From: a virus | Strand: one strand, 5' to 3' | DNA length: 64,000 nt | Virus record (IMG/VR): IMGVR_UViG_3300037193_001286 | Location: 1-64,000 of that record | Shown here: positions 1 to 64,000 of the stretch, one piece after another | Numbering within the stretch: the stretch's first letter is position 1 | How the letters are laid out: every line of letters starts with the position of its first letter | Position numbers and translations under genes: made by a program | Notes under the pieces: generated by a model | Seen by the model: only the letters and a program-made list of their open reading frames with translations | Told to the model about the DNA's origin: nothing | Database searches by the model: none

Positions 1-1
1 C

Positions 2-190
2 AACCACCAGGGCGGGGTGCAGGTCTCTGAGACGCCGAAAGGCTATCGGATTTCGACGACCGGCGAGACGCTGAACTATCGCGATTCCCGGATCAAAGTT
101 TCACCTGACGGCGAATACCACTGGTGCAGCGCTGGCGGGCGCGACACCGGCCGGACGATCTGCCTGTATGCACCGCCGAAAGGATTCTGA
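2..190 (+). CDS. Hypothetical phage protein, 5' end outside window
   Basis: An open frame runs from the left edge to a TGA at 188-190 and gives a 62-residue C-terminal fragment ending in APPKGF. No family is recognised. It is followed after one base by the next gene, like the other tightly packed early genes here. The start lies to the left of the window. Confidence 0.55.
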   Translation, partial: NHQGGVQVSETPKGYRISTTGETLNYRDSRIKVSPDGEYHWCSAGGRDTGRTICLYAPPKGF

Positions 191-191
191 G

Positions 192-389
192 ATGCCCGAC
201 GATGAGACCGCGACCGGATACACCGTCGAAGAATACCGGCAAACGGGCGCGCTGCTTCTGTCGAAGAACGCTGAGAGAGTGGCGACGGTCGCGCTGGAAC
301 GGCGTGACATCATCGTTCACGCACTGATGATCGCCGCCGCTTTGGAGGCGCGCACTGGCAAACGTGGAGGCGACGGCAATGCAGGTTGA
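192..389 (+). CDS. Hypothetical small phage protein
   Basis: Sixty-five residues starting MPDDETATGY. The ATG at 192 is preferred over an upstream in-frame ATG at 168 because AGGA lies about 8 bases before it. The protein is charged, with one short hydrophobic helix around residues 45-53. No family is recognised. It overlaps the next gene, which suggests translational coupling. Confidence 0.6.
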   Translation: MPDDETATGYTVEEYRQTGALLLSKNAERVATVALERRDIIVHALMIAAALEARTGKRGGDGNAG

Positions 390-588
390 TGCACCTTTCA
401 GCGATGAACAGGTCGAGCGCTTAAACGCATGGCAGCGGCGCGACGACGTTCACCCGTTCACCTGCCCCGGCGACCGGTTGGACTGCGAACAACACCGCGA
501 ACTGATCGCCACGCGCGAAGGATGGGTGTGCCAGTGCGGCGCGTATCGCCAATACTGGGCACATGCCTTCATGGCCGGAGAACGATGA
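379..588 (+). CDS. Hypothetical protein with Cys-rich patch
   Basis: Sixty-nine residues from the ATG at 379, which has GGAGG 8 bases upstream. Cysteines and histidines (FTCPG, DCEQH, CQCGAYRQYW) suggest a small zinc-binding fold of the kind common in phage early regions; that is inference. Its TGA overlaps the ATG of the next gene. Confidence 0.6.
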   Translation: MQVDAPFSDEQVERLNAWQRRDDVHPFTCPGDRLDCEQHRELIATREGWVCQCGAYRQYWAHAFMAGER

Positions 589-929
589 TGCGAATCCGCG
601 TCTATTGGCCGGACGGCCGTGACGAAATCAGGCAGGTGCCAGAGCCAAAGAATTTCCGCGATCTGGCGGACTCGCTTGAGGTCGAGTTCATCGTGCCACC
701 GATAGAGCACGTAACCGTCTTCTGGTCGTTCGATGACGGCGATGAGCCGCGCTACCTCGACGCCTTCGTTTGCGAAGAAGGCCATCGGCTCCGATTGCCC
801 CTCAATAAGAAGGCCACGGAAATCTATCGCAACAACGTCCGCGTCCATTGTCCATCCGAATATGAACCGGTCACCATGCCGTACATCGCCGGGACAATGG
901 TGCTTTTTGAGGAGAAGGTCTGGCAATGA
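585..929 (+). CDS. Hypothetical protein
   Basis: One hundred and fourteen residues starting MMRIRVYWPDG. The ATG at 585 overlaps the stop of the preceding gene and has GGAGAA upstream. Acidic and soluble in appearance, with no signal peptide or membrane segment and no recognised family. It overlaps the next gene by 4 bases (ATGA), so it belongs to the same early operon. Confidence 0.6.
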   Translation: MMRIRVYWPDGRDEIRQVPEPKNFRDLADSLEVEFIVPPIEHVTVFWSFDDGDEPRYLDAFVCEEGHRLRLPLNKKATEIYRNNVRVHCPSEYEPVTMPYIAGTMVLFEEKVWQ

Positions 930-1228
930 ATGACGACCACCCCTTCATCGACGATCCGCAGCTCAAGCGCGTCTATGAGATCACCATGCAGTGCAGGGGG
1001 CACCTCAGAGGCAATGAGCCGGAGATCCAAGGCGCGGTCCTCGCCGATCTCGTCGCCACGTTCCTCGCTGGCCATGCTCCGGCGCTACGCGATGCCGCCT
1101 ATGAGCGTCTGGTCGAGTGGATCCAGCCGCTGGTGCAGGTCAATGAGGCGCTGATGTTTAAGGGTAAGGGCCACCCGGCCAAAGGCTTTTCGTTCGATGA
1201 ACCGTGGAGTGAACCTGATGGACCGTAA
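926..1228 (+). CDS. Hypothetical protein
   Basis: One hundred residues starting MNDDHPFIDD, predicted mainly helical and soluble. The start overlaps the previous stop as ATGA. The middle section (EIQGAVLADLVATFLAGH) resembles a phage protein seen in many alphaproteobacterial prophages, but I cannot name a function. Confidence 0.6.
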   Translation: MNDDHPFIDDPQLKRVYEITMQCRGHLRGNEPEIQGAVLADLVATFLAGHAPALRDAAYERLVEWIQPLVQVNEALMFKGKGHPAKGFSFDEPWSEPDGP

Positions 1229-1475
1229 TCAAATTCGCCGGGCGATCTCGGTATGGGCAGCCGATCAGGTGAATACGTGCGACAGCGCCCAAGAGCAGCG
1301 TGTCTTCATCGAGGAATTCATCAAGGTGGCGGTTGGTCTTGGGATCGCCCGTCTTCGCAGACTCGATCAGAAGGAAAAGAGGCAGGGCATAGACGAACTC
1401 AGCAAATTCGTGGCGCAAGCCATGGCGGGATCGGCCGCAAAGCTGATGGCACTCAAATCGAAGGATAAGGAGTAG
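1218..1475 (+). CDS. Hypothetical helical protein
   Basis: Eighty-five residues starting MDRNQIRRAI. The ATG at 1218 is chosen because GGAG lies 8 bases upstream; an in-frame ATG at 1197 lacks a good ribosome-binding site. Amphipathic helices dominate and the C-terminus is Lys-rich. No family is recognised. Confidence 0.55.
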   Translation: MDRNQIRRAISVWAADQVNTCDSAQEQRVFIEEFIKVAVGLGIARLRRLDQKEKRQGIDELSKFVAQAMAGSAAKLMALKSKDKE

Positions 1476-1479
1476 GGTT

Positions 1480-1782
1480 ATGAAAGTTCTGCTTATCGCT
1501 ACCGCTGCGCTGCTCGCCTCTTGCACAATGACAATGGATCAACAGGCAGCTGCGGCTCGCAACTACGACAAGATTTGCACCGCAGAGCCGCCACTTTACG
1601 CGGCATTCGTCAACGCCGCGACGACCAAGGGCGCATCCGAAAAGACGATGCGGCGGGCAGAGAGTTTCCACGTCGTGGTTACGACAATGTGCAGCACCCG
1701 GCCAACCGATTTCGTCACGGCGCTCGTTACGCTGGCGGCAGCGTATACGCAGATCGTCCAGATCAACGCATCTGTCAGGTAA
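1480..1782 (+). CDS. Small putative lipoprotein
   Basis: One hundred residues with an N-terminal signal sequence (MKVLLIATAALLASC) and a lipobox LLASC ending in Cys15, so the mature protein should be lipid-anchored in the cell envelope. The remainder has two further Cys (residues about 32 and 71) that could pair. No function is recognised. A prophage-encoded surface lipoprotein could act in superinfection exclusion; that is a guess. Confidence 0.6.
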   Translation: MKVLLIATAALLASCTMTMDQQAAAARNYDKICTAEPPLYAAFVNAATTKGASEKTMRRAESFHVVVTTMCSTRPTDFVTALVTLAAAYTQIVQINASVR

Positions 1783-1834
1783 AATCAAAGGCGGGAATTC
1801 AAAGGCAAGGCGTCGTAAAAACAAGGAAGAAGAA

Positions 1835-2044
1835 ATGACCGACGAAAACGACGGCTACCTGACAAGCAACAAGGTGCTTGCGCGCTTTGACAACATCTCG
1901 CGCATGACGCTTCAGCGATGGGTTCGCGATCCGGACCTTGGTTTTCCTCAGCCGCTGATCATCGGCAATCGCTGGTATTTCAAGAAGTCCGAACTGGACG
2001 AGTTTGAAAAGCGCCGGAAGGAAAAATCGAGGGTGACGCAATGA
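1835..2044 (+). CDS. AlpA/excisionase-like HTH protein
   Basis: Sixty-nine residues with the winged-helix layout of AlpA/Xis proteins: YLTSNKVLARFDNISRMTLQRW gives the recognition helix region and IIGNRWYFKKSELDEF the wing and following helix. Such proteins bind att or promoter DNA and direct excision or activate the integrase gene, which lies 2.2 kb downstream on the same strand. Function is inferred from family and position. Confidence 0.75.
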   Translation: MTDENDGYLTSNKVLARFDNISRMTLQRWVRDPDLGFPQPLIIGNRWYFKKSELDEFEKRRKEKSRVTQ

Positions 2045-2403
2045 GTTTCTGTCCGGCGACGATGTGCCCATTGATCGCGCCGGACGGCTCGCCCTGGACT
2101 GGGCAGAAGAATGCCGAGTGCCCGCAGGCAAGTTCCGGCTGTCTATGGTTCGATGATCGTCGAGGCCAGTGCGACGGCTGCAACATGGCGCATGAGCAGA
2201 TCGCCAGCGCCGCCGATGGCAGACCGGTTCCTGTTGCCGGTCCAAACCAGCCCAAGAGGACCGACCAGCGCGCCGCTCGCGATTACGAGTGCCCGCGTGC
2301 GCATGAGTGCCGATGGCAGATCGAGGCGGATCGCGAGGGTGGCTTGTGCCCTCCCCGCACCGCGCTCCGGCTGGGCCTCGATCCCCGGCTCTCCCTCTAT
2401 TGA
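2041..2403 (+). CDS. Cys-rich hypothetical protein
   Basis: One hundred and twenty residues; the ATG overlaps the previous stop. The N-terminal half carries about eight Cys (CPATMCPLI, ECPQASSGCLW, QCDGCNMAH, YECPRAHECRW), pointing to zinc binding. No family is recognised. Last gene of the first + strand early operon; an AT-rich regulatory gap follows. Confidence 0.55.
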   Translation: MSFCPATMCPLIAPDGSPWTGQKNAECPQASSGCLWFDDRRGQCDGCNMAHEQIASAADGRPVPVAGPNQPKRTDQRAARDYECPRAHECRWQIEADREGGLCPPRTALRLGLDPRLSLY

Positions 2404-2564
2404 AAATAGATAAATGCAGATTTGTACTTTCTATGGGGAAGTCCAAATTTGGATTTGCTATCGTTTTCGCATGTAATAGTGGATAACTCTGTCAGTATAT
2501 CGACTCCAGTCGGCCACGACTGCTACCTCTACTAGCGTTCTTAATCAGTAGAGGATGTTGCTAG
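2404..2564 (+). promoter_or_regulatory. AT-rich regulatory gap with CCAAATTTGG palindrome and RBS hairpin
   Basis: This gene-free stretch has a perfect 10-bp palindrome CCAAATTTGG at 2443-2452, whose core matches the CAAAYTTG motif found at other promoters in the window. At 2526-2554 an inverted repeat CCTCTACT/AGTAGAGG (8-bp stem, 13-base loop) buries the GAGG that serves as ribosome-binding site for the gene starting at 2565. Confidence 0.5.
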
Positions 2565-2786
2565 ATGAAAAAGAACCGGCGTTTGAAAGGGCATAAGCCG
2601 CAAAAGCCACGCAAACGGTTTTCGGGTGATTTTATTGTCCGCTTTACGCCTGAAGGCATGGAGTTTGCGAAGCGATTGCTGGCCACGCGCGCCGATCCAG
2701 CGCTAAGAGAGCAGTTTGTGAAGGACTATCCAGATTTTGAGGAATTATTGGATGGTCGGCCGTCGCCATCGACGCAATTCGATTGA
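2565..2786 (+). CDS. Hypothetical basic protein
   Basis: Seventy-three residues with a very basic N-terminus (KKNRRLKGHKPQKPRKR) and an acidic C-terminal half. It may bind nucleic acid. Its ribosome-binding site lies in the hairpin at 2526-2554, so translation may be conditional. It ends just before the higBA operator repeats. No family is recognised. Confidence 0.5.
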   Translation: MKKNRRLKGHKPQKPRKRFSGDFIVRFTPEGMEFAKRLLATRADPALREQFVKDYPDFEELLDGRPSPSTQFD

Positions 2787-2793
2787 CCGAAGA

Positions 2794-2845
2794 ACGTAGC
2801 GCGTCATGCTACTTTTCGCTTGCGGTACGTAGCGCGTCATGCTAC
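2794..2845 (+). promoter_or_regulatory. Two-copy operator of higBA
   Basis: The 19-base word ACGTAGCGCGTCATGCTAC occurs twice, at 2794-2812 and 2827-2845, with starts 33 bases apart (about three helical turns). Each copy is an inverted repeat GTAGC-N7-GCTAC. The second copy ends 9 bases before the higB start, so this is very probably the operator where the HigA antitoxin or HigBA complex represses its own operon. Confidence 0.7.
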
Positions 2846-2854
2846 GTTCCAGCC

Positions 2855-3136
2855 ATGATCAAGAGCACCAAAGGCAAATACGTTCCGGCACTCATCGAAG
2901 GGAAAAGCCCGAAAGGCTTCCCGGCCGATCTAGCCGCAGTCGCCAGACGCAAGCTGTTGCTGGTCCACACCGCAACGCAGTTGAGCGATCTGACCGTTCC
3001 ACCCGGTAACCGCCTTGAGGCCTTGAAGCGGGATCGGATCGGACAGCATTCGATCCGCATCAATGATCAATGGCGCATCTGCTTCCGCTGGATTGACGGC
3101 GGCGCTGAGGACGTCGAGATCGTCGACTATCACTGA
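2855..3136 (+). CDS. higB: HigB/RelE-type toxin
   Basis: Ninety-three residues from the ATG at 2855. An in-frame upstream extension would run through the operator repeats and is rejected. The C-terminal part, with LEALKRDRIGQHSIRINDQW and RICFRW, then EDVEIVDYH, is the diagnostic HigB signature. HigB toxins are RelE-fold ribosome-dependent mRNA endonucleases. The antitoxin gene follows 12 bases downstream, the usual toxin-first order of higBA. Confidence 0.88.
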   Translation: MIKSTKGKYVPALIEGKSPKGFPADLAAVARRKLLLVHTATQLSDLTVPPGNRLEALKRDRIGQHSIRINDQWRICFRWIDGGAEDVEIVDYH

Positions 3137-3148
3137 CAGGAGAGCGAA

Positions 3149-3445
3149 ATGATTTATTTTACCCCACCCATCCACCCCGGCGAGGTATTGCGCGAGGAGT
3201 TCCTGATCCCGTTCGGCATCAAGCCATACACGCTCGCGAAGCACATCCACGTCCAGCGTTCGCGCATCGAGCGGATCGCCGCAGAGAAGCAGCCGATCAC
3301 GCCGGACACGGCATTGCGCCTTGCTCGCTTCTTCGGCACGACGCCGGAGTTCTGGCTGAACCTTCAGGCGACCTATGACCTATCCGCCACCATGGCGGAT
3401 CACGGCGCTGAGATTGAGGAAATTGAGCCGCTGGCAGCGGCGTGA
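3149..3445 (+). CDS. higA: HigA antitoxin (XRE HTH)
   Basis: Ninety-eight residues with the HigA opening PIHPGEVLREEFL followed by an HTH (YTLAKHIHVQRSRIERIAAE) and the family motif FFGTTPEFWLNLQ. It neutralises HigB and represses the operon, presumably at the two 19-bp repeats upstream. It overlaps the next gene's region slightly. Confidence 0.9.
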   Translation: MIYFTPPIHPGEVLREEFLIPFGIKPYTLAKHIHVQRSRIERIAAEKQPITPDTALRLARFFGTTPEFWLNLQATYDLSATMADHGAEIEEIEPLAAA

Positions 3446-3459
3446 AGGATACTGGGATA

Positions 3460-3939
3460 ATGAAGACCTATATCGCACTCGTGGAACCCGGCGACGAAGC
3501 GACCGCCCATGGCGTCACGTTCCCTGATCTTCCCGGCGTTCATTCCGCCGCCGATGAAGAAGGCGACATTCTCCACAATGCAATCGAGGCATTGCGGTTG
3601 TGGGCGGAAGACGAGGACATGCCGGAACCGTCCACCAAGGAGGCGATCTTGCAGCGTGAGGACGTCCGTGCGGCACTGGCGGAAGGCTCCTACCTTTTGG
3701 AGGTTCCTTTGATGGCGCTGGAAACAACCCGCTTCGACATTCAGGATTTCATCACCACTCCGGAGCACCAGATCGGCGTTTTGGGAGCGGCCTTTGCTGA
3801 CGGCGATCCTGATCTGATCGCGACGATCATCGCCGACATTGCCGAATCGTGGCGTCGGATCGGGCTGAGGAATGTCGCAATCGCGCCAGAAGAGGACGAT
3901 TGCAAGCGAGCCGCGATAGAGTTAGACAACAGTCGATAA
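3460..3939 (+). CDS. HicB-like domain joined to HI1420-type antidote segment
   Basis: One hundred and fifty-nine residues. Residues 1-75 match the HicB antitoxin fold (YIALVEPG, GVTFPDLPGVHSAA, AIEALRLWAEDE, MPEPS). From about residue 87 the usual HicB tail is replaced by FDIQDFITTPEHQIGVLGAA then GDPDLIATIIADIA, which resembles the N-terminus of the HI1420 family of addiction-module antidotes but stops before its HTH. The ATG at 3460 is chosen over a GTG at 3442 for its AAGGAT site. No hicA toxin is adjacent. Confidence 0.6.
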   Translation: MKTYIALVEPGDEATAHGVTFPDLPGVHSAADEEGDILHNAIEALRLWAEDEDMPEPSTKEAILQREDVRAALAEGSYLLEVPLMALETTRFDIQDFITTPEHQIGVLGAAFADGDPDLIATIIADIAESWRRIGLRNVAIAPEEDDCKRAAIELDNSR

Positions 3940-4226
3940 CAGCCCCTAGCAGTTGACTGTTTTACCCCTGTTGTTACCCCGAGCAAAAATCGAAATCGCT
4001 AAGTGATTGAAATGATTGCATACCCAGGATTATGGCGGAAAACGAAGGAGCAACCGCTGAGGTAACTTTTTTACCCCCAGTAGACAACAGCGCTCCCGAT
4101 ATTTCTCCTGATTATCCAATCATATCAATACTATGTACATCACAGTTGACGACACCGGAAAACAGCTGTAATCATACCCCAGCGGTACACGATTTACCCC
4201 GGACTTTTTACCCCAAGGAAGCACCC
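3940..4226 (+). promoter_or_regulatory. Integrase leader with repeated TACCCC-type words
   Basis: This gap before the integrase has at least five copies of a T-rich tract followed by ACCCC (near 3960, 3973, 4068, 4192 and 4206), plus repeats of GACAACAG and AGTTGAC. Clustered short repeats beside an integrase gene are typical of arm-type integrase or excisionase sites of an attP region. The integrase frame is open through part of it, but the repeats and the good start at 4227 argue that it is not coding. Confidence 0.45.
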
Positions 4227-5537
4227 ATGACCAAGTCAACCAAGCGGCAGCTGACAGACATCGCTGTCCGAAATGCGACATCGACCGACAAGCGTCAGGA
4301 GATACCTGACGGCTTCGTCTCCGGCCTCTATCTGGTCGTGCAGCCCTCCGGCAAAAAGTCTTGGGCCATGCGCTACAAGTTCGGGGATCGCAACATCAAG
4401 CAGACCATCGGTTCCTACCCGGAAGTCTCGCTTGGCAAAGCCCGCGAACAGGCGAAGACGATTTCCGAGTGCCGGGAAATGGGCGGCAACCCGCTTGCCG
4501 ACATCGTGATCCAGAAGGACAACAATCTCCTAGAAGTCGTATTCGAGAAGTTCCTAACCCTGCACGTCGAGAAGAAGAATTCGGCGGGCACCGCCTCTCG
4601 CCGCCGCAACGTCTTCCACCGCGAGATCGAGCCGCGCTGGAAAGGACGTGTCGTTCAGTCGATCAAGCGCCGCGACATCATCGACATGCTGGATGAGATC
4701 GCCGAACGCGCGCCGGTCATGGCCAACCGCATCCACGGCTTCCTGCGCAAATTCTTCAACTGGTGCGTCGACCGCGAGTACATCGAGCACTCCCCGATGA
4801 ACCGGCTGAAGGCACCAGTGGACGAGGAAAGCCGCGACCGCGTCCTCGATCACGATGAACTCCGATTGGTATGGCTTGGCGCAGAGCGCATGGGTTATCC
4901 CTTCGGTCCTATCGTCCAAGCGCTCATCCTGTCGGCGCAGCGCCAGCAAGAAGTGGGCGCGATCAGCCGGAATGAATTGGGCGGCGCTCGCGAATTCGGC
5001 AGCAACACGCCAATGTGGACGATCCCGAAAGAGCGGACGAAGAACAAGAAGTCCGATCACATCGTCCCCCTCACCCCGATGCTCGACGACCTGTTCAGCG
5101 CCCAGCCGAAGATCATCGGCGATAAGGACTTCATCTTCACCTACACCGGCAAGCGCGCCGTCACCGGCTATAGCCATGCGAAGGACCGGCTCGACGATCT
5201 GATCCGTGCTGTCCAGCGCGAAGAAGCCAAGGCGCGCGGTGAGAACCCGTCGAAGGTTCCGCCGCTCGCACACTGGACGTTCCACGATCTTCGCCGGACG
5301 GCCGCGACCGGCATGGCCGCGCTCAAGGTCGATCCGCACGTCATCGAGGCGGTGATCAATCACAAGTCCGGCAACATCAAAGGCGTCGCCGCCGTGTACA
5401 ACCGCTATCAGTATTTCGATGAGAAATATGAGGCGTTGCTGAAGTGGGAGAACGCCGTTAAGCGGATCGTCACTGGCGAGGACAACGTCGTCTATCTCAA
5501 ATTCAACGTCGTGAACGACATGGATGGTAACGCGTGA
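4227..5537 (+). CDS. int: P4-type tyrosine integrase
   Basis: Four hundred and thirty-six residues from the ATG at 4227, with AAGGAAG just upstream. The N-terminal DUF4102 domain (residues about 1-90, GLYLVVQPSGKKSWAMRY) marks the P4 subfamily. The catalytic set is visible: Arg239 (SAQRQQE), Lys275 region, His353 and Arg356 (HDLRR), His379 (INHKSG) and nucleophile Tyr391 (VYNRYQY). It would catalyse site-specific integration and excision. No tRNA or duplicated att core is visible nearby, so the attachment site cannot be placed. Confidence 0.93.
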   Translation: MTKSTKRQLTDIAVRNATSTDKRQEIPDGFVSGLYLVVQPSGKKSWAMRYKFGDRNIKQTIGSYPEVSLGKAREQAKTISECREMGGNPLADIVIQKDNNLLEVVFEKFLTLHVEKKNSAGTASRRRNVFHREIEPRWKGRVVQSIKRRDIIDMLDEIAERAPVMANRIHGFLRKFFNWCVDREYIEHSPMNRLKAPVDEESRDRVLDHDELRLVWLGAERMGYPFGPIVQALILSAQRQQEVGAISRNELGGAREFGSNTPMWTIPKERTKNKKSDHIVPLTPMLDDLFSAQPKIIGDKDFIFTYTGKRAVTGYSHAKDRLDDLIRAVQREEAKARGENPSKVPPLAHWTFHDLRRTAATGMAALKVDPHVIEAVINHKSGNIKGVAAVYNRYQYFDEKYEALLKWENAVKRIVTGEDNVVYLKFNVVNDMDGNA

Positions 5538-6070
5538 TGAAGCGATCCTGCGGTGAATGCACCCTCTGTTGCAAGCTGCTGCCGGTGCCTGAATTCGGCA
5601 AGATGGCGAACACGAAATGCCAGCATCAGCGGTCGCACAAAGGCTGCGCGATCTATTCCAAGCGGCCGTTGAGTTGCCAGTTTTGGTCCTGCGGCTGGCT
5701 CGCATGGGATGACGCTGGTGGTCTATCGCGGCCGGATCGCGTGCATTACGTGATCGACATCATGCCGGACTACATCAGCATTCAGGACGACTACAGCCCG
5801 GAACGACCGACACAGGTGCCGGTCATTCAAGTCTGGCTCGATCCGAAGTATCCAGACGCTCACCGCGATCCAGCGTTGCGCGCCCTGATCAACAGCCGCA
5901 GCGAGAAAGAAGGCTGCGCTGCGCTCATCCGCACCGGGACCGAACAATCGGCCATCATCCTGTTCCCGCCCGCGCTCACTGGCGACGGCGAATGGCATGA
6001 GCGGGAATCGAACGTGAAGGTCGAGCAGCACCGGTTCGATGAGATCATCTCGGTGCTGGCCGACAGGTGA
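5534..6070 (+). CDS. YkgJ-type cysteine-cluster protein
   Basis: One hundred and seventy-eight residues. The start overlaps the integrase stop as ATGA. The N-terminal CGECTLCCKLLPVPE and later GCAIYSKRPLSCQFWSC carry the Cys pattern of the YkgJ/UPF0153 family, thought to bind zinc or an iron-sulfur cluster. The biochemical role is unknown. Co-transcription with the integrase is likely from the overlap. Confidence 0.75.
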   Translation: MMKRSCGECTLCCKLLPVPEFGKMANTKCQHQRSHKGCAIYSKRPLSCQFWSCGWLAWDDAGGLSRPDRVHYVIDIMPDYISIQDDYSPERPTQVPVIQVWLDPKYPDAHRDPALRALINSRSEKEGCAALIRTGTEQSAIILFPPALTGDGEWHERESNVKVEQHRFDEIISVLADR

Positions 6071-6074
6071 TCGC

Positions 6075-6293
6075 TTACGATCCGACCACGACTCCCGGAG
6101 CGACCAGACCGGCGAACTGAAGCAGCACCACGACGGCGATCAGGACGCCGATCACCATGGCGACGACCTTGATCACCCGCCCGATAGGATCGGCAACCGG
6201 GAGATGGTCAACCGCATAGTTGATCAGCCAGACGACAACGCCGATCACCAGCAAAGTGACGGCAAGCGATATCAGTCCAGAGACGGTGAGCAT
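6075..6293 (-). CDS. Small two-helix membrane protein, Thivi_2564-like
   Basis: Seventy-two residues from the ATG at 6293, preceded by an ideal AAGGAGG. Two hydrophobic helices (LISLAVTLLVIGVVVWLINY and VVAMVIGVLIAVVVLLQF) flank a short loop DHLPVADPIGRV; this hairpin layout matches the Thivi_2564 family of small membrane proteins. Function unknown. It lies tail-to-tail with the YkgJ-type gene. Confidence 0.7.
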   Translation of the reverse strand: MLTVSGLISLAVTLLVIGVVVWLINYAVDHLPVADPIGRVIKVVAMVIGVLIAVVVLLQFAGLVAPGVVVGS

Positions 6294-6415
6294 GGCTACC
6301 TCCTTGATGGAGGCGCGGCGACAGAAAACCGCGCCTCCTAGCCGGGCAGATACCGGGTGGCTGAATGTCGATCCCAACCGCCACCACGGCGACTGGGCAT
6401 TCAGCACTCTGCCGA

Positions 6416-6619
6416 CTATTCCATAATCTCAAGATGCCGCCTTGCCTTCTCTGGTAGGCGCTCATAGGCGTCTTCCAGATTGCCTTGCAAAATCGCCGTG
6501 GCAACGAATTCCATCAACAGGGCAGTCTCATAGGCCGTGATGTCTTCCTGCGGCGCGTAACGAAAATTGCGCGGTGGCCTAACCTTGAACTCTGCCTTTG
6601 TCGAAAAATCCTGCTTCAT
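6416..6619 (-). CDS. Hypothetical protein
   Basis: Sixty-seven residues starting MKQDFSTKAE and ending RRHLEIME, soluble and mainly helical (YETALLMEFVATAILQGNLE). No family is recognised. It lies between the small membrane protein and the GH16 glycanase on the same strand. Confidence 0.55.
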   Translation of the reverse strand: MKQDFSTKAEFKVRPPRNFRYAPQEDITAYETALLMEFVATAILQGNLEDAYERLPEKARRHLEIME

Positions 6620-6705
6620 TCCCTGTCACCTCTGGCGTCTGCTTCGTTTTCCGCCATTGCGGGCACGATGATACCAGATAGGTAACAACGCGCGCCAGTG
6701 CCCCG

Positions 6706-7983
6706 CTACGTCGGTTTGTAGAACCGTATCCAATCGAGGGCCATGTCGCAGGGGAACGTCGTGTCGGTCGTCGGATCGCCCGGCCAACTGCCGCCCAGCG
6801 CCATGTTCAACAGCACATACCATGAGGCGGTCGGTGCGCGGTTCTCCATCTCCACCGTCTTCTTGCCGTCGATGTCAAAGACCAGACGCTGCGCGCCTAG
6901 CTCGATCCCGAAGGTGTGAAAGGCCGTCAGGTCTTCGGTGATTCCGAGCGCACGGATGTCGATGGGATAACCCAACTGCTGATGGCTGCCAGCCGCGCTC
7001 GACCAGTGCTGCGTCGTATAGAAGGTCCAAGCGTTATGACCGGAGTTGATCGGCCATTCCATCATGTCGATTTCCGGTGGCCAGTTAAAAGGCGGCATCG
7101 GCATTAGCCAGAACGCGGGCCATGCGGCGCGCTCGCCAAGAACCGGCATGGCAAACCGGGCTTCCACCCGGTCGCCGACCGTAACGGTGCGCAGCTTCCG
7201 GGATGTGATCATCGACGCGGTGTGCTTGAACGGCTCATATCCGATCACCTCCTTGGTCGTCGGCTCGACAACCGGCCGCCATGGGCAGAGCGTCGTCTTT
7301 CCGGCTGCATCCAGAACGCCGTCCGGGAAGTGTTCGGAGCGGAGAATTCGCTTGCCACTGACAATGGGGATTGGATCGGTTGCCGGATATAAGGCCGGAT
7401 CCACATAAAGCCCCAGCTCCTTATTGCCAGGCTGCGTCCGGCCGTGGGCTGGCCGTGATTGCCAGCAAGGCGAACCGTCTGGCGCTAACCCGGTATCGGT
7501 CGCCTGAAATCCGTCGATGAAGTTTGTCTCGTAGGCGACGGCAAACCCGGATTTGACGCCTGACGGAACGGTATCGCTAAAGGTGATCTTGCCGATCTGC
7601 CTCGCCACCGAAGCCCCGGCGATCGTCGAACTCAGGACTACCTCGATAGTTTTGCCGGGTGCATTGTTTCCCTTGAGCTGGATGACGATGTCCTGCTCTG
7701 TGGCCTCGCCCGGATGAAAGATGAACTTGCCAGACGCCCGAAGGTAGTTGGTGCCCTCATTGGTGCCGACGCCATTGCGCGTCAGCCACGAGCCGATGAC
7801 GGTATTACGGGGACTGCCGCTAAGCGAAAGCTTCAGGCGCGCTTCCAGCGCGTTCGGTAAGACGATGGCATCCGCAATAGTCACCTTGATCGATGTGGAT
7901 GCTTTCTCCGCAGTCAAGAAGTCCAGCCACCGCGAATTGAAGCCGATCAGATAGTCGATGTCTGGCGTGGATAGACGGGTCAT
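6706..7983 (-). CDS. GH16 glycanase, probable polysaccharide depolymerase
   Basis: Four hundred and twenty-five residues from the ATG at 7983 (AAGGA 7 bases upstream). Residues about 140-425 form a GH16 domain with the diagnostic EIDMME at 304-309, giving catalytic Glu304, Asp306 and Glu309, preceded by AAWPAFWLMP. Residues about 20-135 look like a beta-sandwich of the Calx-beta kind. GH16 enzymes cleave beta-1,3 or beta-1,4 glycans, and rhizobial exopolysaccharide glycanases belong here. No signal peptide is seen, so it may be carried on the virion or released at lysis. Confidence 0.85.
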   Translation of the reverse strand: MTRLSTPDIDYLIGFNSRWLDFLTAEKASTSIKVTIADAIVLPNALEARLKLSLSGSPRNTVIGSWLTRNGVGTNEGTNYLRASGKFIFHPGEATEQDIVIQLKGNNAPGKTIEVVLSSTIAGASVARQIGKITFSDTVPSGVKSGFAVAYETNFIDGFQATDTGLAPDGSPCWQSRPAHGRTQPGNKELGLYVDPALYPATDPIPIVSGKRILRSEHFPDGVLDAAGKTTLCPWRPVVEPTTKEVIGYEPFKHTASMITSRKLRTVTVGDRVEARFAMPVLGERAAWPAFWLMPMPPFNWPPEIDMMEWPINSGHNAWTFYTTQHWSSAAGSHQQLGYPIDIRALGITEDLTAFHTFGIELGAQRLVFDIDGKKTVEMENRAPTASWYVLLNMALGGSWPGDPTTDTTFPCDMALDWIRFYKPT

Positions 7984-8031
7984 AGCGAGTCCTTCCATGG
8001 GGAGTGGGCGTCATCTCGACGGCCGTTAATT

Positions 8032-8112
8032 TCAGAGGATGCCAGCGATCATGATGCTGCCGACCAACAATGCGGCGAGCACGAGAATCACGATGGCTTC
8101 GCTCTGGTGCAT
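8032..8112 (-). CDS. 26-residue membrane peptide
   Basis: A short frame encodes MHQSEAIVILVLAALLVGSI followed by MIAGIL. It is almost entirely one membrane helix. It starts 3 bases after the stop of the next upstream gene and is packed like a real gene, but its ribosome-binding site is weak. It may be a small lysis or accessory membrane peptide. Confidence 0.4.
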   Translation of the reverse strand: MHQSEAIVILVLAALLVGSIMIAGIL

Positions 8113-8115
8113 GGT

Positions 8116-8430
8116 TCACTGTCCGCTTGGCGGAACCCTCTTGCCTTCAAGAAGCGCGATCCTGCGGCGCAGATGGCGGATTGTGTTTTCCTGTCGCATC
8201 GCCAGCTTCTCTGCGATCACCAGTTCGTCACGCTGGCGCTGGATGATAGCGTTCAGTTCGCCGCGCTCCTCCTGCAACTGGTCGGTCAACTCTCGGAAGC
8301 CAGTCGTTATGGAAGAACCGAGATCGACGCGCGTTCGCGACCGCGCGACATAGACCGTTCCGAAGACGGTGACGATTGCGGTCACGACAGCGCCGCCAAA
8401 CGTGAGCAACGGAGCAAGGTCGAAATCCAC
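8116..8430 (-). CDS. Membrane-anchored coiled-coil protein
   Basis: One hundred and four residues: one N-terminal membrane helix (LLTFGGAVVTAIVTVFGTVYVA, residues about 8-29) then a long charged coiled coil (FRELTDQLQEERGELNAIIQ). The layout resembles i-spanins and phage membrane-tethered accessory proteins, but clear Rz/Rz1 genes occur 1 kb away. Function unknown. Confidence 0.65.
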   Translation of the reverse strand: MDFDLAPLLTFGGAVVTAIVTVFGTVYVARSRTRVDLGSSITTGFRELTDQLQEERGELNAIIQRQRDELVIAEKLAMRQENTIRHLRRRIALLEGKRVPPSGQ

Positions 8431-8433
8431 ATC

Positions 8434-8619
8434 TCATTCCTTCGGCTCGACCGTCTCGACGAATTTCTGATGCTCGTTATGCATTCGTTCGATGTGTTCT
8501 TGAAAGGCGGTCGCTATTTCCTCTTTCGCTTGCCGGATCGAAATCCGGTAAGTGATGATTCCGCAGCTGATGGCAACTACGAACGTTGCGGTGACGGTGA
8601 CGAAGGCCGACATATCCAT
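8434..8619 (-). CDS. Small membrane protein with cytoplasmic helix
   Basis: Sixty-one residues: an N-terminal membrane helix (FVTVTATFVVAISCGIITY) followed by a charged helix (QAKEEIATAFQEHIERMHNE). The layout resembles the adjacent 104-residue protein, so the two may form a pair. It abuts the gene for the ethylene-receptor-like membrane protein. Function unknown. Confidence 0.6.
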   Translation of the reverse strand: MDMSAFVTVTATFVVAISCGIITYRISIRQAKEEIATAFQEHIERMHNEHQKFVETVEPKE

Positions 8620-9000
8620 TTATCCGGTCCTTTGCAGTCTGCGATCCGCAAGATAGTCGTTGATGACCATGCCCGCCGTTATGACAGAGACGGCAGCCAT
8701 TGCCGCGCGGATCAGGATGTCCAGACGGTACACGCCGGTAAACAGAGTGACGACCGATGTCAGGTGCGAAAGCCCGCATAGAAAAATGAATGCGCCGAAC
8801 AGGAGGCGCATCGAAGGCCTGATGCGGGTGCGCGGCACTTGCTTGATGAAAATCAGTGATATGCCGATGGCGAAGTATGCGGCGAACGTCGAGAGATCGG
8901 CGAGCACGTAAAGGAAGATCATCAGCGGATCGTTGGTGAGGCAGATCGCATGCTGGCTATAGCGCTCCGCGCCGAAAAAATTCAGAATGTTATTCCACAT
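8620..9000 (-). CDS. Stand-alone ethylene-binding-domain-like membrane protein
   Basis: One hundred and twenty-six residues with three strongly hydrophobic helices. The pattern follows the N-terminal sensor domain of ETR1-type receptors: Asp35 and Tyr42 in helix 1 (ADLSTFAAYFAIG), Ile72, Cys75 and His79 in helix 2 (FGAFIFLCGLSHL), and a third helix AAMAAVSVITAG. The spacings D-7-Y-30-I-3-C-4-H equal those of ETR1 D25, Y32, I62, C65 and H69, where C65 and H69 bind the copper cofactor. ETR1 P36 is replaced by Gly46. No kinase or output domain follows; the protein ends 17 residues after helix 3. Confidence 0.72.
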   Translation of the reverse strand: MWNNILNFFGAERYSQHAICLTNDPLMIFLYVLADLSTFAAYFAIGISLIFIKQVPRTRIRPSMRLLFGAFIFLCGLSHLTSVVTLFTGVYRLDILIRAAMAAVSVITAGMVINDYLADRRLQRTG

Positions 9001-9457
9001 TGCGCACTACCTCGAATGGGAACTGAACGAGCACGTCCTGTTGCGAGTGCGTCGGGCACGAGCTATCGACGACTGAGCGATAAAGCCACCGACCGGGATA
9101 AACGCTTTCCGGCAGCTGAATATAGATTGTGGCATCGTCGGTTCGCTTGATCTCGGTCGACATGATGGGGCGACTGAGCACCACTGTTACTGGCGGCCCT
9201 CCCCCTTGATAGGTGAAGCTGGAAATGATTGTGCCGGGACAGGAGGCATTCCGCCGCGTGGACATCCGATAATGGAGGGCACCCCTGTAAGGAACGCTCT
9301 GGGAAATGTCGCTTGGCCCTTCGGTGACCTGGACGACCGGCCCCTCGACCGCGAAGTTATAGAGCACGCCGAACGAGATCGCCCCGGCAATAAGCGCAAC
9401 GCCTGCCGCCTGAGCGAACCAATACCACACGGTCGCGAGATATGCGGGGAACCTCAT
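8990..9457 (-). CDS. Hypothetical protein with N-terminal membrane anchor
   Basis: One hundred and fifty-five residues from the ATG at 9457 (GGAGG upstream). A membrane helix at residues about 15-35 (AAGVALIAGAISFGVLYNF) is followed by a beta-rich periplasmic-type domain with two Cys (residues about 70 and 135) that could form a disulfide. Its end overlaps the ethylene-receptor-like gene by 11 bases, so the two are coupled. No family is recognised. Confidence 0.65.
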   Translation of the reverse strand: MRFPAYLATVWYWFAQAAGVALIAGAISFGVLYNFAVEGPVVQVTEGPSDISQSVPYRGALHYRMSTRRNASCPGTIISSFTYQGGGPPVTVVLSRPIMSTEIKRTDDATIYIQLPESVYPGRWLYRSVVDSSCPTHSQQDVLVQFPFEVVRNVE

Positions 9458-9466
9458 CGGCACCTC

Positions 9467-9682
9467 CTACTTCCAGCACTTCTGCGCCCGGCCGAACGCA
9501 TTGTGTGCGGCGACGCCCTTCCCTGTGGGCGTCAATTCCGGATCACTTGCCAACTTGACGGCTCCTCCGGGGACTACGGGAATCTTCCTCCACCCCGCGC
9601 AATTGCTGGCATTCGTCGTGCACCCCGCCACCAAGAAGCTCATTGCAAAGAGCAATGCCATCCAAACCTTGAATCCTGTCAT
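9467..9682 (-). CDS. Rz1-like outer-membrane spanin lipoprotein
   Basis: Seventy-one residues with signal sequence and lipobox LVAGC (Cys21), then the alphaproteobacterial Rz1 pattern NCAGWRKI, ASDPELTPTGKGVAAHNAFG and a terminal CW motif. It would sit in the outer membrane and join the Rz-like partner to disrupt the envelope at lysis. The gene overlaps the Rz frame in another reading frame, as spanin genes often do. Confidence 0.82.
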   Translation of the reverse strand: MTGFKVWMALLFAMSFLVAGCTTNASNCAGWRKIPVVPGGAVKLASDPELTPTGKGVAAHNAFGRAQKCWK

Positions 9683-9839
9683 CGATCCGCTCCCTTTTTT
9701 CGATAGCGGCTATCGTGTCCTTCAATTGCTCTGTCCGCAGATCGCTACGGCCCTTCAGATAGCCAGCGCCGAACAACAGCACGGCGGCGATAAGTACCCC
9801 GGCGACAGCGCCCCATCTGCCGGTCAACAGAGCGATCAC
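9543..9839 (-). CDS. Rz-like inner-membrane spanin
   Basis: Ninety-eight residues: N-terminal membrane helix (AVAGVLIAAVLLFGAGYLKG), then a short coiled coil (LRTEQLKDTIAAIEKRERID). Position between endolysin and Rz1-like gene, plus overlap with the latter, identify it as the i-spanin. Its start overlaps the endolysin stop as ATGA. Confidence 0.75.
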   Translation of the reverse strand: MIALLTGRWGAVAGVLIAAVLLFGAGYLKGRSDLRTEQLKDTIAAIEKRERIDDRIQGLDGIALCNELLGGGVHDECQQLRGVEEDSRSPRRSRQVGK

Positions 9840-10708
9840 GCCAGAGCCTCCTCATTCAGATTGAGCGCATCGACCAGGCGCTCCTTCTTGCGCTTGGCAT
9901 ACCAGCGATAAGCGATCCCGCCAGCAGCGAGCATGGCACCGCCGATGGCGAGCACGGCAACTGTCGTCGTGATCCAGTCCCCGGCCGAACTGAATGGCGT
10001 GAGTTGTTCCTGCAAGGTTTGCAGGGTGCCAGCTATACCTCCGGCACCAATGCCGCCGCCTGTCGCCGCATCGGCGGGTGCTGGCGATGGCGGCTGCTGA
10101 GCGTCTTCGATCTGCGCCTTGTTCTCGCCCCCCGCGATGAAGGCGACCTGCGCGACTTGCTTGCTGCCTTCGGCTTCTGCCTTTCCGATCTTGCGGACGC
10201 TCTCGACTCGTCTTGTCCAGCCGCCAGCGAACGTCGGCCATGGCTTGAGCGCCTTCAGAAATGACATGCGACGGTCGCACATTCGGTCGACCAATGCCGC
10301 GTGATTTTCCGTAGCGTCAATCGCGGCAAGAGTGCCAACCCCGATTACGCCATCGATCTTGCCGTGATAGGTCGAGCCAAGCGCCCGCTGTAGCCACTTG
10401 ATCGACTGTCTTGGACCACTGTTTACGGCCCCGTCAAAGACCGCGTAATCGACGCCTTTGGGGAGCTTGTCGCCCTGTATCGTAACCCAATATTGCTCGC
10501 GATAAATTTCGTCGCGCTCGTGCGCCGTCATCTGCTTGACTGAACGCGTCGGCAGTTTCTTACGGCGTCGATAGGCATCGTAAACGCGCTGCGTCACGCC
10601 CTGGTTGGTGGCCCCGCCCGGATCGAGCGGATGGTTGCTGTATCCGCCCTCATGGACGAGCACCCGCGCGAGACATGTCTTGAAGCGTGTGGATCGTGTG
10701 GTAGCCAC
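9836..10708 (-). CDS. GH108 endolysin with C-terminal membrane helix
   Basis: Two hundred and ninety residues. The GH108 N-acetylmuramidase signature HEGGYSNHPLDPGGATNQG lies at residues 19-37 with catalytic Glu20; the C-terminal PG_binding_3 part (SIKWLQRAL, DGVIGVGTLAAI) follows to about residue 170. A linker rich in Ala, Pro and Gly leads to a membrane helix at about 245-267 and a basic tail. Fusion to a membrane segment suggests a tethered endolysin; no separate holin gene is obvious. Confidence 0.88.
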   Translation of the reverse strand: MATTRSTRFKTCLARVLVHEGGYSNHPLDPGGATNQGVTQRVYDAYRRRKKLPTRSVKQMTAHERDEIYREQYWVTIQGDKLPKGVDYAVFDGAVNSGPRQSIKWLQRALGSTYHGKIDGVIGVGTLAAIDATENHAALVDRMCDRRMSFLKALKPWPTFAGGWTRRVESVRKIGKAEAEGSKQVAQVAFIAGGENKAQIEDAQQPPSPAPADAATGGGIGAGGIAGTLQTLQEQLTPFSSAGDWITTTVAVLAIGGAMLAAGGIAYRWYAKRKKERLVDALNLNEEALA

Positions 10709-10727
10709 GACGTTACCTCATAGTAGG

Positions 10728-11057
10728 TTAGGCCCCTCCTGCGGCGGCATAGGCGTTCGATCTGGCATCCCAAATCTGGCCCATGGCGTATTCGATATCG
10801 CCGTCCGGAACTGCGTCGCCGCCACCACTTTCGAGTGTCGCGGCAATCGTCGGGTTTGATGCCGCGATGTGAAGTGCGAGCAGAATCGCCTTGTCCTCGC
10901 CAGTCATGACGCGACCCGCATAGGCCATCCTGTTGGCGTGGTTCGGGGTAGTGTCCGCTTCTGTCGCGACGTTCTGCGCAGCCTTAAGCGCAATGAACGC
11001 GACGCGGGTGTAGAAGGTGGGATTGGACGCGGCAGTGATGATGTCTTTGGTCGCCAT
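10728..11057 (-). CDS. Hypothetical virion-associated protein
   Basis: One hundred and nine residues starting MATKDIITAA, Ala-rich and helical, without signal or membrane segment. It lies between the endolysin and tail fibre genes, where such proteins are common in rhizobial phages. No function is recognised. Confidence 0.6.
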   Translation of the reverse strand: MATKDIITAASNPTFYTRVAFIALKAAQNVATEADTTPNHANRMAYAGRVMTGEDKAILLALHIAASNPTIAATLESGGGDAVPDGDIEYAMGQIWDARSNAYAAAGGA

Positions 11058-11071
11058 CGGTCGGTATCTCC

Positions 11072-11389
11072 TTATTGCGTGGGGAAAAGCTGGTTTGTTG
11101 AGCCGAAAATATCGGCAAGGGATGGCCCGCCTGTCAGGTCGGCCGGCGCGGTGGTGATTTGCTCGTTAAGGCTGGCTGTCGGTGGAACGTAGGGCTGGCG
11201 CGGGAAGTCTGGATTGTCTGCGAGCCATTGCCGAATGAGCGGCGAGATCCCATAAGGATCGTCCGGGCGCGAAACAAACCGGGTGTCATGGGTCGCCCCG
11301 GTAGTGTCGGTGATGTTGCAATCAACGAGGAAAACGTCTGCCTCGTTGGTGGTGTAGACTGCCGATACGGAATTCAGTTGTGGTTCCAT
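11072..11389 (-). CDS. Hypothetical protein, possible fibre accessory
   Basis: One hundred and five residues, beta-rich N-terminal half and Pro-rich C-terminal half (DNPDFPRQPYVPP). It directly follows the tail fibre gene (adjacent start and stop), the usual place of tail-fibre assembly proteins. The size and ISPLIRQWLADNPD segment fit such a role loosely; this is inference. Confidence 0.55.
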   Translation of the reverse strand: MEPQLNSVSAVYTTNEADVFLVDCNITDTTGATHDTRFVSRPDDPYGISPLIRQWLADNPDFPRQPYVPPTASLNEQITTAPADLTGGPSLADIFGSTNQLFPTQ

Positions 11390-12645
11390 CAGGCTACCCT
11401 TTCAGCAAGTGTGAAACTGGCACCGCTCACCGTCGCTACCCCGCGCGCTCGCCACGTCCCCGCAAGCGCCGTGCCGGTTCCTGACAGGGTGTACAGTGTT
11501 GTTCCGGTGGCTAACCGAACGACGGCGGTGGCATTCCTATTGACCGAAGCATCGTCAATCAGGACCGTATGGCCGACTGGGAAACTCGTAGTGGTGTCGA
11601 CCGTCGTCGTTGATACCTGCGCAAAGCCGGTGCTGTTGATGCCGTCGAGCGTTCCCGCATTCACGAGACCGGACAGAGCAGCTGCAAGCTGCGACGGAGT
11701 CGACGGGCGAAGGTAGTTATTCGATACCGTGTCGATCTGCGTCATGATGAAGCCGATGGTGGCGTTCGTCGTGTCGTATTCCGACCGGAACAGGCGGGCC
11801 GCTATGTCACCACTGGAATCACGCTTGGCGAGCGTGTTGGCCGTCCCTGCGAGGGCATCAACCGGCTGATTGCCCGCGTGCCAAATCTCGTTGCCGAACG
11901 TAAGGGCTTTGTTGGTATCCCCTTCGAGCTGCAATGGATACGGCGCTTCGTATGCGCCGTCGCCGGTACGGTCGACCAGCACATAGAAATTTTGTCCATC
12001 GACGTGCATCCAAAAGTCATAGGCGCTCGCCGTCGTATCGGTGAGCTTGATACTTGGCGCAGCCGCTTGGACCTCAATCCCGGCCGTTGTGTTGGTGCCG
12101 ATGATGACTGTCTGCCCGCCTTCGGAGATGTTCAGTGTCCCGTCGACCGTGACAACGCCAGCGGTCGAGATGTTCAGGTATGACGTGAAAACGCCGCTCA
12201 CCCATTTGCCGAGGCGAAGCGTGGCGTTGTTTGCGCCGATCAGCCCGGCGCTGTTGGCGTCGTTGCCGAACATGAGCGCTGGCGTCGTGCTGTTCTGCCG
12301 GTTGACGGCAAAGACCGAATTGCCTTCCGCACCCGTCGTGACGCGCGCATCCTGTACGGCAACGAGGGCATTGGCGACGGCTGTCGACGTGCCATTGAAA
12401 ACCACTGCACTGTCGAGTGTGACAGTGCCGCCCATGTACCTAGAAACCGCTTCCCATGCAGTGTTGGCCGAGTTGCGCACCTGCATCCGGCCGGTGGAGG
12501 TGTTGAACCAGAGCTGCCCGGCAACCTTGACGGTCGGCTCGACCGTGCCGGAATTCGAGGAGAATAGCGCCGCGAGCGCTGCGTTGATGTCGGTGCGCAC
12601 CGCAAGGCCGGGACCGTTATCAATAACCTGATCGTGTTGCGCCAT
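11389..12645 (-). CDS. Tail fibre protein
   Basis: Four hundred and eighteen residues. The N-terminal segment (VRTDINAALAALFSSNSG, then AGQLWFNTS and a RNSANTAWEAV motif) is the conserved virion-attachment part of many siphophage tail fibres. The rest is Ser, Thr, Gly and Val rich with a beta-structured repeat character, ending in a compact C-terminal domain that may bind the host receptor. It is followed by a small gene for a possible assembly protein. Confidence 0.75.
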   Translation of the reverse strand: MAQHDQVIDNGPGLAVRTDINAALAALFSSNSGTVEPTVKVAGQLWFNTSTGRMQVRNSANTAWEAVSRYMGGTVTLDSAVVFNGTSTAVANALVAVQDARVTTGAEGNSVFAVNRQNSTTPALMFGNDANSAGLIGANNATLRLGKWVSGVFTSYLNISTAGVVTVDGTLNISEGGQTVIIGTNTTAGIEVQAAAPSIKLTDTTASAYDFWMHVDGQNFYVLVDRTGDGAYEAPYPLQLEGDTNKALTFGNEIWHAGNQPVDALAGTANTLAKRDSSGDIAARLFRSEYDTTNATIGFIMTQIDTVSNNYLRPSTPSQLAAALSGLVNAGTLDGINSTGFAQVSTTTVDTTTSFPVGHTVLIDDASVNRNATAVVRLATGTTLYTLSGTGTALAGTWRARGVATVSGASFTLAERVA

Positions 12646-12657
12646 GGCGCGTCCTCC

Positions 12658-15600
12658 TTAATAACCGTGCGCCGACCAGTCGAAGGTGCGCGCGGCAGCG
12701 ATAAGCGCACCCCCGTTCAAAAGTTCTAGGTCGAAGCCGGTTCTTGACTTGTTGGTGATGCGGAATGTGTCGCCAGCGACGCCATTCTGAATCGCTACGG
12801 ATATCGACGGCGTGTAGGAGAATTTCACAGTGAAGTTGACGCGCATCTTGGCTTGCGTCCAAGCGACGTCGGCACCCTGCTCCATCTTCGAAGAGACGTC
12901 GGCGATGATCGACAATTCCTCGACGGCGACGTTCTGCCCGTCCGGCGCGTCCAGCCACGCCTGAAACTGGAAGCCGCGCCCGATGTACTCGCCGGATATG
13001 AACTGCGCCCATGGGGACCATACCGCTGTCCCCGACGCCGGATCGTTATCGGTCTGGCGAACGCGGATCGAAACCATCCCATCGCCGTCGTCAAATGTGC
13101 TGTCGAAGCTCTGATAATTGTCCACCAGACCGTTGCGCTGGTCGATGAAGACGTCGGACTCGTAAAACGGGAAGGCCAGCATATCGACGGAAAGGATGAC
13201 CGGAAAAACGCCGCCCATGTCGATCCTGTTGCTGAACGTATAGATGCCGGTTCCCACGTTCTCGTCGGTAATGACAATCCATTCCTGCGGTAGGCGGATT
13301 GAGACGTTGGATTTGCTGCCAGCCCATGTCGGGCTTTCGCTGATGCGGATGTATTGCTTGATCCGCTGCGTCGTAAGATTCGTTACGACTGTGCTGGCAT
13401 TGGCGGAAAAGATGCCGCTGATGTCGATGGCTTTGATGAGATACGTCCCCGGACGATAGGGCAATTCCGCCGTCGTCGCCGTGCCGGGGATTGAGGTGAG
13501 AACCTTGTTCGCGTTCACCCACGTCACGCCGCTGGTGCGCGACGAGTGGCGAATTTCGTAAGCACCGCCAATCATGACATCGAGTTCGGCAGACGGTGCC
13601 CACTGGAAAAGCGCGATGTCGCCTTTGACCTGAATGCGGAAATTGGCGACGTCGGCAGGTGGTGCGGTGCGCCCAATGACGGTGTACTTGATCTTTGTCG
13701 TAGCGCCGCGCCGACCGAGCATGCTGATCGGCGTCACCCATATATCGTAGTCGCCCTCCTGAACCTCGATATCGTGTGCCGTCTGGTCGACGCGCGTCCT
13801 GATCCAGTTGCCGTCCTTCGGCCGCCAGGCGATCTCGAACGCTGGCGCGGCCGATTGCCACGAAACCAGCATGCGAACGCCGATGGATATGGGCGACAGA
13901 GCGACAAGATAGTCTTTCGCATTGAGGCCGGAGATGCCCGGCACGCCGCCGATATTGGAGATGTCGACCTTCGGGAGGGGAACGTTCTTTTCGACGTATG
14001 CCCACTTTTCCGGCAGATGCCGAACCGCCGTCATTTCGTAGCGGTCACTTTCGCGTTGCCGGGCGGTCATGACGCGCCAGAGCGTCGGATTAAGATCGCT
14101 CGATGCAATCACGTAAATTGTGTCGGGCAATGGTGCCGTCGTAAAGGAGACGCCAAGCACTGTCCGCGATCCGGCCGAGGCGGTTACCTGCGATGTCGCC
14201 ACCGTCCCGTCAGGCAGCACGCATGAAGCGTAATAGACGCGTCCGGATACGATGGTGATCGGCGCATCGAGCGTCAGCTGCGTCTTCGTCGCCGCGACAA
14301 GCCTGCCGCCCCGGCGCTCGCCGCCGATATTGACATCCGCCACTTTGACGATGTCGCCCGGCCGCGCCCATGCCGCCTCAAGCCCGGCCACGAAATCGAC
14401 CGTCTCGGCTTCATAGTTGTCGGTGTACATCGCCCATTTGCCGACACGGATAGCCTGAGCTTCAGACGTGCAGCCGATGGCGTCGATTTCCTCGCGCAGC
14501 AGACCGTATTTGGAAATCGACGTGACATCCTCGACGAGGGCTGGCCGCCGCTCGCCCAGATTTTCCGGGTCGTTCCAGTAGACGGTGTACATGTTATGAC
14601 GGGCGCGAACGTCGCCACCGTGATAGTTGAATGCGCCGTCGATGACGTTGGCGTTGGTATAGAGCGCGACGGGATCGGACGGCATGTCGGCGATGGCGAC
14701 CATCTGCCCGCCAGACCAGTAGGTGGCACCCCGGAAGACAGAGGCCATAGAGGCAAGAAGATCGAACGCTTCCTGTTGGGAGCTGATCACCGCGTTACAG
14801 GTGAAGCGCGGCTCGGTTCCTCCTTGCCCGTTAGGCACCAGCCCATCGCACCACTGGGCGATCTTGTAGAGCGTCCATTTGTCGATATCGGTAGCCTTGA
14901 CGAAATCGCCGAGGCCGTAGCGACTTTGCGTCACAAGATCATAGAAAACCCACGCCGGATTGTTGGTCCATGCCTGCTTGAATGTCCCGGTCCATGTGCC
15001 TGTATACTTCCGCGTCTCCGGGTCGTAGTTCGATGGCACCTGCACCAAGAGGCCCTTGATGTCGTAGGTGCGCTTCGGGATCGACTGAAATTGCTCCGCG
15101 TCGATGGTCACGCCCATCACGGCAGACAGCGTGTAGTTCACCTTCGAATCGATGATCGACGTGAAGGAATCCCAATAGAGATCGTTTTGCAGTTTCAGTT
15201 GCGTCGAGTCGGCGGTGATGCGCCTGATCTGGATATCCCACGGCGGATTCCCGATCAGGTCGAATGTCAGGGATCGCTGGTAGCGGGTGTTCGTCTTGCC
15301 GCTGATCTCATGCCGGGTGACCAGCTGATAGCCGCCGCCATTCGACTGCAAATATATTTCGAAGATCAGGCTGGTGCCTCTGATGTCGCCGTCGTCTTCC
15401 TGCCTCTGAAGTGCCGGAACAGAGACCGTGACGCGACAGCGATCAATATCCCCGTTTATGATCGTGCGGGTGATCGGGGTCGTAGTCTTGACTTGCAGGT
15501 TTACGGCGGTTTCCGCCTGTTGCGCGGCAAAGCCCGACAGTAGCGGTTGGTCCGGCCAACCAGAGTTCCCGGCGATTGTCCAGTTCGAAAAGTTAGACGT

Positions 15601-15819
15601 TCCGTCAGCGTTCTCAACCGGCACGCCGTCGAAATAAACCGACTTCGCACCATCGACCGGGCCGACGATAGGCCCCTCGCTCAAAAGGTCGATGATGCGA
15701 GCGGTCTGTCTCGACTTCAGCGAGTTCGGGGCTTCGGTTCCGCCGCCGCCACCGCGACCGCGTTTACCGCCACCACCACTACCCGCAATGATCGCCGGGA
15801 ACTGGGAACGCATGTTCAT
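12658..15819 (-). CDS. Tip attachment protein J-like (central tail fibre)
   Basis: One thousand and fifty-three residues from the ATG at 15819, which overlaps the previous stop as TAATG. Typical gpJ features: a Gly-rich N-terminal stretch, LSEGPIVGPVDGAKSVYFDG near residue 50, repeated RITAD/WDIQIRR elements, and FN3-like modules around residues 630-790. It forms the tail tip and determines host adsorption. Length matches lambda gpJ (about 1130). Neighbours are the I, K, L and M homologues in lambda order. Confidence 0.92.
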   Translation of the reverse strand: MNMRSQFPAIIAGSGGGGKRGRGGGGGTEAPNSLKSRQTARIIDLLSEGPIVGPVDGAKSVYFDGVPVENADGTSNFSNWTIAGNSGWPDQPLLSGFAAQQAETAVNLQVKTTTPITRTIINGDIDRCRVTVSVPALQRQEDDGDIRGTSLIFEIYLQSNGGGYQLVTRHEISGKTNTRYQRSLTFDLIGNPPWDIQIRRITADSTQLKLQNDLYWDSFTSIIDSKVNYTLSAVMGVTIDAEQFQSIPKRTYDIKGLLVQVPSNYDPETRKYTGTWTGTFKQAWTNNPAWVFYDLVTQSRYGLGDFVKATDIDKWTLYKIAQWCDGLVPNGQGGTEPRFTCNAVISSQQEAFDLLASMASVFRGATYWSGGQMVAIADMPSDPVALYTNANVIDGAFNYHGGDVRARHNMYTVYWNDPENLGERRPALVEDVTSISKYGLLREEIDAIGCTSEAQAIRVGKWAMYTDNYEAETVDFVAGLEAAWARPGDIVKVADVNIGGERRGGRLVAATKTQLTLDAPITIVSGRVYYASCVLPDGTVATSQVTASAGSRTVLGVSFTTAPLPDTIYVIASSDLNPTLWRVMTARQRESDRYEMTAVRHLPEKWAYVEKNVPLPKVDISNIGGVPGISGLNAKDYLVALSPISIGVRMLVSWQSAAPAFEIAWRPKDGNWIRTRVDQTAHDIEVQEGDYDIWVTPISMLGRRGATTKIKYTVIGRTAPPADVANFRIQVKGDIALFQWAPSAELDVMIGGAYEIRHSSRTSGVTWVNANKVLTSIPGTATTAELPYRPGTYLIKAIDISGIFSANASTVVTNLTTQRIKQYIRISESPTWAGSKSNVSIRLPQEWIVITDENVGTGIYTFSNRIDMGGVFPVILSVDMLAFPFYESDVFIDQRNGLVDNYQSFDSTFDDGDGMVSIRVRQTDNDPASGTAVWSPWAQFISGEYIGRGFQFQAWLDAPDGQNVAVEELSIIADVSSKMEQGADVAWTQAKMRVNFTVKFSYTPSISVAIQNGVAGDTFRITNKSRTGFDLELLNGGALIAAARTFDWSAHGY

Positions 15820-16217
15820 TAGGCATTCTCCGGAATCCAACGCCGCTTGGACCGACCAGGCGGATAGTAGGTTTCAGGATCGGGTAACGGCGGCGGCGGC
15901 TCCTGCCGCAGCGCCTGGATGCTTTGAGTGATCTCATCCGACGTCGTCTGCTCCGATGCGGTCTGATCGGATGTGCCGATCTCGCTTGGCTCCGCTGCGG
16001 GGGTTGGCGTTGGAGTCGGTGCTGCCGGTTCCGGCGCTGGTGCAGGAGTAGGCTCTGGCGTCGGCGCTGGTTGCGACGGCTCCGGGGTTGGAGTCGGAGT
16101 AGGCGTCGGCGCTGGAGTCGGCGTCGGAGTGCCGGGAGTGGCCGGGGTGGCAGGCGTAGCCGGAGTGGCTGGTACAGCCGGATCGGTAGCCTGTGATTTT
16201 GCTTTACGCGTAGCCAT
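15819..16217 (-). CDS. Pro/Thr/Ala repeat protein between tail genes I and J
   Basis: One hundred and thirty-two residues from the ATG at 16217 (AGGAGG 7 bases upstream). Residues about 15-85 are low-complexity repeats of PATPATPATP and PTPTPTPEP type, likely an extended flexible rod. The C-terminal end is acidic then Pro-rich. Nothing comparable separates I and J in lambda. It may be a linker or decoration at the tail tip; function unknown. Confidence 0.65.
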   Translation of the reverse strand: MATRKAKSQATDPAVPATPATPATPATPGTPTPTPAPTPTPTPTPEPSQPAPTPEPTPAPAPEPAAPTPTPTPAAEPSEIGTSDQTASEQTTSDEITQSIQALRQEPPPPLPDPETYYPPGRSKRRWIPENA

Positions 16218-16228
16218 GCTCATTCCTC

Positions 16229-16822
16229 CTATGCTGGACGGTTCCAAACCCAATTGTTGCCGCTGGTCGTGCCGAGGTTTTCGGAGACCTCAAGCCCGGC
16301 CGAAACCACGACTGAGCCAACGAAGCAGCGGCCGTAAACGAGAGGGACAGGAACCCCCTGTTCGGTGACATTCTCCGGTCCGCTGAAGATGTAATTTTCG
16401 TTCTTGTTGCTATCCGCGCCGGTCGGCTTTTTCGGTTTCGGCGAGAGAAGCAGTGACGCGCCGACCAGGAGGCCGAGCGTGATCACCCCGGCGAGGACGT
16501 TTGCGGTAACGCCAGCCCCGACCAGCGCCGTCGTCAACGACAGGATCGGCGCGAAAATCCGGCCTTCGATGATCGGGCAGATATCCATTTCGCGAGAGAC
16601 CGGAAAATTCGCCACGTCCGGGCAGTTGGTCTCGTCTCGCCAGTCACCATCGACCAGAAGCGCGTAATGACCGACAGCAAGGAAGTCGCGCCGGAAGCCG
16701 GGAAAATTGGCGTCGAGCGCTTCTATGGCCTCACGCGGGGATGAGATCGCAAAGTGATGCTCCGCGCCGTATTGGCTGGCGAGAGGACCATGCAGACGAA
16801 CGGTGACGAGGTTATTCCTCAT
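16229..16822 (-). CDS. Tail assembly protein I-like
   Basis: One hundred and ninety-seven residues from the ATG at 16822, inside the end of the K-like gene. The N-terminal ubiquitin-like part (VRLHGPLASQYGAEHHFAIS then EAIEALDANFPGFRR) and the hydrophobic stretch (ALVGAGVTANVLAGVITLGLL) are typical of lambda gpI family proteins, which help assemble the tail tip. Ends with VPVPLVYGRCFVGSVVVSAG, also conserved. Confidence 0.85.
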   Translation of the reverse strand: MRNNLVTVRLHGPLASQYGAEHHFAISSPREAIEALDANFPGFRRDFLAVGHYALLVDGDWRDETNCPDVANFPVSREMDICPIIEGRIFAPILSLTTALVGAGVTANVLAGVITLGLLVGASLLLSPKPKKPTGADSNKNENYIFSGPENVTEQGVPVPLVYGRCFVGSVVVSAGLEVSENLGTTSGNNWVWNRPA

Positions 16823-17576
16823 AGGCTCGCCCCCATACCTGATAGTCCTTGGGAAGCGGCGGCGGTGCATCCAGCAGCGTTTCGTGGCGCAAATGCAGAA
16901 CCGTCGCCTGTTGATAGACGCCGCCATAGACTTCGCGGACGGAAAGCCGCCCAAGCATCTGGTGGAGCATCACATCTGGATGCAGGAAAAGGCCAAGGTG
17001 GTTGACGACCTTCGACGGCCAGATACGCATGCCGATCACGTCGCAATGCCGCCACTCGTCATTGACCTCGACGAACCCGGCATCCTTGAACTGTTGCGTG
17101 ATGATGTCCTCGCCGCGCTCCCACCAGAGCCAGCGACGATCAAAGTCCGGCAGATCCAGACCGGCGTAATCCTTCAGCCCGTCCCGGATCAGCCCGAAGC
17201 AGTCATGCGTTCCCCATGCCCATTTGCGGCCGATGAGAGGTGCGCGCCAGCCGCTAGGCTCGATCACCGCATAATTGCCGAGCGGCCAAGAGACGATGAG
17301 CCACGGCTTGCCGGTGGACTCGCACATTGCTCGATCCGCATCCGACGCGATTGGCGGACCGTAAACGTGGCTATGAACGATAGCCTCGATTACATGCTCC
17401 TTCGCCAGCGCGAGATATTCCTTCATGTCCATGACGAAGGTGTCGTAATCCGTCGCCCGGTTGGTGATGGGGAAGAACTCGCCGTCAGCCACCACCCCGC
17501 ACGACTCAAGCGGCTGGCACTCTTCCGCATGCGCGAGAGCTGCTTCGATGATCGTGTCGTTCGCCGCCCACGTCAT
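16812..17576 (-). CDS. Tail tip protein K-like (JAMM plus NlpC/P60)
   Basis: Two hundred and fifty-four residues. The N-terminal JAB1/MPN domain has Glu24 and the complete JAMM metal motif His68-x-His70-x7-Ser78-x2-Asp81. The C-terminal NlpC/P60 domain has Cys126 (THDCFGLIRDG) and His193 (VNHLGLFLHP). Lambda gpK has the same two-domain layout and is thought to process tail tip proteins and nick peptidoglycan during entry. Confidence 0.92.
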   Translation of the reverse strand: MTWAANDTIIEAALAHAEECQPLESCGVVADGEFFPITNRATDYDTFVMDMKEYLALAKEHVIEAIVHSHVYGPPIASDADRAMCESTGKPWLIVSWPLGNYAVIEPSGWRAPLIGRKWAWGTHDCFGLIRDGLKDYAGLDLPDFDRRWLWWERGEDIITQQFKDAGFVEVNDEWRHCDVIGMRIWPSKVVNHLGLFLHPDVMLHQMLGRLSVREVYGGVYQQATVLHLRHETLLDAPPPLPKDYQVWGRAYEE

Positions 17577-18268
17577 TGGCGCACCAACAGGCTTGCGGGG
17601 AATGCTGACGTGCGCAGTATTCCCTTGCCGAAACGCGCCTCACAGGCGGAAATTGTCTTACGGCATTGATCCTTGGCAGGGTCGGTCGTCGCGTTGCCGT
17701 CGATGTCCTGAACTGGCGGACCGGCATAGGAGCATTCGGCGGATCGATAAACCCACTGGCACACTCCGGCGATGACCTGACGGCGCGGCAGATGGACGCC
17801 CTGCACGTCGAACTTCACCGCAAGCTCGATCTCGACGAAAACCGGGTTTTCATTCGCCTTTCGGGCCACGTAATAGATTTCATCGGGAAATGACGTTGCA
17901 GAATTGGCGTAAGGATTGCCGTTCGGGAAGTTCGCCGCGTCGAGGTATTTGCCGAGTGTGCGCTTGCGCGTCACCTTGGCGTTAAGGCCATCGGCGATCG
18001 AGCGGAGATAGTTCCCAAGCTCCCCGCCGATGTTGGCGGCTCGCAGCGTCGGGCGCGGCAATTTGTCGGCTACCGAAACCTCAAACCCGGTCGCCTCGAT
18101 TGGCAGCGGATCGTAGGTCTGGCCCTGCCAAATGATCGCGCCATTCGTGACGGTCGTTCCCGGATGCCAGCGCAAGATGCCGCCGCCGATGGCGGTCGCA
18201 TCCCAGACGAACATCTCCACCATTTCGAGTGCGCCCAACTGAGTGACGTCTGAACGGACGGTGCTCAT
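17573..18268 (-). CDS. Minor tail protein L-like
   Basis: Two hundred and thirty-one residues with the gpL pattern GFEVSVADKLPRPTL near residue 62 and a C-terminal Cys cluster (VCQWVYRSAECSY, DQCRKTISACEARFG), which in the lambda family holds an iron-sulfur cluster. It follows the M-like gene and precedes the K-like gene with ATGA overlaps. Confidence 0.88.
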   Translation of the reverse strand: MSTVRSDVTQLGALEMVEMFVWDATAIGGGILRWHPGTTVTNGAIIWQGQTYDPLPIEATGFEVSVADKLPRPTLRAANIGGELGNYLRSIADGLNAKVTRKRTLGKYLDAANFPNGNPYANSATSFPDEIYYVARKANENPVFVEIELAVKFDVQGVHLPRRQVIAGVCQWVYRSAECSYAGPPVQDIDGNATTDPAKDQCRKTISACEARFGKGILRTSAFPASLLVRQ

Positions 18269-18657
18269 GCGGTCACCCCGTAGGCTTTGACGAACTCGGC
18301 GGAAAGCGTGCCCCAGAACTCAGGCACCTTCACCCACCCCACCCGTTTGTTGCGCTTGTAAGTCCAGTCGACCTTCCATTTGTCGCACCAGACCTGGTGC
18401 AGGTTGCCGGTCGGCTGCTCCTTGAATAGGAAGGAGCTGCCTTTGCGCGCGATCAGGTAGGCGACCATCGCCTCGACCACGTCCTTCGGCCGGTTTTCCC
18501 AAGTGAGCGTCCACTTCATGTCGACGGCGTTGATGCCATCGAGCGTCCGCTGGGCGTAGCCATCACCGAAGCTGGCGACGCGCAGTCGCACGTCTTGCTG
18601 CCGACCGATGGTCGGGATGTCCGGGATCCAGCAAGTGACTGTTCCGTCGAAGGCCAT
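18265..18657 (-). CDS. Minor tail protein M-like
   Basis: One hundred and thirty residues with RVASFGDGYAQRTLDGIN and YLIARKGSSFLFKEQ, the conserved elements of the lambda gpM/distal tail family. It overlaps both neighbours by 1-4 bases. It probably forms part of the tail tip ring. Confidence 0.87.
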   Translation of the reverse strand: MAFDGTVTCWIPDIPTIGRQQDVRLRVASFGDGYAQRTLDGINAVDMKWTLTWENRPKDVVEAMVAYLIARKGSSFLFKEQPTGNLHQVWCDKWKVDWTYKRNKRVGWVKVPEFWGTLSAEFVKAYGVTA

Positions 18658-21575
18658 TACGCAGGAACCCTCCGCAATAAACCGCCCGGCCGCGACTCGC
18701 GGACTATTTCGGCTTGGATCAGCTTCTGAATGTTGGCACCGAATTGCCGCGCGCTGTCGTTGTCGGCGGCGACCGATCCGGAGCGCGACATGTCGATGGA
18801 AATGTTGCCGAGCGAGGTGGATGAATTGTCGATGTAAGCGCCGCCAGTCTTGCCGACCATGTTGCGCGGGATGACTGCCTCGCCAGCCTGTAGGATCGCC
18901 GGATACTCATTCGGCAGGAGGCCGTTGTGCAGACGCGGCGCGTTGGCAAACAGCGCTGGTGACACGCGCCGCCTCGGTCCGCTCCATGCCGGTCCAACGA
19001 TGCCGCCGCCGTGCATGGTCGGAGCTGCCGGGAATGGAAGGCCGGGAATAATCCCGCCGCCGCCGAACATCCCGCCCAAGACGCCGCCAAGCGCGTTCTT
19101 GGCGAACAGCGCCTCGATCGCCATGTTGATCAGGCCGTCGATGACGCGATCCAGCATGTTCCTGAAGGCATCACCCGCCGAAACGCCATTGCGCAAATCA
19201 TTGACGAAGCCGGAGACCGCTGTCTGCGCCGTCTGGATGATCTGTTGATTGTACCGCTCTTGTTCAGCCGACAGCTGCTTCTGGGATCGCTGGAAGGCGT
19301 CCATTTGAGCCTTCGCAGTGGCAATTGCTGTCGTCTGTTGCAGAATGGCCTGGCTTTGCGCGGTGGTGACGGTCGCCCCCTGAGTGCGCAGTTGCTGCTC
19401 GATCCTCAGAGCTTCATTGGCGGCTTCTTGAGACACCTTGTTTTGATCGATGGCGACGCTTGACGCACCGAGCTGCACTACTTGTTGCGACAGCAGCGCG
19501 CTTTCCTCGCGCAGAGATTGAATGCGCGCCTCGAAACTTTCCGCCTGTTTAGACGCCTCCTGCATCCCCTTGATGCGGCCGTATTCGTCAGCCTGTCTCT
19601 TGAGTTCGGCAGTCTCGGCAGCTGTCAGCGTCCGCCCTTCTTCCGCCGCCTTCTTCGTCGCTTCGCGGCTGAGTTCGGCGAACTTCAGAGCTGCTTCTTC
19701 CTTGGCGACCTTCTGATCGATCCCGGCGTTGATCTCGCCGCGAATGGTCGCTTGTTCCCGGAGCGCCGAGTTCTCTTCGGCGATGTCGGACGCGCCTACA
19801 GTGGCCGCTGCGCCAGAGACCTTCTGCTGAAAAGCAGCAATCGTTTCAGCGACGGTGCGACCGCCGATCAAAGTCGGATTGAGTTCCGCTACGCGCCCGC
19901 CGAGGACATCGGCCGCACGCGCGTTGGGATTGGCCGACAGGAGTTTTGTCGCACCCCCTGGTCCAAGCACATGCGCCATGTAGCGCGATACATTGTTGAG
20001 GGCGACGCCATGCTTGGTGAGGATGGCGTCGTTCTGGCGAGTGAACTCGTCGAAGGCCGCTTTCTGAACGGCGACGTTGTTCTTTTGCGCCCTGATCTGC
20101 TCTGTCGTCAGCCCTGCGAATTGAGGCAGCGATTTCAGATACGGGATCAACCCCTCAAAGGTCTTGTTGATGAACTGAAAGAGGCCGCTTGCCGATGAGT
20201 TCGGATTCTGCGCGTTTGGTCTGCCGCCAGATTCAAGCTTGGAGACGATTTTCGCGTAGTCATCAAGACCGCCGACCGCGAGGTTGGCGAAATCCATTGC
20301 CGCCTGTGTGCCGATCTCTTGCAGCGCGTTGGCTTTGGCGAGGTTGGCGGCATAGATTTCCGCCTGGCCGTTGGCGTTCGCCAGCGCGAGCCTGTGCTGT
20401 TCCAGCACTTGCTGCACCTTGTCCAGCGCTGGCTTGCCGATCTTCTCTATCGCCTCGACAGCCTTGTTGTATTCCTTCTGCGCGTCTTCCGCCCGCTTCG
20501 CCTTTTCGGCCGAACCATCAAGTCCCTTTGTTAATTGGTTCGTCGCTTTCTCGTTCTTGACGATCTCGGCGATCAGCGTGCGCATGTTCCCGATGACGTC
20601 ACGGACGTCCGGACCGGCCGTGAGGAAGGCCTTCGCCAGCGCCTCGTCGAGTTCCACGAAGCTTACCGCGCCCTTGTCGGCTTGCTCGACCATCGCCTGC
20701 AGTTCGGGCGACAGGGCGCTGAACTCTTCGGCTATTCTTGCGACGCCGATGGCGGCTTGACCGGCCGCCGTTTTCAGGCCATCCCATTCCTCGCGTATCG
20801 CCTTGATGGCGGCGGAATCGTTAGCTTCGACGGCGGCCCTCATCTTCTGGGTAAGTTCTTGGACCTTCGCCAGAGCCGCCCGGCTGGCGTTCGGATCGAA
20901 CTCCATTGACGTTTCGAAGACCTGGGTGCGGAACCCTTCTCTCAGCTTTTGATATGCATCCCGCTGGGCCAATGCATTGGCGTCGGCGACCGCCTTGCTC
21001 GTTTCCCCGAATTCCGTCAGCCCATCCATCGCATCGCCGTAGGCCTCTTTAAGACCTGAGATGACTTCGGAATGCCGCTTCCACATCTCATCCGCTTTTT
21101 CTGCTTCATTTGACGAGCTGCTGACGTATTCAATTGCCGCCTGCGTGAGGTAACCGAAGCCGAGAATGAGACCGGAGATTGCCAGCGACGCTGGACTTAG
21201 CAGCGAGCCAAATGCGCTCATGAGGCCTTTCAAGAGGCCACCCTTGCCCAGCTCGCCGACCGCCTGCTGTACCTGCCCCGCCTGCTGGACCATGATCGTG
21301 AATGGTGAGGTGCCGGATAGCAGCCCTTGAGTGATATCGTTCAGTTGGAAGGACAGGTTACGCACGCCCTGTTGCGCTTGTTTCGCTCCTTTCTCGACCG
21401 ACCTGCCGATGTTGTTCATCTGCTGATCGACCTCGCGGCCAGCGCCAGTGAAGCCCTTCTCAATGCTGTCGGTGGTCTGCTTCGTCAGAACGCCAGCACG
21501 CTTGAGGGTGTTTTCGAGGCTTTTGATATTCGCCTCAATTTGCAGGACCAGTCTGGTTTCTTCAGGCGTTGCCAT
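18657..21575 (-). CDS. Tape measure protein with transglycosylase domain
   Basis: Nine hundred and seventy-two residues. N-terminal coiled coils and the FQLNDITQGLLSGTSPFTIM segment (about residues 76-95) are typical of lambda-type tape measures; a membrane-like helix lies at about 130-150. Residues about 440-590 contain a lytic transglycosylase-like domain (KLESGGRPNA, SASGLFQFI, candidate catalytic Glu448). The long coiled coil sets tail length; the enzymatic domain would open peptidoglycan during DNA entry. Gly-rich C-terminus. Confidence 0.92.
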   Translation of the reverse strand: MATPEETRLVLQIEANIKSLENTLKRAGVLTKQTTDSIEKGFTGAGREVDQQMNNIGRSVEKGAKQAQQGVRNLSFQLNDITQGLLSGTSPFTIMVQQAGQVQQAVGELGKGGLLKGLMSAFGSLLSPASLAISGLILGFGYLTQAAIEYVSSSSNEAEKADEMWKRHSEVISGLKEAYGDAMDGLTEFGETSKAVADANALAQRDAYQKLREGFRTQVFETSMEFDPNASRAALAKVQELTQKMRAAVEANDSAAIKAIREEWDGLKTAAGQAAIGVARIAEEFSALSPELQAMVEQADKGAVSFVELDEALAKAFLTAGPDVRDVIGNMRTLIAEIVKNEKATNQLTKGLDGSAEKAKRAEDAQKEYNKAVEAIEKIGKPALDKVQQVLEQHRLALANANGQAEIYAANLAKANALQEIGTQAAMDFANLAVGGLDDYAKIVSKLESGGRPNAQNPNSSASGLFQFINKTFEGLIPYLKSLPQFAGLTTEQIRAQKNNVAVQKAAFDEFTRQNDAILTKHGVALNNVSRYMAHVLGPGGATKLLSANPNARAADVLGGRVAELNPTLIGGRTVAETIAAFQQKVSGAAATVGASDIAEENSALREQATIRGEINAGIDQKVAKEEAALKFAELSREATKKAAEEGRTLTAAETAELKRQADEYGRIKGMQEASKQAESFEARIQSLREESALLSQQVVQLGASSVAIDQNKVSQEAANEALRIEQQLRTQGATVTTAQSQAILQQTTAIATAKAQMDAFQRSQKQLSAEQERYNQQIIQTAQTAVSGFVNDLRNGVSAGDAFRNMLDRVIDGLINMAIEALFAKNALGGVLGGMFGGGGIIPGLPFPAAPTMHGGGIVGPAWSGPRRRVSPALFANAPRLHNGLLPNEYPAILQAGEAVIPRNMVGKTGGAYIDNSSTSLGNISIDMSRSGSVAADNDSARQFGANIQKLIQAEIVRESRPGGLLRRVPA

Positions 21576-21578
21576 GGG

Positions 21579-21797
21579 CTACTGCATCCTCGTCAGCGGA
21601 ACTGGTTGCTGCTGTTGCATCCATTCCCAGATTTCATCCGCTTCCTTCGATCCCAACGATCCAGACGAGTCCTCGCTTGAGTTCGCCTTGATCCAACCTT
21701 CGACCGCTGCCATGAATTCCCACATCGACAGCCGGTCCACGTCGCGAGGCGTCAGCCCGACGACAGCTCCGGTTCCGTAAATCGCGGCAAATCTCAA
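21579..21797 (-). CDS. Tail assembly chaperone, second frame
   Basis: Seventy-two residues with GAVVGLTPRDVDRLSMWEFM and a helical tail ending QQQQPVPLTRMQ, resembling the short tail chaperone of gene transfer agents (the lpTmp-like TAC). The only start is TTG at 21797, overlapping the stop of the previous gene. The frame stays open upstream, so expression by frameshifting from that gene is also possible. Confidence 0.65.
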   Translation of the reverse strand: MRFAAIYGTGAVVGLTPRDVDRLSMWEFMAAVEGWIKANSSEDSSGSLGSKEADEIWEWMQQQQPVPLTRMQ

Positions 21798-22195
21798 TTT
21801 ACCGTTGGGGAGATCGTCGAGTCGGTCTCCCCGCTTGGTGGACTTGCCGCTTCGCTCTCCCCCAAGCCTTCCTCCGGAGCGCCGATGAGACCGGCCCCAA
21901 GGACACGCTTGGCGAGCGCCATGTTTTCCATGGGCGGCCGTTCCTCGACGTACATCTGGACGAGCTTGACGGCTCTGGCCGGGGCCATGCCGCCACCGAT
22001 CAGTCCGCAGCGGATGATTTCCCGGATGTCCTCAACCCGCCACGCGCCGGACTCCAGAAGCCCGAAGATGAACAGCGGTCCCATGTCGCGGGATTCCTGC
22101 AACATCCGGATCGCCCCGTAGTTCATGCAGAAGTCGTAGGTGCCATCGGCGAATTCGGCCGTGAACCGGGCGTTGCGAATTGCGTTCTCAGCCAT
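21794..22195 (-). CDS. Tail assembly chaperone, GTA-family type
   Basis: One hundred and thirty-three residues from the ATG at 22195 (GAGG upstream). FTAEFADGTYDFCMNYGAIR followed by a helical segment and GLIGGGMAPARAVKLVQMYV matches the family annotated as gene transfer agent protein located between tail tube and tape measure. It is the equivalent of lambda gpG. Ser/Glu-rich tail. Confidence 0.75.
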   Translation of the reverse strand: MAENAIRNARFTAEFADGTYDFCMNYGAIRMLQESRDMGPLFIFGLLESGAWRVEDIREIIRCGLIGGGMAPARAVKLVQMYVEERPPMENMALAKRVLGAGLIGAPEEGLGESEAASPPSGETDSTISPTVN

Positions 22196-22203
22196 CACTC
22201 ACC

Positions 22204-22902
22204 TCACGCCGGGGTCCAGACGTCGGCGATCTGGCCGTCCGATTGAGCGTTGAAGCCGAGCGTGACGCGACCACCCTGCTCCGCACCGAACGTCAGCTGG
22301 TCGACGATGAAGTCGCCAGTGAACGTCTTCATGCCGGTGGTGAACTCGATCTCGACCTTGAGCGGGATTGAGAAGGTCGAGATTGCAGCGTCGTTCCAAT
22401 CAGGCACGGACTCGGCTGCGGCAACGCCGTCGCCGGATACAGTGATCGACAGGTTCTGAACGTCGCGGGCGATCCACGATGGAGCGTCCGGATCGTCGCA
22501 ATCGGGAATATCGATCTCTTGCAGGTTCTTGGAGATTTGCAGGTTCTTGGTGGTAAGACCGCACGGCGAAGAATAGGTGATCGTGCCGCTTGGGTCAGTC
22601 ACGCCCGCTACGCCGGTCGTCTGCGCTGACGGTGCGGCGGAAAGATCGACGCCGATGGTGAACGTGTTGTTGGTCGTGTTGACGTTGGAAACCATCCGTC
22701 TGCCGTTGGCCACGGCCATGGCACCCGTCAGGCCGGAAATCTCGACCGTGTCGCCGTTGTGGAATTTGGAGATATCGGCGCTGGCGACCGTGGCGACCGC
22801 TGGATTGGCGTTCGACACGCTTGTCAGATTGACCGCCACTTCCGGATAGGAACCGAGCAGGACTCGCATCTTGCCGAATTTTGCTGTGGTAGGCTGTGCC
22901 AT
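22204..22902 (-). CDS. Major tail tube protein
   Basis: Two hundred and thirty-two residues, beta-rich, starting MAQPTTAKFGKMRVLLGSYP. Position before the chaperones and tape measure, and the C-terminal TFTGDFIVDQLTFGAEQGGR segment, fit a siphophage tube protein. An insertion of Ig-like or beta type appears at about residues 25-100 (TVEISGLTGAMAVANGRRM), seen in other rhizobial phage tube proteins. Confidence 0.8.
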   Translation of the reverse strand: MAQPTTAKFGKMRVLLGSYPEVAVNLTSVSNANPAVATVASADISKFHNGDTVEISGLTGAMAVANGRRMVSNVNTTNNTFTIGVDLSAAPSAQTTGVAGVTDPSGTITYSSPCGLTTKNLQISKNLQEIDIPDCDDPDAPSWIARDVQNLSITVSGDGVAAAESVPDWNDAAISTFSIPLKVEIEFTTGMKTFTGDFIVDQLTFGAEQGGRVTLGFNAQSDGQIADVWTPA

Positions 22903-23019
22903 GGATGAGGCTCCTTCAGAACGCCGCGTAAGTCGGCCGTTACGGGGATGGGGCGTCTCCGACGCTCCTTAAGGCCTTGCCCAAGGGCCGTTACGGGCAG
23001 GAAGGTTAGGCCCTCCAAA

Positions 23020-23430
23020 CTATGGTCTGCGCTCGATGAACGCGTTGAGATCGACGACACCGTGGCTCGTGAGGCCGTCTGGATCGCGCAGCACGCGGAT
23101 GCCACGACACTGGATCATCACCAGAGCGTTTTCGGTGAGCTGAATGTCGCGCTCATGCACGGCATTCCGGACTGCGTTGCAAATGCGCTTCGCTTCCGGG
23201 AAGCCGACCGCGCGCGACCAAACGTCCAGCTGGAAACTGATGTCGGAACCGAAAATGCAGTCGGCATCGTCCTCGACGTCGAAGGTCGGTCCGCAAGAGA
23301 TGTAAGGGAAAACCACGTTTTCCGGGACGCGATCATAGGCGCGTCTATCGACGAGCTGGACCAATTCCGGGTCGTTTCTCAGCACGTCCACGACAACACC
23401 CTGTAACTCCAGATCAGGAGAGATCGCCAT
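23020..23430 (-). CDS. Tail terminator-like protein, DUF3168
   Basis: One hundred and thirty-six residues with the DUF3168 pattern: LRNDPELVQLVDRRAYDRVP, VFPYISCGPT and SFQLDVWSRAVGFPEAKRIC. This family corresponds to the tail completion protein of HK97-type phages (lambda gpU role). Its ATG is immediately after the preceding gene. Confidence 0.82.
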   Translation of the reverse strand: MAISPDLELQGVVVDVLRNDPELVQLVDRRAYDRVPENVVFPYISCGPTFDVEDDADCIFGSDISFQLDVWSRAVGFPEAKRICNAVRNAVHERDIQLTENALVMIQCRGIRVLRDPDGLTSHGVVDLNAFIERRP

Positions 23431-23963
23431 TAAGCCGCCTCCCCTTTCTGTACGCCCTGGTTCTTAAGCGCCTTCTGAACGGCAACCCTCATAGCGCGCG
23501 AGATGCGACGTTCCATATTCTTCCGCTCTGAGCGGTAGGTCGGGAAGATGTGCGGCTGCGCCGGCGAGCCTGGATGAGTGACCTCAATCGCCGATCTCAG
23601 CTGCCCGTCACGGCCACGGAAGACGAGGCGGGGCGCGTTCTTTGCGCGGATCGTGTGCGGCAGGGTGCCGAATTCAATGAAGTGCCAAGTCCACAAGGCG
23701 AAGATACCGACAGCGTTTGGATCGGTGGTCTTCCGAATGCCGCCTACCAACTTGGAATCTGGTCGATCCGCCAGCCGCGCTGCATGAATGGATTGGCGAT
23801 ACTTGCCGGTAGCACCGACCGGCGCTCTGGTCTGGATCTTCTCAGCCAGCTCGCGCCCAACCTTCATCTGCATGCCCGCAATCGCGGTGACGACGTTTGG
23901 CTCGATCTGCGCCATCCGCTTCAGGAGATCGTTGCGGCCGTTGAACTTAGCTTTCAGCGCCAT
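23430..23963 (-). CDS. HK97 gp10-like tail component
   Basis: One hundred and seventy-seven residues from the ATG at 23963; an upstream in-frame extension would overlap the previous gene too far. The family layout is seen: RAPVGATGKYRQSI, FALWTWHFIEFGTLPH, HPGSPAQPHIFPTYRSE. It acts in joining the head connector to the tail. Confidence 0.85.
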   Translation of the reverse strand: MALKAKFNGRNDLLKRMAQIEPNVVTAIAGMQMKVGRELAEKIQTRAPVGATGKYRQSIHAARLADRPDSKLVGGIRKTTDPNAVGIFALWTWHFIEFGTLPHTIRAKNAPRLVFRGRDGQLRSAIEVTHPGSPAQPHIFPTYRSERKNMERRISRAMRVAVQKALKNQGVQKGEAA

Positions 23964-24135
23964 CTTCGCTTGCCTTCGCCTTTCTGGCCGGTGCCTTTGC
24001 TTCTTCGGCGGCACCTGCGGCGATTGCCGCTTCACCAGCGGCGCGCGTCACGTTCTCCTGCCGACCGGCGCGATAGGTGATGGTCACCTGCGCTGTCGGC
24101 TTCCAGTCGAAGTCGCGATTGAAGGTAACCCACAT
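23947..24135 (-). CDS. Small hypothetical protein
   Basis: Sixty-two residues from the ATG at 24135 (AGGA 8 bases upstream). A short beta-structured start (MWVTFNRDFDWKPTAQVTIT) is followed by an Ala/Lys-rich helix and acidic tail. Similar small genes occur between connector and gp10-like genes in many alphaproteobacterial phages. Function unknown. Confidence 0.65.
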   Translation of the reverse strand: MWVTFNRDFDWKPTAQVTITYRAGRQENVTRAAGEAAIAAGAAEEAKAPARKAKASEDGAES

Positions 24136-24145
24136 GACACTGTCC

Positions 24146-24496
24146 TCACGTTGCAACGTTGGATTCGATCATCATTTCGAAGATCGCTTGGGTTCTGTCC
24201 TGATGGATTTCGCGGATATTGAAGACCGTGCCGCGCCGAACGTCAGTGACCTGCCAGTCCGGAGTGACCTGTTCAGTCTGGTCCGAAGCCCAGACCTGCA
24301 TCAAGACGACGCTCTTACTGTCCAGCCGTGCGGCCATGACGGTTTCGCTGCCCCTGAGATGAGTGAACTTGGCCGGTTCGCGAAACCGCTCGATCCAGTC
24401 ACCGGCAACTTCATTGCCGTAACCATCGTCCAGCATCTCGCGAGAGGAGAAGGCGACCAAGTCCTTCATCTGGCCAGCGCCGAACTTCTGCGGCAT
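24146..24496 (-). CDS. Head-tail adaptor (head closure protein)
   Basis: One hundred and sixteen residues with the SPP1 gp16/phage_H_T_join pattern: VAFSSREMLDDGYGNEVAGD near the start, then RGSETVMAARLDSKS and RRGTVFNIREI. Located between the connector and tail completion genes as expected. Confidence 0.85.
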   Translation of the reverse strand: MPQKFGAGQMKDLVAFSSREMLDDGYGNEVAGDWIERFREPAKFTHLRGSETVMAARLDSKSVVLMQVWASDQTEQVTPDWQVTDVRRGTVFNIREIHQDRTQAIFEMMIESNVAT

Positions 24497-24513
24497 GGCG
24501 AATCCTCATACGG

Positions 24514-24536
24514 AAAACCCCGGCTGGCGGCCGGGG
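24514..24536 (-). terminator. Hairpin terminator or attenuator in the head-tail operon
   Basis: CCCCGGC and GCCGGGG form a 7-bp stem with loop TGGCG. Read on the minus strand the stem is followed by TTTT. It lies in the 97-base gap between two minus-strand structural genes, so it may be a partial terminator that lowers expression of downstream tail genes. Confidence 0.55.
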
Positions 24537-24593
24537 CGTTCTCGAAACCTATTTTTCAGGAGTACCGTATTGTTGACTCAGACGTGCGCACAG

Positions 24594-25037
24594 TCAACGC
24601 TCTTTGTCGATCAGGAGCGCAATTTCCGTCAGGTGAATCTTCAGCATATCGACAGCGGTATCACGCTCGCGGCGCGTCTTGTAGAGATCGCGGATATGAA
24701 ATCCGTCACCGCAGACCTTTGAGAGAAGCTGGAAACCGTGGACCCCGACCACCGTCCGGTAGCGCGCCAATTCCTTCTTCGCGGTATCCCTTGCCGCTAC
24801 ACGGTCGGACGTTCTTGGCGCGTTATCGACGCGTTCGAACATCATCGCCGGGCGTGACACATCGACGAACCGTTCCCAGAGATCGCGGAAGCGAAGCGCT
24901 GCGGCAACCTGCGCCGCGTCAAGAAGGCCGTGGCTGGCCAGCGAGACGATCGATGACTCCCGCATCGCGACAACGGGCGCTTTCTCCCTTTGTTGGGGGT
25001 AGTCCGTCGTCTGCGGTTTTGGGTTTCGAAGCGCCAT
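24594..25037 (-). CDS. Hypothetical helical protein
   Basis: One hundred and forty-seven residues from the ATG at 25037. Helical and basic, with AARDTAKKELARYRTVVGVH and LLSKVCGDGFHIRDLYKTRR. The arrangement vaguely recalls DUF6456-type alphaproteobacterial proteins, but the match is by eye only. It sits unusually among virion genes, so it may be a regulatory rather than a structural protein. Confidence 0.55.
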   Translation of the reverse strand: MALRNPKPQTTDYPQQREKAPVVAMRESSIVSLASHGLLDAAQVAAALRFRDLWERFVDVSRPAMMFERVDNAPRTSDRVAARDTAKKELARYRTVVGVHGFQLLSKVCGDGFHIRDLYKTRRERDTAVDMLKIHLTEIALLIDKER

Positions 25038-25041
25038 CAAT

Positions 25042-25587
25042 TCATGCCCTTGGTATCCAGTTGCCGAGAAGCAGGTCGTTCATCCATTGCGGCACCTGCT
25101 CTAGGCTGTAGGAAGCGATACTCTCGCGGTTCTCATAGAAGTATGCGGTGAGCCTCAGCGTAATATCGGTCACCGATGGCGGAAGGTTGGCCATGCTCGC
25201 AAAGCCCGCGATCAGCGTCACCTTTAGACCGGCCGGGATCGCCGCTTTGTCGAGCCGTTCGAAGTACCACCGCAAGGTCTCATGATTGGCGTAGATTCGG
25301 TACTGCGCGGTGACGTCGCTACCAAGGCTGTCCAATGCCGTCATGCCGTCAATCGGCTGGACTGGCGTCGGCAGCAACACCTTTCCGTTGGGTGGCGTCC
25401 ATTCGACGGTCCTTGTGAAGACGAACCATCCGGCGTGTCTTTCGAACAGGTCGATGGCACGCGACAAGCAGAGCCTGATGTACTCGTCATCATCGTCGAA
25501 TGTCACGCGCAGATGCGACTTGGCGATAGACAGCATATTCGCTGGGAGTGTCGCCCGGTCCACGCCGATGATCAGCCAATCGCTCAT
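25042..25587 (-). CDS. Head-tail connector (gp6-like)
   Basis: One hundred and eighty-one residues with the family features SIAKSHLRVTFDDDDEYIRL and a later aromatic-Gly segment LKVTLIAGFASMANLPPSV followed by LTAYFYENRE. This is the HK97 gp6-type adaptor that binds below the portal. Its place is 5 bases from the collagen-like gene. Confidence 0.85.
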   Translation of the reverse strand: MSDWLIIGVDRATLPANMLSIAKSHLRVTFDDDDEYIRLCLSRAIDLFERHAGWFVFTRTVEWTPPNGKVLLPTPVQPIDGMTALDSLGSDVTAQYRIYANHETLRWYFERLDKAAIPAGLKVTLIAGFASMANLPPSVTDITLRLTAYFYENRESIASYSLEQVPQWMNDLLLGNWIPRA

Positions 25588-25591
25588 TGGA

Positions 25592-27121
25592 TCAAGCCCC
25601 TATGCTGTCAACTGTCGTCGGAATGTCGATTGCCACCCATGCGCCATTCTGTCGGACATACATCTTTCCATCGCTGGGAGCGTCGCCAATCTTGCTGGCG
25701 ATCCCGGCGTCATACGTTGTTTTGAGGACCGTTTCGGCCCATGCCAAGCTTCGACGGGCGTAAGCTTTCCCGTCGTTTGGCGCTTCGCTGGTTTTGCTGG
25801 CAATGCCCGCGTCGTAGGTGGCCTTTGTTACGGTCGCAACCCACGCCGCGCCCTGCCGTCCATAGATATTCGTGTCGTTCGGCGCATCACCGATCTTGCT
25901 GGCGATACCCGCATCGTAAGTCGCCTTTGTGACAGTCGTAACCCATGCCCCGCCCTGACGCCCATAGATGTTTGTATCGTTGGGAGCGTCGCCGATTTTG
26001 CTCGCGATCCCAGCGTCATAGGTGGTCTTCAGGACCGTTTCGGCCCATGCAAGGCTGCGGCGCGCATAGGCTTTACCGTCGTTCGGTGCCTCGCTCGTCT
26101 TGCCGTTGATTGAGGTTTGCAGGGACGCGACGGCGGCATCGTGCGTCGCTTTCGTGACCGTCACGATCCACGCCGCGTTTTGCCGCGCATAGGGGTTACC
26201 ATCAGTTGGTGCGTCTTCCGGAATACCATCGGCACCTGCCGGGCCTTGCGGCCCCTCTGGCCCTTGTGGTCCGGTTAAGCCTTGTGGCCCTTCCGGTCCC
26301 GCTGGTCCGATTGGCCCAATTTCGCCCTGCGGTCCGGCCGGACCTTGCGGACCGATCAAGCCTTGCGGCCCCGGCTCACCCTGCGGTCCAGCCGGTCCAG
26401 TTAAACCTATCGGCCCTTGCGGCCCTTCTGGCCCCATGATGCTTCTGCCGGTATCGGTCCACTGCGTGCCGTTCCACTGCCAGAGTTGGCCATTCAAGCG
26501 ATTGAGCCATGTATCGCCGAACTCCATTCCGGTCTGGACGGGATCGCCCTCGCCGGAATACATCGAAACGCCGTCAACGCCAGCGGGACCAGCTGGCCCC
26601 TGCGGCCCGGCTGCACCTTCTGGTCCCGGTGGTCCCACTGGACCCTCCGGCCCAATCGGCCCGATTTCGCCCTGCGGCCCCTGCGGTCCCGGTTCACCCT
26701 GCGGCCCGGCTGGACCGGTTAAGCCTATCGGCCCTTGTGGCCCTTCCGGCCCAATTGGTCCAATCTCGCCCTGCGGTCCAGTTAATCCCTGCGGCCCTTG
26801 CGGCCCCTGCGGACCTTGAGGGCCTGGCGGACCGGGAACGCCGTCGCCACTGCCGCCGCCGCCACCACCGCCACTGCCGGTAACGTCGCTAAGTGGCACC
26901 CATTCGCCGTAACGGCGGGCGTAAGTTTCCCCACCATCCTCCGGCACGTCTTTTACCAGCGGAATTCGCTCACCACCGATCAGGAGCTGTTCCTGTTCTT
27001 CGTCGAAAACAAGTGTCTCGCTGCCCTTCAACCGACTGTCGCCTTCCCAGACGGCAATCTGATCCTTCTTACCTGATCCGATCAGGGCTCGTTGGTGAAG
27101 GGTAAGCGGTTGATCGTTCAT
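25592..27121 (-). CDS. Collagen-like virion protein with 34-residue repeats
   Basis: Five hundred and nine residues. Residues 1-80 are a globular head, then a poly-Gly hinge. Two collagen-type blocks of G-x-y triplets ([10 protein letters not shown]) flank a short module with [20 protein letters not shown]. The C-terminal 180 residues hold about six repeats of some 34 residues with the core DAPNDxxxYxRQxxAWV and TYDAGIASK. Such proteins form trimeric fibres. The location beside portal and connector genes suggests a head or neck fibre rather than the tail fibre. Confidence 0.8.
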
Positions 27122-28569
27122 TCACCGCGTTCCTCGTGATAACGGTCGAAGAAGCCGCGCAAACTTACAGGCTGCCGACGCCCATCCTCGAATACGAAGA
27201 TGATACCGAAATTATCAATGTCCTCGATCACCTTTTCGATACCAGGACCAGTTGGCCCTGCCGGGCCGCGCGGTCCGCGTTCGCCCTGCTTGCCGCGACT
27301 GCCTGCCTTGGCCGCAAGCATCCAGCCATCACCGGGCAGCGGTCCGGGATTGTTCCGCCGTGCCATCCAAAGCGATCCGTCCATCGCTACGAAGTCTCGC
27401 GCCCGGTAGTCGGCATCGGGATCATAGAGGCCACGCGCTTCGCCGGGGTAGGTATCCTCACCCTTGAGAGCGACTGGTGCCCAATCCTCATGCGGCGGTC
27501 GCTTCGCCGTCAGGCAGCGCGCCGCCCATGTCGAGCCATCGCAGTGAACAAGCACGCCTTTCTCGTAAGCCCCGCCTTCCTCCCATACGAGAGGAGGATC
27601 GAAGGTGCCGCGTTCACCTTTTTCACCGCGTTCGCCCTTTGGGCCGGGTGGCCCTGCTTCGCCGCGCAAACCGCGAGGACCGGTTTCGCCTTGCGGTCCG
27701 GGATCGCCGCGTTCGCCGCGCTCACCCCGCTCGCCTTGCGGTCCTGGTTCGCCTCTCTCTCCTCTTTCACCGGCTGGACCGGTTTCGCCGCGCTCGCCTT
27801 TTTCACCGCGCTCGCCGCGTTCACCGGGATCGCCCTTTTCCCCCTTCTCACCGGGATCGCCACGTTCACCGGGTTCACCGCGCTCACCCTTTTCGCCTTG
27901 TGGACCTTGCTCGCCGGGCGGACCTTGCTCGCCGTCCAGCCCAGCCGGGCCGGGTTCACCTTGCGGCCCCTGTTCACCGGGATCACCTTTTTCACCTTTT
28001 TCGCCGGGTGGCCCCTGCTCGCCCTGCGGACCGGGTTCGCCATCCTTGCCAGCTGGACCAGCCTCACCGGGTTCACCCTTCTCACCCGGTTCACCTTGCA
28101 AGCCCCGCTCGCCCTGCGGACCGGGTGGTCCTGCTTCACCGGGATCACCGCGCTCGCCGGGTTCGCCGCGCTCGCCTTGTGGCCCTTGCTCGCCGCGTTC
28201 GCCAGCCGGACCTGTTTCGCCCGGATCGCCGCGCTCGCCCTTCTCACCCTGCTTGCCTCTTTCGAGCGCAGTCACGACTGCCAGTTTCTCGCGGATGTCG
28301 AGTGATAGTTCGCGGAAGTTTTGACGTTGTGTGTCGTGCTCACTTTCCATGCACACGACAACACGTTCCACCACGTCTGCGGTGATCTCCTCGATGAGGC
28401 CGTCAAGGCGCGTGCGCAGTTCGTCGGCGGTCCTGCCGGTTTCTTCTTCCCGCGCCATGATCTGATCAGCGATCTCGCGGACTTCATCGATACGGGCGTT
28501 CAGCTCCTTTTCGGCTTCACCTATTGCGAGGCCGCATGCCCTGAGAATGTGATCCTGGTCAAGCCGCAT
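27118..28569 (-). CDS. Collagen-like virion protein with carbohydrate-binding-like modules
   Basis: Four hundred and eighty-three residues from the ATG at 28569. A helical coiled-coil head (residues about 1-105) is followed by some 230 residues of G-x-y triplets, mostly [14 protein letters not shown] type, highly charged. The C-terminal part has two modules with the pattern Y-x(2)-G-x(2)-V...GS-x-W-x-A...P...W ([19 protein letters not shown] and [17 protein letters not shown]), as in CBM5/12-type domains, then a third collagen segment. It overlaps both neighbours. Probable surface fibre binding glycans. Confidence 0.78.
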
Positions 28570-30064
28570 CACGCGCCTCTTTTCTCGCGCCACGGATGGC
28601 ATCCAGCGCGAACATGTCTTTCACCTGATCGGGGACGCCGTCCTTTTCTTCTTCCTCAGCTTCGGCCGCCGGCGGCGGCGCAGGCGGGGCTTCCGGAGCT
28701 TCCGGCGCTGGCGTTACCGGTTGCTCATTCTCTGTCTGCGCCCATGCCGACAGCGGAACGACTTGCTGCTGAACGCGCGGTTCTTTGCCATATCCGCCCG
28801 GAACGGCTGGCAGTTCCTCAGTGTTGCGGGCCTCGTCCGGTGCATAGATACCACCTTGCACGCCTCGCGCCAGTGCCTCGATCCGGTCCTTGTAAGCGAC
28901 GCGAAGAAGCGCGCGCGTATCAAATTCCACGTACTCATCAGGCCATCCCTTGAGGCCGAAGAACTGGTCGAACGCCACCTCGATGTGGTTGATCGCATAG
29001 CCGAGGCCACGAGAGAGCCAGAACTGCATCAGCGCTTCCGTCGAGGAAAACGTGCCCTTGTCGGCGAGACCGAGGATTGCTGGCGGGACGCCATAGACCA
29101 TGAAGATTTCGTCTTGCGTCAGCTTCAGCGCTTGGGCGACTTCCGAGTCCTTGGCGCTCATCGCCACGCCCTTGAACTTCATGCCGTTGGTGAGGATCGG
29201 CGGTCCCGCGTCGAGATTGTCGATGCCACGCCACGTCTCATTCAGCCGCGCGCGCAGTTCGGTGATTTGCTCCTTGGTGAAATTCAGATCGGTTTCGATC
29301 ACGCCGGGCGGGCGGTTCATGTTGCCGAAGAAGTTGATCAGCTGCTGGCCGATCAGGCGTTGCGCCATGATGGCGTCGGAAGCGTGCCGGAGCGGCGGCA
29401 CGCCCTTCAGCCAGTTGCCGCGTTCGGCTTCAAGCTTGACATGCAGCACGTCGCGCGCGGGCACGATCCGCTTCTTGTTCATGTGAGCGTAGCCGCCCAA
29501 TGAGACCGCCATCGGATCATAGCCAGCTGCGGAAACAGCGTCGGCCTCAAGGACGTTGTTGCCCGCCAGCTCATAGAAAATCTGCTGGTCATCGCCGACG
29601 ATTGCCTGTGATTGCCTTGGATCGAACGGATGCAGCGCGTCCACCTCGAAACGCGAATTGCGTGTGGCCAGGTGGTAGCTATTGCCGTCGATATAAAGGT
29701 TGCGGACGAGATTGAGGATGAAATCCGAACGCGACTGATAGTCGTTCGGATCTCTGAGGATCCGCGACAGCGCCGAATTGGTCACCCGCTCGCGCCCGCC
29801 GTCTCCGGTTGCGCGCCAGTGGTCACCGGGACACTGGGCTATCGTCTGGGCATAAGCTGAAACACATGCCTCGACCACTGCCGACACGCCGCCATTGCCG
29901 CGTATCGGATCGTAGTTCATTTGCCAGTAGTTCCAATGCTTACCCCATTCGTTCGGCAGAGCGCCGTCCGGGAAATGAACTACCCACGGTCCTTCGCGCG
30001 GCGCTCCCTCTTGTTTGGAAGCGCCTCGAAAAGGCTTGAGCAACGTGTCAAGCCAGCTTGCCAT
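28559..30064 (-). CDS. Portal protein, HK97 family
   Basis: Five hundred and one residues. The family pattern is clear: [40 protein letters not shown] then [11 protein letters not shown], and [20 protein letters not shown] with the conserved VPP. The dodecamer forms the DNA gate. An unusual C-terminal extension is Pro/Ala/Glu-rich. Unusually, the portal lies after the capsid gene in transcription order. Confidence 0.93.
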
Positions 30065-30070
30065 CGGATT

Positions 30071-30421
30071 TTACTCGTCCTTTGGCTTGGATACCGATCT
30101 GGTTTTGTAGGCTTCGCCGGTCTTGTCGGCTTCAAGCGTTCGCGTCTGCGCAGATGTCGTGGTCTCCGACCCTTCATCCTGCGTGGCGGTTTTCCGCGTC
30201 CTTTTGGCCGGTTCTTCCTCGCCGCGAAGCTTCCGAGCTGCCGTCACGGCCGCCTCCAACGCTTTTTCGTGATCATATTCCTTGGCTGGCTCATCGCTCG
30301 CCGCAGCGTATGGATCGATTGCCCAGCCATCCCGGATCGCTGCTTTTGCGACATCGGCCGGGACATCAATATGTTGCCCCGCGTAGGGGCCAACGGTCGC
30401 TTGAATGCGCTGTGTCGTCAT
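30071..30421 (-). CDS. Hypothetical protein
   Basis: One hundred and sixteen residues. The first 60 form a small beta/alpha unit (VGPYAGQHIDVPADVAKAAI then GWAIDPYA), similar to short capsid-adjacent proteins of other phages; the rest is a disordered charged tail rich in Lys, Thr and Glu. Possibly a head-tail accessory or decoration protein. Confidence 0.55.
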   Translation of the reverse strand: MTTQRIQATVGPYAGQHIDVPADVAKAAIRDGWAIDPYAAASDEPAKEYDHEKALEAAVTAARKLRGEEEPAKRTRKTATQDEGSETTTSAQTRTLEADKTGEAYKTRSVSKPKDE

Positions 30422-30445
30422 GGCGGTCTCCCTTTGCCAAAGGAA

Positions 30446-30470
30446 CCGGCCCGGCGCTAAACCGGGCCGG
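30446..30470 (-). terminator. Strong hairpin after the capsid gene
   Basis: CCGGCCCGG and CCGGGCCGG form a perfect 9-bp stem with a 7-base loop, 20 bases after the capsid stop codon. The minus-strand sequence after the stem is TTCCTTT. It probably acts as a leaky terminator or stabilises the 3' end of abundant capsid mRNA. Confidence 0.6.
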
Positions 30471-30489
30471 AAGAAGGTTGTTCAAAGGA

Positions 30490-32457
30490 TCACCAGTTGA
30501 CGCCCTGTACGGCTGCGATCATCCCGGCGCGACGCATTGCCCACTCGACATAGAGGGTCATGCGAACGCCGACAGTGTCAGTCTGCCAGAGCGAGCGGAT
30601 CGGGCTTGCCGTTGCTGGCGTAGCACCGCCAGTGACGAGCGGCGCGGGCGTCGTGTCTTCCTCGTGGATCGTTGCCTGATCGGAGATCGAGAACCGGGGC
30701 GTATCGCCGTTCGCCGAGGCGAAGTCGGCAGCATCGACCGCGATGACGGTATCCGCAGGCACCGTGTTGGAGACGAGGAAGGTGACGTTCAGCCGCTGGG
30801 CAGCTTCCGCCTGGTTGAAGATGAACTCGCCCGTCGAGGACTGCGCCCAGTTGACGCCCATGCTCTGGACCGGGTTCATGATGATGGCGATGTTGCGGCC
30901 ACCGCCATTCGCGGTGATCGCTCCCACGAGCGCCTTGAAGTCGGCGATCATGGCCAGCGGACCGCTGGGGTTCGCGTCGGGCGTTAGCGGGGTGACACCG
31001 TTCAGGAGACCTGCCGGGCGCACCACCGATCCAGCGACATCGTCGAGCAGGTAGGAGTCGATGGACTCCATCGTGTCGTCGGCCATCGCCTGACGAATGA
31101 CCGCCTCGATCGCCGGGACCGAATGCATGGCCAGTTCTTCAGTGAAGGTCGAGATCACTGCCAGCTTCTTGGGCGTCAGCGTGATAGTGGTGAGACCGAT
31201 GCGGCGAACCGGCTTCGGTGCACCCTCACCTACCCAAGAACCTGCGAGCTTCGGCGTATTGGCGCGGGCCGGAATCTTGAGCGACGCGTTCGCGCCGAAC
31301 GAGAACCGGACGCCAAGGTTGGACAGCCTCGTATAGATCGACTCCGGCATCAACCGGTCGATAAAGTCGAGGTTGGCCTGCTGCACCAATTCGGCAGCCC
31401 AGCCCGGCGTGGTCGTGTTTGCCGGGTTGGTCACGGCCCTGAGAACGACTTCCGTCATTTCGTCGTTGCCATAGACCGCCTGCATGGCTTCAAGCGGGTT
31501 CTGCTGGCGCATGCGCGCGAGGAAGTGCACGACGCCCGCACGGACGAGGAAGTCGCCCGGCTCGACCTTCTTCTTCGCCATGGCGAATGGTCGCTTCTGA
31601 TCAGCCGGTGCCTGACGCTGCGGCTGCTGAAGCTGCGGCTGCGGTTCTTCCGAGTCCCTGGAATTGGCCGTCGTAAGCGCGAGGGCGCGTTCGGCCGACT
31701 GAAGGGTGACGAGCTGCTTCTGAGCGACGGCGATACGGCCGTCCTCGCCGCGAGCCAGTTCTTCCAGCTCAATCTGTTCGGCTTCGTCGAGTTCTTCCAT
31801 GCCGGTAAGCACGGTGAGGCGGTCGCGCAGGTCATTCAGAGTCGTCTGCGCCGCCTTGATGCGATCAGCGAGTTTCATTGATTTTCTCCCGGATGCAGGG
31901 AGTTGCGGCTTGGCGATCTTGCCTGGGGAACCGCCTTCTCCATCCAGCTCCGGTGCGGCGATCTTGCCATAGAGCTGGCGGCTAACGTCGGCGGGAAGAG
32001 CCAACGAGCGGCCGATTTGCAGCGCGTTGGGATTGGCGGGAACGGCGACAAGCGAGCATTCGACAAGCTCGCTCTTGAGGTAACGGTATGGCCCCCAGCT
32101 GCCAGCGTCCTTGTCTATCGGCTCCTTGTCGATGGGGCGGAAACCGACCGACACGGCCTTGAGGATGCCTTGCTTCCAGAGGCGACGAATATTGTCGACG
32201 AGTTGACTGGTGCCTTCCTCAGCCAGCTTGAGGCGGCCGATCAGACGGCGACCCTCGACGCGCACATTCTCCCAAGTTCCGACGATGGCGTCGGAATGGT
32301 GATTGAACAGCGCGATGGGGTTCTTCTTGAAGGACGATAAATCCCAACCGGCAGCGAGAATGATCTCGCCGTAACGGTCTACAGTTTCGTCGGAAAGGAC
32401 ATATTCGGAAGGATCGCGTTCGGACTGCCTGGCGGTGCGATAGACGATCTCTTTCAT
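30490..32457 (-). CDS. Prohead protease fused to major capsid protein
   Basis: Six hundred and fifty-five residues in one frame. Residues 1-160 are an HK97-type U35 protease (VDRYGEII, FNHHSD with His53/54, KAVSVGFRP with Ser103, ECSLVAVPANPNA). Residues about 190-290 are a coiled-coil scaffold-like delta segment, and about 300-655 the HK97-fold major capsid protein (TPGWAAELVQQ, KIPARANTPKL, WQTDTVGVRM, the last typical of the C-terminus). After assembly the protease would cut itself and the scaffold away. Confidence 0.93.
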   Translation of the reverse strand: MKEIVYRTARQSERDPSEYVLSDETVDRYGEIILAAGWDLSSFKKNPIALFNHHSDAIVGTWENVRVEGRRLIGRLKLAEEGTSQLVDNIRRLWKQGILKAVSVGFRPIDKEPIDKDAGSWGPYRYLKSELVECSLVAVPANPNALQIGRSLALPADVSRQLYGKIAAPELDGEGGSPGKIAKPQLPASGRKSMKLADRIKAAQTTLNDLRDRLTVLTGMEELDEAEQIELEELARGEDGRIAVAQKQLVTLQSAERALALTTANSRDSEEPQPQLQQPQRQAPADQKRPFAMAKKKVEPGDFLVRAGVVHFLARMRQQNPLEAMQAVYGNDEMTEVVLRAVTNPANTTTPGWAAELVQQANLDFIDRLMPESIYTRLSNLGVRFSFGANASLKIPARANTPKLAGSWVGEGAPKPVRRIGLTTITLTPKKLAVISTFTEELAMHSVPAIEAVIRQAMADDTMESIDSYLLDDVAGSVVRPAGLLNGVTPLTPDANPSGPLAMIADFKALVGAITANGGGRNIAIIMNPVQSMGVNWAQSSTGEFIFNQAEAAQRLNVTFLVSNTVPADTVIAVDAADFASANGDTPRFSISDQATIHEEDTTPAPLVTGGATPATASPIRSLWQTDTVGVRMTLYVEWAMRRAGMIAAVQGVNW

Positions 32458-32501
32458 GACTCAGCAACCCTGCTTGAAAAGGTTGCTGGTCCATTTACAC
32501 C

Positions 32502-32720
32502 CTACCTGCGTAACATGTCCGTTACGTCAGCCCTGTTATGCCGGTCGGCGAGCGACTTAAGGCGGGCATAGGTGTCGTATGAAGGTCTGGACGTTTCCCC
32601 AATGGACAGTCGCCAGAGGGTTTGACGCGAGAGGCCTGTTTCGCGGGCTATCTCGCTCTTGGTCATGCCGGTACTTTCGATGCCAGCTATGATCGCTGCG
32701 AACTTTTCCGCATCCGTCAA
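32502..32720 (-). CDS. Small XRE-type HTH repressor-like protein
   Basis: Seventy-two residues starting at TTG (32720). The HTH is clear: GMTKSEIARETGLSRQTLWRLS, followed by SYDTYARLKSLAD. It is transcribed divergently from another HTH gene at 32859 across a promoter pair with shared operators, so it is a candidate repressor of a local switch. The capsid gene follows it 44 bases downstream on the same strand. Confidence 0.78.
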   Translation of the reverse strand: MTDAEKFAAIIAGIESTGMTKSEIARETGLSRQTLWRLSIGETSRPSYDTYARLKSLADRHNRADVTDMLRR

Positions 32721-32754
32721 TCGTCTTCCCTATCCATCTATCCTTGTTGCGCAA

Positions 32755-32826
32755 ATTATAAACCAGTGCTGGATCGCAACAAAATCATCAAATTTGCCTT
32801 TACAATTGAGCAAATCTGACTATATT
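32755..32826. promoter_or_regulatory. Divergent promoter pair with CAAAYTTG operators
   Basis: On the minus strand, -35 TTGTTG (32777-32782) and -10 TATAAT (32755-32760) are 16 bases apart. On the plus strand, -35 TTTACA (32799-32804) and -10 TATATT (32821-32826) are 16 apart. ATCAAATTTGCC (32787-32798) fills the space between the two -35 boxes, and GAGCAAATCTGAC (32808-32820) fills the plus-strand spacer. This is a CI/Cro-like switch architecture. Confidence 0.65.
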
Positions 32827-32858
32827 TGCCACATCTCCCCACGCAAGGAACAACAGAC

Positions 32859-33137
32859 ATGGACGCATACGATCTGATCAAATGGCGCGAGATGCATTTT
32901 GGCCCGGACCGCAAGAGTGCGGCTGAGGCGATGGGGATCGCGTACAATTCTCTGAAGGCCTACGAGACCGGCAAAAGCATCCCGGCGTATATCCCGCTGG
33001 TCTGCGCGGCGATTGCGGCCGACATCGGCCCATGGAAACTGCCAGCCAAGCTGATGAAGGAGAAGAAAGCCAACCCCGTAATCACCCCGACGTCGAGGCC
33101 TCGCGGCAACCCAAATTGGACGAGCAAAGCATCATGA
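32859..33137 (+). CDS. HTH regulator, divergent partner
   Basis: Ninety-two residues from the ATG at 32859 (AAGGAA upstream). The N-terminal HTH reads LIKWREMHFGPDRKSAAEAM then GIAYNSLKAYETGKSIP, typical of Cro/CI-like proteins. The C-terminal tail is basic and Pro-rich. It is controlled by the -35 TTTACA/-10 TATATT promoter and shares operators with the minus-strand HTH gene. Confidence 0.72.
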   Translation: MDAYDLIKWREMHFGPDRKSAAEAMGIAYNSLKAYETGKSIPAYIPLVCAAIAADIGPWKLPAKLMKEKKANPVITPTSRPRGNPNWTSKAS

Positions 33138-33490
33138 AGACCTACGTCCTCTTGCCTAATCGGATGATCGCTGAAGCTGGCTTCATGGACTGGGCGGTCT
33201 GGTTCGAAGATGCTGGCGATGAGCGGGTTGTCGCACAGTCTGAAACAGAGATGCATGCGGTAAGCACCGTCTTTATCGGGATCGATTATCGGGTTTTCGG
33301 CAAGGGTCCGCCGCTTGTGTTCGAAACGATGGTCGTTTCGAAAGGTGGCGGTGAATTCGACTGGGAAGATGATCACGGCCAATGGCGTTATTCGTCATGG
33401 GATGACGCTGAGGCTGGCCATCACGCGGCTCTGCGGCGGGTGCTCAAGGCCGAAGCCGAGGCAGCAAAGACGATTGCGGGGCAAGCATGA
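33134..33490 (+). CDS. Hypothetical protein
   Basis: One hundred and eighteen residues from the ATG at 33134, overlapping the previous stop. It carries MDWAVWFEDAGDERVVAQSE, ISTVFIGIDYR-like beta elements and a C-terminal helix with HHAALRRVLKAE. A similar pattern (response to a Gln/Asp-rich WFE...RVVAQ motif) occurs in many phage accessory proteins of unknown function. Confidence 0.6.
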   Translation: MKTYVLLPNRMIAEAGFMDWAVWFEDAGDERVVAQSETEMHAVSTVFIGIDYRVFGKGPPLVFETMVVSKGGGEFDWEDDHGQWRYSSWDDAEAGHHAALRRVLKAEAEAAKTIAGQA

Positions 33491-33780
33491 TTGCAAAATC
33501 GGAAAATTTCCGGAATCGCAACATACCCGGAAAATGGATCGTCACCGTGCCGCTCTGGCGCAATGGAAAGGGCGTTCCCATCGATGAGCGCCTAGGGCAG
33601 CTGGAAGCGTTCAAAGAGTTGACCGGGCACTATGCCGCGCCCTTTGAAAGCGAGGAAAAGGCCGACAGCGCCGCCTATTTATGGTCTCAGGCGTTGGGTT
33701 TCAGCGTCGAGGCAAAACGGCGCGGACCGGCCATTTCAGCAGAAGACTCCGACAGGATCGTTGCCGCAGCCACAAAATAA
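33487..33780 (+). CDS. Hypothetical protein
   Basis: Ninety-seven residues; ATGA overlap with the previous gene. Soluble, mixed charge (KWIVTVPLWRNGKGVPID, FESEEKADSAAYLWSQALGF). No family recognised. It ends beside a hairpin that serves as terminator for the opposing minus-strand operon. Confidence 0.55.
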   Translation: MIAKSENFRNRNIPGKWIVTVPLWRNGKGVPIDERLGQLEAFKELTGHYAAPFESEEKADSAAYLWSQALGFSVEAKRRGPAISAEDSDRIVAAATK

Positions 33781-33804
33781 AAAGGCCGGGGATGATACCC
33801 GGCC
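33774..33804 (-). terminator. Rho-independent terminator of the 36.0-33.9 kb minus operon
   Basis: GGCCGGG and CCCGGCC form a 7-bp stem (33784-33804) with a 7-base loop. On the minus strand the stem is followed by TTTTTATTTT. It lies 90 bases downstream of the last minus-strand gene (33894-34091). It also sits 3 bases after the + strand gene ending at 33780. Confidence 0.8.
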
Positions 33805-33820
33805 AAGATCAGGAGAAAAT

Positions 33821-33901
33821 GTGAACGACAAGCCAAAGAGCCACTTGAACGTTGACAGTGTGCGGTCATGCCGTAGCCGCGTCAAGTCTGCCGTTAGCTA
33901 G
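33821..33901 (+). CDS. Possible 26-residue basic peptide
   Basis: A GTG at 33821 follows AGGAG by 5 bases and opens a 26-residue frame ending SRVKSAVS. It would be basic with one Cys. The ribosome-binding site is better than expected by chance, but the length is too small to judge and its end overlaps an opposing gene by 8 bases. Confidence 0.25.
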   Translation: MNDKPKSHLNVDSVRSCRSRVKSAVS

Positions 33902-34091
33902 GCTTCTTTCTCCTTGATAGTCGGCCTATCACGAAACCGGTCACGAACAGACATGCCATGCGTCCAACCGGTTTGAAAAACTGGAAGAGAATTTCGCTAA
34001 GCAGGAGGATGTTGTCGAAGTGCGTGGTTACGAAATTGGTAACGATGCCCACGGACAACATGCGCGCCAGCGAGCGCGCCCTGCTTATCAT
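33894..34091 (-). CDS. Small hypothetical membrane-associated protein
   Basis: Sixty-five residues with a hydrophobic C-terminal half (PVGRMACLFVTGFVIGRL) and basic ends (KKPS, MISRARSLAR). Its ATG overlaps the stop of the DUF3085 gene as ATGA. Base composition is AT-richer than the structural genes. No family recognised. Confidence 0.5.
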   Translation of the reverse strand: MISRARSLARMLSVGIVTNFVTTHFDNILLLSEILFQFFKPVGRMACLFVTGFVIGRLSRRKKPS

Positions 34092-34483
34092 TGCAGCGTC
34101 TTCTTCACTTCGCTCGAATATGCAACAAGTTCGTCGCCTTGAAAGACCAGCAACAGGTCCGCATTGCGCTCGACGATGTGCTGGATCGTCGGCAGATCAA
34201 TGAAGTCGACACCGTCGTCACCGCCGAATGTGGCGCGTTTCGCTTCCCACCAATCGTCAAACTCCATCGTCGTCGGATCGCACTCATCGGCATAGACGAC
34301 AGGAGGCTTTTCCCCTTCGCCGAACACGCCGTTATGCATCAGATAGACGCCGTGGTCACCAACCAGCCAAAAGCCCGGCCCAGTCTCCTCGTCATGAAGG
34401 GTTCGGACACCCTTCAGCCAAGCGACTTCCGCCGCCAGTAGCAGTTCCTTCAGCTTGTCGTGTTTGAACGTTAACTTCCTCAT
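34088..34483 (-). CDS. DUF3085 family protein
   Basis: One hundred and thirty-one residues. PGFWLVGDHGVYLMHNGV, VVYADECDP and FDDWWEAKRATFGGDDGVDF match the DUF3085 family, which is concentrated in rhizobial plasmids and phages. Function unknown. It is the central gene of a small minus-strand operon. Confidence 0.8.
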   Translation of the reverse strand: MRKLTFKHDKLKELLLAAEVAWLKGVRTLHDEETGPGFWLVGDHGVYLMHNGVFGEGEKPPVVYADECDPTTMEFDDWWEAKRATFGGDDGVDFIDLPTIQHIVERNADLLLVFQGDELVAYSSEVKKTLQ

Positions 34484-34686
34484 TGCCCCAACCCCATAAT
34501 GCGGCGCACACTTCGCGCCAGTTTTGCTGCTTCTCTTTGATGGACGCGCGCATCGCGCAGGTCGTCATCGGTAGTTTCGCCCTTTTGCCATGACCGCGAG
34601 CTGCAATATTCCTTGGCGGCGCGGTCCTGTAACCTCGCCACGACGTCCAAGCTGGCGATGCCCGTATTGCGATCCTCGTTGGTCAT
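34480..34686 (-). CDS. Hypothetical small protein
   Basis: Sixty-eight residues from the ATG at 34686, which is 9 bases after AGGGG. Charged and helical (VARLQDRAAKEYCSSRSWQK, VHQREAAKLARSVRRIMGLG). Stop overlaps the DUF3085 start. No family recognised. Confidence 0.55.
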   Translation of the reverse strand: MTNEDRNTGIASLDVVARLQDRAAKEYCSSRSWQKGETTDDDLRDARVHQREAAKLARSVRRIMGLGQ

Positions 34687-34741
34687 GACCATTTGCCCCT
34701 TTGTTTTGGATGGGGGCCAGCATACGCCAGCCCCCTTTTAT

Positions 34742-34990
34742 TCAGCAGGAAAGGCTGTAGCTGCAATCCGTGCCGAAGGAGTCATACGACTTCTGTTGGC
34801 CGACCTTGCCAGTGTAGGGATTCGTATTCCCCTGATAGGAGTAATTGTTATCCCGGACACCGTCAGCCGATGAGCGGAAGTGTCCCTGAACGTAGGTGCC
34901 GTCGCTACGCGTGTAGCCGTTGACATATTCATCGGCGAAAGCGGGTGCGGCAGTAACAATAATCGCCATAGCAGCGAGCATGCTTTTCAT
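34742..34990 (-). CDS. Small exported protein
   Basis: Eighty-two residues with a clear signal peptide (MKSMLAAMAIIVTAAPAFA, cut after AFA). The mature part is Tyr/Gly-rich (YVNGYTRSDGTYVQGHFRSS, NTNPYTGKVG) and ends with CSYSLSC. The YTRSDGTYVxGHxRSxPDG-type motif is common in small periplasmic proteins of unknown function. An upstream extension of the frame overlapping the nuclease gene is rejected. Confidence 0.7.
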   Translation of the reverse strand: MKSMLAAMAIIVTAAPAFADEYVNGYTRSDGTYVQGHFRSSADGVRDNNYSYQGNTNPYTGKVGQQKSYDSFGTDCSYSLSC

Positions 34991-35067
34991 TTCGGTTTTC
35001 CCATCTGAGCGTGCCATCTTCGGGATCGGAATGCTCAATCCGACCGACGCCCTCGCGAGCGTTTCGG

Positions 35068-35514
35068 CTATTTTCCGGGACGCTTCCATTTGTCGCCCAA
35101 CTCGGCATTCGGGCCGCACCAGTGGCGCAGCCGCGCCAGCTTGGCGTCTCTGCCGGGCTGGTATGGTAGGGCGACGCCATCGCGGATCATTTGCTGGCCA
35201 ATATTGACTTCGCCGACATAAACATGGGCCAGCATACGACCGTAACGATCCCTGCCAGTTGCCTCATAGGATACGGTTCCGCTGTCGAGCAGGGCGCGAA
35301 GATGCTCCTTTGCCGCAAGGCCGAGGATCAGTTCATTCTCGCAACGCGATCTGAATGTCTCAGGCGTATCGAGTTCCGTGATCCGGATCGTGACGCCATC
35401 AACACGGATGGTATCGCCGTCGATAATGTTTACGTTGCTCGCATTGGCAGTAGAAAAGGCAAGCGTCGTCGACGCGACAGCGAATGCCGCTACTAAAGGA
35501 AGTATTTTGTACAT
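35068..35514 (-). CDS. Exported thermonuclease (SNase family)
   Basis: One hundred and forty-eight residues with signal peptide (MYKILPLVAAFAVASTTLAF). The SNase core is intact: IDGDT (Asp34), Arg44, Asp49 and Glu52 in RITELDTPE, and Arg93 in DRYGR, equal to the active-site residues of staphylococcal nuclease. It would be a calcium-dependent nuclease in the periplasm or outside, perhaps degrading incoming or host DNA. It heads the minus operon with the small exported protein. Confidence 0.85.
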   Translation of the reverse strand: MYKILPLVAAFAVASTTLAFSTANASNVNIIDGDTIRVDGVTIRITELDTPETFRSRCENELILGLAAKEHLRALLDSGTVSYEATGRDRYGRMLAHVYVGEVNIGQQMIRDGVALPYQPGRDAKLARLRHWCGPNAELGDKWKRPGK

Positions 35515-35517
35515 AGT

Positions 35518-36021
35518 TTATCCCAGCATGGCGCGTATTGCGCCGATAAGAGTCGACCCTATTACGATAAGTAATATGATTTCTGCTATATTGTACATTT
35601 TAGACTTCGGTGAATTACAAGACATTGGTCTTGGCTCCACATCAGACTTTAGTCTTACTGTCACGAACGTACCGCTATAACGAATCGCATCCTCCATTTC
35701 GAAGGTGAGCCGACGAAGGTCGTTGACCAGCGGTCGATACCGGCGCACGAAAGCTCCACCCGCTCTCATTAGTTGTGGTTCCAGCGGCTCTAGGTTGCGT
35801 AGCATGCCCTCTATCAGGGTGCGTTGGTGAGTAACCTGCTCGACAATATTGGGTATCGGGTGGGCGCGCAGCATCTGGACAGTTTGCGACGCCATCATAT
35901 AAGTGCGGGAAAGGTTCTCGATGACCGAGTCGCCTTCCTCTTGCAGCGGCAGAAGGTCATCGTTCTCATCCGCGTCCCGATGACGCTCAAAGGCCGGATG
36001 CGCGGTGATGTCGATAATCAT
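35518..36021 (-). CDS. Hypothetical C-terminally anchored membrane protein
   Basis: One hundred and sixty-seven residues, mainly helical (TYMMASQTVQMLRAHPIP, LVNDLRRLTFEMEDAIRYSG), with a single C-terminal membrane helix (IAEIILLIVIGSTLIGAI). A tail-anchored topology suggests a cytoplasmic domain held at the membrane. The coding sequence is AT-richer than its neighbours, which suggests separate origin. No family recognised. Confidence 0.6.
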   Translation of the reverse strand: MIIDITAHPAFERHRDADENDDLLPLQEEGDSVIENLSRTYMMASQTVQMLRAHPIPNIVEQVTHQRTLIEGMLRNLEPLEPQLMRAGGAFVRRYRPLVNDLRRLTFEMEDAIRYSGTFVTVRLKSDVEPRPMSCNSPKSKMYNIAEIILLIVIGSTLIGAIRAMLG

Positions 36022-36050
36022 CGAAGTTTCCTAATAGGTTACACAACCGT

Positions 36051-36248
36051 CTAATATAATCTCAACGCGCGGCTGTCGGCCTCAAGCTGAAGCGCTTCCT
36101 TGAGCAGCGGTGTGGTGACATTGCCCCTGATACGCGATACGCGAAGTTGGCCCTCGCCTCGCTCGTTTCGGTACTCAAAAAGGTCCAAAACCCACCTTTC
36201 ACCCTCGTATTCGACGGCAAAATCGATGTCAGACCGCACTTTCCTCAT
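36051..36248 (-). CDS. Hypothetical small protein
   Basis: About 65 residues from the ATG at 36248 (an in-frame ATG at 36260 is possible; neither has a clear ribosome-binding site). Beta-strand rich (IDFAVEYEGERWVLDLFEYR). Divergent from the CopG-like gene across the direct repeats at 36290-36344. Confidence 0.5.
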   Translation of the reverse strand: MRKVRSDIDFAVEYEGERWVLDLFEYRNERGEGQLRVSRIRGNVTTPLLKEALQLEADSRALRLY

Positions 36249-36289
36249 AGAAACACACATAGCGAGATACCCCCTAAAAATGTATGGGT

Positions 36290-36344
36290 CTTGTCATTTC
36301 TCTGTGTACTTGTTTTTATGCCTTGTCATTTCCCTGCGTACTTG
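36290..36344 (+). repeat. Two 23-bp direct repeats, probable operator
   Basis: CTTGTCATTTCTCTGTGTACTTG (given here only as its ends, CTTGTCATTTC and GTACTTG) lies at 36290-36312, and a copy with two differences at 36322-36344, starts 32 bases apart (three turns). They lie in the 158-base divergent gap before a CopG-like gene, so they are a likely operator of that regulator. Confidence 0.6.
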
Positions 36345-36406
36345 CTTAACTTGGAATTACCCCGAGGGCAAGTGTTAATGTACATAAATGTTGGATAGAG
36401 AAGGCT

Positions 36407-36619
36407 ATGGCAATCCGATCACCGAACGGCACGGTTACGATGCACGTCAACCTTTCGCTGCTCGGCGACATGCCTCAGCGCATCGACCAGGCGCGAGAGA
36501 CTGGCGAGACAAGAGCCGCATTTATTCGAGGTGCGATTGAGCGCGAGCTGGAACGCCGTGCCTATCGCGATGATGTCGCCGCACAAAAACGAGAAGCCAA
36601 TGGATTGGCCGCAAAATAA
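36407..36619 (+). CDS. Ribbon-helix-helix (CopG-like) regulator
   Basis: Seventy residues. An N-terminal beta strand (TVTMHVNLSLL) is followed by two helices (MPQRIDQARETGETRAAFIR, GAIERELERRA), the ribbon-helix-helix fold. Such proteins dimerise and bind tandem repeats in their own promoter, which fits the 23-bp repeats just upstream. Confidence 0.7.
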   Translation: MAIRSPNGTVTMHVNLSLLGDMPQRIDQARETGETRAAFIRGAIERELERRAYRDDVAAQKREANGLAAK

Positions 36620-36654
36620 CCCCCCGTCAAAACCTTTGAGAGAGGACTCCTTTG

Positions 36655-36939
36655 ATGGCAAACGTTGTGCCAATCGCATCAGCTACGGCTTTCAAGAAAG
36701 CCAAGACTGTCCATACGGACGATGGAGAAGTGAATTTCGCTAACGTCTATGAACTGACAAAATTCGTCGCCGCAGAAATACGCGCCTCGAAAATGAAGTT
36801 CACCAAACTTGCGGACAAAGCTGGCTGCTGCCCGGCCACCGTTTCAAATCTCGCTCATGGCGTTACCCGCGATCCGCGCACCGGAACGATGTTGAACATT
36901 CTCCGCGTTCTGGGCTTCCGCGTCATCGTCCGCCGATGA
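36655..36939 (+). CDS. HTH protein
   Basis: Ninety-four residues from the ATG at 36655. The C-terminal half has an XRE-like HTH: KFTKLADKAGCCPATVSNLA followed by GVTRDPRTGTMLNILRVLGF. The N-terminal half (VHTDDGEVNFANVYELTKFV) may mediate oligomerisation. A likely local transcription regulator. Confidence 0.7.
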   Translation: MANVVPIASATAFKKAKTVHTDDGEVNFANVYELTKFVAAEIRASKMKFTKLADKAGCCPATVSNLAHGVTRDPRTGTMLNILRVLGFRVIVRR

Positions 36940-36977
36940 CCGCTCCCTTCTACAAAATCGAAAGGTGAGGCAGCAAC

Positions 36978-37430
36978 ATGGATATCCTTGACAAGATCAG
37001 AGATGAGATCGCAGAGCATGAGCGCGAGATCGAGCGGCTTACTATCGCCCTCGACGTGATGGAAAGGCTGGCCAAGAAGGGCGTACTGAAACCCACTTCG
37101 TCGAAGCCCGCACCGATGTTCACGGTGAAGAGGGTTGGCGGGAAGAAGGCTGCGCCAGCGAAACCTTCCGGTATGCCAATGACGGACCGGATCATCGCGG
37201 CGGTCGAAGCTAACGGCCCTCTGACGTCGAAGCAGATGAAAACTCTGATCGACTTCAGTGGGCGGAAACCGAACTCGCTTTATACCTCGCTGGGCGATCT
37301 ACTTAAGCAGAACAAGCTGATACGGGATGGCAAAGTTTATCGCCTTGCTTCGCGCAAGGAGACGACGCCAGAAGCGCCGGTTGAAACGGAAGCTGAAAGC
37401 AGCGAAGGCGGTCATGCAGCTGCCGCCTGA
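36978..37430 (+). CDS. Coiled coil plus winged-helix protein
   Basis: One hundred and fifty residues: a coiled coil at residues 1-35 (IRDEIAEHEREIERLTIALD), a basic linker, then a winged-helix domain (DRIIAAVEANGPLTSKQMKT, NSLYTSLGDLLKQNKLIRDG with a YRLA wing). The tail is acidic. Such proteins are common in rhizobial phages and probably bind DNA. Confidence 0.65.
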   Translation: MDILDKIRDEIAEHEREIERLTIALDVMERLAKKGVLKPTSSKPAPMFTVKRVGGKKAAPAKPSGMPMTDRIIAAVEANGPLTSKQMKTLIDFSGRKPNSLYTSLGDLLKQNKLIRDGKVYRLASRKETTPEAPVETEAESSEGGHAAAA

Positions 37431-37656
37431 CAATGTGTTGCCAATGTGGGTGGTCTGTCGGTCTCCGGCAGACTATCCGGGCAAGTTCACCGCCCGGTGT
37501 CAGTACGTTTGCGCTGGGGGCGTCACTCTTGTTGCAAGGGAAGTGATGGTTTGCGACCGCCTGATCACTATCCGGCGCAAGATGATCGGTGCAGGGCTGA
37601 CGCGCCTTCCGCGACAGCCTGACGATGAACCGCAAATCCTTGAGGTTTGGGTGTGA
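37414..37656 (+). CDS. Hypothetical protein
   Basis: Eighty residues from the ATG at 37414 within the end of the previous gene (AAGG upstream). Beta-rich with DNVLPMWVVCRSPADYPG and a C-terminal EPQILEVWV. The form recalls rhizobial phage proteins of about 80 residues with a similar MWVV...DYPG motif. Function unknown. Confidence 0.6.
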   Translation: MQLPPDNVLPMWVVCRSPADYPGKFTARCQYVCAGGVTLVAREVMVCDRLITIRRKMIGAGLTRLPRQPDDEPQILEVWV

Positions 37657-37964
37657 AGAAGCGTGACTGGTATGTCGAGCATCGACAGCGTTGGATCATG
37701 GAGATGCTGGACATCTATGGCTTCATCAATCGAAACCATCTGATGAAGAAGTTTGGCGTCTCGACGGCGCAAGCAGCGCTCGACTTCCGCGATCTGCAAG
37801 ACCGCTATCCAGACGCGATGATCTACAACGAGAGCGCCAAGCGTTACGAAAAGCTGGAAAGAGACGTCGAAGATGGCCCGCAAGAGTCGCAGGAAGTACA
37901 GGACCACTATGTTCGATTGCGGCGACGGCGCGCATCGCGTCGCAACCGTCGTGTCGCCCAATGA
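37653..37964 (+). CDS. Winged-helix (DeoR-like N-terminal) DNA-binding protein
   Basis: One hundred and three residues starting at GTG 37653, which overlaps the previous stop (GTGA) and has GAGG upstream. The HTH reads WIMEMLDIYGFINRNHLMKK and FGVSTAQAALDFRDLQDRY, as in DeoR-type domains. The C-terminus is basic (RLRRRRASRRNRR). The region coding for it overlaps the next gene by 92 bases, a long overlap. Confidence 0.6.
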   Translation: MKKRDWYVEHRQRWIMEMLDIYGFINRNHLMKKFGVSTAQAALDFRDLQDRYPDAMIYNESAKRYEKLERDVEDGPQESQEVQDHYVRLRRRRASRRNRRVAQ

Positions 37965-38349
37965 AGGTCCGCTTCGATTTCGGCGTACCCCTTGCGCGGA
38001 ATGCCCATGGCGCAAGGATGCGCCCCTTGAGGCCTTCCCAGCAAACGCCTACCGCCATTCGGCCGTGACCGCATGGGACATGGCCCAGAATGTTTTCTCC
38101 TGTCACATGTCAGGGATCGAGAAAGGTGCCGTCTGCGCCGGGTTCCTGCATCGTGGCGCTGAGCACAATCTGTCGATCCGGATGGCGATCATCACCAACC
38201 GGTTTGACTGGGCCGATCTGCCTGACAGCCCGGTCGATCTTTACGAGAGTTATCGCGCCATGGCTGAAGCCAACGGCGTTCCGGCCGACGATCCGATGCT
38301 GACGCCATGCCGGGCAAACAGGAAGTTTGAACGAAGGACAACTCGATGA
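37873..38349 (+). CDS. DUF6283-like Cys protein
   Basis: One hundred and fifty-eight residues. RRTPCAECPWRKDAPLEAFP, then FSCHMSGIEKGAVCAGFL, give the CxxCPW...CH...C pattern of DUF6283 proteins, likely metal-binding. Found in actinobacterial and rhizobial phages; function unknown. Its start overlaps the winged-helix gene by 92 bases in another frame; a shorter start inside is possible. Confidence 0.7.
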   Translation: MARKSRRKYRTTMFDCGDGAHRVATVVSPNEGPLRFRRTPCAECPWRKDAPLEAFPANAYRHSAVTAWDMAQNVFSCHMSGIEKGAVCAGFLHRGAEHNLSIRMAIITNRFDWADLPDSPVDLYESYRAMAEANGVPADDPMLTPCRANRKFERRTTR

Positions 38350-38531
38350 GCGGCATGATGGAACAGTACCGCTGCGAGCGGTGCAAGGAAGAGTTCTATT
38401 CGAACTGGACCGACGCCGAGGCGCGCGAGGAATTCGCCCTCACCTTTGGACGCGAAACAAAGCCCGAGGACGCCGTGATTTGTGACGATTGCTACAAAGA
38501 ACTGAAGGCCAAGTTGCTGGCCGCTGATTAA
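38346..38531 (+). CDS. Small zinc-ribbon-like protein
   Basis: Sixty-one residues with two CxxC pairs (YRCERCKEEF and VICDDCYKEL) that would bind one zinc ion. The start overlaps the previous stop as ATGA. Function unknown; such single-ribbon proteins often modulate transcription or translation. Confidence 0.65.
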   Translation: MSGMMEQYRCERCKEEFYSNWTDAEAREEFALTFGRETKPEDAVICDDCYKELKAKLLAAD

Positions 38532-38555
38532 CTATTTGAGGGAAAGGACCATACG

Positions 38556-38993
38556 ATGCAGAAGGCACTCAGCAAAGGGGAGTTCAAGACACCTGCCCGC
38601 GCTCCGCAGCAGCGGAACAGGAAGGTCAATGACCGCGAAAAGGAAATCAGCGTCATCGTCGGCCAGAATCTGAAGACGCTGCGCGCGATGGTCGGGATGT
38701 CGCAAATGACGTTGGCCGACTATCTGGGGGTTACATTCCAACAGGTGCAGAAATACGAGAGTGGGGCGAACCGTGTCAGCGCCCCGAAACTGGTGATGAT
38801 GTCGGAAATCTTCAACACGCCGGTCACGACCTTCTTCTCCAATACTGGAATAACGGCGAAGGAAGAGAGCGTTTTGCCAACCTTCGGAAAGCATGGCATT
38901 CGCGCGGCAAGGCTCATCGAGACAATGCGGCCGGGGATGCGCGGCGCGGCGATCCGGGTATTGCAGACGCTTGCGGATGATAGTGACGTCTGA
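38556..38993 (+). CDS. XRE-family transcriptional regulator
   Basis: One hundred and forty-five residues. A basic N-terminal arm leads to an HTH at residues 29-85 (VGQNLKTLRAMVGMSQMTLA then VTFQQVQKYESGANRVS), the form used by a large group of rhizobial regulators, with PVTTFF after it. The C-terminal MRPGMRGAAIRVLQTLAD may be an oligomerisation helix. The largest dedicated regulator in the window. Confidence 0.85.
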   Translation: MQKALSKGEFKTPARAPQQRNRKVNDREKEISVIVGQNLKTLRAMVGMSQMTLADYLGVTFQQVQKYESGANRVSAPKLVMMSEIFNTPVTTFFSNTGITAKEESVLPTFGKHGIRAARLIETMRPGMRGAAIRVLQTLADDSDV

Positions 38994-39244
38994 TGAACGA
39001 TGATAACGACAACGTCACTCCCTTCCAAAAACGGAAACGGAAAACCCCTCCGGAGTACGGGCGACTGATTCCACCAGCAAGCAACGACCCCAGAGACCTT
39101 CTGATGGGGAGGATCATCGATCAGCTCTATCACCTGCAAAATCGCGTTGCATGGCAAGAGAGGATCAGCCTCGTGCTGTTTATCGCACTCGTTCTTGTGT
39201 CGTTAGGTGATGTGCTTCGGCTGATTGACAGGTGGCTGAAATGA
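38993..39244 (+). CDS. Small single-span membrane protein
   Basis: Eighty-three residues: a basic N-terminal tail (PFQKRKRKTPPEYG) and one membrane helix near the C-terminus (ISLVLFIALVLVSLGDVLRL). Starts at the last base of the previous stop and overlaps the next gene as ATGA. Function unknown. Confidence 0.6.
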   Translation: MNDDNDNVTPFQKRKRKTPPEYGRLIPPASNDPRDLLMGRIIDQLYHLQNRVAWQERISLVLFIALVLVSLGDVLRLIDRWLK

Positions 39245-39441
39245 CAGAGACCGCAGATCGCGTAAGTTTCACCGAAAATGGCACGCTCGATGAGATCGTC
39301 GCCTCGCGCGGCGCGCACTTAGAGCGCGTCGGCAAAAGCGAATGGTTCCTGACCTTCGGTCATGGTGACGGATCGGAGACAGCGCTCTGGTTTACATCGA
39401 AGGATTTGGTTCGGCCGAATTTGGAGAAGCGTGCACCATGA
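39241..39441 (+). CDS. Hypothetical small protein
   Basis: Sixty-six residues, start ATGA-overlapping. LDEIVASRGAHLERVGKSEW followed by beta strands WFLTFGHGDGSETALWFTSK. Soluble. No family recognised. Confidence 0.55.
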   Translation: MTETADRVSFTENGTLDEIVASRGAHLERVGKSEWFLTFGHGDGSETALWFTSKDLVRPNLEKRAP

Positions 39442-39620
39442 CGATGGATGTGATCCGCGAAACAGCGACCACGGCATCGCTTTTGGCCATGGTCATGTAT
39501 GCTCTGTTTCAGCTTCGAATTAACCGCCTGATGCGCAAACGGATCGAGCTGCTTGAGATGCTGGTATACTGGCAAGGACAGTTCAATGATGGGACATCGC
39601 GAAAGAACGAAGGCGGCTGA
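39438..39620 (+). CDS. Small membrane protein
   Basis: Sixty residues with a single membrane helix (ATTASLLAMVMYALFQLRI) followed by a basic helix (NRLMRKRIELLEMLVYW). ATGA overlap with the previous gene, and overlapped by the next. Confidence 0.55.
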   Translation: MTMDVIRETATTASLLAMVMYALFQLRINRLMRKRIELLEMLVYWQGQFNDGTSRKNEGG

Positions 39621-39753
39621 GACGGCCGTCTTCTCCGATTGGCGCAAGGTGACCAAATACATGCGGAAGCCTCGCCGCGTGCACTACTGGAAGAAGCTGT
39701 TCTCACGGCGCGTCCGCAGGGAAGCCAAGGCGGAACTGCGCGATGACCGATAG
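39586..39753 (+). CDS. Small very basic protein
   Basis: Fifty-five residues from the ATG at 39586 (AAGGA 7 bases upstream). Rich in Arg and Lys (KPRRVHYWKKLFSRRVRREA), it may bind nucleic acid. It overlaps both neighbours in other frames. Confidence 0.5.
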   Translation: MMGHRERTKAAETAVFSDWRKVTKYMRKPRRVHYWKKLFSRRVRREAKAELRDDR

Positions 39754-39964
39754 ATTCTATTTCAAGGAGTGGCGCAAGTTCGCCGGGCTCTCGCAAGAGG
39801 AGGTGGCGCGCGAGCTGGGAATGAAGCGCCAGACACTTTCTCGCATAGAGAGCGGGCAAGCTGATTGCTCCATCAGTTTTGTGAAGGGGTTCGCCGATCT
39901 GGTCGGATGTCGGCATTTTACCGATCCCCTCACGCGCCCGCCTGACGGTCGTCCTGATGACTGA
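39743..39964 (+). CDS. Small XRE HTH protein
   Basis: Seventy-three residues with a compact HTH: WRKFAGLSQEEVARELGMKR followed by QTLSRIESGQADCSISFVKG. A likely Cro-like regulator or antitoxin. Overlaps the basic-protein gene by 11 bases. Confidence 0.78.
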   Translation: MTDRFYFKEWRKFAGLSQEEVARELGMKRQTLSRIESGQADCSISFVKGFADLVGCRHFTDPLTRPPDGRPDD

Positions 39965-40037
39965 GCGCGCGGCATTCTGGATTTCCGTTGCCATCGCCCT
40001 CGCCCTGGTCTTTTTCTTGGCTGCCGCCGCGCTATGA
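39957..40037 (+). CDS. 26-residue membrane peptide
   Basis: A short frame starting inside the end of the HTH gene encodes MTERAAFWISVAIALALVFF then LAAAAL. It is nearly all membrane helix. The overlapping start is typical of the coupled genes in this operon, which supports it despite its size. Confidence 0.45.
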   Translation: MTERAAFWISVAIALALVFFLAAAAL

Positions 40038-40046
40038 TGGGGCGTC

Positions 40047-40274
40047 ATGAACCTCGTTCGTACCCAATCGATGCCGCCATTTGACCTGAAGGTCTATTAT
40101 CAACGGCGGCACCACCGCTTCATCGTGCAGGTGTCGCATCAAGACGGCCGGAGCATCGTCGAGCACGTCGATGCGACCTATGAGCCGGTGGTCGGCATCG
40201 ACTTTTCAGACAATGAAGAGATCAGCCTCGTGGCTGAGGAAATCTGCCGCCGCATGGAGCAAGGCGCGCAATGA
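40047..40274 (+). CDS. Hypothetical small protein
   Basis: Seventy-five residues, beta-rich first half (FDLKVYYQRRHHRFIVQVSH), helical end (EEISLVAEEICRRMEQGAQ). GGGG lies upstream of the ATG. No family recognised. Overlaps the next gene as ATGA. Confidence 0.55.
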   Translation: MNLVRTQSMPPFDLKVYYQRRHHRFIVQVSHQDGRSIVEHVDATYEPVVGIDFSDNEEISLVAEEICRRMEQGAQ

Positions 40275-40537
40275 AGTCTATCCGTGAAATCATCGCTTAC
40301 AACAAGGAGCGGATGAAGGACTGCGAGGATGAGATCGCTCGCATCCAGAAGCTGCGCGAGAGCAAGGCTGTCACGACCGATGATCACGACAAGTGGATCG
40401 AGGGCTGGCGCGAGACGCGGGCGTTCTGCCGCGACACTATCGCCTATCTGACGACTCTTGAGCACTTCCAGAAGGCGTTAAAGAAGAAGCCCCCAAGCGG
40501 CGGCAACCGTGGGGGCTTCAACACTACTCGTCAGTAG
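40271..40537 (+). CDS. Coiled-coil hypothetical protein
   Basis: Eighty-eight residues, mainly coiled coil (REIIAYNKERMKDCEDEIAR, IQKLRESKAV). Last gene of the long + strand island operon. Its final codons contain the terminator hairpin of the opposing rsr transcript and its stop overlaps the rsr stop region. Confidence 0.55.
   Translation: MKSIREIIAYNKERMKDCEDEIARIQKLRESKAVTTDDHDKWIEGWRETRAFCRDTIAYLTTLEHFQKALKKKPPSGGNRGGFNTTRQ
40486..40519 (-). terminator. Terminator downstream of rsr (and of the + strand operon)
   Basis: GAAGCCCCCA (40486-40495) and TGGGGGCTTC (40510-40519) form a perfect 10-bp stem with a 14-base loop. Read on the minus strand the stem is followed by TTCTTTAA, ending the Y-RNA/rsr transcript. 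It may also slow the convergent + strand transcription. Confidence 0.75.
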
Positions 40538-48011: not shown

Positions 48012-48054
48012 TCACATTTGCCCTATTGCTATTAGTCAAACTTGCCATATGGAT
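48012..48054 (+). promoter_or_regulatory. Promoter 2 of the 17-gene cluster
   Basis: -35 TTGCTA (48027-48032), spacer of 16 with GTCAAACTTGCC (48036-48047), -10 TATGGA (48049-48054). A second word ATCACATTTGCC lies upstream at 48012-48023. Drives genes from 48091 to 49050. Confidence 0.68.
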
Positions 48055-48090
48055 ATGTGCATAGACAACGCGTCACGAAAGGCAAGGCAA

Positions 48091-48339
48091 ATGAAACGCA
48101 TTCTCGCAACCGCAACCGCTCTTTTCGCGCTCGCAAGCTCCGGCTTTGCGGCCGAGTCCGCACGCTATGAATTGCGCGTGGAATACAGCGGAAACGTCTA
48201 TACGGCCGATTATGGCCTAACCGGAGACGATTGCTTGATTGCTCTGGATCAATTCCGGGCAAAGCGCATGCTTGAAATCAGCTCCGGAGACTTCGTTTTG
48301 ATAGCGGACGACTCCGCAAGCTCTTGCGTAGGGGAGTAG
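48091..48339 (+). CDS. Small exported protein
   Basis: Eighty-two residues with a signal peptide (MKRILATATALFALASSGFA). The mature domain is beta-rich with two Cys (DDCLIALDQF, SSCVGE). Resembles in form the exported protein at 44130. Leader GGCAAGGCAA precedes the ATG. Confidence 0.65.
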   Translation: MKRILATATALFALASSGFAAESARYELRVEYSGNVYTADYGLTGDDCLIALDQFRAKRMLEISSGDFVLIADDSASSCVGE

Positions 48340-48344
48340 CGGCA

Positions 48345-48650
48345 ATGGCAAAAGTCACGGTTGATAATTCGGGCAATCTGTATCCGGGCACGGTCTCAAT
48401 TGCGGACTTGGCCCAGTTTCTTCCAATCCTGAACAACGACTCCAATTGGCTCGACATCTATCTAGTCGAGTCCGCGATGGCGGAAGCATGGCCGCATGAA
48501 ATCGAGCGGTTCGAATATGAGTTTGCAACCGGCTATTCGGCTTATTTCAAGGACGGGACGGCAATTCATATAGGCGCGTGGATGGATAGGGACGAACACG
48601 AGTCCGCGCGTCTGTGGCGCGCTATGAAGGCAAAGGAAGCAAGGCAATGA
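48345..48650 (+). CDS. Hypothetical protein
   Basis: One hundred and one residues from the ATG at 48345 after GTAGCGGCA. DIYLVESAMAEAWPHEIERF and FEYEFATGYSAYFKDG suggest an alpha/beta fold. No family recognised. Confidence 0.6.
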   Translation: MAKVTVDNSGNLYPGTVSIADLAQFLPILNNDSNWLDIYLVESAMAEAWPHEIERFEYEFATGYSAYFKDGTAIHIGAWMDRDEHESARLWRAMKAKEARQ

Positions 48651-48877
48651 ATTTTGCACAATCGGCAACATGCGGCTTTGTGGAGCTGCTAGACGCAAAA
48701 GGAGACGGTTCGCACTTCATTCGTGCAGCTCATATCGTCCGGATTAGTCCGGCATTTGACGCGGATGGCGTATGGACGCATTGCGACGTTTGGACAATCG
48801 ACGGCCGCACGACATGCGTTAACGCGACGTTTGAGCAAATTGCGGAAGCGATTGAAGCGGAGACGGCAAGGCAATGA
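48647..48877 (+). CDS. Hypothetical protein
   Basis: Seventy-six residues, ATGA overlap with its predecessor and leader AGCAAGGCA. Beta-rich (HFIRAAHIVRISPAFDADG, HCDVWTIDGRTTCV), ending in an acidic helix. No family recognised. Confidence 0.58.
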   Translation: MNFAQSATCGFVELLDAKGDGSHFIRAAHIVRISPAFDADGVWTHCDVWTIDGRTTCVNATFEQIAEAIEAETARQ

Positions 48878-49050
48878 CAACGGTCAACAGCTACGAAAAA
48901 GCCGCGCGTCTAGCTGGTTGGGAGCTTCGCACTTTCGGCAATGGAGTCGCGAAATGGTGGAATCCGCAAAATGATGACGGAAGCCGCTATGTCAACAACG
49001 AACGCGCGTCTCGGTACATCTGCGAAGATTACGGCATAAAGCCGGAATAG
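48874..49050 (+). CDS. Hypothetical small protein
   Basis: Fifty-eight residues starting MTTVNSYEKAARLAGWELRT, overlapping its predecessor as ATGA with the leader GGCAAGGCA. The pattern (EKAARLAGWELRTFGNGVAK) recalls small orphan phage proteins. Ends at TAG 49048-49050, just before promoter 3. Confidence 0.58.
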   Translation: MTTVNSYEKAARLAGWELRTFGNGVAKWWNPQNDDGSRYVNNERASRYICEDYGIKPE

Positions 49051-49059
49051 GCACAATTA

Positions 49060-49101
49060 ATCAAATTTGCCATTGCTATTAAGCAAGTTTGCCTATATGT
49101 A
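49060..49101 (+). promoter_or_regulatory. Promoter 3 of the 17-gene cluster
   Basis: -35 TTGCTA (49073-49078), 17-base spacer with AGCAAGTTTGCC (49082-49093), -10 TATGTA (49096-49101). Upstream copy ATCAAATTTGCC at 49060-49071. Drives genes from 49139 to 50416. Confidence 0.7.
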
Positions 49102-49138
49102 AGAAGGCATAGGGCAAACACGCTTTGGAGCGAGGCAA

Positions 49139-49279
49139 ATGCATAACCTACCGGCTTTCATTTCTTTCAACGTCGCGGCCGTCGCGCTGATTCTCATGAT
49201 TGCGATTCCCGGCAATCCGCTGAACGAACTAACGCGCGGCGCAATCCAGACTTTCGTTTGTGAAGGGGCTTGCAAATGA
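49139..49279 (+). CDS. 46-residue membrane protein
   Basis: Starts MHNLPAFISFNVAAVALILM, a single membrane helix, and ends FVCEGACK. The ATG follows GAGCGAGGCAA, the shared leader form. Too short for most gene finders but coupled to its neighbour by ATGA. Confidence 0.55.
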   Translation: MHNLPAFISFNVAAVALILMIAIPGNPLNELTRGAIQTFVCEGACK

Positions 49280-49800
49280 TCACGGCAAAACCAGAGATGA
49301 CCGCTCACTATTTGGGAGTCGTTCGCGGCCGTTGCGACGGTCAACCGATTGTTGACGTCATGACGGGAAAGGTTTTGCCCGGTATCTGCCGGACATACGT
49401 TCCATGCCAACTAGACGGCAATCATGCTTATTTCGATCTGGGCGGCTATTCGTGGCGCGTTCCGCTCGATGGCACGGCTTGTGAGCGGTTGCCACGGACT
49501 CACGTTTACGTGTTGCACCTTTCCAAGTCCCGCAACGGATTCGGAAAGCCAACCGTGCCCGCTATCCGCTCCGCTCACACTGGGCACTATATCGCGGAGA
49601 CAGGCACAACAGTTAAGCCGGATTCGGCCGCTATTCGCGCGGCATTGCCTCACTACTACCGGAAAGCGTTTGACCGCGCGTGCGGCGCAATCTGGTTTGA
49701 TAAACACGACGACAACAAACCGGCTTACATAACGTTACGGGACGCGCGCGGCCGTTACCTGAACACGGTCTATTGTCTATTGAGCAAGATGGAAGGTTAA
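49276..49800 (+). CDS. Hypothetical protein
   Basis: One hundred and seventy-four residues; ATGA overlap. Contains VVRGRCDGQPIVDVMTGKVL, TYVPCQLDGNHAYFDLGGYS and AFDRACGAIWFDKHDDNKPA. Mixed alpha/beta, soluble. No family recognised. Confidence 0.6.
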   Translation: MITAKPEMTAHYLGVVRGRCDGQPIVDVMTGKVLPGICRTYVPCQLDGNHAYFDLGGYSWRVPLDGTACERLPRTHVYVLHLSKSRNGFGKPTVPAIRSAHTGHYIAETGTTVKPDSAAIRAALPHYYRKAFDRACGAIWFDKHDDNKPAYITLRDARGRYLNTVYCLLSKMEG

Positions 49801-49804
49801 GGCA

Positions 49805-50416
49805 ATGCCGGAATTCATCCTGAACACTGACGGCGCAACGGCCGATAATTGGCACAATCTCGACTCCTTCACGCAAGGCTTTATTGAAGCCGCGTTTTTC
49901 TCCGATTCCTCTTGCTTTGACTCGTCCGAGTTCTTCGGAGATGAGGCACAAGAGCGAGTCCGCGAAGGACAAGCGGACGGAAGCATTCCGAATGATGCGG
50001 GACCGTCCGATATAGACGCGGAGTCCCTTGCCAAGGTTAAGGCCTTTTGCGCGGCATTCCAGACGCGTGCAGCGGACGTTCTAACGGAAGCTTACGAACG
50101 CGAGTATGACGAAACGCAAGCCGGACGGGACTTGTATTTCACCTATGCCGGGCACGGAGTCGGCTATTGGGATAGGGATGCATTGAAAGCCAATGACGCG
50201 GACTTAGAAGAGTATGAGCGTTTGACGGCCGTTATGATTGCAAACCGCGACAACAATGCAAAATGGGATGAAGCGCTATCCGCACGGCATGAGGTGGAAT
50301 CGCGAGGCATAGGGAAACGGCTTTCCAAGCTTTGCGGCCGTGGCGAAATCAATCTGGATGCATACGAGTCGGAAGAGTCGGAAAGCGGTTTTTACGTGTC
50401 GTTTTATATCGGCTGA
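49805..50416 (+). CDS. Conserved phage protein of unknown function
   Basis: Two hundred and three residues, the largest in this cluster. LDSFTQGFIEAAFFSD, VKAFCAAFQTRAADVL and AGRDLYFTYAGHGVGYWDRD form a signature seen in early genes of many unrelated phages (usually AGHDFW-x-NGHGAGFWDR). The C-terminal third is unique. Leader GTTAAGGCA precedes the ATG. Function unknown. Confidence 0.72.
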   Translation: MPEFILNTDGATADNWHNLDSFTQGFIEAAFFSDSSCFDSSEFFGDEAQERVREGQADGSIPNDAGPSDIDAESLAKVKAFCAAFQTRAADVLTEAYEREYDETQAGRDLYFTYAGHGVGYWDRDALKANDADLEEYERLTAVMIANRDNNAKWDEALSARHEVESRGIGKRLSKLCGRGEINLDAYESEESESGFYVSFYIG

Positions 50417-50444
50417 TTTATGTACATTTTTTTGATTTAGGCTC

Positions 50445-50474
50445 TTGCCTATTCGTCAAATTTGCTCTTATATA
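50445..50474 (+). promoter_or_regulatory. Promoter 4 of the 17-gene cluster
   Basis: -35 TTGCCT (50445-50450), 18-base spacer with GTCAAATTTGCT (50455-50466), -10 TATATA (50469-50474). Drives the last eight genes of the cluster (50512-52959). Confidence 0.7.
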
Positions 50475-50511
50475 CCTCTCAGGCAAACACAAATGCATGA
50501 GAGGTTTTTTT

Positions 50512-50739
50512 ATGAAGAACATGACTCGCCATACCGGCAAGCTTGAAATTATCAAGCGCTTGCCTTCGTCCGCAAACGGCAATCCGCGATACCTGCTTAA
50601 GGTTGACGGTTGGACTTGCCGCACGGCCGTAGACTCTTCGCTCGGTTATTCCGTCACCAATTTTGACGGCAAAACCGTGCACGCGACAATCGGCACACAT
50701 TACGGCAATGCAACACTGGACTCGGTTCAGCTCGCTTAA
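50512..50739 (+). CDS. Hypothetical protein
   Basis: Seventy-five residues from the ATG at 50512, with GAGAGG 7 bases upstream (one of the few in this cluster without the GGCAAGGCA leader). Beta-rich (YLLKVDGWTCRTAVDSSLGY, GKTVHATIGTHYGNATLDSV). An in-frame upstream extension would cross promoter 4 and is rejected. Confidence 0.6.
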   Translation: MKNMTRHTGKLEIIKRLPSSANGNPRYLLKVDGWTCRTAVDSSLGYSVTNFDGKTVHATIGTHYGNATLDSVQLA

Positions 50740-50756
50740 CTCCGAAAGGCAAGGCA

Positions 50757-51005
50757 ATGACAACGGTTATGCTCGACTCATACGATCCGGTAAAGAATAG
50801 CGGCGGACTCTGCCGTGACTTCACGACAGACGGTTTTCCTATTCGCCTTTATCAGCATAGGACGCGGAAAGAACGCGGCTTTGCGGTTCAGTACGGAAAG
50901 CAATTCGACATTTACCTAACCTATTCGGAAGCGTGCAAAAAACTAGGCGAAGCGCTCATGCATGACGCGGCTTGCCGTGGCGAACTCGACAACGAAAGGG
51001 ATTAA
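50757..51005 (+). CDS. Hypothetical protein
   Basis: Eighty-two residues with leader GGCAAGGCA. LCRDFTTDGFPIRLYQHRTR and FAVQYGKQFDIYLTYSEACK suggest a small alpha/beta fold. No family recognised. Confidence 0.58.
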   Translation: MTTVMLDSYDPVKNSGGLCRDFTTDGFPIRLYQHRTRKERGFAVQYGKQFDIYLTYSEACKKLGEALMHDAACRGELDNERD

Positions 51006-51007
51006 TC

Positions 51008-51250
51008 ATGATACCGATTAACGTTCGCGTCTTTAACTTTGGCACGGTTCAATTCTGGAATAGTTACCGCAAACATACGAACGCGCGGACGTGGCGCGGA
51101 GCAATGCGCACATTTGCCGCGCAACACGGCAAAGCAATTGCAATGCGTTGCGACGGTTCAGCATTCCTCGTTTATCGCGACGAAGGCAATAAGAGCGGAT
51201 TCCGGCAGGAAACGATTCCCGCGTCCAATGTTCAATGGCTCAACATTTGA
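51008..51250 (+). CDS. Hypothetical protein
   Basis: Eighty residues from the ATG at 51008 (AAAGGG upstream). NVRVFNFGTVQFWNSYRKHT and RGAMRTFAAQHGKAIAMRCD. Basic, soluble. No family recognised. A structured leader follows. Confidence 0.56.
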   Translation: MIPINVRVFNFGTVQFWNSYRKHTNARTWRGAMRTFAAQHGKAIAMRCDGSAFLVYRDEGNKSGFRQETIPASNVQWLNI

Positions 51251-51294
51251 ACGGCTTATAGAGCGGCCAATCTGGGCCGCTCCGGTAAACCGTT
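51250..51294 (+). other. Transcript hairpin A
   Basis: AACGG (51250-51254) pairs with CCGTT (51290-51294), and GAGCGGCC (51261-51268) with GGCCGCTC (51275-51282). The first 11 bases ACGGCTTATAG are repeated at the start of the hairpin at 52448, so the two share an origin. No T-tract follows, so it is an mRNA structure or processing site rather than a terminator. Confidence 0.5.
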
Positions 51295-51318
51295 AATCAG
51301 GCAAGGAAAGACAAGGCA

Positions 51319-51717
51319 ATGACATACCATTTCAAATGGCAATCCGGATACATGGGAACCGTCGATTATATGGTGACGGATTCAACCGGGACATTTCGCG
51401 CGGAGCTTAGAACGCAATTAGGCGATTACGAGCGCTCGATTTTGAACTATGACGCGGACGGAATCGCAAAGCACGTCGAGTCCACAATCGGACTTCTTAC
51501 ACGTTGCGTTTGCGACAACCACGGCGAAATTTTACCGGAGACAATCGCCGCTTTTAACGCATGGCGCGCGGACGAACACGCGCGGCAAATGGCGCATATG
51601 CGCGCGCATCCGGAGCGATACGGGACGGAATTTAATGAGCCATGGTTTCAACCGCCTAAACCGGTGCACGCGGGACGTTGGAGTGAACAAACCGGCTGGA
51701 CTCGTGTAGGGGAATAA
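51319..51717 (+). CDS. Hypothetical protein
   Basis: One hundred and thirty-two residues with leader GACAAGGCA. GTVDYMVTDSTGTFRAELRT, RWSEQTGWTRVGE and a His/Met-rich helix (EHARQMAHMRAHPERYGTEF). No family recognised. Confidence 0.6.
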   Translation: MTYHFKWQSGYMGTVDYMVTDSTGTFRAELRTQLGDYERSILNYDADGIAKHVESTIGLLTRCVCDNHGEILPETIAAFNAWRADEHARQMAHMRAHPERYGTEFNEPWFQPPKPVHAGRWSEQTGWTRVGE

Positions 51718-51722
51718 CGGCA

Positions 51723-52046
51723 ATGGAAAAGCAAACGACGTTCCGCAAACATAGCTGGAAAGTCCCGGTGCGTGCGGGAAAGACTGTCGAGCAAAACGGC
51801 TATGCTACGGCTAATTTCGGCATACATAAACACTATGACAATTGGTGTGTAACGCATTTGCCTACCGGGCTTGCGATTGACTATTTCCGCTCCAAACGGC
51901 TTTCCATGGTCAAATCAATTGTTGCGCGTGCGGAAACGGTTTTCGATTGGTCAACCGGAGCGGACGTCTATGAAATCGCGGCACATAACCGAATTGACGC
52001 GCGCGCATTCAATGACGCGGTGCGGGACATTGGACGCGGTCAATAG
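51723..52046 (+). CDS. Hypothetical protein
   Basis: One hundred and seven residues; the leader is the short form AACGGCA. FGIHKHYDNWCVTHLPTGLA and a helical end (ARAFNDAVRDIGRGQ). No family recognised. Confidence 0.58.
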   Translation: MEKQTTFRKHSWKVPVRAGKTVEQNGYATANFGIHKHYDNWCVTHLPTGLAIDYFRSKRLSMVKSIVARAETVFDWSTGADVYEIAAHNRIDARAFNDAVRDIGRGQ

Positions 52047-52058
52047 AAAGGCAAGGCA

Positions 52059-52448
52059 ATGGCAAATCACGACACAAGCCGCTTTTGGGCATGGTTTGAC
52101 GCCACGCGGAACGCTGCAATCCAGACGGATGACGGCCGCAAGTTTCATGCGGCTGGATTCGACCTAACCCATACCGGAGGAGGTTGCACGGCATGGGAAC
52201 GCGCCATACCGGGCACGGATTGGCTTATATGGATTGCTACCAGTGAAGCCGGGCATGAATTGACTCCAGCGGATATTGAAGCCGGAGACGATTTTGGCGC
52301 GTGGATTGTGCACAAGGAAGAGTCGCACCATTCGCGCGCGCAAAACGCGAACACGGTTGAAGGCGTATTGAAGATAGCGGACGAAATGGCCGCGACCGTG
52401 CAGCGTGGCGAAATAGACTCGCTTCATATGGAATACGTCCACTACTGA
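52059..52448 (+). CDS. Hypothetical protein
   Basis: One hundred and twenty-nine residues with leader AAAGGCAAGGCA. SRFWAWFDATRNAAIQTDDG, GGCTAWERAIPGTDWLIWIA and a C-terminal helix (VEGVLKIADEMAATVQRGEI). Trp-rich. No family recognised. Confidence 0.6.
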   Translation: MANHDTSRFWAWFDATRNAAIQTDDGRKFHAAGFDLTHTGGGCTAWERAIPGTDWLIWIATSEAGHELTPADIEAGDDFGAWIVHKEESHHSRAQNANTVEGVLKIADEMAATVQRGEIDSLHMEYVHY

Positions 52449-52458
52449 CGGCTTATAG

Positions 52459-52509
52459 ACGGCCGCGCGTTGCGTTTTCGGAGCAATTCCGATTCCGCAA
52501 TGCGGCCGT
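52459..52509 (+). other. Transcript hairpin B
   Basis: ACGGCCGC (52459-52466) pairs with GCGGCCGT (52502-52509), and GTTGCG with CGCAAT inside. It starts within the repeat of hairpin A (ACGGCTTATAGA). It precedes the leader of the next gene by 30 bases, so it could control translation or stability. Confidence 0.5.
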
Positions 52510-52540
52510 TCAATAAACTGTTGAGAGGAAAGGCAAGGCA

Positions 52541-52735
52541 ATGCCCGAGTTTGTTGTAATCGCGCATAGGCGCAACGGAAGCGTTTTCGGAGCGGCAACC
52601 GCTATCTGTAAAGACGCGGACGGCAAAGAAAAGACTTATCCAACGCGCGACGCGGCCGACTCCGCTGCAAAGCGCTATAACGACAGAACCACGTCACCAA
52701 ACGTCTATTACACTGTTGAGGAAATGGCGCGATGA
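52541..52735 (+). CDS. Hypothetical protein
   Basis: Sixty-four residues with leader GGAAAGGCAAGGCA. FVVIAHRRNGSVFGAATAIC and KEKTYPTRDAADSAAKRYND. Resembles a short beta hairpin plus helix (a fold used by many phage inhibitors), but nothing is certain. Confidence 0.56.
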   Translation: MPEFVVIAHRRNGSVFGAATAICKDADGKEKTYPTRDAADSAAKRYNDRTTSPNVYYTVEEMAR

Positions 52736-52959
52736 ATGACTCCATTCTAGCGGACGATACCCGCTATATCATGCGCCGCGACGCGGACGGCCGTTTATTG
52801 GTTCTGACGTTCAGCAATGATGAATTTGCCGACTATTGGACGGCCGCGCAAATAGAGCGTTTCGGCCGCGCGTTACCAGTGACGCGGGACGGATGCACCT
52901 TCGCGGACATGGCCGCATGTACGGCCGAAACAATGCAGCATTGGAGCGAAACGCCGTGA
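52732..52959 (+). CDS. Hypothetical protein
   Basis: Seventy-five residues; ATGA overlap. YIMRRDADGRLLVLTFSNDE and ADYWTAAQIERFGRALPVTR, ending ETMQHWSETP. Last gene of the cluster. No family recognised. Confidence 0.56.
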   Translation: MNDSILADDTRYIMRRDADGRLLVLTFSNDEFADYWTAAQIERFGRALPVTRDGCTFADMAACTAETMQHWSETP

Positions 52960-53536
52960 TTGCTCCGGAGCTTGAAAATGATGGATAGACCGTTGCGCGC
53001 TGCTAGTCCGCTAGTGGCGCGTTTCCGCATGTTTCGGAGTCTTGCCGTGAACCGTCCAACCGGTTGACGGGACGACTCCGCGTGGCTTGCGGCCGTGGCG
53101 CGGCCGTGCAGCGCGATTCCAGCTCCGGCATGGTGGTTGACCGTCCGGAGCGAAGAAAACGCGTGTACGGCCGTTTATGGCGGTTTGCCTTGCGTGGTTT
53201 CGTTGCCGCATCCCGTTCCATGCTCCGGCATTGGCGCGGAGACGTATGGAAGCGGTTGCGACTCGTCCGGCATGCCGGGAACGGCAAGGCTTAAGACGCG
53301 TTGTGCGGCCGTCTGTGGCGGTTTGGCCGCTTGCCGCTCCGGTTCCATGCCCGGCGATTGGCTAATGGAAGGTGGCGGAAGCGTTCTATGCGCAATGCAA
53401 CCGACGCGTTGCAAAGCAGCCCCTTGAAGCCCCAGCCCATCCCCTAGATTGCGAATTTGGTAGCGACCAGGGCCGGGGGGGGTATCCCGGTTGCTTTTAA
53501 AAAAAATTTTTGGGCACGCTTCCCAAGGCCGGGCGC
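52960..53536. other. Non-coding stretch with imperfect repeats
   Basis: About 580 bases with no convincing gene: the frames present lack ribosome-binding sites, run on several strands and have implausible Cys/Arg/Pro compositions. Two imperfect copies of a segment occur (CGGCCGTTTATGGCGGTTTG at 53168-53187 and CGGCCGTCTGTGGCGGTTTG at 53306-53325, and TTCCATG words about 127 apart). The words GGCCG and CCGG are very frequent. A run of nine G near 53477 and A8T5 near 53500 precede the terminator. Confidence 0.45.
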
Positions 53537-53567
53537 AAAAAAAGGGCCGGTGAAAAAAATCCGGCCC
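53537..53567 (-). terminator. Rho-independent terminator of the 55.9-53.6 kb minus operon
   Basis: GGGCCGG (53544-53550) and CCGGCCC (53561-53567) form a 7-bp stem with loop TGAAAAAAAT. On the minus strand the stem is followed by T7. It lies 26 bases after the last minus-strand gene. Confidence 0.85.
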
Positions 53568-53592
53568 GAAAAATCTGGGAGGGAATTCCATT

Positions 53593-53898
53593 CTACACGA
53601 CGTCGTATTTTTCATCAGGGAGTTTTTTCTCCAACCGCTTTGTCTTTTCGTTCAGCCCAGCGACGACGCATTCTAGGGCGTCATCCCTGTCCCTGTATTT
53701 GTGCAGGAACCGCTTGATCAATCTGTCCAGTTTCCTGTCGAAATCATCGTCCATCGAGGTGTCGGCAACGCGGTCCGGTTCAGGTGGACCATACAGGCGG
53801 GAATTGATCAGACATTCCAAGTCATCCACCACTAGGTCGAGCGTTGCGAGCCTCGTCGCGATCTTAGTTACGTCATCAGCATCTTCTTCTTCTCTCAT
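53593..53898 (-). CDS. Hypothetical acidic coiled-coil protein
   Basis: One hundred and one residues, strongly charged and helical (VTKIATRLATLDLVVDDLEC, DDDFDRKLDRLIKRFLHKYR). Last gene of the minus operon before the terminator. No family recognised. Confidence 0.55.
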   Translation of the reverse strand: MREEEDADDVTKIATRLATLDLVVDDLECLINSRLYGPPEPDRVADTSMDDDFDRKLDRLIKRFLHKYRDRDDALECVVAGLNEKTKRLEKKLPDEKYDVV

Positions 53899-53919
53899 AG
53901 CGACATCCTCCCATGGCGC

Positions 53920-54294
53920 TTAAATACCGGCTCTGATCCGGGTGATTTCAGAGCGCATGGCTTGCACCAGTGCTTCCAGATCGCCGGATGCCTCATGCAC
54001 CGCCTTGAAGATCGGGGAGGTCGGCCGTTCTGCGCGGTCGATTTCTGCCGGGGATGCCGGTCCGACGAGGCTGTCCGCCAGCTTGATCAGGTCGTGATAA
54101 ACCTCATCGACGGCGCGGATCGCCAGATGCAGGTGCTCGACCGGGCCGGTGGTCACCACCTGGCGGGGTTTGGCTTGCGGTAAAGCGCCCAGCCGCGTGG
54201 CACCTCCTGCGCTGGGAGCGAACTTGCGTGCAATCGACACGTCGTCGGCGGCAATAGCCTCGGCAAGGCCAGCTTCAAGTGTCTTGTCATTCAT
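53920..54294 (-). CDS. Hypothetical protein
   Basis: One hundred and twenty-four residues from the ATG at 54294 (AGGAGA upstream). N-terminal disordered half; C-terminal coiled coil (HLHLAIRAVDEVYHDLIKLA, DSLVGPASPAEIDRAERPTS). No family recognised. Confidence 0.58.
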   Translation of the reverse strand: MNDKTLEAGLAEAIAADDVSIARKFAPSAGGATRLGALPQAKPRQVVTTGPVEHLHLAIRAVDEVYHDLIKLADSLVGPASPAEIDRAERPTSPIFKAVHEASGDLEALVQAMRSEITRIRAGI

Positions 54295-54547
54295 TTGGGT
54301 TTCTCCTCTGGTGATAACGTTCACGAAGTTTGTCCATCAATAGGTCGATTGCAGTCGTGTCGTCCAACGGCCCTTCCCGCTCCTGATCGAACAACTCGAC
54401 GATCATGCGCATGTAGGCCATGTATTCGGTATTCTTCGCGTGCTTGCAGATAGTGCCCGCCATTATTCCGGTGACATAGACCGCCAACTGGACTGGCATG
54501 TCGCTGGTCTCGATCTCTTTGATCAGCGCGTCGATATTTGTCATCAT
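54287..54547 (-). CDS. Hypothetical helical protein
   Basis: Eighty-six residues, all helical (LIKEIETSDMPVQLAVYVTG, YMAYMRMIVELFDQE). Overlaps the next gene by 8 bases. No family recognised. Confidence 0.56.
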   Translation of the reverse strand: MMTNIDALIKEIETSDMPVQLAVYVTGIMAGTICKHAKNTEYMAYMRMIVELFDQEREGPLDDTTAIDLLMDKLRERYHQRRNPNE

Positions 54548-54562
54548 CGCTCCTCCGCTCTC

Positions 54563-54760
54563 CTACCTGAGCGTGATTTCGATGTGCAGTTGACCGCCTT
54601 CATCTTCCCAAAAGGTTGTTCCGCCAGCTTTGACATAGCCGTTCAGCCCTTCTTGCCTGTCAGACGAGACGTAATCACCGCTCTGCGGGACCACCGGCAA
54701 ATCCAATTCGAACATCTGATATTCAGGACCATCGGTGTATTTCTTGATGGCGATCTTCAT
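54563..54760 (-). CDS. Hypothetical protein
   Basis: Sixty-five residues, beta-rich (MKIAIKKYTDGPEYQMFELD, GGTTFWEDEGGQLHIEITLR). Preceded by GGAGGGTGCA, a good site. No family recognised. Confidence 0.56.
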   Translation of the reverse strand: MKIAIKKYTDGPEYQMFELDLPVVPQSGDYVSSDRQEGLNGYVKAGGTTFWEDEGGQLHIEITLR

Positions 54761-54769
54761 TGCACCCTC

Positions 54770-54859
54770 CTATATCGCCGTCCACGCCCAGAGGCTGAGC
54801 GCGAGGATCGAGAACAGCACGAGGGCAAGCGCGGAATTGATTAGCGCGTCGTAGCTCAT
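54770..54859 (-). CDS. 29-residue membrane peptide
   Basis: MSYDALINSALALVLFSILA then LSLWAWTAI, a single membrane helix. Its ATG overlaps the stop of the preceding gene (ATGA), and an upstream extension of the frame is not credible. Function unknown. Confidence 0.5.
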   Translation of the reverse strand: MSYDALINSALALVLFSILALSLWAWTAI

Positions 54860-55239
54860 GACACCGCCTTTAGAACGCGGACATACCAGACGTTCTCGAT
54901 GTCCTGATTGGTGATCTGCTTCAGATCGTCGGGGGTCTCGATGGTCGACCACCAGCTTTCGAAGCCATAGACCAGCTCGCCGGTTTCGAAGACGAACATG
55001 CAGGGATTGGAGTAGGTGCGCTGAAGCGTCAACAGCTCGCCGTTCTTGACGACGGGGGCGACGCCGATGGGCATGTCGCCCAGATAGAGGCCAAGCCGGG
55101 TGATGTCTTCGCTCGCCTTGCGGACGGCGACATAGGAACCCTGCGCGGATTGCTTGAACAGCGGCTGCTTGACGCGCGGCACCATGACTTCATCGACGTC
55201 GATCTGAACGACGCCTTGCGGGATGTTGACGACGCTCAT
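54856..55239 (-). CDS. Hypothetical protein
   Basis: One hundred and twenty-seven residues. VVQIDVDEVMVPRVKQPLFK and FETGELVYGFESWWSTIETP; alpha/beta, soluble. ATGA overlaps on both sides. No family recognised. Confidence 0.58.
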   Translation of the reverse strand: MSVVNIPQGVVQIDVDEVMVPRVKQPLFKQSAQGSYVAVRKASEDITRLGLYLGDMPIGVAPVVKNGELLTLQRTYSNPCMFVFETGELVYGFESWWSTIETPDDLKQITNQDIENVWYVRVLKAVS

Positions 55240-55595
55240 TCCGTCTCCCTCCCCTTTATGGCGTGCAGCACTGCAAGGCAGATCGCCAGCGGTTCGGTGC
55301 TTCCCCTTACATCAAACGGGTGATTGAGCGAGCCGATGCCCCAGCCGCCTTCCGCATCCGCATCGCGCTGCTCATAGGTGATGCGCGCTGCCGGATTCAG
55401 GCCGGTCCAGATGGTCATTGAGTATCGGCGATCCGGTGTATCCGGGAAAACCGTCTTAAACAGGATGAGCGCCGCGTCGATGGAGGCGGTGGGATACCCC
55501 TCGATCATCTCGAAATATTCGTTCAGCATCTCGTCGAGGTTGGCGTCTGGGCCGGTCGCGGCCCGCAGTTTTTCGATCAGTTCTTCGATCATCAT
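55236..55595 (-). CDS. Hypothetical phage protein
   Basis: One hundred and nineteen residues. IEELIEKLRAATGPDANLDE, then DAALILFKTVFPDTPDRRYS, and a C-terminal PLAICLAVLHAIKGRE. This layout (a short helix for vertex, then a LALAL..AL.A motif) is a well-known phage early protein form (in other phages with xxxPxxAxCxAxLxAL); function unknown. Confidence 0.65.
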   Translation of the reverse strand: MMIEELIEKLRAATGPDANLDEMLNEYFEMIEGYPTASIDAALILFKTVFPDTPDRRYSMTIWTGLNPAARITYEQRDADAEGGWGIGSLNHPFDVRGSTEPLAICLAVLHAIKGRETE

Positions 55596-55613
55596 GACCC
55601 TTCTCCTCGTTGG

Positions 55614-55853
55614 TCACTGGCGTCCGTCGAATTGCTCCACTTCCTCGCGGCCGTGCAGCCTGACGAGGCGGATAAGCATCTGCCTTTCGGTCGCCAGCTG
55701 CCGGGCCATGTCGGTCACCCAAGGCAGTCTCTCTTCATCCGCCGCCATCAACGGCATCCATTGCCCGTTTATCGAGACTGCGCATAGGCCTTCGATCCCG
55801 TCTGTGTCGACAGAAACCGCTACCCACACCTGGTCGATCCTGGTAATGTTCAC
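55614..55853 (-). CDS. Hypothetical protein
   Basis: Seventy-nine residues. QVWVAVSVDTDGIEGLCAVS, NGQWMPLMAADEERLPWVTD: the GxEGI.A......WMPLVAADxxRL motif occurs in phage accessory proteins of unknown function. First gene of the 55.9-53.6 kb minus operon. Confidence 0.6.
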   Translation of the reverse strand: MNITRIDQVWVAVSVDTDGIEGLCAVSINGQWMPLMAADEERLPWVTDMARQLATERQMLIRLVRLHGREEVEQFDGRQ

Positions 55854-55907
55854 TGATTCCCCCTCACCCTTGGATTTTTAGCCTAGCCCGAGCGGGCCAG
55901 GTATACT

Positions 55908-55920
55908 TACCCATTGGGTA
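55908..55920. promoter_or_regulatory. Palindrome TACCCATTGGGTA, possible operator
   Basis: A 13-bp perfect palindrome with central T, 55 bases upstream of the minus-strand gene starting at 55853. On the minus strand it falls in a region with a -35-like GACAAA (near 55925) and TATAC (near 55904). A possible operator for the accessory operon. Confidence 0.45.
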
Positions 55921-56047
55921 TTATTTGTCCACCGCTATTCTTTGTATATGGATAGCTTCAGCTCGACCTGTGGAAGCCTCTACAGAAAAGGTCTGTAATT
56001 TATCCCCCGCAGTGGGTTCTATAAAAATCAATGACTTAACAATGGAG

Positions 56048-56153
56048 TGCGGGGTATGCGGGGTATGAAATAGGTCAAACGCGCGGAACTAACAGTCGTG
56101 CACGACTGATTGTTTGGGTGAAAGTAACGGAATCATACCCCGCACACCCCGCA
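56048..56153. repeat. 106-bp two-fold symmetric element
   Basis: A 21-base arm at 56048-56068 (TGCGGGGTATGCGGGGTATGA in halves TGCGGGGTA and TGCGGGGTATGA) is repeated inverted at 56133-56153 with a single mismatch. A perfect 16-bp palindrome CAGTCGTGCACGACTG lies at 56093-56108. All three share the same centre, 56100.5. The 24 bases on each side between palindrome and arms are not symmetric. It is placed between the replication block and accessory genes, both on the minus strand. Confidence 0.75.
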
Positions 56154-56229
56154 GCGGTTCGCTAACGTATTGATTTTCCACAAACGGGTGCGGGGGAAGC
56201 GCGGGGGATAAAATTTTCGCGAGCGGATT

Positions 56230-56520
56230 TCAGTCGAGAAAGACGATCTCAAGCCCAAGATATTCAGCAAGAGCGTGCTCCACCTTCGCACCCTTGGAAT
56301 GTTCCCAACCGGGAAGCATCGCCATGCCCTCAGCATGGGCAATAATCCATGCGATACCGACCAGCATGTATTCGACAGGCTCGCCATCGGTGTGGTCCGT
56401 CATCTCGGCCGGATTGAAGACGAAGTGCCCGGCAGCGCGCAGATCGACCGCTGCCTTGTGAAATGTCGGATAGTTGTATTCGGGATGACCGTTCATCGGG
56501 CCAGCCAGATAGAGCCGCAT
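56230..56520 (-). CDS. DUF4406 nucleoside 2-deoxyribosyltransferase-like protein
   Basis: Ninety-six residues. RLYLAGPMNGHPEYNYPTFH near the N-terminus and EGMAMLPGWEHSKGAKVEHA near the end are the nucleotide-binding signatures of DUF4406, a relative of nucleoside deoxyribosyltransferases. Possible role in nucleotide metabolism during replication. Starts 10 bases after the replication ATPase. Confidence 0.78.
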   Translation of the reverse strand: MRLYLAGPMNGHPEYNYPTFHKAAVDLRAAGHFVFNPAEMTDHTDGEPVEYMLVGIAWIIAHAEGMAMLPGWEHSKGAKVEHALAEYLGLEIVFLD

Positions 56521-56529
56521 GGATGCCTC

Positions 56530-58080
56530 CTATTCGAGCGTCTGTAACGTCCAGCGCATGATGCCGTTACGGTCCGGCTTGCCGACCAGTTTCCGCCGCA
56601 GCAGCACACGATCCTTCCATCGCTTCAGCCAGTAGCCGAACTGGCGCGCGTCGAGGTCGCCCTTGACGTTGCTGGCTACCTGCTTGACGACTTCCTGCCA
56701 GATGCCGGTGTCGGAAGTGATCAGGTGCGCGGCCGTGTCCTGAATGAAACCACCGTCAAGTTCGGTCGGCCAGTTCATGAAGACCGCTTCCGCCTTGTTG
56801 CGCTCCTCGTCATTGGCGCGAAGGCTGGTCATCGACACGCAAGGGTCTTCGTAGCCCAGCCAGCAGAGCGCTTCGCGAACCGTCTTCGACCATCGCTCAT
56901 AGGACGCCAGCGGCGGCAGACGCGCCGGGCGCTTGGCCTTGAGGTAGGAGCTGACGACGGTCAAGGCTGCGGCGACATACCGTCCCCGGTCAACGAGGAT
57001 GTGCCGATCCGGGCGGCCCCGATATTCGTGCTCCTCCGGCTTCTCCTCGTTGCGGTCCACGGTTGCCAGAATGGTGCGGCGCGTCAGGTCCGCCATCACC
57101 TGCAAATGGTTGCCGTTGGCGAACCATGTCACCCGTTGCTCGATCCGCGTGAGACTGGATGTGCCCAGCGGCCGGACGTCCACCACCGGTTCCGTCAGCG
57201 CCTGGCACAAGAGCGGCGAGTTGATCCGGTTGACGACGTTGTCGAGCGAGATGATCGGCATCCCCGCCATCATCACCGCCGTCAGGCGCTTTTCGAATTC
57301 CTCGCCCTTCTCTGCCGGTGGAATGACCGGGCATGGTCGGCCGGTGGCGATAAGGCTGGCGAGAGTCGACAGGTAGCTCTTGCCTGAACCGGGTGTCGGC
57401 GCTGTCACCGCGTGCAGCGGTGCTGTCGGCAGGATGCCACGGCAGACCGGCGTGATCAGCATCGAGAGCGCCACCGAACGCGATTCCTCGCCGACGAACT
57501 GGTATTCCTCAAGCAGCTCGTGCAGGACGTTGATCGCGCCGATGGCCTCGCCCTTGTCCGGCTCACTCTTTATCGCTGGCAGCGCCGGAAGATCGGCGAG
57601 CAACAACCTCGACGGTCGGTGCACGCCGGGTTCATCGACGATGTCGCCGTTTGATTCCAGCGTCTGCGCCGGGACGATGTTCGTCACTTCCGGAAATGGC
57701 CAGTGGCCGATCCGCGAGAGGATCAGCCTGGCGATGCTCTCCGGCGCATCGGTCATCACCCAATCGCGCCGCCGATTGTCGTACTTGAAGAAGATGCAGG
57801 CTTCTTCCATCAGATGGATCATTCGGCCCATGGTCACCGCCACAAGCCGGACGTTGCGGACCGGGATGTATTCGCCACCTTCCTCGCCAACCGTGTCGGC
57901 CTCGATTGCTATCACCAGCTGGCCAGCCGAGACGTAAACCGGGACATCGCGTTCCAGAATTGCGTCCTCGACTTCGATGCAGGTCGCGACCTGAGTGCCG
58001 GGCATGAGTTCGATTCGTTTGCGGTCCAGTTTTGGCGTCTTGTTGAGCATTTTTTCTTTCCCGTCATCGTCATCGGTCAT
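56530..58080 (-). CDS. AAA+ replication ATPase (helicase/primase-like)
   Basis: Five hundred and sixteen residues from the ATG at 58080, overlapping the helicase stop as ATGA. Walker A is APTPGSGKS at residues 227-235, and IISLDNVVNRINSP looks like the Walker B/sensor region. Flanking LMEEACIFFKYDNRRRDWVM and a C-terminal WQEVVKQVASNVKGDLDARQ (winged-helix-like) are typical of large phage/plasmid replication ATPases. No polymerase gene is visible, so host polymerase is presumably recruited. Confidence 0.78.
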   Translation of the reverse strand: MTDDDDGKEKMLNKTPKLDRKRIELMPGTQVATCIEVEDAILERDVPVYVSAGQLVIAIEADTVGEEGGEYIPVRNVRLVAVTMGRMIHLMEEACIFFKYDNRRRDWVMTDAPESIARLILSRIGHWPFPEVTNIVPAQTLESNGDIVDEPGVHRPSRLLLADLPALPAIKSEPDKGEAIGAINVLHELLEEYQFVGEESRSVALSMLITPVCRGILPTAPLHAVTAPTPGSGKSYLSTLASLIATGRPCPVIPPAEKGEEFEKRLTAVMMAGMPIISLDNVVNRINSPLLCQALTEPVVDVRPLGTSSLTRIEQRVTWFANGNHLQVMADLTRRTILATVDRNEEKPEEHEYRGRPDRHILVDRGRYVAAALTVVSSYLKAKRPARLPPLASYERWSKTVREALCWLGYEDPCVSMTSLRANDEERNKAEAVFMNWPTELDGGFIQDTAAHLITSDTGIWQEVVKQVASNVKGDLDARQFGYWLKRWKDRVLLRRKLVGKPDRNGIMRWTLQTLE

Positions 58081-59540
58081 GCGAACAACCATTGATTTGA
58101 GCGAAGCATCAGCACCTGTTTCTTGGCGCGGGTGATGCCGGTGTAGACCAGACGTCGCGCTTCCAGAGCGTCGCCGTTCCAGCCGGAATAGAGAAAGATC
58201 ACGCGCCCGAACTCCGCGCCCTGGACGGCGTGAACCGTCACGGCCCACGCGTATTCCAGCACCGTTACCAGCGCTTCGCGATCATAGGTTTCCTGAAAGT
58301 ATTCGACTTCGCCCTTGGCCTTATCGATGGCCCGGCGATAGTCCGCCTCGTCGCCGTCCTGATAGGCCCATTGCAGCATCGAAAGCGGGAAATAAAGCGG
58401 CTCCGGCTCAAACACTCTCGGCATCTCCCGGTTCGGCGTGCCGTCCTCATACGCCCGCTTCAGCCAGATTCTCCGCAGATGTTCGTGGTCGATCAGATCG
58501 AGCCGCAGATAGCCCTCCGGCGCATAGTCCGCATCCTTCGGCGGGAACGCCAGCTCCTTGCCCAGCGTCAGCATCATGGCGTTCTCAAAACCGTACTTGT
58601 TGCGCCGCCGCACGAGGAACCGGTCGCCGCGCATCAGCGGCCGGTCAATGCCGCAGCGGAATAGCGCCCTGCGGATCGCCGTCGTCGCCAGCCGTCTCAG
58701 CCGGTGATAAGGGGCGATGATGATGTCGGCCGCCCTTCCCCATCGTCCCCATTCCTCGTCATCGATATTGGCGAATGGCTGCTGGCGGCGGAAGGACGGC
58801 GAGGTGCGGACCGTGAACTGGCCATAATCGCCATCGTCGAAATGCGCCTGATCCTGCCGGAACAGGTTGCCGATCTGCGGGATGTTTGTCCCGCTGCCGC
58901 GCTCGATCTTCGTCAGCTCGTAGCCGACCGGGATCGTCTCGAATGCATTGTGGTGATGGCCAACCGGTGGGAGCTGGAAACTGTCGCCCAGAAGCAGGAT
59001 GCGGCATTTGGTATGCTCGACGATGTAATCGTAAATTTCCGGCTTCACCATCGAGTATTCGTCGATCACGAGGATGTCATTCTCGCCAAGCTTCGTCACT
59101 TGGCCTTGCGTGTCGAGGACGAAAATGTCCTTGAGGTATCGATCAACGTCGACCAGTTTCGAGCGCAACCATGGCCGCGTGTCCTGCGTCAGCTCGCCGC
59201 GCTCAACCCGCTGTTCCAGTCCGGCGAGCGCCTTGAGATATTCAGGTGTCTCGATCTTCTCGTGGCGGTAAAAGAGGGCGGCGACGGTCTTGCAGGGGAT
59301 CGGGCAATTCTTCAATTCGAGGCTGTTGGACAACCGTTTGGTGGCGATGTGCGAGACGCTTGATCCGATGGCTTCGACGCCGGGAAGCCGATTGAGAATG
59401 TGCGGGACGGTGTATGTCTTGCCGGTTCCGGCCGCGCCGTCGAGTTTGAACCATCGGTCGTTTTCGAAGGCCTTCAGCGCTGCCTCGACTGCGTGCTGCT
59501 GCCCGCCGTTCAGGACGCTCGCGCCGGTCCGCCGCCTCAT
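58077..59540 (-). CDS. SF1B DNA helicase (Dda/RecD2-like)
   Basis: Four hundred and eighty-seven residues. Helicase motifs: I DGAAGTGKT (34-42), II VIDEY (158-162), III GDSFQLPPV (185-193), V AVTVHAVQGAEF and VI VYTGITRAKKQ near the C-terminus. Homologous to phage Dda and RecD2. It would unwind DNA or displace bound proteins at the fork. Coupled to the AAA+ ATPase gene downstream. Confidence 0.92.
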   Translation of the reverse strand: MRRRTGASVLNGGQQHAVEAALKAFENDRWFKLDGAAGTGKTYTVPHILNRLPGVEAIGSSVSHIATKRLSNSLELKNCPIPCKTVAALFYRHEKIETPEYLKALAGLEQRVERGELTQDTRPWLRSKLVDVDRYLKDIFVLDTQGQVTKLGENDILVIDEYSMVKPEIYDYIVEHTKCRILLLGDSFQLPPVGHHHNAFETIPVGYELTKIERGSGTNIPQIGNLFRQDQAHFDDGDYGQFTVRTSPSFRRQQPFANIDDEEWGRWGRAADIIIAPYHRLRRLATTAIRRALFRCGIDRPLMRGDRFLVRRRNKYGFENAMMLTLGKELAFPPKDADYAPEGYLRLDLIDHEHLRRIWLKRAYEDGTPNREMPRVFEPEPLYFPLSMLQWAYQDGDEADYRRAIDKAKGEVEYFQETYDREALVTVLEYAWAVTVHAVQGAEFGRVIFLYSGWNGDALEARRLVYTGITRAKKQVLMLRSNQWLFA

Positions 59541-60109
59541 TGATCACCTCCCATGGGGTTTTCGCGCGCGATCCGCTTCAGCGCCGTAAGCATCTCGGCG
59601 CGTGTCAATCGCAAGCCTTGCCGCAGCAAATACTCATAGAGGCCGGAGGCATCCGTCTCGGTGAGCACCCGCATGGTGAAGTCCGGTTCCCAGTCGTCCG
59701 GAAGGCGACCCTTGAGCATGATCTTTTTGGTCGCCAGATCGAAACCAAGGATACCAGAAAGCGCCGGGTCTTCCCTCATCGCAATCGCGGCGTTTGCCGC
59801 TCCCTTGAGCGGTTTGCCGGTGTCGTCCCGGATGAGTTGCTGATGCCATTCCGGCGTTTGCGGCTTTCGCGGTCGCGGCGGATTGAAGCCGCGCTGCCGG
59901 TATTCCTCGGCGAATTTGCGGAACTGATCTTTCTGGCAATCCGGCCGGTGCGTCTCGCCCTGGTCGGCGTCGCACCAGAGGCATCCGCCATCGTGGCGAA
60001 CGGCTTGCTCGAATTCCGGGCCGAACGTCCCGTTCCTCAGCGCCATGAAGAAAGTCACGAACGATCGACGATCGAGGTCAACGAGGAAGCGGAGCATATC
60101 CTTAGACAT
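59537..60109 (-). CDS. VirE-like N-terminal segment protein with zinc motif
   Basis: One hundred and ninety residues from the ATG at 60109. A Cys/His motif CLWCDADQGETHRPDC (about residues 41-56) suggests a zinc site. The segment AAIAMREDPALSGILGFDLA followed by KIMLKGRLPDDWEPDFTMRV resembles the linker just before the catalytic part of VirE-type replication proteins. That catalytic part is missing here, so it may be a loader or primer factor for the neighbouring ATPase. Confidence 0.62.
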   Translation of the reverse strand: MSKDMLRFLVDLDRRSFVTFFMALRNGTFGPEFEQAVRHDGGCLWCDADQGETHRPDCQKDQFRKFAEEYRQRGFNPPRPRKPQTPEWHQQLIRDDTGKPLKGAANAAIAMREDPALSGILGFDLATKKIMLKGRLPDDWEPDFTMRVLTETDASGLYEYLLRQGLRLTRAEMLTALKRIARENPMGGDQ

Positions 60110-61412
60110 CGCCCCTCCCCCAGTCCTCGACGAGCTGGATGCGCTCGCCAACCCAACGACCGACATTGACCGCCCATGCGTTGCCTATCGCCCGGTAGCG
60201 TGGCCCGTCCGGCGAGTGTGCCCTGCCGCGCCATGGAACATTGGTCCAGTCGTCCGGCAGCCCTTGCAGACGTTCGCATTCTCGCGGGGTTAATCGGCGA
60301 ACCGCGTAGGCGGTCGGCACGAAGGCACCCTGATCGAGATCGTTGCGCCAACCGCGCGCGCCGTCGCCAGCGCCCAACGGCTGGGCCACCGCCAGCTGGC
60401 CGCCGGCGTTTGCGTGGCTGCCGTCGAAGTTCATCGCCCGCATCGCAGGTGTTGCGCCGTCGTCGCCGAAACCATGCCGTTTGGAATCGAAGGCGACCGC
60501 TTGGCTGTAGCCGTCCTCGTCGAGGGAACCGGGGATGTCGGCGGGCACAGGATCCTGTCGCGCATTGAACGCGATCAGCGCGCCTCGCTCGCTCGGCATG
60601 CGGTTGGTGCTCGCGGCCATGCCAGCGGTGAGCGCATGAGCGATCATCGTCTGGCCTTCATCCATGGTGGTATTGACGCCCTTGTGCATGCGGGCTGTCA
60701 GGCCGTTGGCAACTCCGGGGACGGCGATGATGTCGTCCTGTCCTCTGGAGTCTCCGGGTCGTTCAACGCCCCGGCCACTGCCTGTAAGGCATGAAGCAGT
60801 AGGTCGGGCATAACCTTGCCCCGACGCGCGGCGCGGCGCAGGATTCCAGCGCAGGCTTTCCGGCTCAAGTAATACTTGCGCGGGACGTCGCCAGTCGGTT
60901 CCAAGATATCCGACAACGAACACACGGTTCCGTCGTTGGGGGACGGCGCGAGCGTGACCGGCCACTCGGACATATTGAGCGTCAAGCACTCGCCAGGCCG
61001 CAGAATACCCGCTGACTTCCAGCCCTCTGAGGAGCGTTTCAAAAGCCCGTCCTTGGTCCTGCGACAGGACACCGGGGACATTCTCCCATATGATCCACTG
61101 GGGGCGATAATGGCGAATGATCGCCAGATAGGCGAACATGAGTCCGCCACGCGGGTCATCCAGTCCCTTGCGCAATCCGGCGATAGAAAATGACTGACAG
61201 GGGCTTCCGCCGCAAACAAGGTCAACTGATCCAAGGTCTGGCCACCCTTCATATGCGGTCACGTCACCAAGGTTGGCGACATCCGGGAACCGATGCGCGA
61301 GAACGGCGGATGCGAACCTGTCCACCTCGGCATGGGCGACGCACTGCCAGCCAAGCGGCTCGAATGCGAGCGATGCAGTGCCGATGCCTGAGAACAGGTC
61401 GAGATAACGCAT
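60102..61412 (-). CDS. C5-cytosine DNA methyltransferase
   Basis: Four hundred and thirty-six residues. Motif I DLFSGIG (5-11), motif IV GGSPCQSF with catalytic Cys72, motif VI ENV (110-112), motif VIII QRRNR (159-163), and motifs IX-X (VRRLTPRECERLQGLP, IGNAWAV). Residues 180-370 are the target-recognition region, with a phage-type insertion. No restriction enzyme partner is present, so it probably protects phage DNA. Stop overlaps the VirE-like gene. Confidence 0.92.
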   Translation of the reverse strand: MRYLDLFSGIGTASLAFEPLGWQCVAHAEVDRFASAVLAHRFPDVANLGDVTAYEGWPDLGSVDLVCGGSPCQSFSIAGLRKGLDDPRGGLMFAYLAIIRHYRPQWIIWENVPGVLSQDQGRAFETLLRGLEVSGYSAAWRVLDAQYVRVAGHARAVPQRRNRVFVVGYLGTDWRRPAQVLLEPESLRWNPAPRRASGQGYARPTASCLTGSGRGVERPGDSRGQDDIIAVPGVANGLTARMHKGVNTTMDEGQTMIAHALTAGMAASTNRMPSERGALIAFNARQDPVPADIPGSLDEDGYSQAVAFDSKRHGFGDDGATPAMRAMNFDGSHANAGGQLAVAQPLGAGDGARGWRNDLDQGAFVPTAYAVRRLTPRECERLQGLPDDWTNVPWRGRAHSPDGPRYRAIGNAWAVNVGRWVGERIQLVEDWGRGDV

Positions 61413-61419
61413 TTCAGGC

Positions 61420-61617
61420 TCACTCTCCTTCTTCTCCTCTGGCCTTCATCATCTCGTCGGCAATGAAGTACGCGCGATCCCAGACGTCGCCGCCCGCGTT
61501 GTTGGCGAGCAGCCCGACAAGCGCCTGTCCGGCGAACCAATCACGCAGGTCCATGCCGCGAGCCGGATCGCCCCAGCTCTCAGGTGGCGACAGCGCTGGG
61601 AAGGCTGGGATGCTCAT
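61420..61617 (-). CDS. Small conserved phage protein
   Basis: Sixty-five residues. MDLRDWFAGQALVGLLANNA and WDRAYFIADEMMKARGE form the MSLRDYFAGQAL...A..AY..AD.M motif, found in small proteins coded beside phage replication genes. Function unknown. Confidence 0.72.
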   Translation of the reverse strand: MSIPAFPALSPPESWGDPARGMDLRDWFAGQALVGLLANNAGGDVWDRAYFIADEMMKARGEEGE

Positions 61618-62132
61618 GCCATCTTCTCCCAGAAGCGGATTTCATGGACGGATGAGGCCCAGAGGCCGATCAGGATCGCCTCGGCTTCATCGACGGATCG
61701 GTATTTGATGTTCAGGTGCTGGCAGGTCTCTTTGGCGCGGCGCTTGGCCACCTCGCGCGACAGCTTTCCGTCGCCCAGAATTGCCGCTCGCCATGTGGCG
61801 ACCGCGACGCCCAGAAGGTGGATGTCGAGCGCTGCGCCGACGCCAATGATCGCGCCTTCGATATTGTGCAGGATCATCGACGCCGCGTTCGGCGTGACGA
61901 ACCCTTCGTTACCGGGCAGCAGTCCCTTCTTGCCGTACATCTTGATCGAGCGGATCGCCCGTTCGAAGACAATGACCTTCGGTCGCCACTCGCCGACAAG
62001 CAGCGTGAACTTCTGGGCGAAGTCCTCGACGCCATCGGATCGCAACGTGCCGGATGCCATGCACTCTCGACCGTCGAAGATCGCCCAACCGGACGCGGTC
62101 TTGGATGGATCGACGGCGAGGACGCGCATCAT
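61614..62132 (-). CDS. RuvC-like Holliday junction resolvase
   Basis: One hundred and seventy-two residues of RNase H fold. Asp8 (LAVDPSKTASGWAIFD), Glu57 (VIVFERAIR) and Asp148/Glu151 (SVDEAEAILIG) give the metal-binding set of RuvC-type nucleases. It would cut branched DNA during replication or packaging. ATGA overlaps on both sides. Confidence 0.85.
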   Translation of the reverse strand: MMRVLAVDPSKTASGWAIFDGRECMASGTLRSDGVEDFAQKFTLLVGEWRPKVIVFERAIRSIKMYGKKGLLPGNEGFVTPNAASMILHNIEGAIIGVGAALDIHLLGVAVATWRAAILGDGKLSREVAKRRAKETCQHLNIKYRSVDEAEAILIGLWASSVHEIRFWEKMA

Positions 62133-63607
62133 GCCGCACCCCCGAACAATGGCCCGGCGTCGAGTTCGGCTTTTCCGGATCGCTTGATAATCTCGCGCGC
62201 TTTCTCATCCGGCCCGGCGAGGCAGAGCCGCATGCGTTCGGCGATGTCTTGCTGATATTCCGGTTCGCGCTCGACCAGGATCGCGTTGAAGCCTTCGCGC
62301 CAAGCCGCCTCGCCGGTCGTTCCGGTTCCAGCGAATGGATCGAGCACGGTGCCACCGGGCGGTGTCACCAGCCGCACGAGGTATTGCATCAGATCGACAG
62401 GCTTCACGGTCGGATGTTTCGATCCGATGCGGTCCTCGGCGTCGGCTTTGGCAGAATAGAAAAGGCTCGATGGCGGCACGCCCGCACGGCGCGCGCCCGG
62501 TAGCATGGCGAAGTCGGTCGCGCCTGCCTTGTCGTAGCGCCGCAAGGCCGATGGCTCGTCCGGCCGGGCCGCATAGAAGAAGCGAGCTGCGGAACCTGTG
62601 TCCTTCACGCCGGGGCGCGTGATCCCGTTCGCCCCACCATGGTAGCCCATCGTTCCGTTGGGATCGTTGTTCCCGCCGATCTGCCCATCGACCTGCGGGA
62701 AGCACGCGATCACCTCGTCGCTGCCGTCGTGGATGACGTTCGCGGGCCAGCGGCCGGTCGAGGTGTCGATCTCGCCGGTCCGGTTGCTGCCGTTCTTTCC
62801 ATCGCCATAGCAGTTCAGAGCCGCTTCGCCGCGATGCGTGAACTTCGGTACGCCGTCCGGAGCATGAACCCGGCACGCGTCGATGTTCACCGCGCCCGTT
62901 TCCCAGAACAGGATGTTGGCCGCGCCGTTCCTTTCGGTGAAGGGCTTCTGGCCCATATAGATCGGCTCGATGGCTGGTTTCAGCGACTGCCCGCCGTAGT
63001 GCCAGCCGTTCCACCTTGCCGCTTCCGCCGATCCCGGAACGTAAGCGCCCGGTTGATAGACGCGATCCTCAAGCTTTTCCCAGCTGCCGTCCTTGTTCTG
63101 GTCCGCGCCTGGTCGGATGCGGCGCACGGTATTGCCGTTCGCCATCTTCTCACCTTCCCGGCCCAGCTCCTTGTCGATGGCGCGGGCGGCATTGTGTGCC
63201 TTCGGGAACCCGGAACCGAAAATCCATGCGATCAGCGGATGGGTGATGAAGCCCGCGTCTTCGATGGCGACCGACATTCGGCCGAAGCCGCGCGTCGAGG
63301 CGAAGGCCAAAACGTAACCGCCCGGTTTCAGAACGTGGAAGACGGCTTTCCATGTCTCGACACGGAAAGCGACGTCGCCGCCGTCCCAGAGCTTGTTCAT
63401 AAAGCCGCGAGCGGTGCGCTGATGCGGCCCGCTTTTCGTCCGAGTCTTGTCGGTTCGACCGGTCTTGGCGAAGCGCTTGGTGATACTGTGAAGATGGTAC
63501 GGCGGATCGCAGACGACGGCATCGACGGAATTCTCCGGCATGGCCGCGAGCGCGTCGAGGCAGTCGCCGGGATACAGGATGACGCGGCCGTCGAGGAACG
63601 AGATCAT
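62129..63607 (-). CDS. Beta-class DNA methyltransferase (CcrM-like order)
   Basis: Four hundred and ninety-two residues from the ATG at 63607. Catalytic DPPY at 34-37 precedes the SAM-binding DPFAGTGTT at 423-431, the beta-class order of CcrM and many N4/N6 methyltransferases. A long target-recognition region lies between. KHPTVKPVDLMQYLVRLV before the SAM motif is typical. The gene is translationally coupled (ATGA) to the GcrA-like zinc protein upstream. Confidence 0.9.
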   Translation of the reverse strand: MISFLDGRVILYPGDCLDALAAMPENSVDAVVCDPPYHLHSITKRFAKTGRTDKTRTKSGPHQRTARGFMNKLWDGGDVAFRVETWKAVFHVLKPGGYVLAFASTRGFGRMSVAIEDAGFITHPLIAWIFGSGFPKAHNAARAIDKELGREGEKMANGNTVRRIRPGADQNKDGSWEKLEDRVYQPGAYVPGSAEAARWNGWHYGGQSLKPAIEPIYMGQKPFTERNGAANILFWETGAVNIDACRVHAPDGVPKFTHRGEAALNCYGDGKNGSNRTGEIDTSTGRWPANVIHDGSDEVIACFPQVDGQIGGNNDPNGTMGYHGGANGITRPGVKDTGSAARFFYAARPDEPSALRRYDKAGATDFAMLPGARRAGVPPSSLFYSAKADAEDRIGSKHPTVKPVDLMQYLVRLVTPPGGTVLDPFAGTGTTGEAAWREGFNAILVEREPEYQQDIAERMRLCLAGPDEKAREIIKRSGKAELDAGPLFGGAA

Positions 63608-63816
63608 CGGCGAGGTCTCCGATGGTCCCGCTGGTGCCAACAGCGGTCATGGTGCTCTTCGCAAAAAAACGAGCCGCGAATGACCGGCTTGCCACAAAAC
63701 ATATACCAACCTGTGATGGTATGGTCCTCATGAACCGGGAACCGACACTGCCGGTCATTGAGGGTATGGAGGGGTGCATTGCATTGTGACTGCTGGGCCG
63801 GTTCAGCTGGCTGCAT
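63604..63816 (-). CDS. Stand-alone GcrA-like zinc-binding protein
   Basis: Seventy residues from the ATG at 63816, preceded by GGAGG. RQCRFPVHEDHTITGWYMFC followed by GKPVIRGSFFCEEHH matches the C-terminal zinc segment of GcrA regulators (CRxPIGDPx...FCGxPxxxGxPYCxxH), but the GcrA N-terminal HTH is missing. In alphaproteobacteria GcrA binds CcrM-methylated promoters; here the gene directly precedes a CcrM-like methyltransferase. Confidence 0.7.
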   Translation of the reverse strand: MQPAEPAQQSQCNAPLHTLNDRQCRFPVHEDHTITGWYMFCGKPVIRGSFFCEEHHDRCWHQRDHRRPRR

Positions 63817-63883
63817 GATGGTCCTCCCAAACAATAGTACAGGCACGCGAGCGCGGGACGCTCAACGCGAGGGCGGCTGCCTA

Positions 63884-64000: not shown

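Follow-up and report, generated by a model that had tools for sequence, protein, structure and literature searches.

Among the lysis genes of a temperate virus resides the gene for a small membrane protein (E) that is a phage-specific, stand-alone relative of the ethylene sensor domain of ETR1-type receptors. E is probably located in the inner membrane, and would carry there the Cys-x3-His pair which binds Cu(I) in ETR1. In known receptors, ethylene-binding domains (EBDs) make up the sensor end, with a kinase or similar output attached. E is tentatively viewed here, with somewhat less than even confidence, as the copper-site membrane subunit of an envelope complex formed with the products of the P, S and C genes, its likeliest role being the tuning of lysis. 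The window, i.e. the whole stretch of 64,000 nucleotides analyzed, belongs to a 73,858-base IMG/VR virus record; features discussed are collected in Table 1.

E matches the Pfam family PF25487 (ETR1_N) with 66 bits (E-value 3.7e-18, profile positions 2-88 of 97), the curated gathering cutoff of the family being 27 bits. Matches above cutoff were obtained in the window and in 16/16 other genomes or records scored. No PHROG family describing E was found by PHROG search, and no solved EBD structure was matched by sequence search of the PDB. Seven residues are needed for ethylene binding by ETR1 (D25, Y32, I35, P36, I62, C65 and H69; PMC11819568, PMC6586836), and Asp25, Cys65 and His69 have been given as the copper site (PMC12643061). 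Six of the seven are kept in E with the spacing of ETR1, Asp35, Tyr42, Ile45, Ile72, Cys75 and His79 corresponding to Asp25, Tyr32, Ile35, Ile62, Cys65 and His69; the single change replaces Pro36 by Gly46. Judging from these residues, E probably binds copper as Cu(I). The first-pass annotation had recognized a 126-residue EBD homologue standing alone in a phage, the proline change and all the kept residues save Ile45, and the alignment bears it out.

The AlphaFold model of E (mean pLDDT 89.3) consists of three long helices (residues 25-51, 62-88 and 91-125), in agreement with the EBD fold initially proposed. The best Foldseek matches in the PDB are NuoK-like three-helix chains (E > 0.2), and VIA-align Z scores, about 9 for E, are uninformative for helical bundles. 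The reading frame stops after TM3 and a short tail, with no kinase or other cytoplasmic output domain attached, as had been noted from the start, and no kinase is encoded close to E in the neighbouring frames scanned with Pfam. The TM1-TM2 loop has four K/R and no D/E residues, the tail three K/R and two D/E, and the TM2-TM3 loop is neutral, a charge pattern suggesting an N-out, C-in topology. E shares with the sensor domains of ETR1, SynEtr1 and AzoEtr1 the PF25487 match above cutoff, the three TM helices, the positions Tyr32, Ile35, Ile62, Cys65, His69 and Ser98, and the H-x-x-C found before TM1 in bacterial proteins. Unlike ETR1-type receptors, it has no GAF, PAS or kinase domain, Pro36 is replaced and the cytoplasmic side is not conserved; invariant periplasmic motifs are new, P and C are regular companions, and the gene sits in a phage lysis operon.

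Table 1. Position in the window, strand and supporting evidence of the features discussed.
Feature	Position	Strand	Evidence and remarks
Tyrosine integrase	4032..5537	+	phrog_1, Pfam Phage_integrase
C, 104-aa TM and coiled-coil protein	8116..8430	-	phrog_2658; homologue beside E in 10/10 intact phage-type loci
S, 61-aa TM protein with short charged helix	8434..8619	-	homologues in 7 loci
E, stand-alone ETR1_N/ethylene-binding-domain (EBD) protein	8620..9000	-	126 aa, 3 TM helices, invariant Cys75/His79; Pfam, AlphaFold, alignments
E, periplasmic TM2-TM3 loop FxGVYRLD	8719..8742	-	residues 87-94; mean identity 0.74 in six distant phage proteins
E, periplasmic N-terminal motif FGAERYSQHxxCLTNDP	8926..8976	-	residues 9-25; mean identity 0.75 in six distant phage proteins
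P, 157 aa, one TM helix, then predicted periplasmic beta-sandwich	8990..9463	-	alignments, AlphaFold; conserved Cys pair (SCPG, SxCP)
Rz1-like lipoprotein o-spanin	9467..9682	-	lipobox LVAGC; weak phrog_1275 Rz-like match; overlaps i-spanin in another frame
Rz-like i-spanin	9543..9839	-	phrog_12535; phrog_8821/1026 Rz-like
GH108 endolysin with PG_binding_3 and C-terminal hydrophobic segment	9836..10708	-	Pfam PF05838, 97 bits; phrog_315 endolysin

Genes for terminase, portal, capsid/protease, tape measure and lambda-J-like tail proteins are present in the contig, and by this gene content the virus is a siphophage. The same genes, together with the integrase, rule out contamination by bacterial DNA. 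The tyrosine integrase indicates a temperate phage, and close relatives are temperate as well. No tRNA was found by tRNA search of the phage. Two genomes from the order to which Chelatococcus belongs carry relatives of its capsid protein (40-47% identity), and phage-type E genes reside in the genomes of Chelatococcus reniformis and Methylobacterium soli, downstream of endolysin genes.

On the minus strand the genes are ordered endolysin, i-spanin, o-spanin, P, E, S, C. P and E overlap by 11 nt, 0 nt separate E from S and 3 nt S from C, and frames adjoin or overlap at the junctions. No credible promoter or terminator was found from the endolysin gene to C in consensus scans covering sigma-70-type sites. 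As far as this layout tells, the E gene is part of an unbroken, translationally coupled lysis operon; E would be made together with the lysis proteins, and is presumably expressed late. The neighbourhood had been correctly described in the first-pass annotation, with the overlapping P gene, S and C after E, and endolysin and spanins before it. The AlphaFold model of P (mean pLDDT 84.7) shows a helix at residues 5-37 and strands, and the Cys pair is kept among the closer homologues in alignments. A more specific fold was dropped, since NPC2, the Wzt carbohydrate-binding domain, RbmA and other unrelated beta-sandwiches tie near Z 9, and P is called a probable beta-sandwich only. Relatives of P and C were not detected by tblastn in 50,697 annotated phage records. 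Next to the lysis module lies a gene for a GH16 glycosidase (6706-7998, minus strand), whose N-terminal part is possibly Calx-beta-like (phrog_17064); the enzyme may be a capsule or exopolysaccharide depolymerase.

Phage homologues of E, a search for which had been suggested at the outset, occur in diverse phages and in two prophages. In viral-contig scans, identity to E is 76-82% in L002/L006, L003, L007 and L008, 57% in L004/L011, 48% in L009 and 46% in L010; more distant stand-alone EBDs were found in L025, L027 and L028. EBDs of viral contigs L021-L024 and L026 reside in receptor-like frames of 352-479 aa, and were left out of the stand-alone set; they may be phage genes acquired from hosts, or bacterial sequence binned as viral. 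In the annotated phage collection the sole homologue is gp65 of Maribacter phage Molly (60.9 bits; QQO97550.1, annotated as hypothetical protein). Like E, gp65 is a phage EBD adjoining an endolysin, of the amidase type, and keeps Cys and His; it is encoded after a TM coiled-coil protein, and has Asn for Asp and Ser for Pro. Unlike E, it has 25% identity in the aligned region, no P and a very long tree branch. About 160 C-terminal residues of the Molly EBD protein (L005:5893-6762) have no Pfam match, and may constitute a different output.

Ten phage-type proteins, from diverse phages and the two prophages, form one clade (support 100/99). The other phage EBDs fall outside it, their exact placement being unsure owing to long branches. 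A strict scan with the phage motif gave no match in 84,980 bacterial and archaeal species genomes; in a looser scan the prophage copies of Chelatococcus and Methylobacterium were among the best 80 cellular matches. Among some 545 genomes searched in the order and the family, scores of the phage type (>112 bits) are confined to C. reniformis and M. soli; the other EBD matches listed score at most 85 bits and reside in frames of at least 390 aa. Similarly, every cellular EBD in 297 genomes of the order resides in a receptor-sized frame of at least 378 aa. Phage-type E was thus found in the sampled bacterial genomes in prophages only. C. reniformis also hosts a degenerate extra copy of the module (L030), with P and E remnants interrupted by internal stops. 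In the M. soli prophage, P seems to be duplicated in tandem (L035:3135-3995, 286 aa), the Cys pair being present in the first repeat only. No publication on phage EBDs was found by full-text search of the open-access literature.

Six unrelated endolysin families score above cutoff near stand-alone copies, including those of lineages other than the clade of E: GH108 (window group and L035), Phage_lysozyme2 (L004), GH19 (L010), Muramidase PF11860 (L009 and L029), Amidase_3 (Molly) and VanY/M15 peptidase (L028). A possible seventh, Phage_lysozyme in L027, is below its cutoff, and no recognized lysis enzyme was found near the EBD of L025. The linkage therefore outlives the exchange of the lysis enzyme, and on the strength of this persistence a part in lysis, or in when it occurs, is the foremost hypothesis for what the domain does. 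Accessory genes also gather in phage lysis regions, so that position alone is no proof of a role in lysis. Of ten intact phage-type loci, nine have P and all have C beside E. P without E was not found in any of 397 genomes, and a single-sequence scan of viral contigs with P retrieved only the E-bearing loci already known. L009 has no P in the record examined, yet the periplasmic motif of its E is intact, and may therefore bind something other than P. Agrobacterium phages 7-7-1 and Milano have, like the window, a homologous GH108 endolysin with a C-terminal hydrophobic segment and overlapping i- and o-spanins; unlike in the window, the cassette ends after the spanins, without P-E-S-C. The module is therefore an addition to the lysis genes, neither core nor essential.

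E is a real coding sequence. Its dN/dS is 0.05-0.11 vs. four related phages (dS 1.4-3.0, saturated or nearly so), and is the lowest in the cassette; in the same pairs the endolysin gives 0.13-0.22 and C 0.14-0.20. Chance resemblance to an EBD was ruled out by the Pfam score, this purifying selection and the phage-only clade. Tyr42, Ile72, Cys75, His79 and Ser105 are invariant in 13/13 phage and 41/41 cellular rows. Cys75 and His79, on whose conservation the initial proposal hinged, are invariant in every phage homologue aligned and in 57/57 rows overall; cellular loci were retrieved by a Cys-containing pattern, and the invariance of Cys is there partly built in, while one phage retrieval used patterns lacking Cys and His. 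Conservation is different at two other positions, Pro36 being kept in 1/13 phage rows vs. 40/41 cellular rows, and Asp25 in 7/13 vs. 39/41 (rows are related to each other, and Fisher values on these counts are indicative only). The faces of the protein differ as well. Across six distant phage proteins, identity reaches 0.75 for the N-terminal motif and 0.74 for the TM2-TM3 loop, as against 0.22 for the cytoplasmic loop and 0.11 for the tail. The corresponding values in 12 cellular EBDs are 0.41 (N-terminal segment), 0.53, 0.40 and 0.55. As read from these alignments, in phages the cytoplasmic side, through which cellular EBDs feed a kinase, is no longer the conserved one, its place being taken by the periplasmic side. 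This shift suggests that E probably belongs to a membrane switch and is not a conventional ethylene receptor.

On the simplest reading, E would pass its output to the periplasm, most likely to P: the N-terminal motif and the TM2-TM3 loop would form a face docking to the P beta-sandwich. S and C would contribute cytoplasmic coiled coils, and P, E, C and often S would assemble into one envelope complex, the formation of which is inferred from the linkage of the genes. The metal site could make this complex a sensor, or a stability switch, responding to copper, to the redox state or to a small ligand of Cu(I), and the switch may delay, trigger or condition lysis by the adjoining endolysin and spanin genes. 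That lysis is controlled by the complex is a working hypothesis. Small membrane or periplasmic phage proteins can condition lysis in T4-type antiholin/lysis inhibition (RI, RIII, holin T), as proposed for E; no copper-site domain is known in those systems. The use of a copper-binding fold for another purpose, raised as an alternative in the first-pass annotation, fits the evidence best. It is rather doubtful that phages repeatedly removed the hormone-receptor sensor domain from histidine kinases and turned it into a copper-site, periplasm-facing switch of a membrane complex, conditioning lysis on an envelope signal. Were this true, E would be the first lysis regulator of the gas- or metal-receptor type. 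That E keeps the copper pair intact and has its conserved face redirected, with no kinase attached, suggests that EBDs can work kinase-free, and E provides a 126-aa object on which signal passing by EBDs can be tested. The cassette points to an undescribed accessory module of phage lysis operons and, if E controls lysis, would tie the decision to lyse to the chemistry of the environment.

P-E-S-C might alternatively be a superinfection-exclusion or envelope-immunity module, blocking DNA entry by other phages and lying, as accessory genes do, beside the lysis genes. Membrane and periplasmic proteins added to the set that 7-7-1 and Milano have alone, the temperate lifestyle of the phage and its close relatives, and the strongly conserved periplasmic face of E would all suit such a module. 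It is unlikely, if the least so among the alternatives: the module is coupled to the lysis genes and has no recognizable promoter of its own, no match to exclusion families was found in Pfam or PHROGs, and the EBD gene also resides in Molly, whose complete genome lacks a tyrosine integrase. A smaller probability is assigned to E as a true sensor of ethylene, or of another olefin or gas, with Cu(I) at Cys75/His79 and a plant signal timing lysis or induction. Six of the seven binding residues are kept in E and its four nearest relatives, and an isolated bacterial EBD, AzoEtr1 1-130, binds ethylene (PMC11819568). Yet Pro36 is lost in 12/13 and Asp25 replaced in 6/13 phage proteins (1/41 and 2/41 in cellular EBDs); both are among the seven residues required by ETR1 (PMC11819568, PMC6586836), Asp25 belonging to the copper site (PMC12643061). 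Provided that the mutational data on ETR1 apply here, these losses argue that ethylene, the ligand first proposed, is not what the family generally senses; such sensing seems unlikely for the whole phage family, and possible in the subgroup of the window, in which Asp25 is present. Nor do the hosts found, C. reniformis and M. soli, and the distant homologue in a marine phage, that of Maribacter, speak for a plant signal or bear out the plant-associated host assumed at first.

A holin role for E, with its three helices oligomerizing through a borrowed EBD fold into a hole releasing the endolysin, is very unlikely. Size, three TM helices and cassette position would fit, and no other obvious separate holin is seen in the window cassette. 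The Chelatococcus prophage cassette, which includes P-E-S-C, has a recognized holin of its own (PF23987, 44 bits), and this makes the assignment less likely; moreover, the metal-ligand pair and the periplasmic motif are strictly conserved, and structure matches of E to holins are not significant. No holin family is among the Pfam and PHROG matches of E, holins being diverse as a class. Least probable of all is a decoy, heterodimerizing with an EBD histidine kinase of the host to jam signalling during infection. In the model of ETR1 (PMC6586836), EBD dimers are held together by helices 1 and 2, and both prophage hosts carry a fused EBD protein, vs. about 11% of the order (33/297). The latter argument comes from two hosts only, conservation of TM1 is low among phages (0.37), unlike that of the periplasmic face, and the tight linkage of E to P, C and endolysins would be left unexplained.

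Elsewhere in the window, a 486-aa TROVE (Ro60-like) and VWA protein is encoded on the minus strand at 40524-41984 (PF05731, 41.7 bits; phrog_850), a putative phage RNA-binding protein of the Ro60 type. Two DNA methyltransferases are encoded on the same strand at 60102-61412 and 62129-63640, near a gene for a Dda-like helicase (58077-59540).
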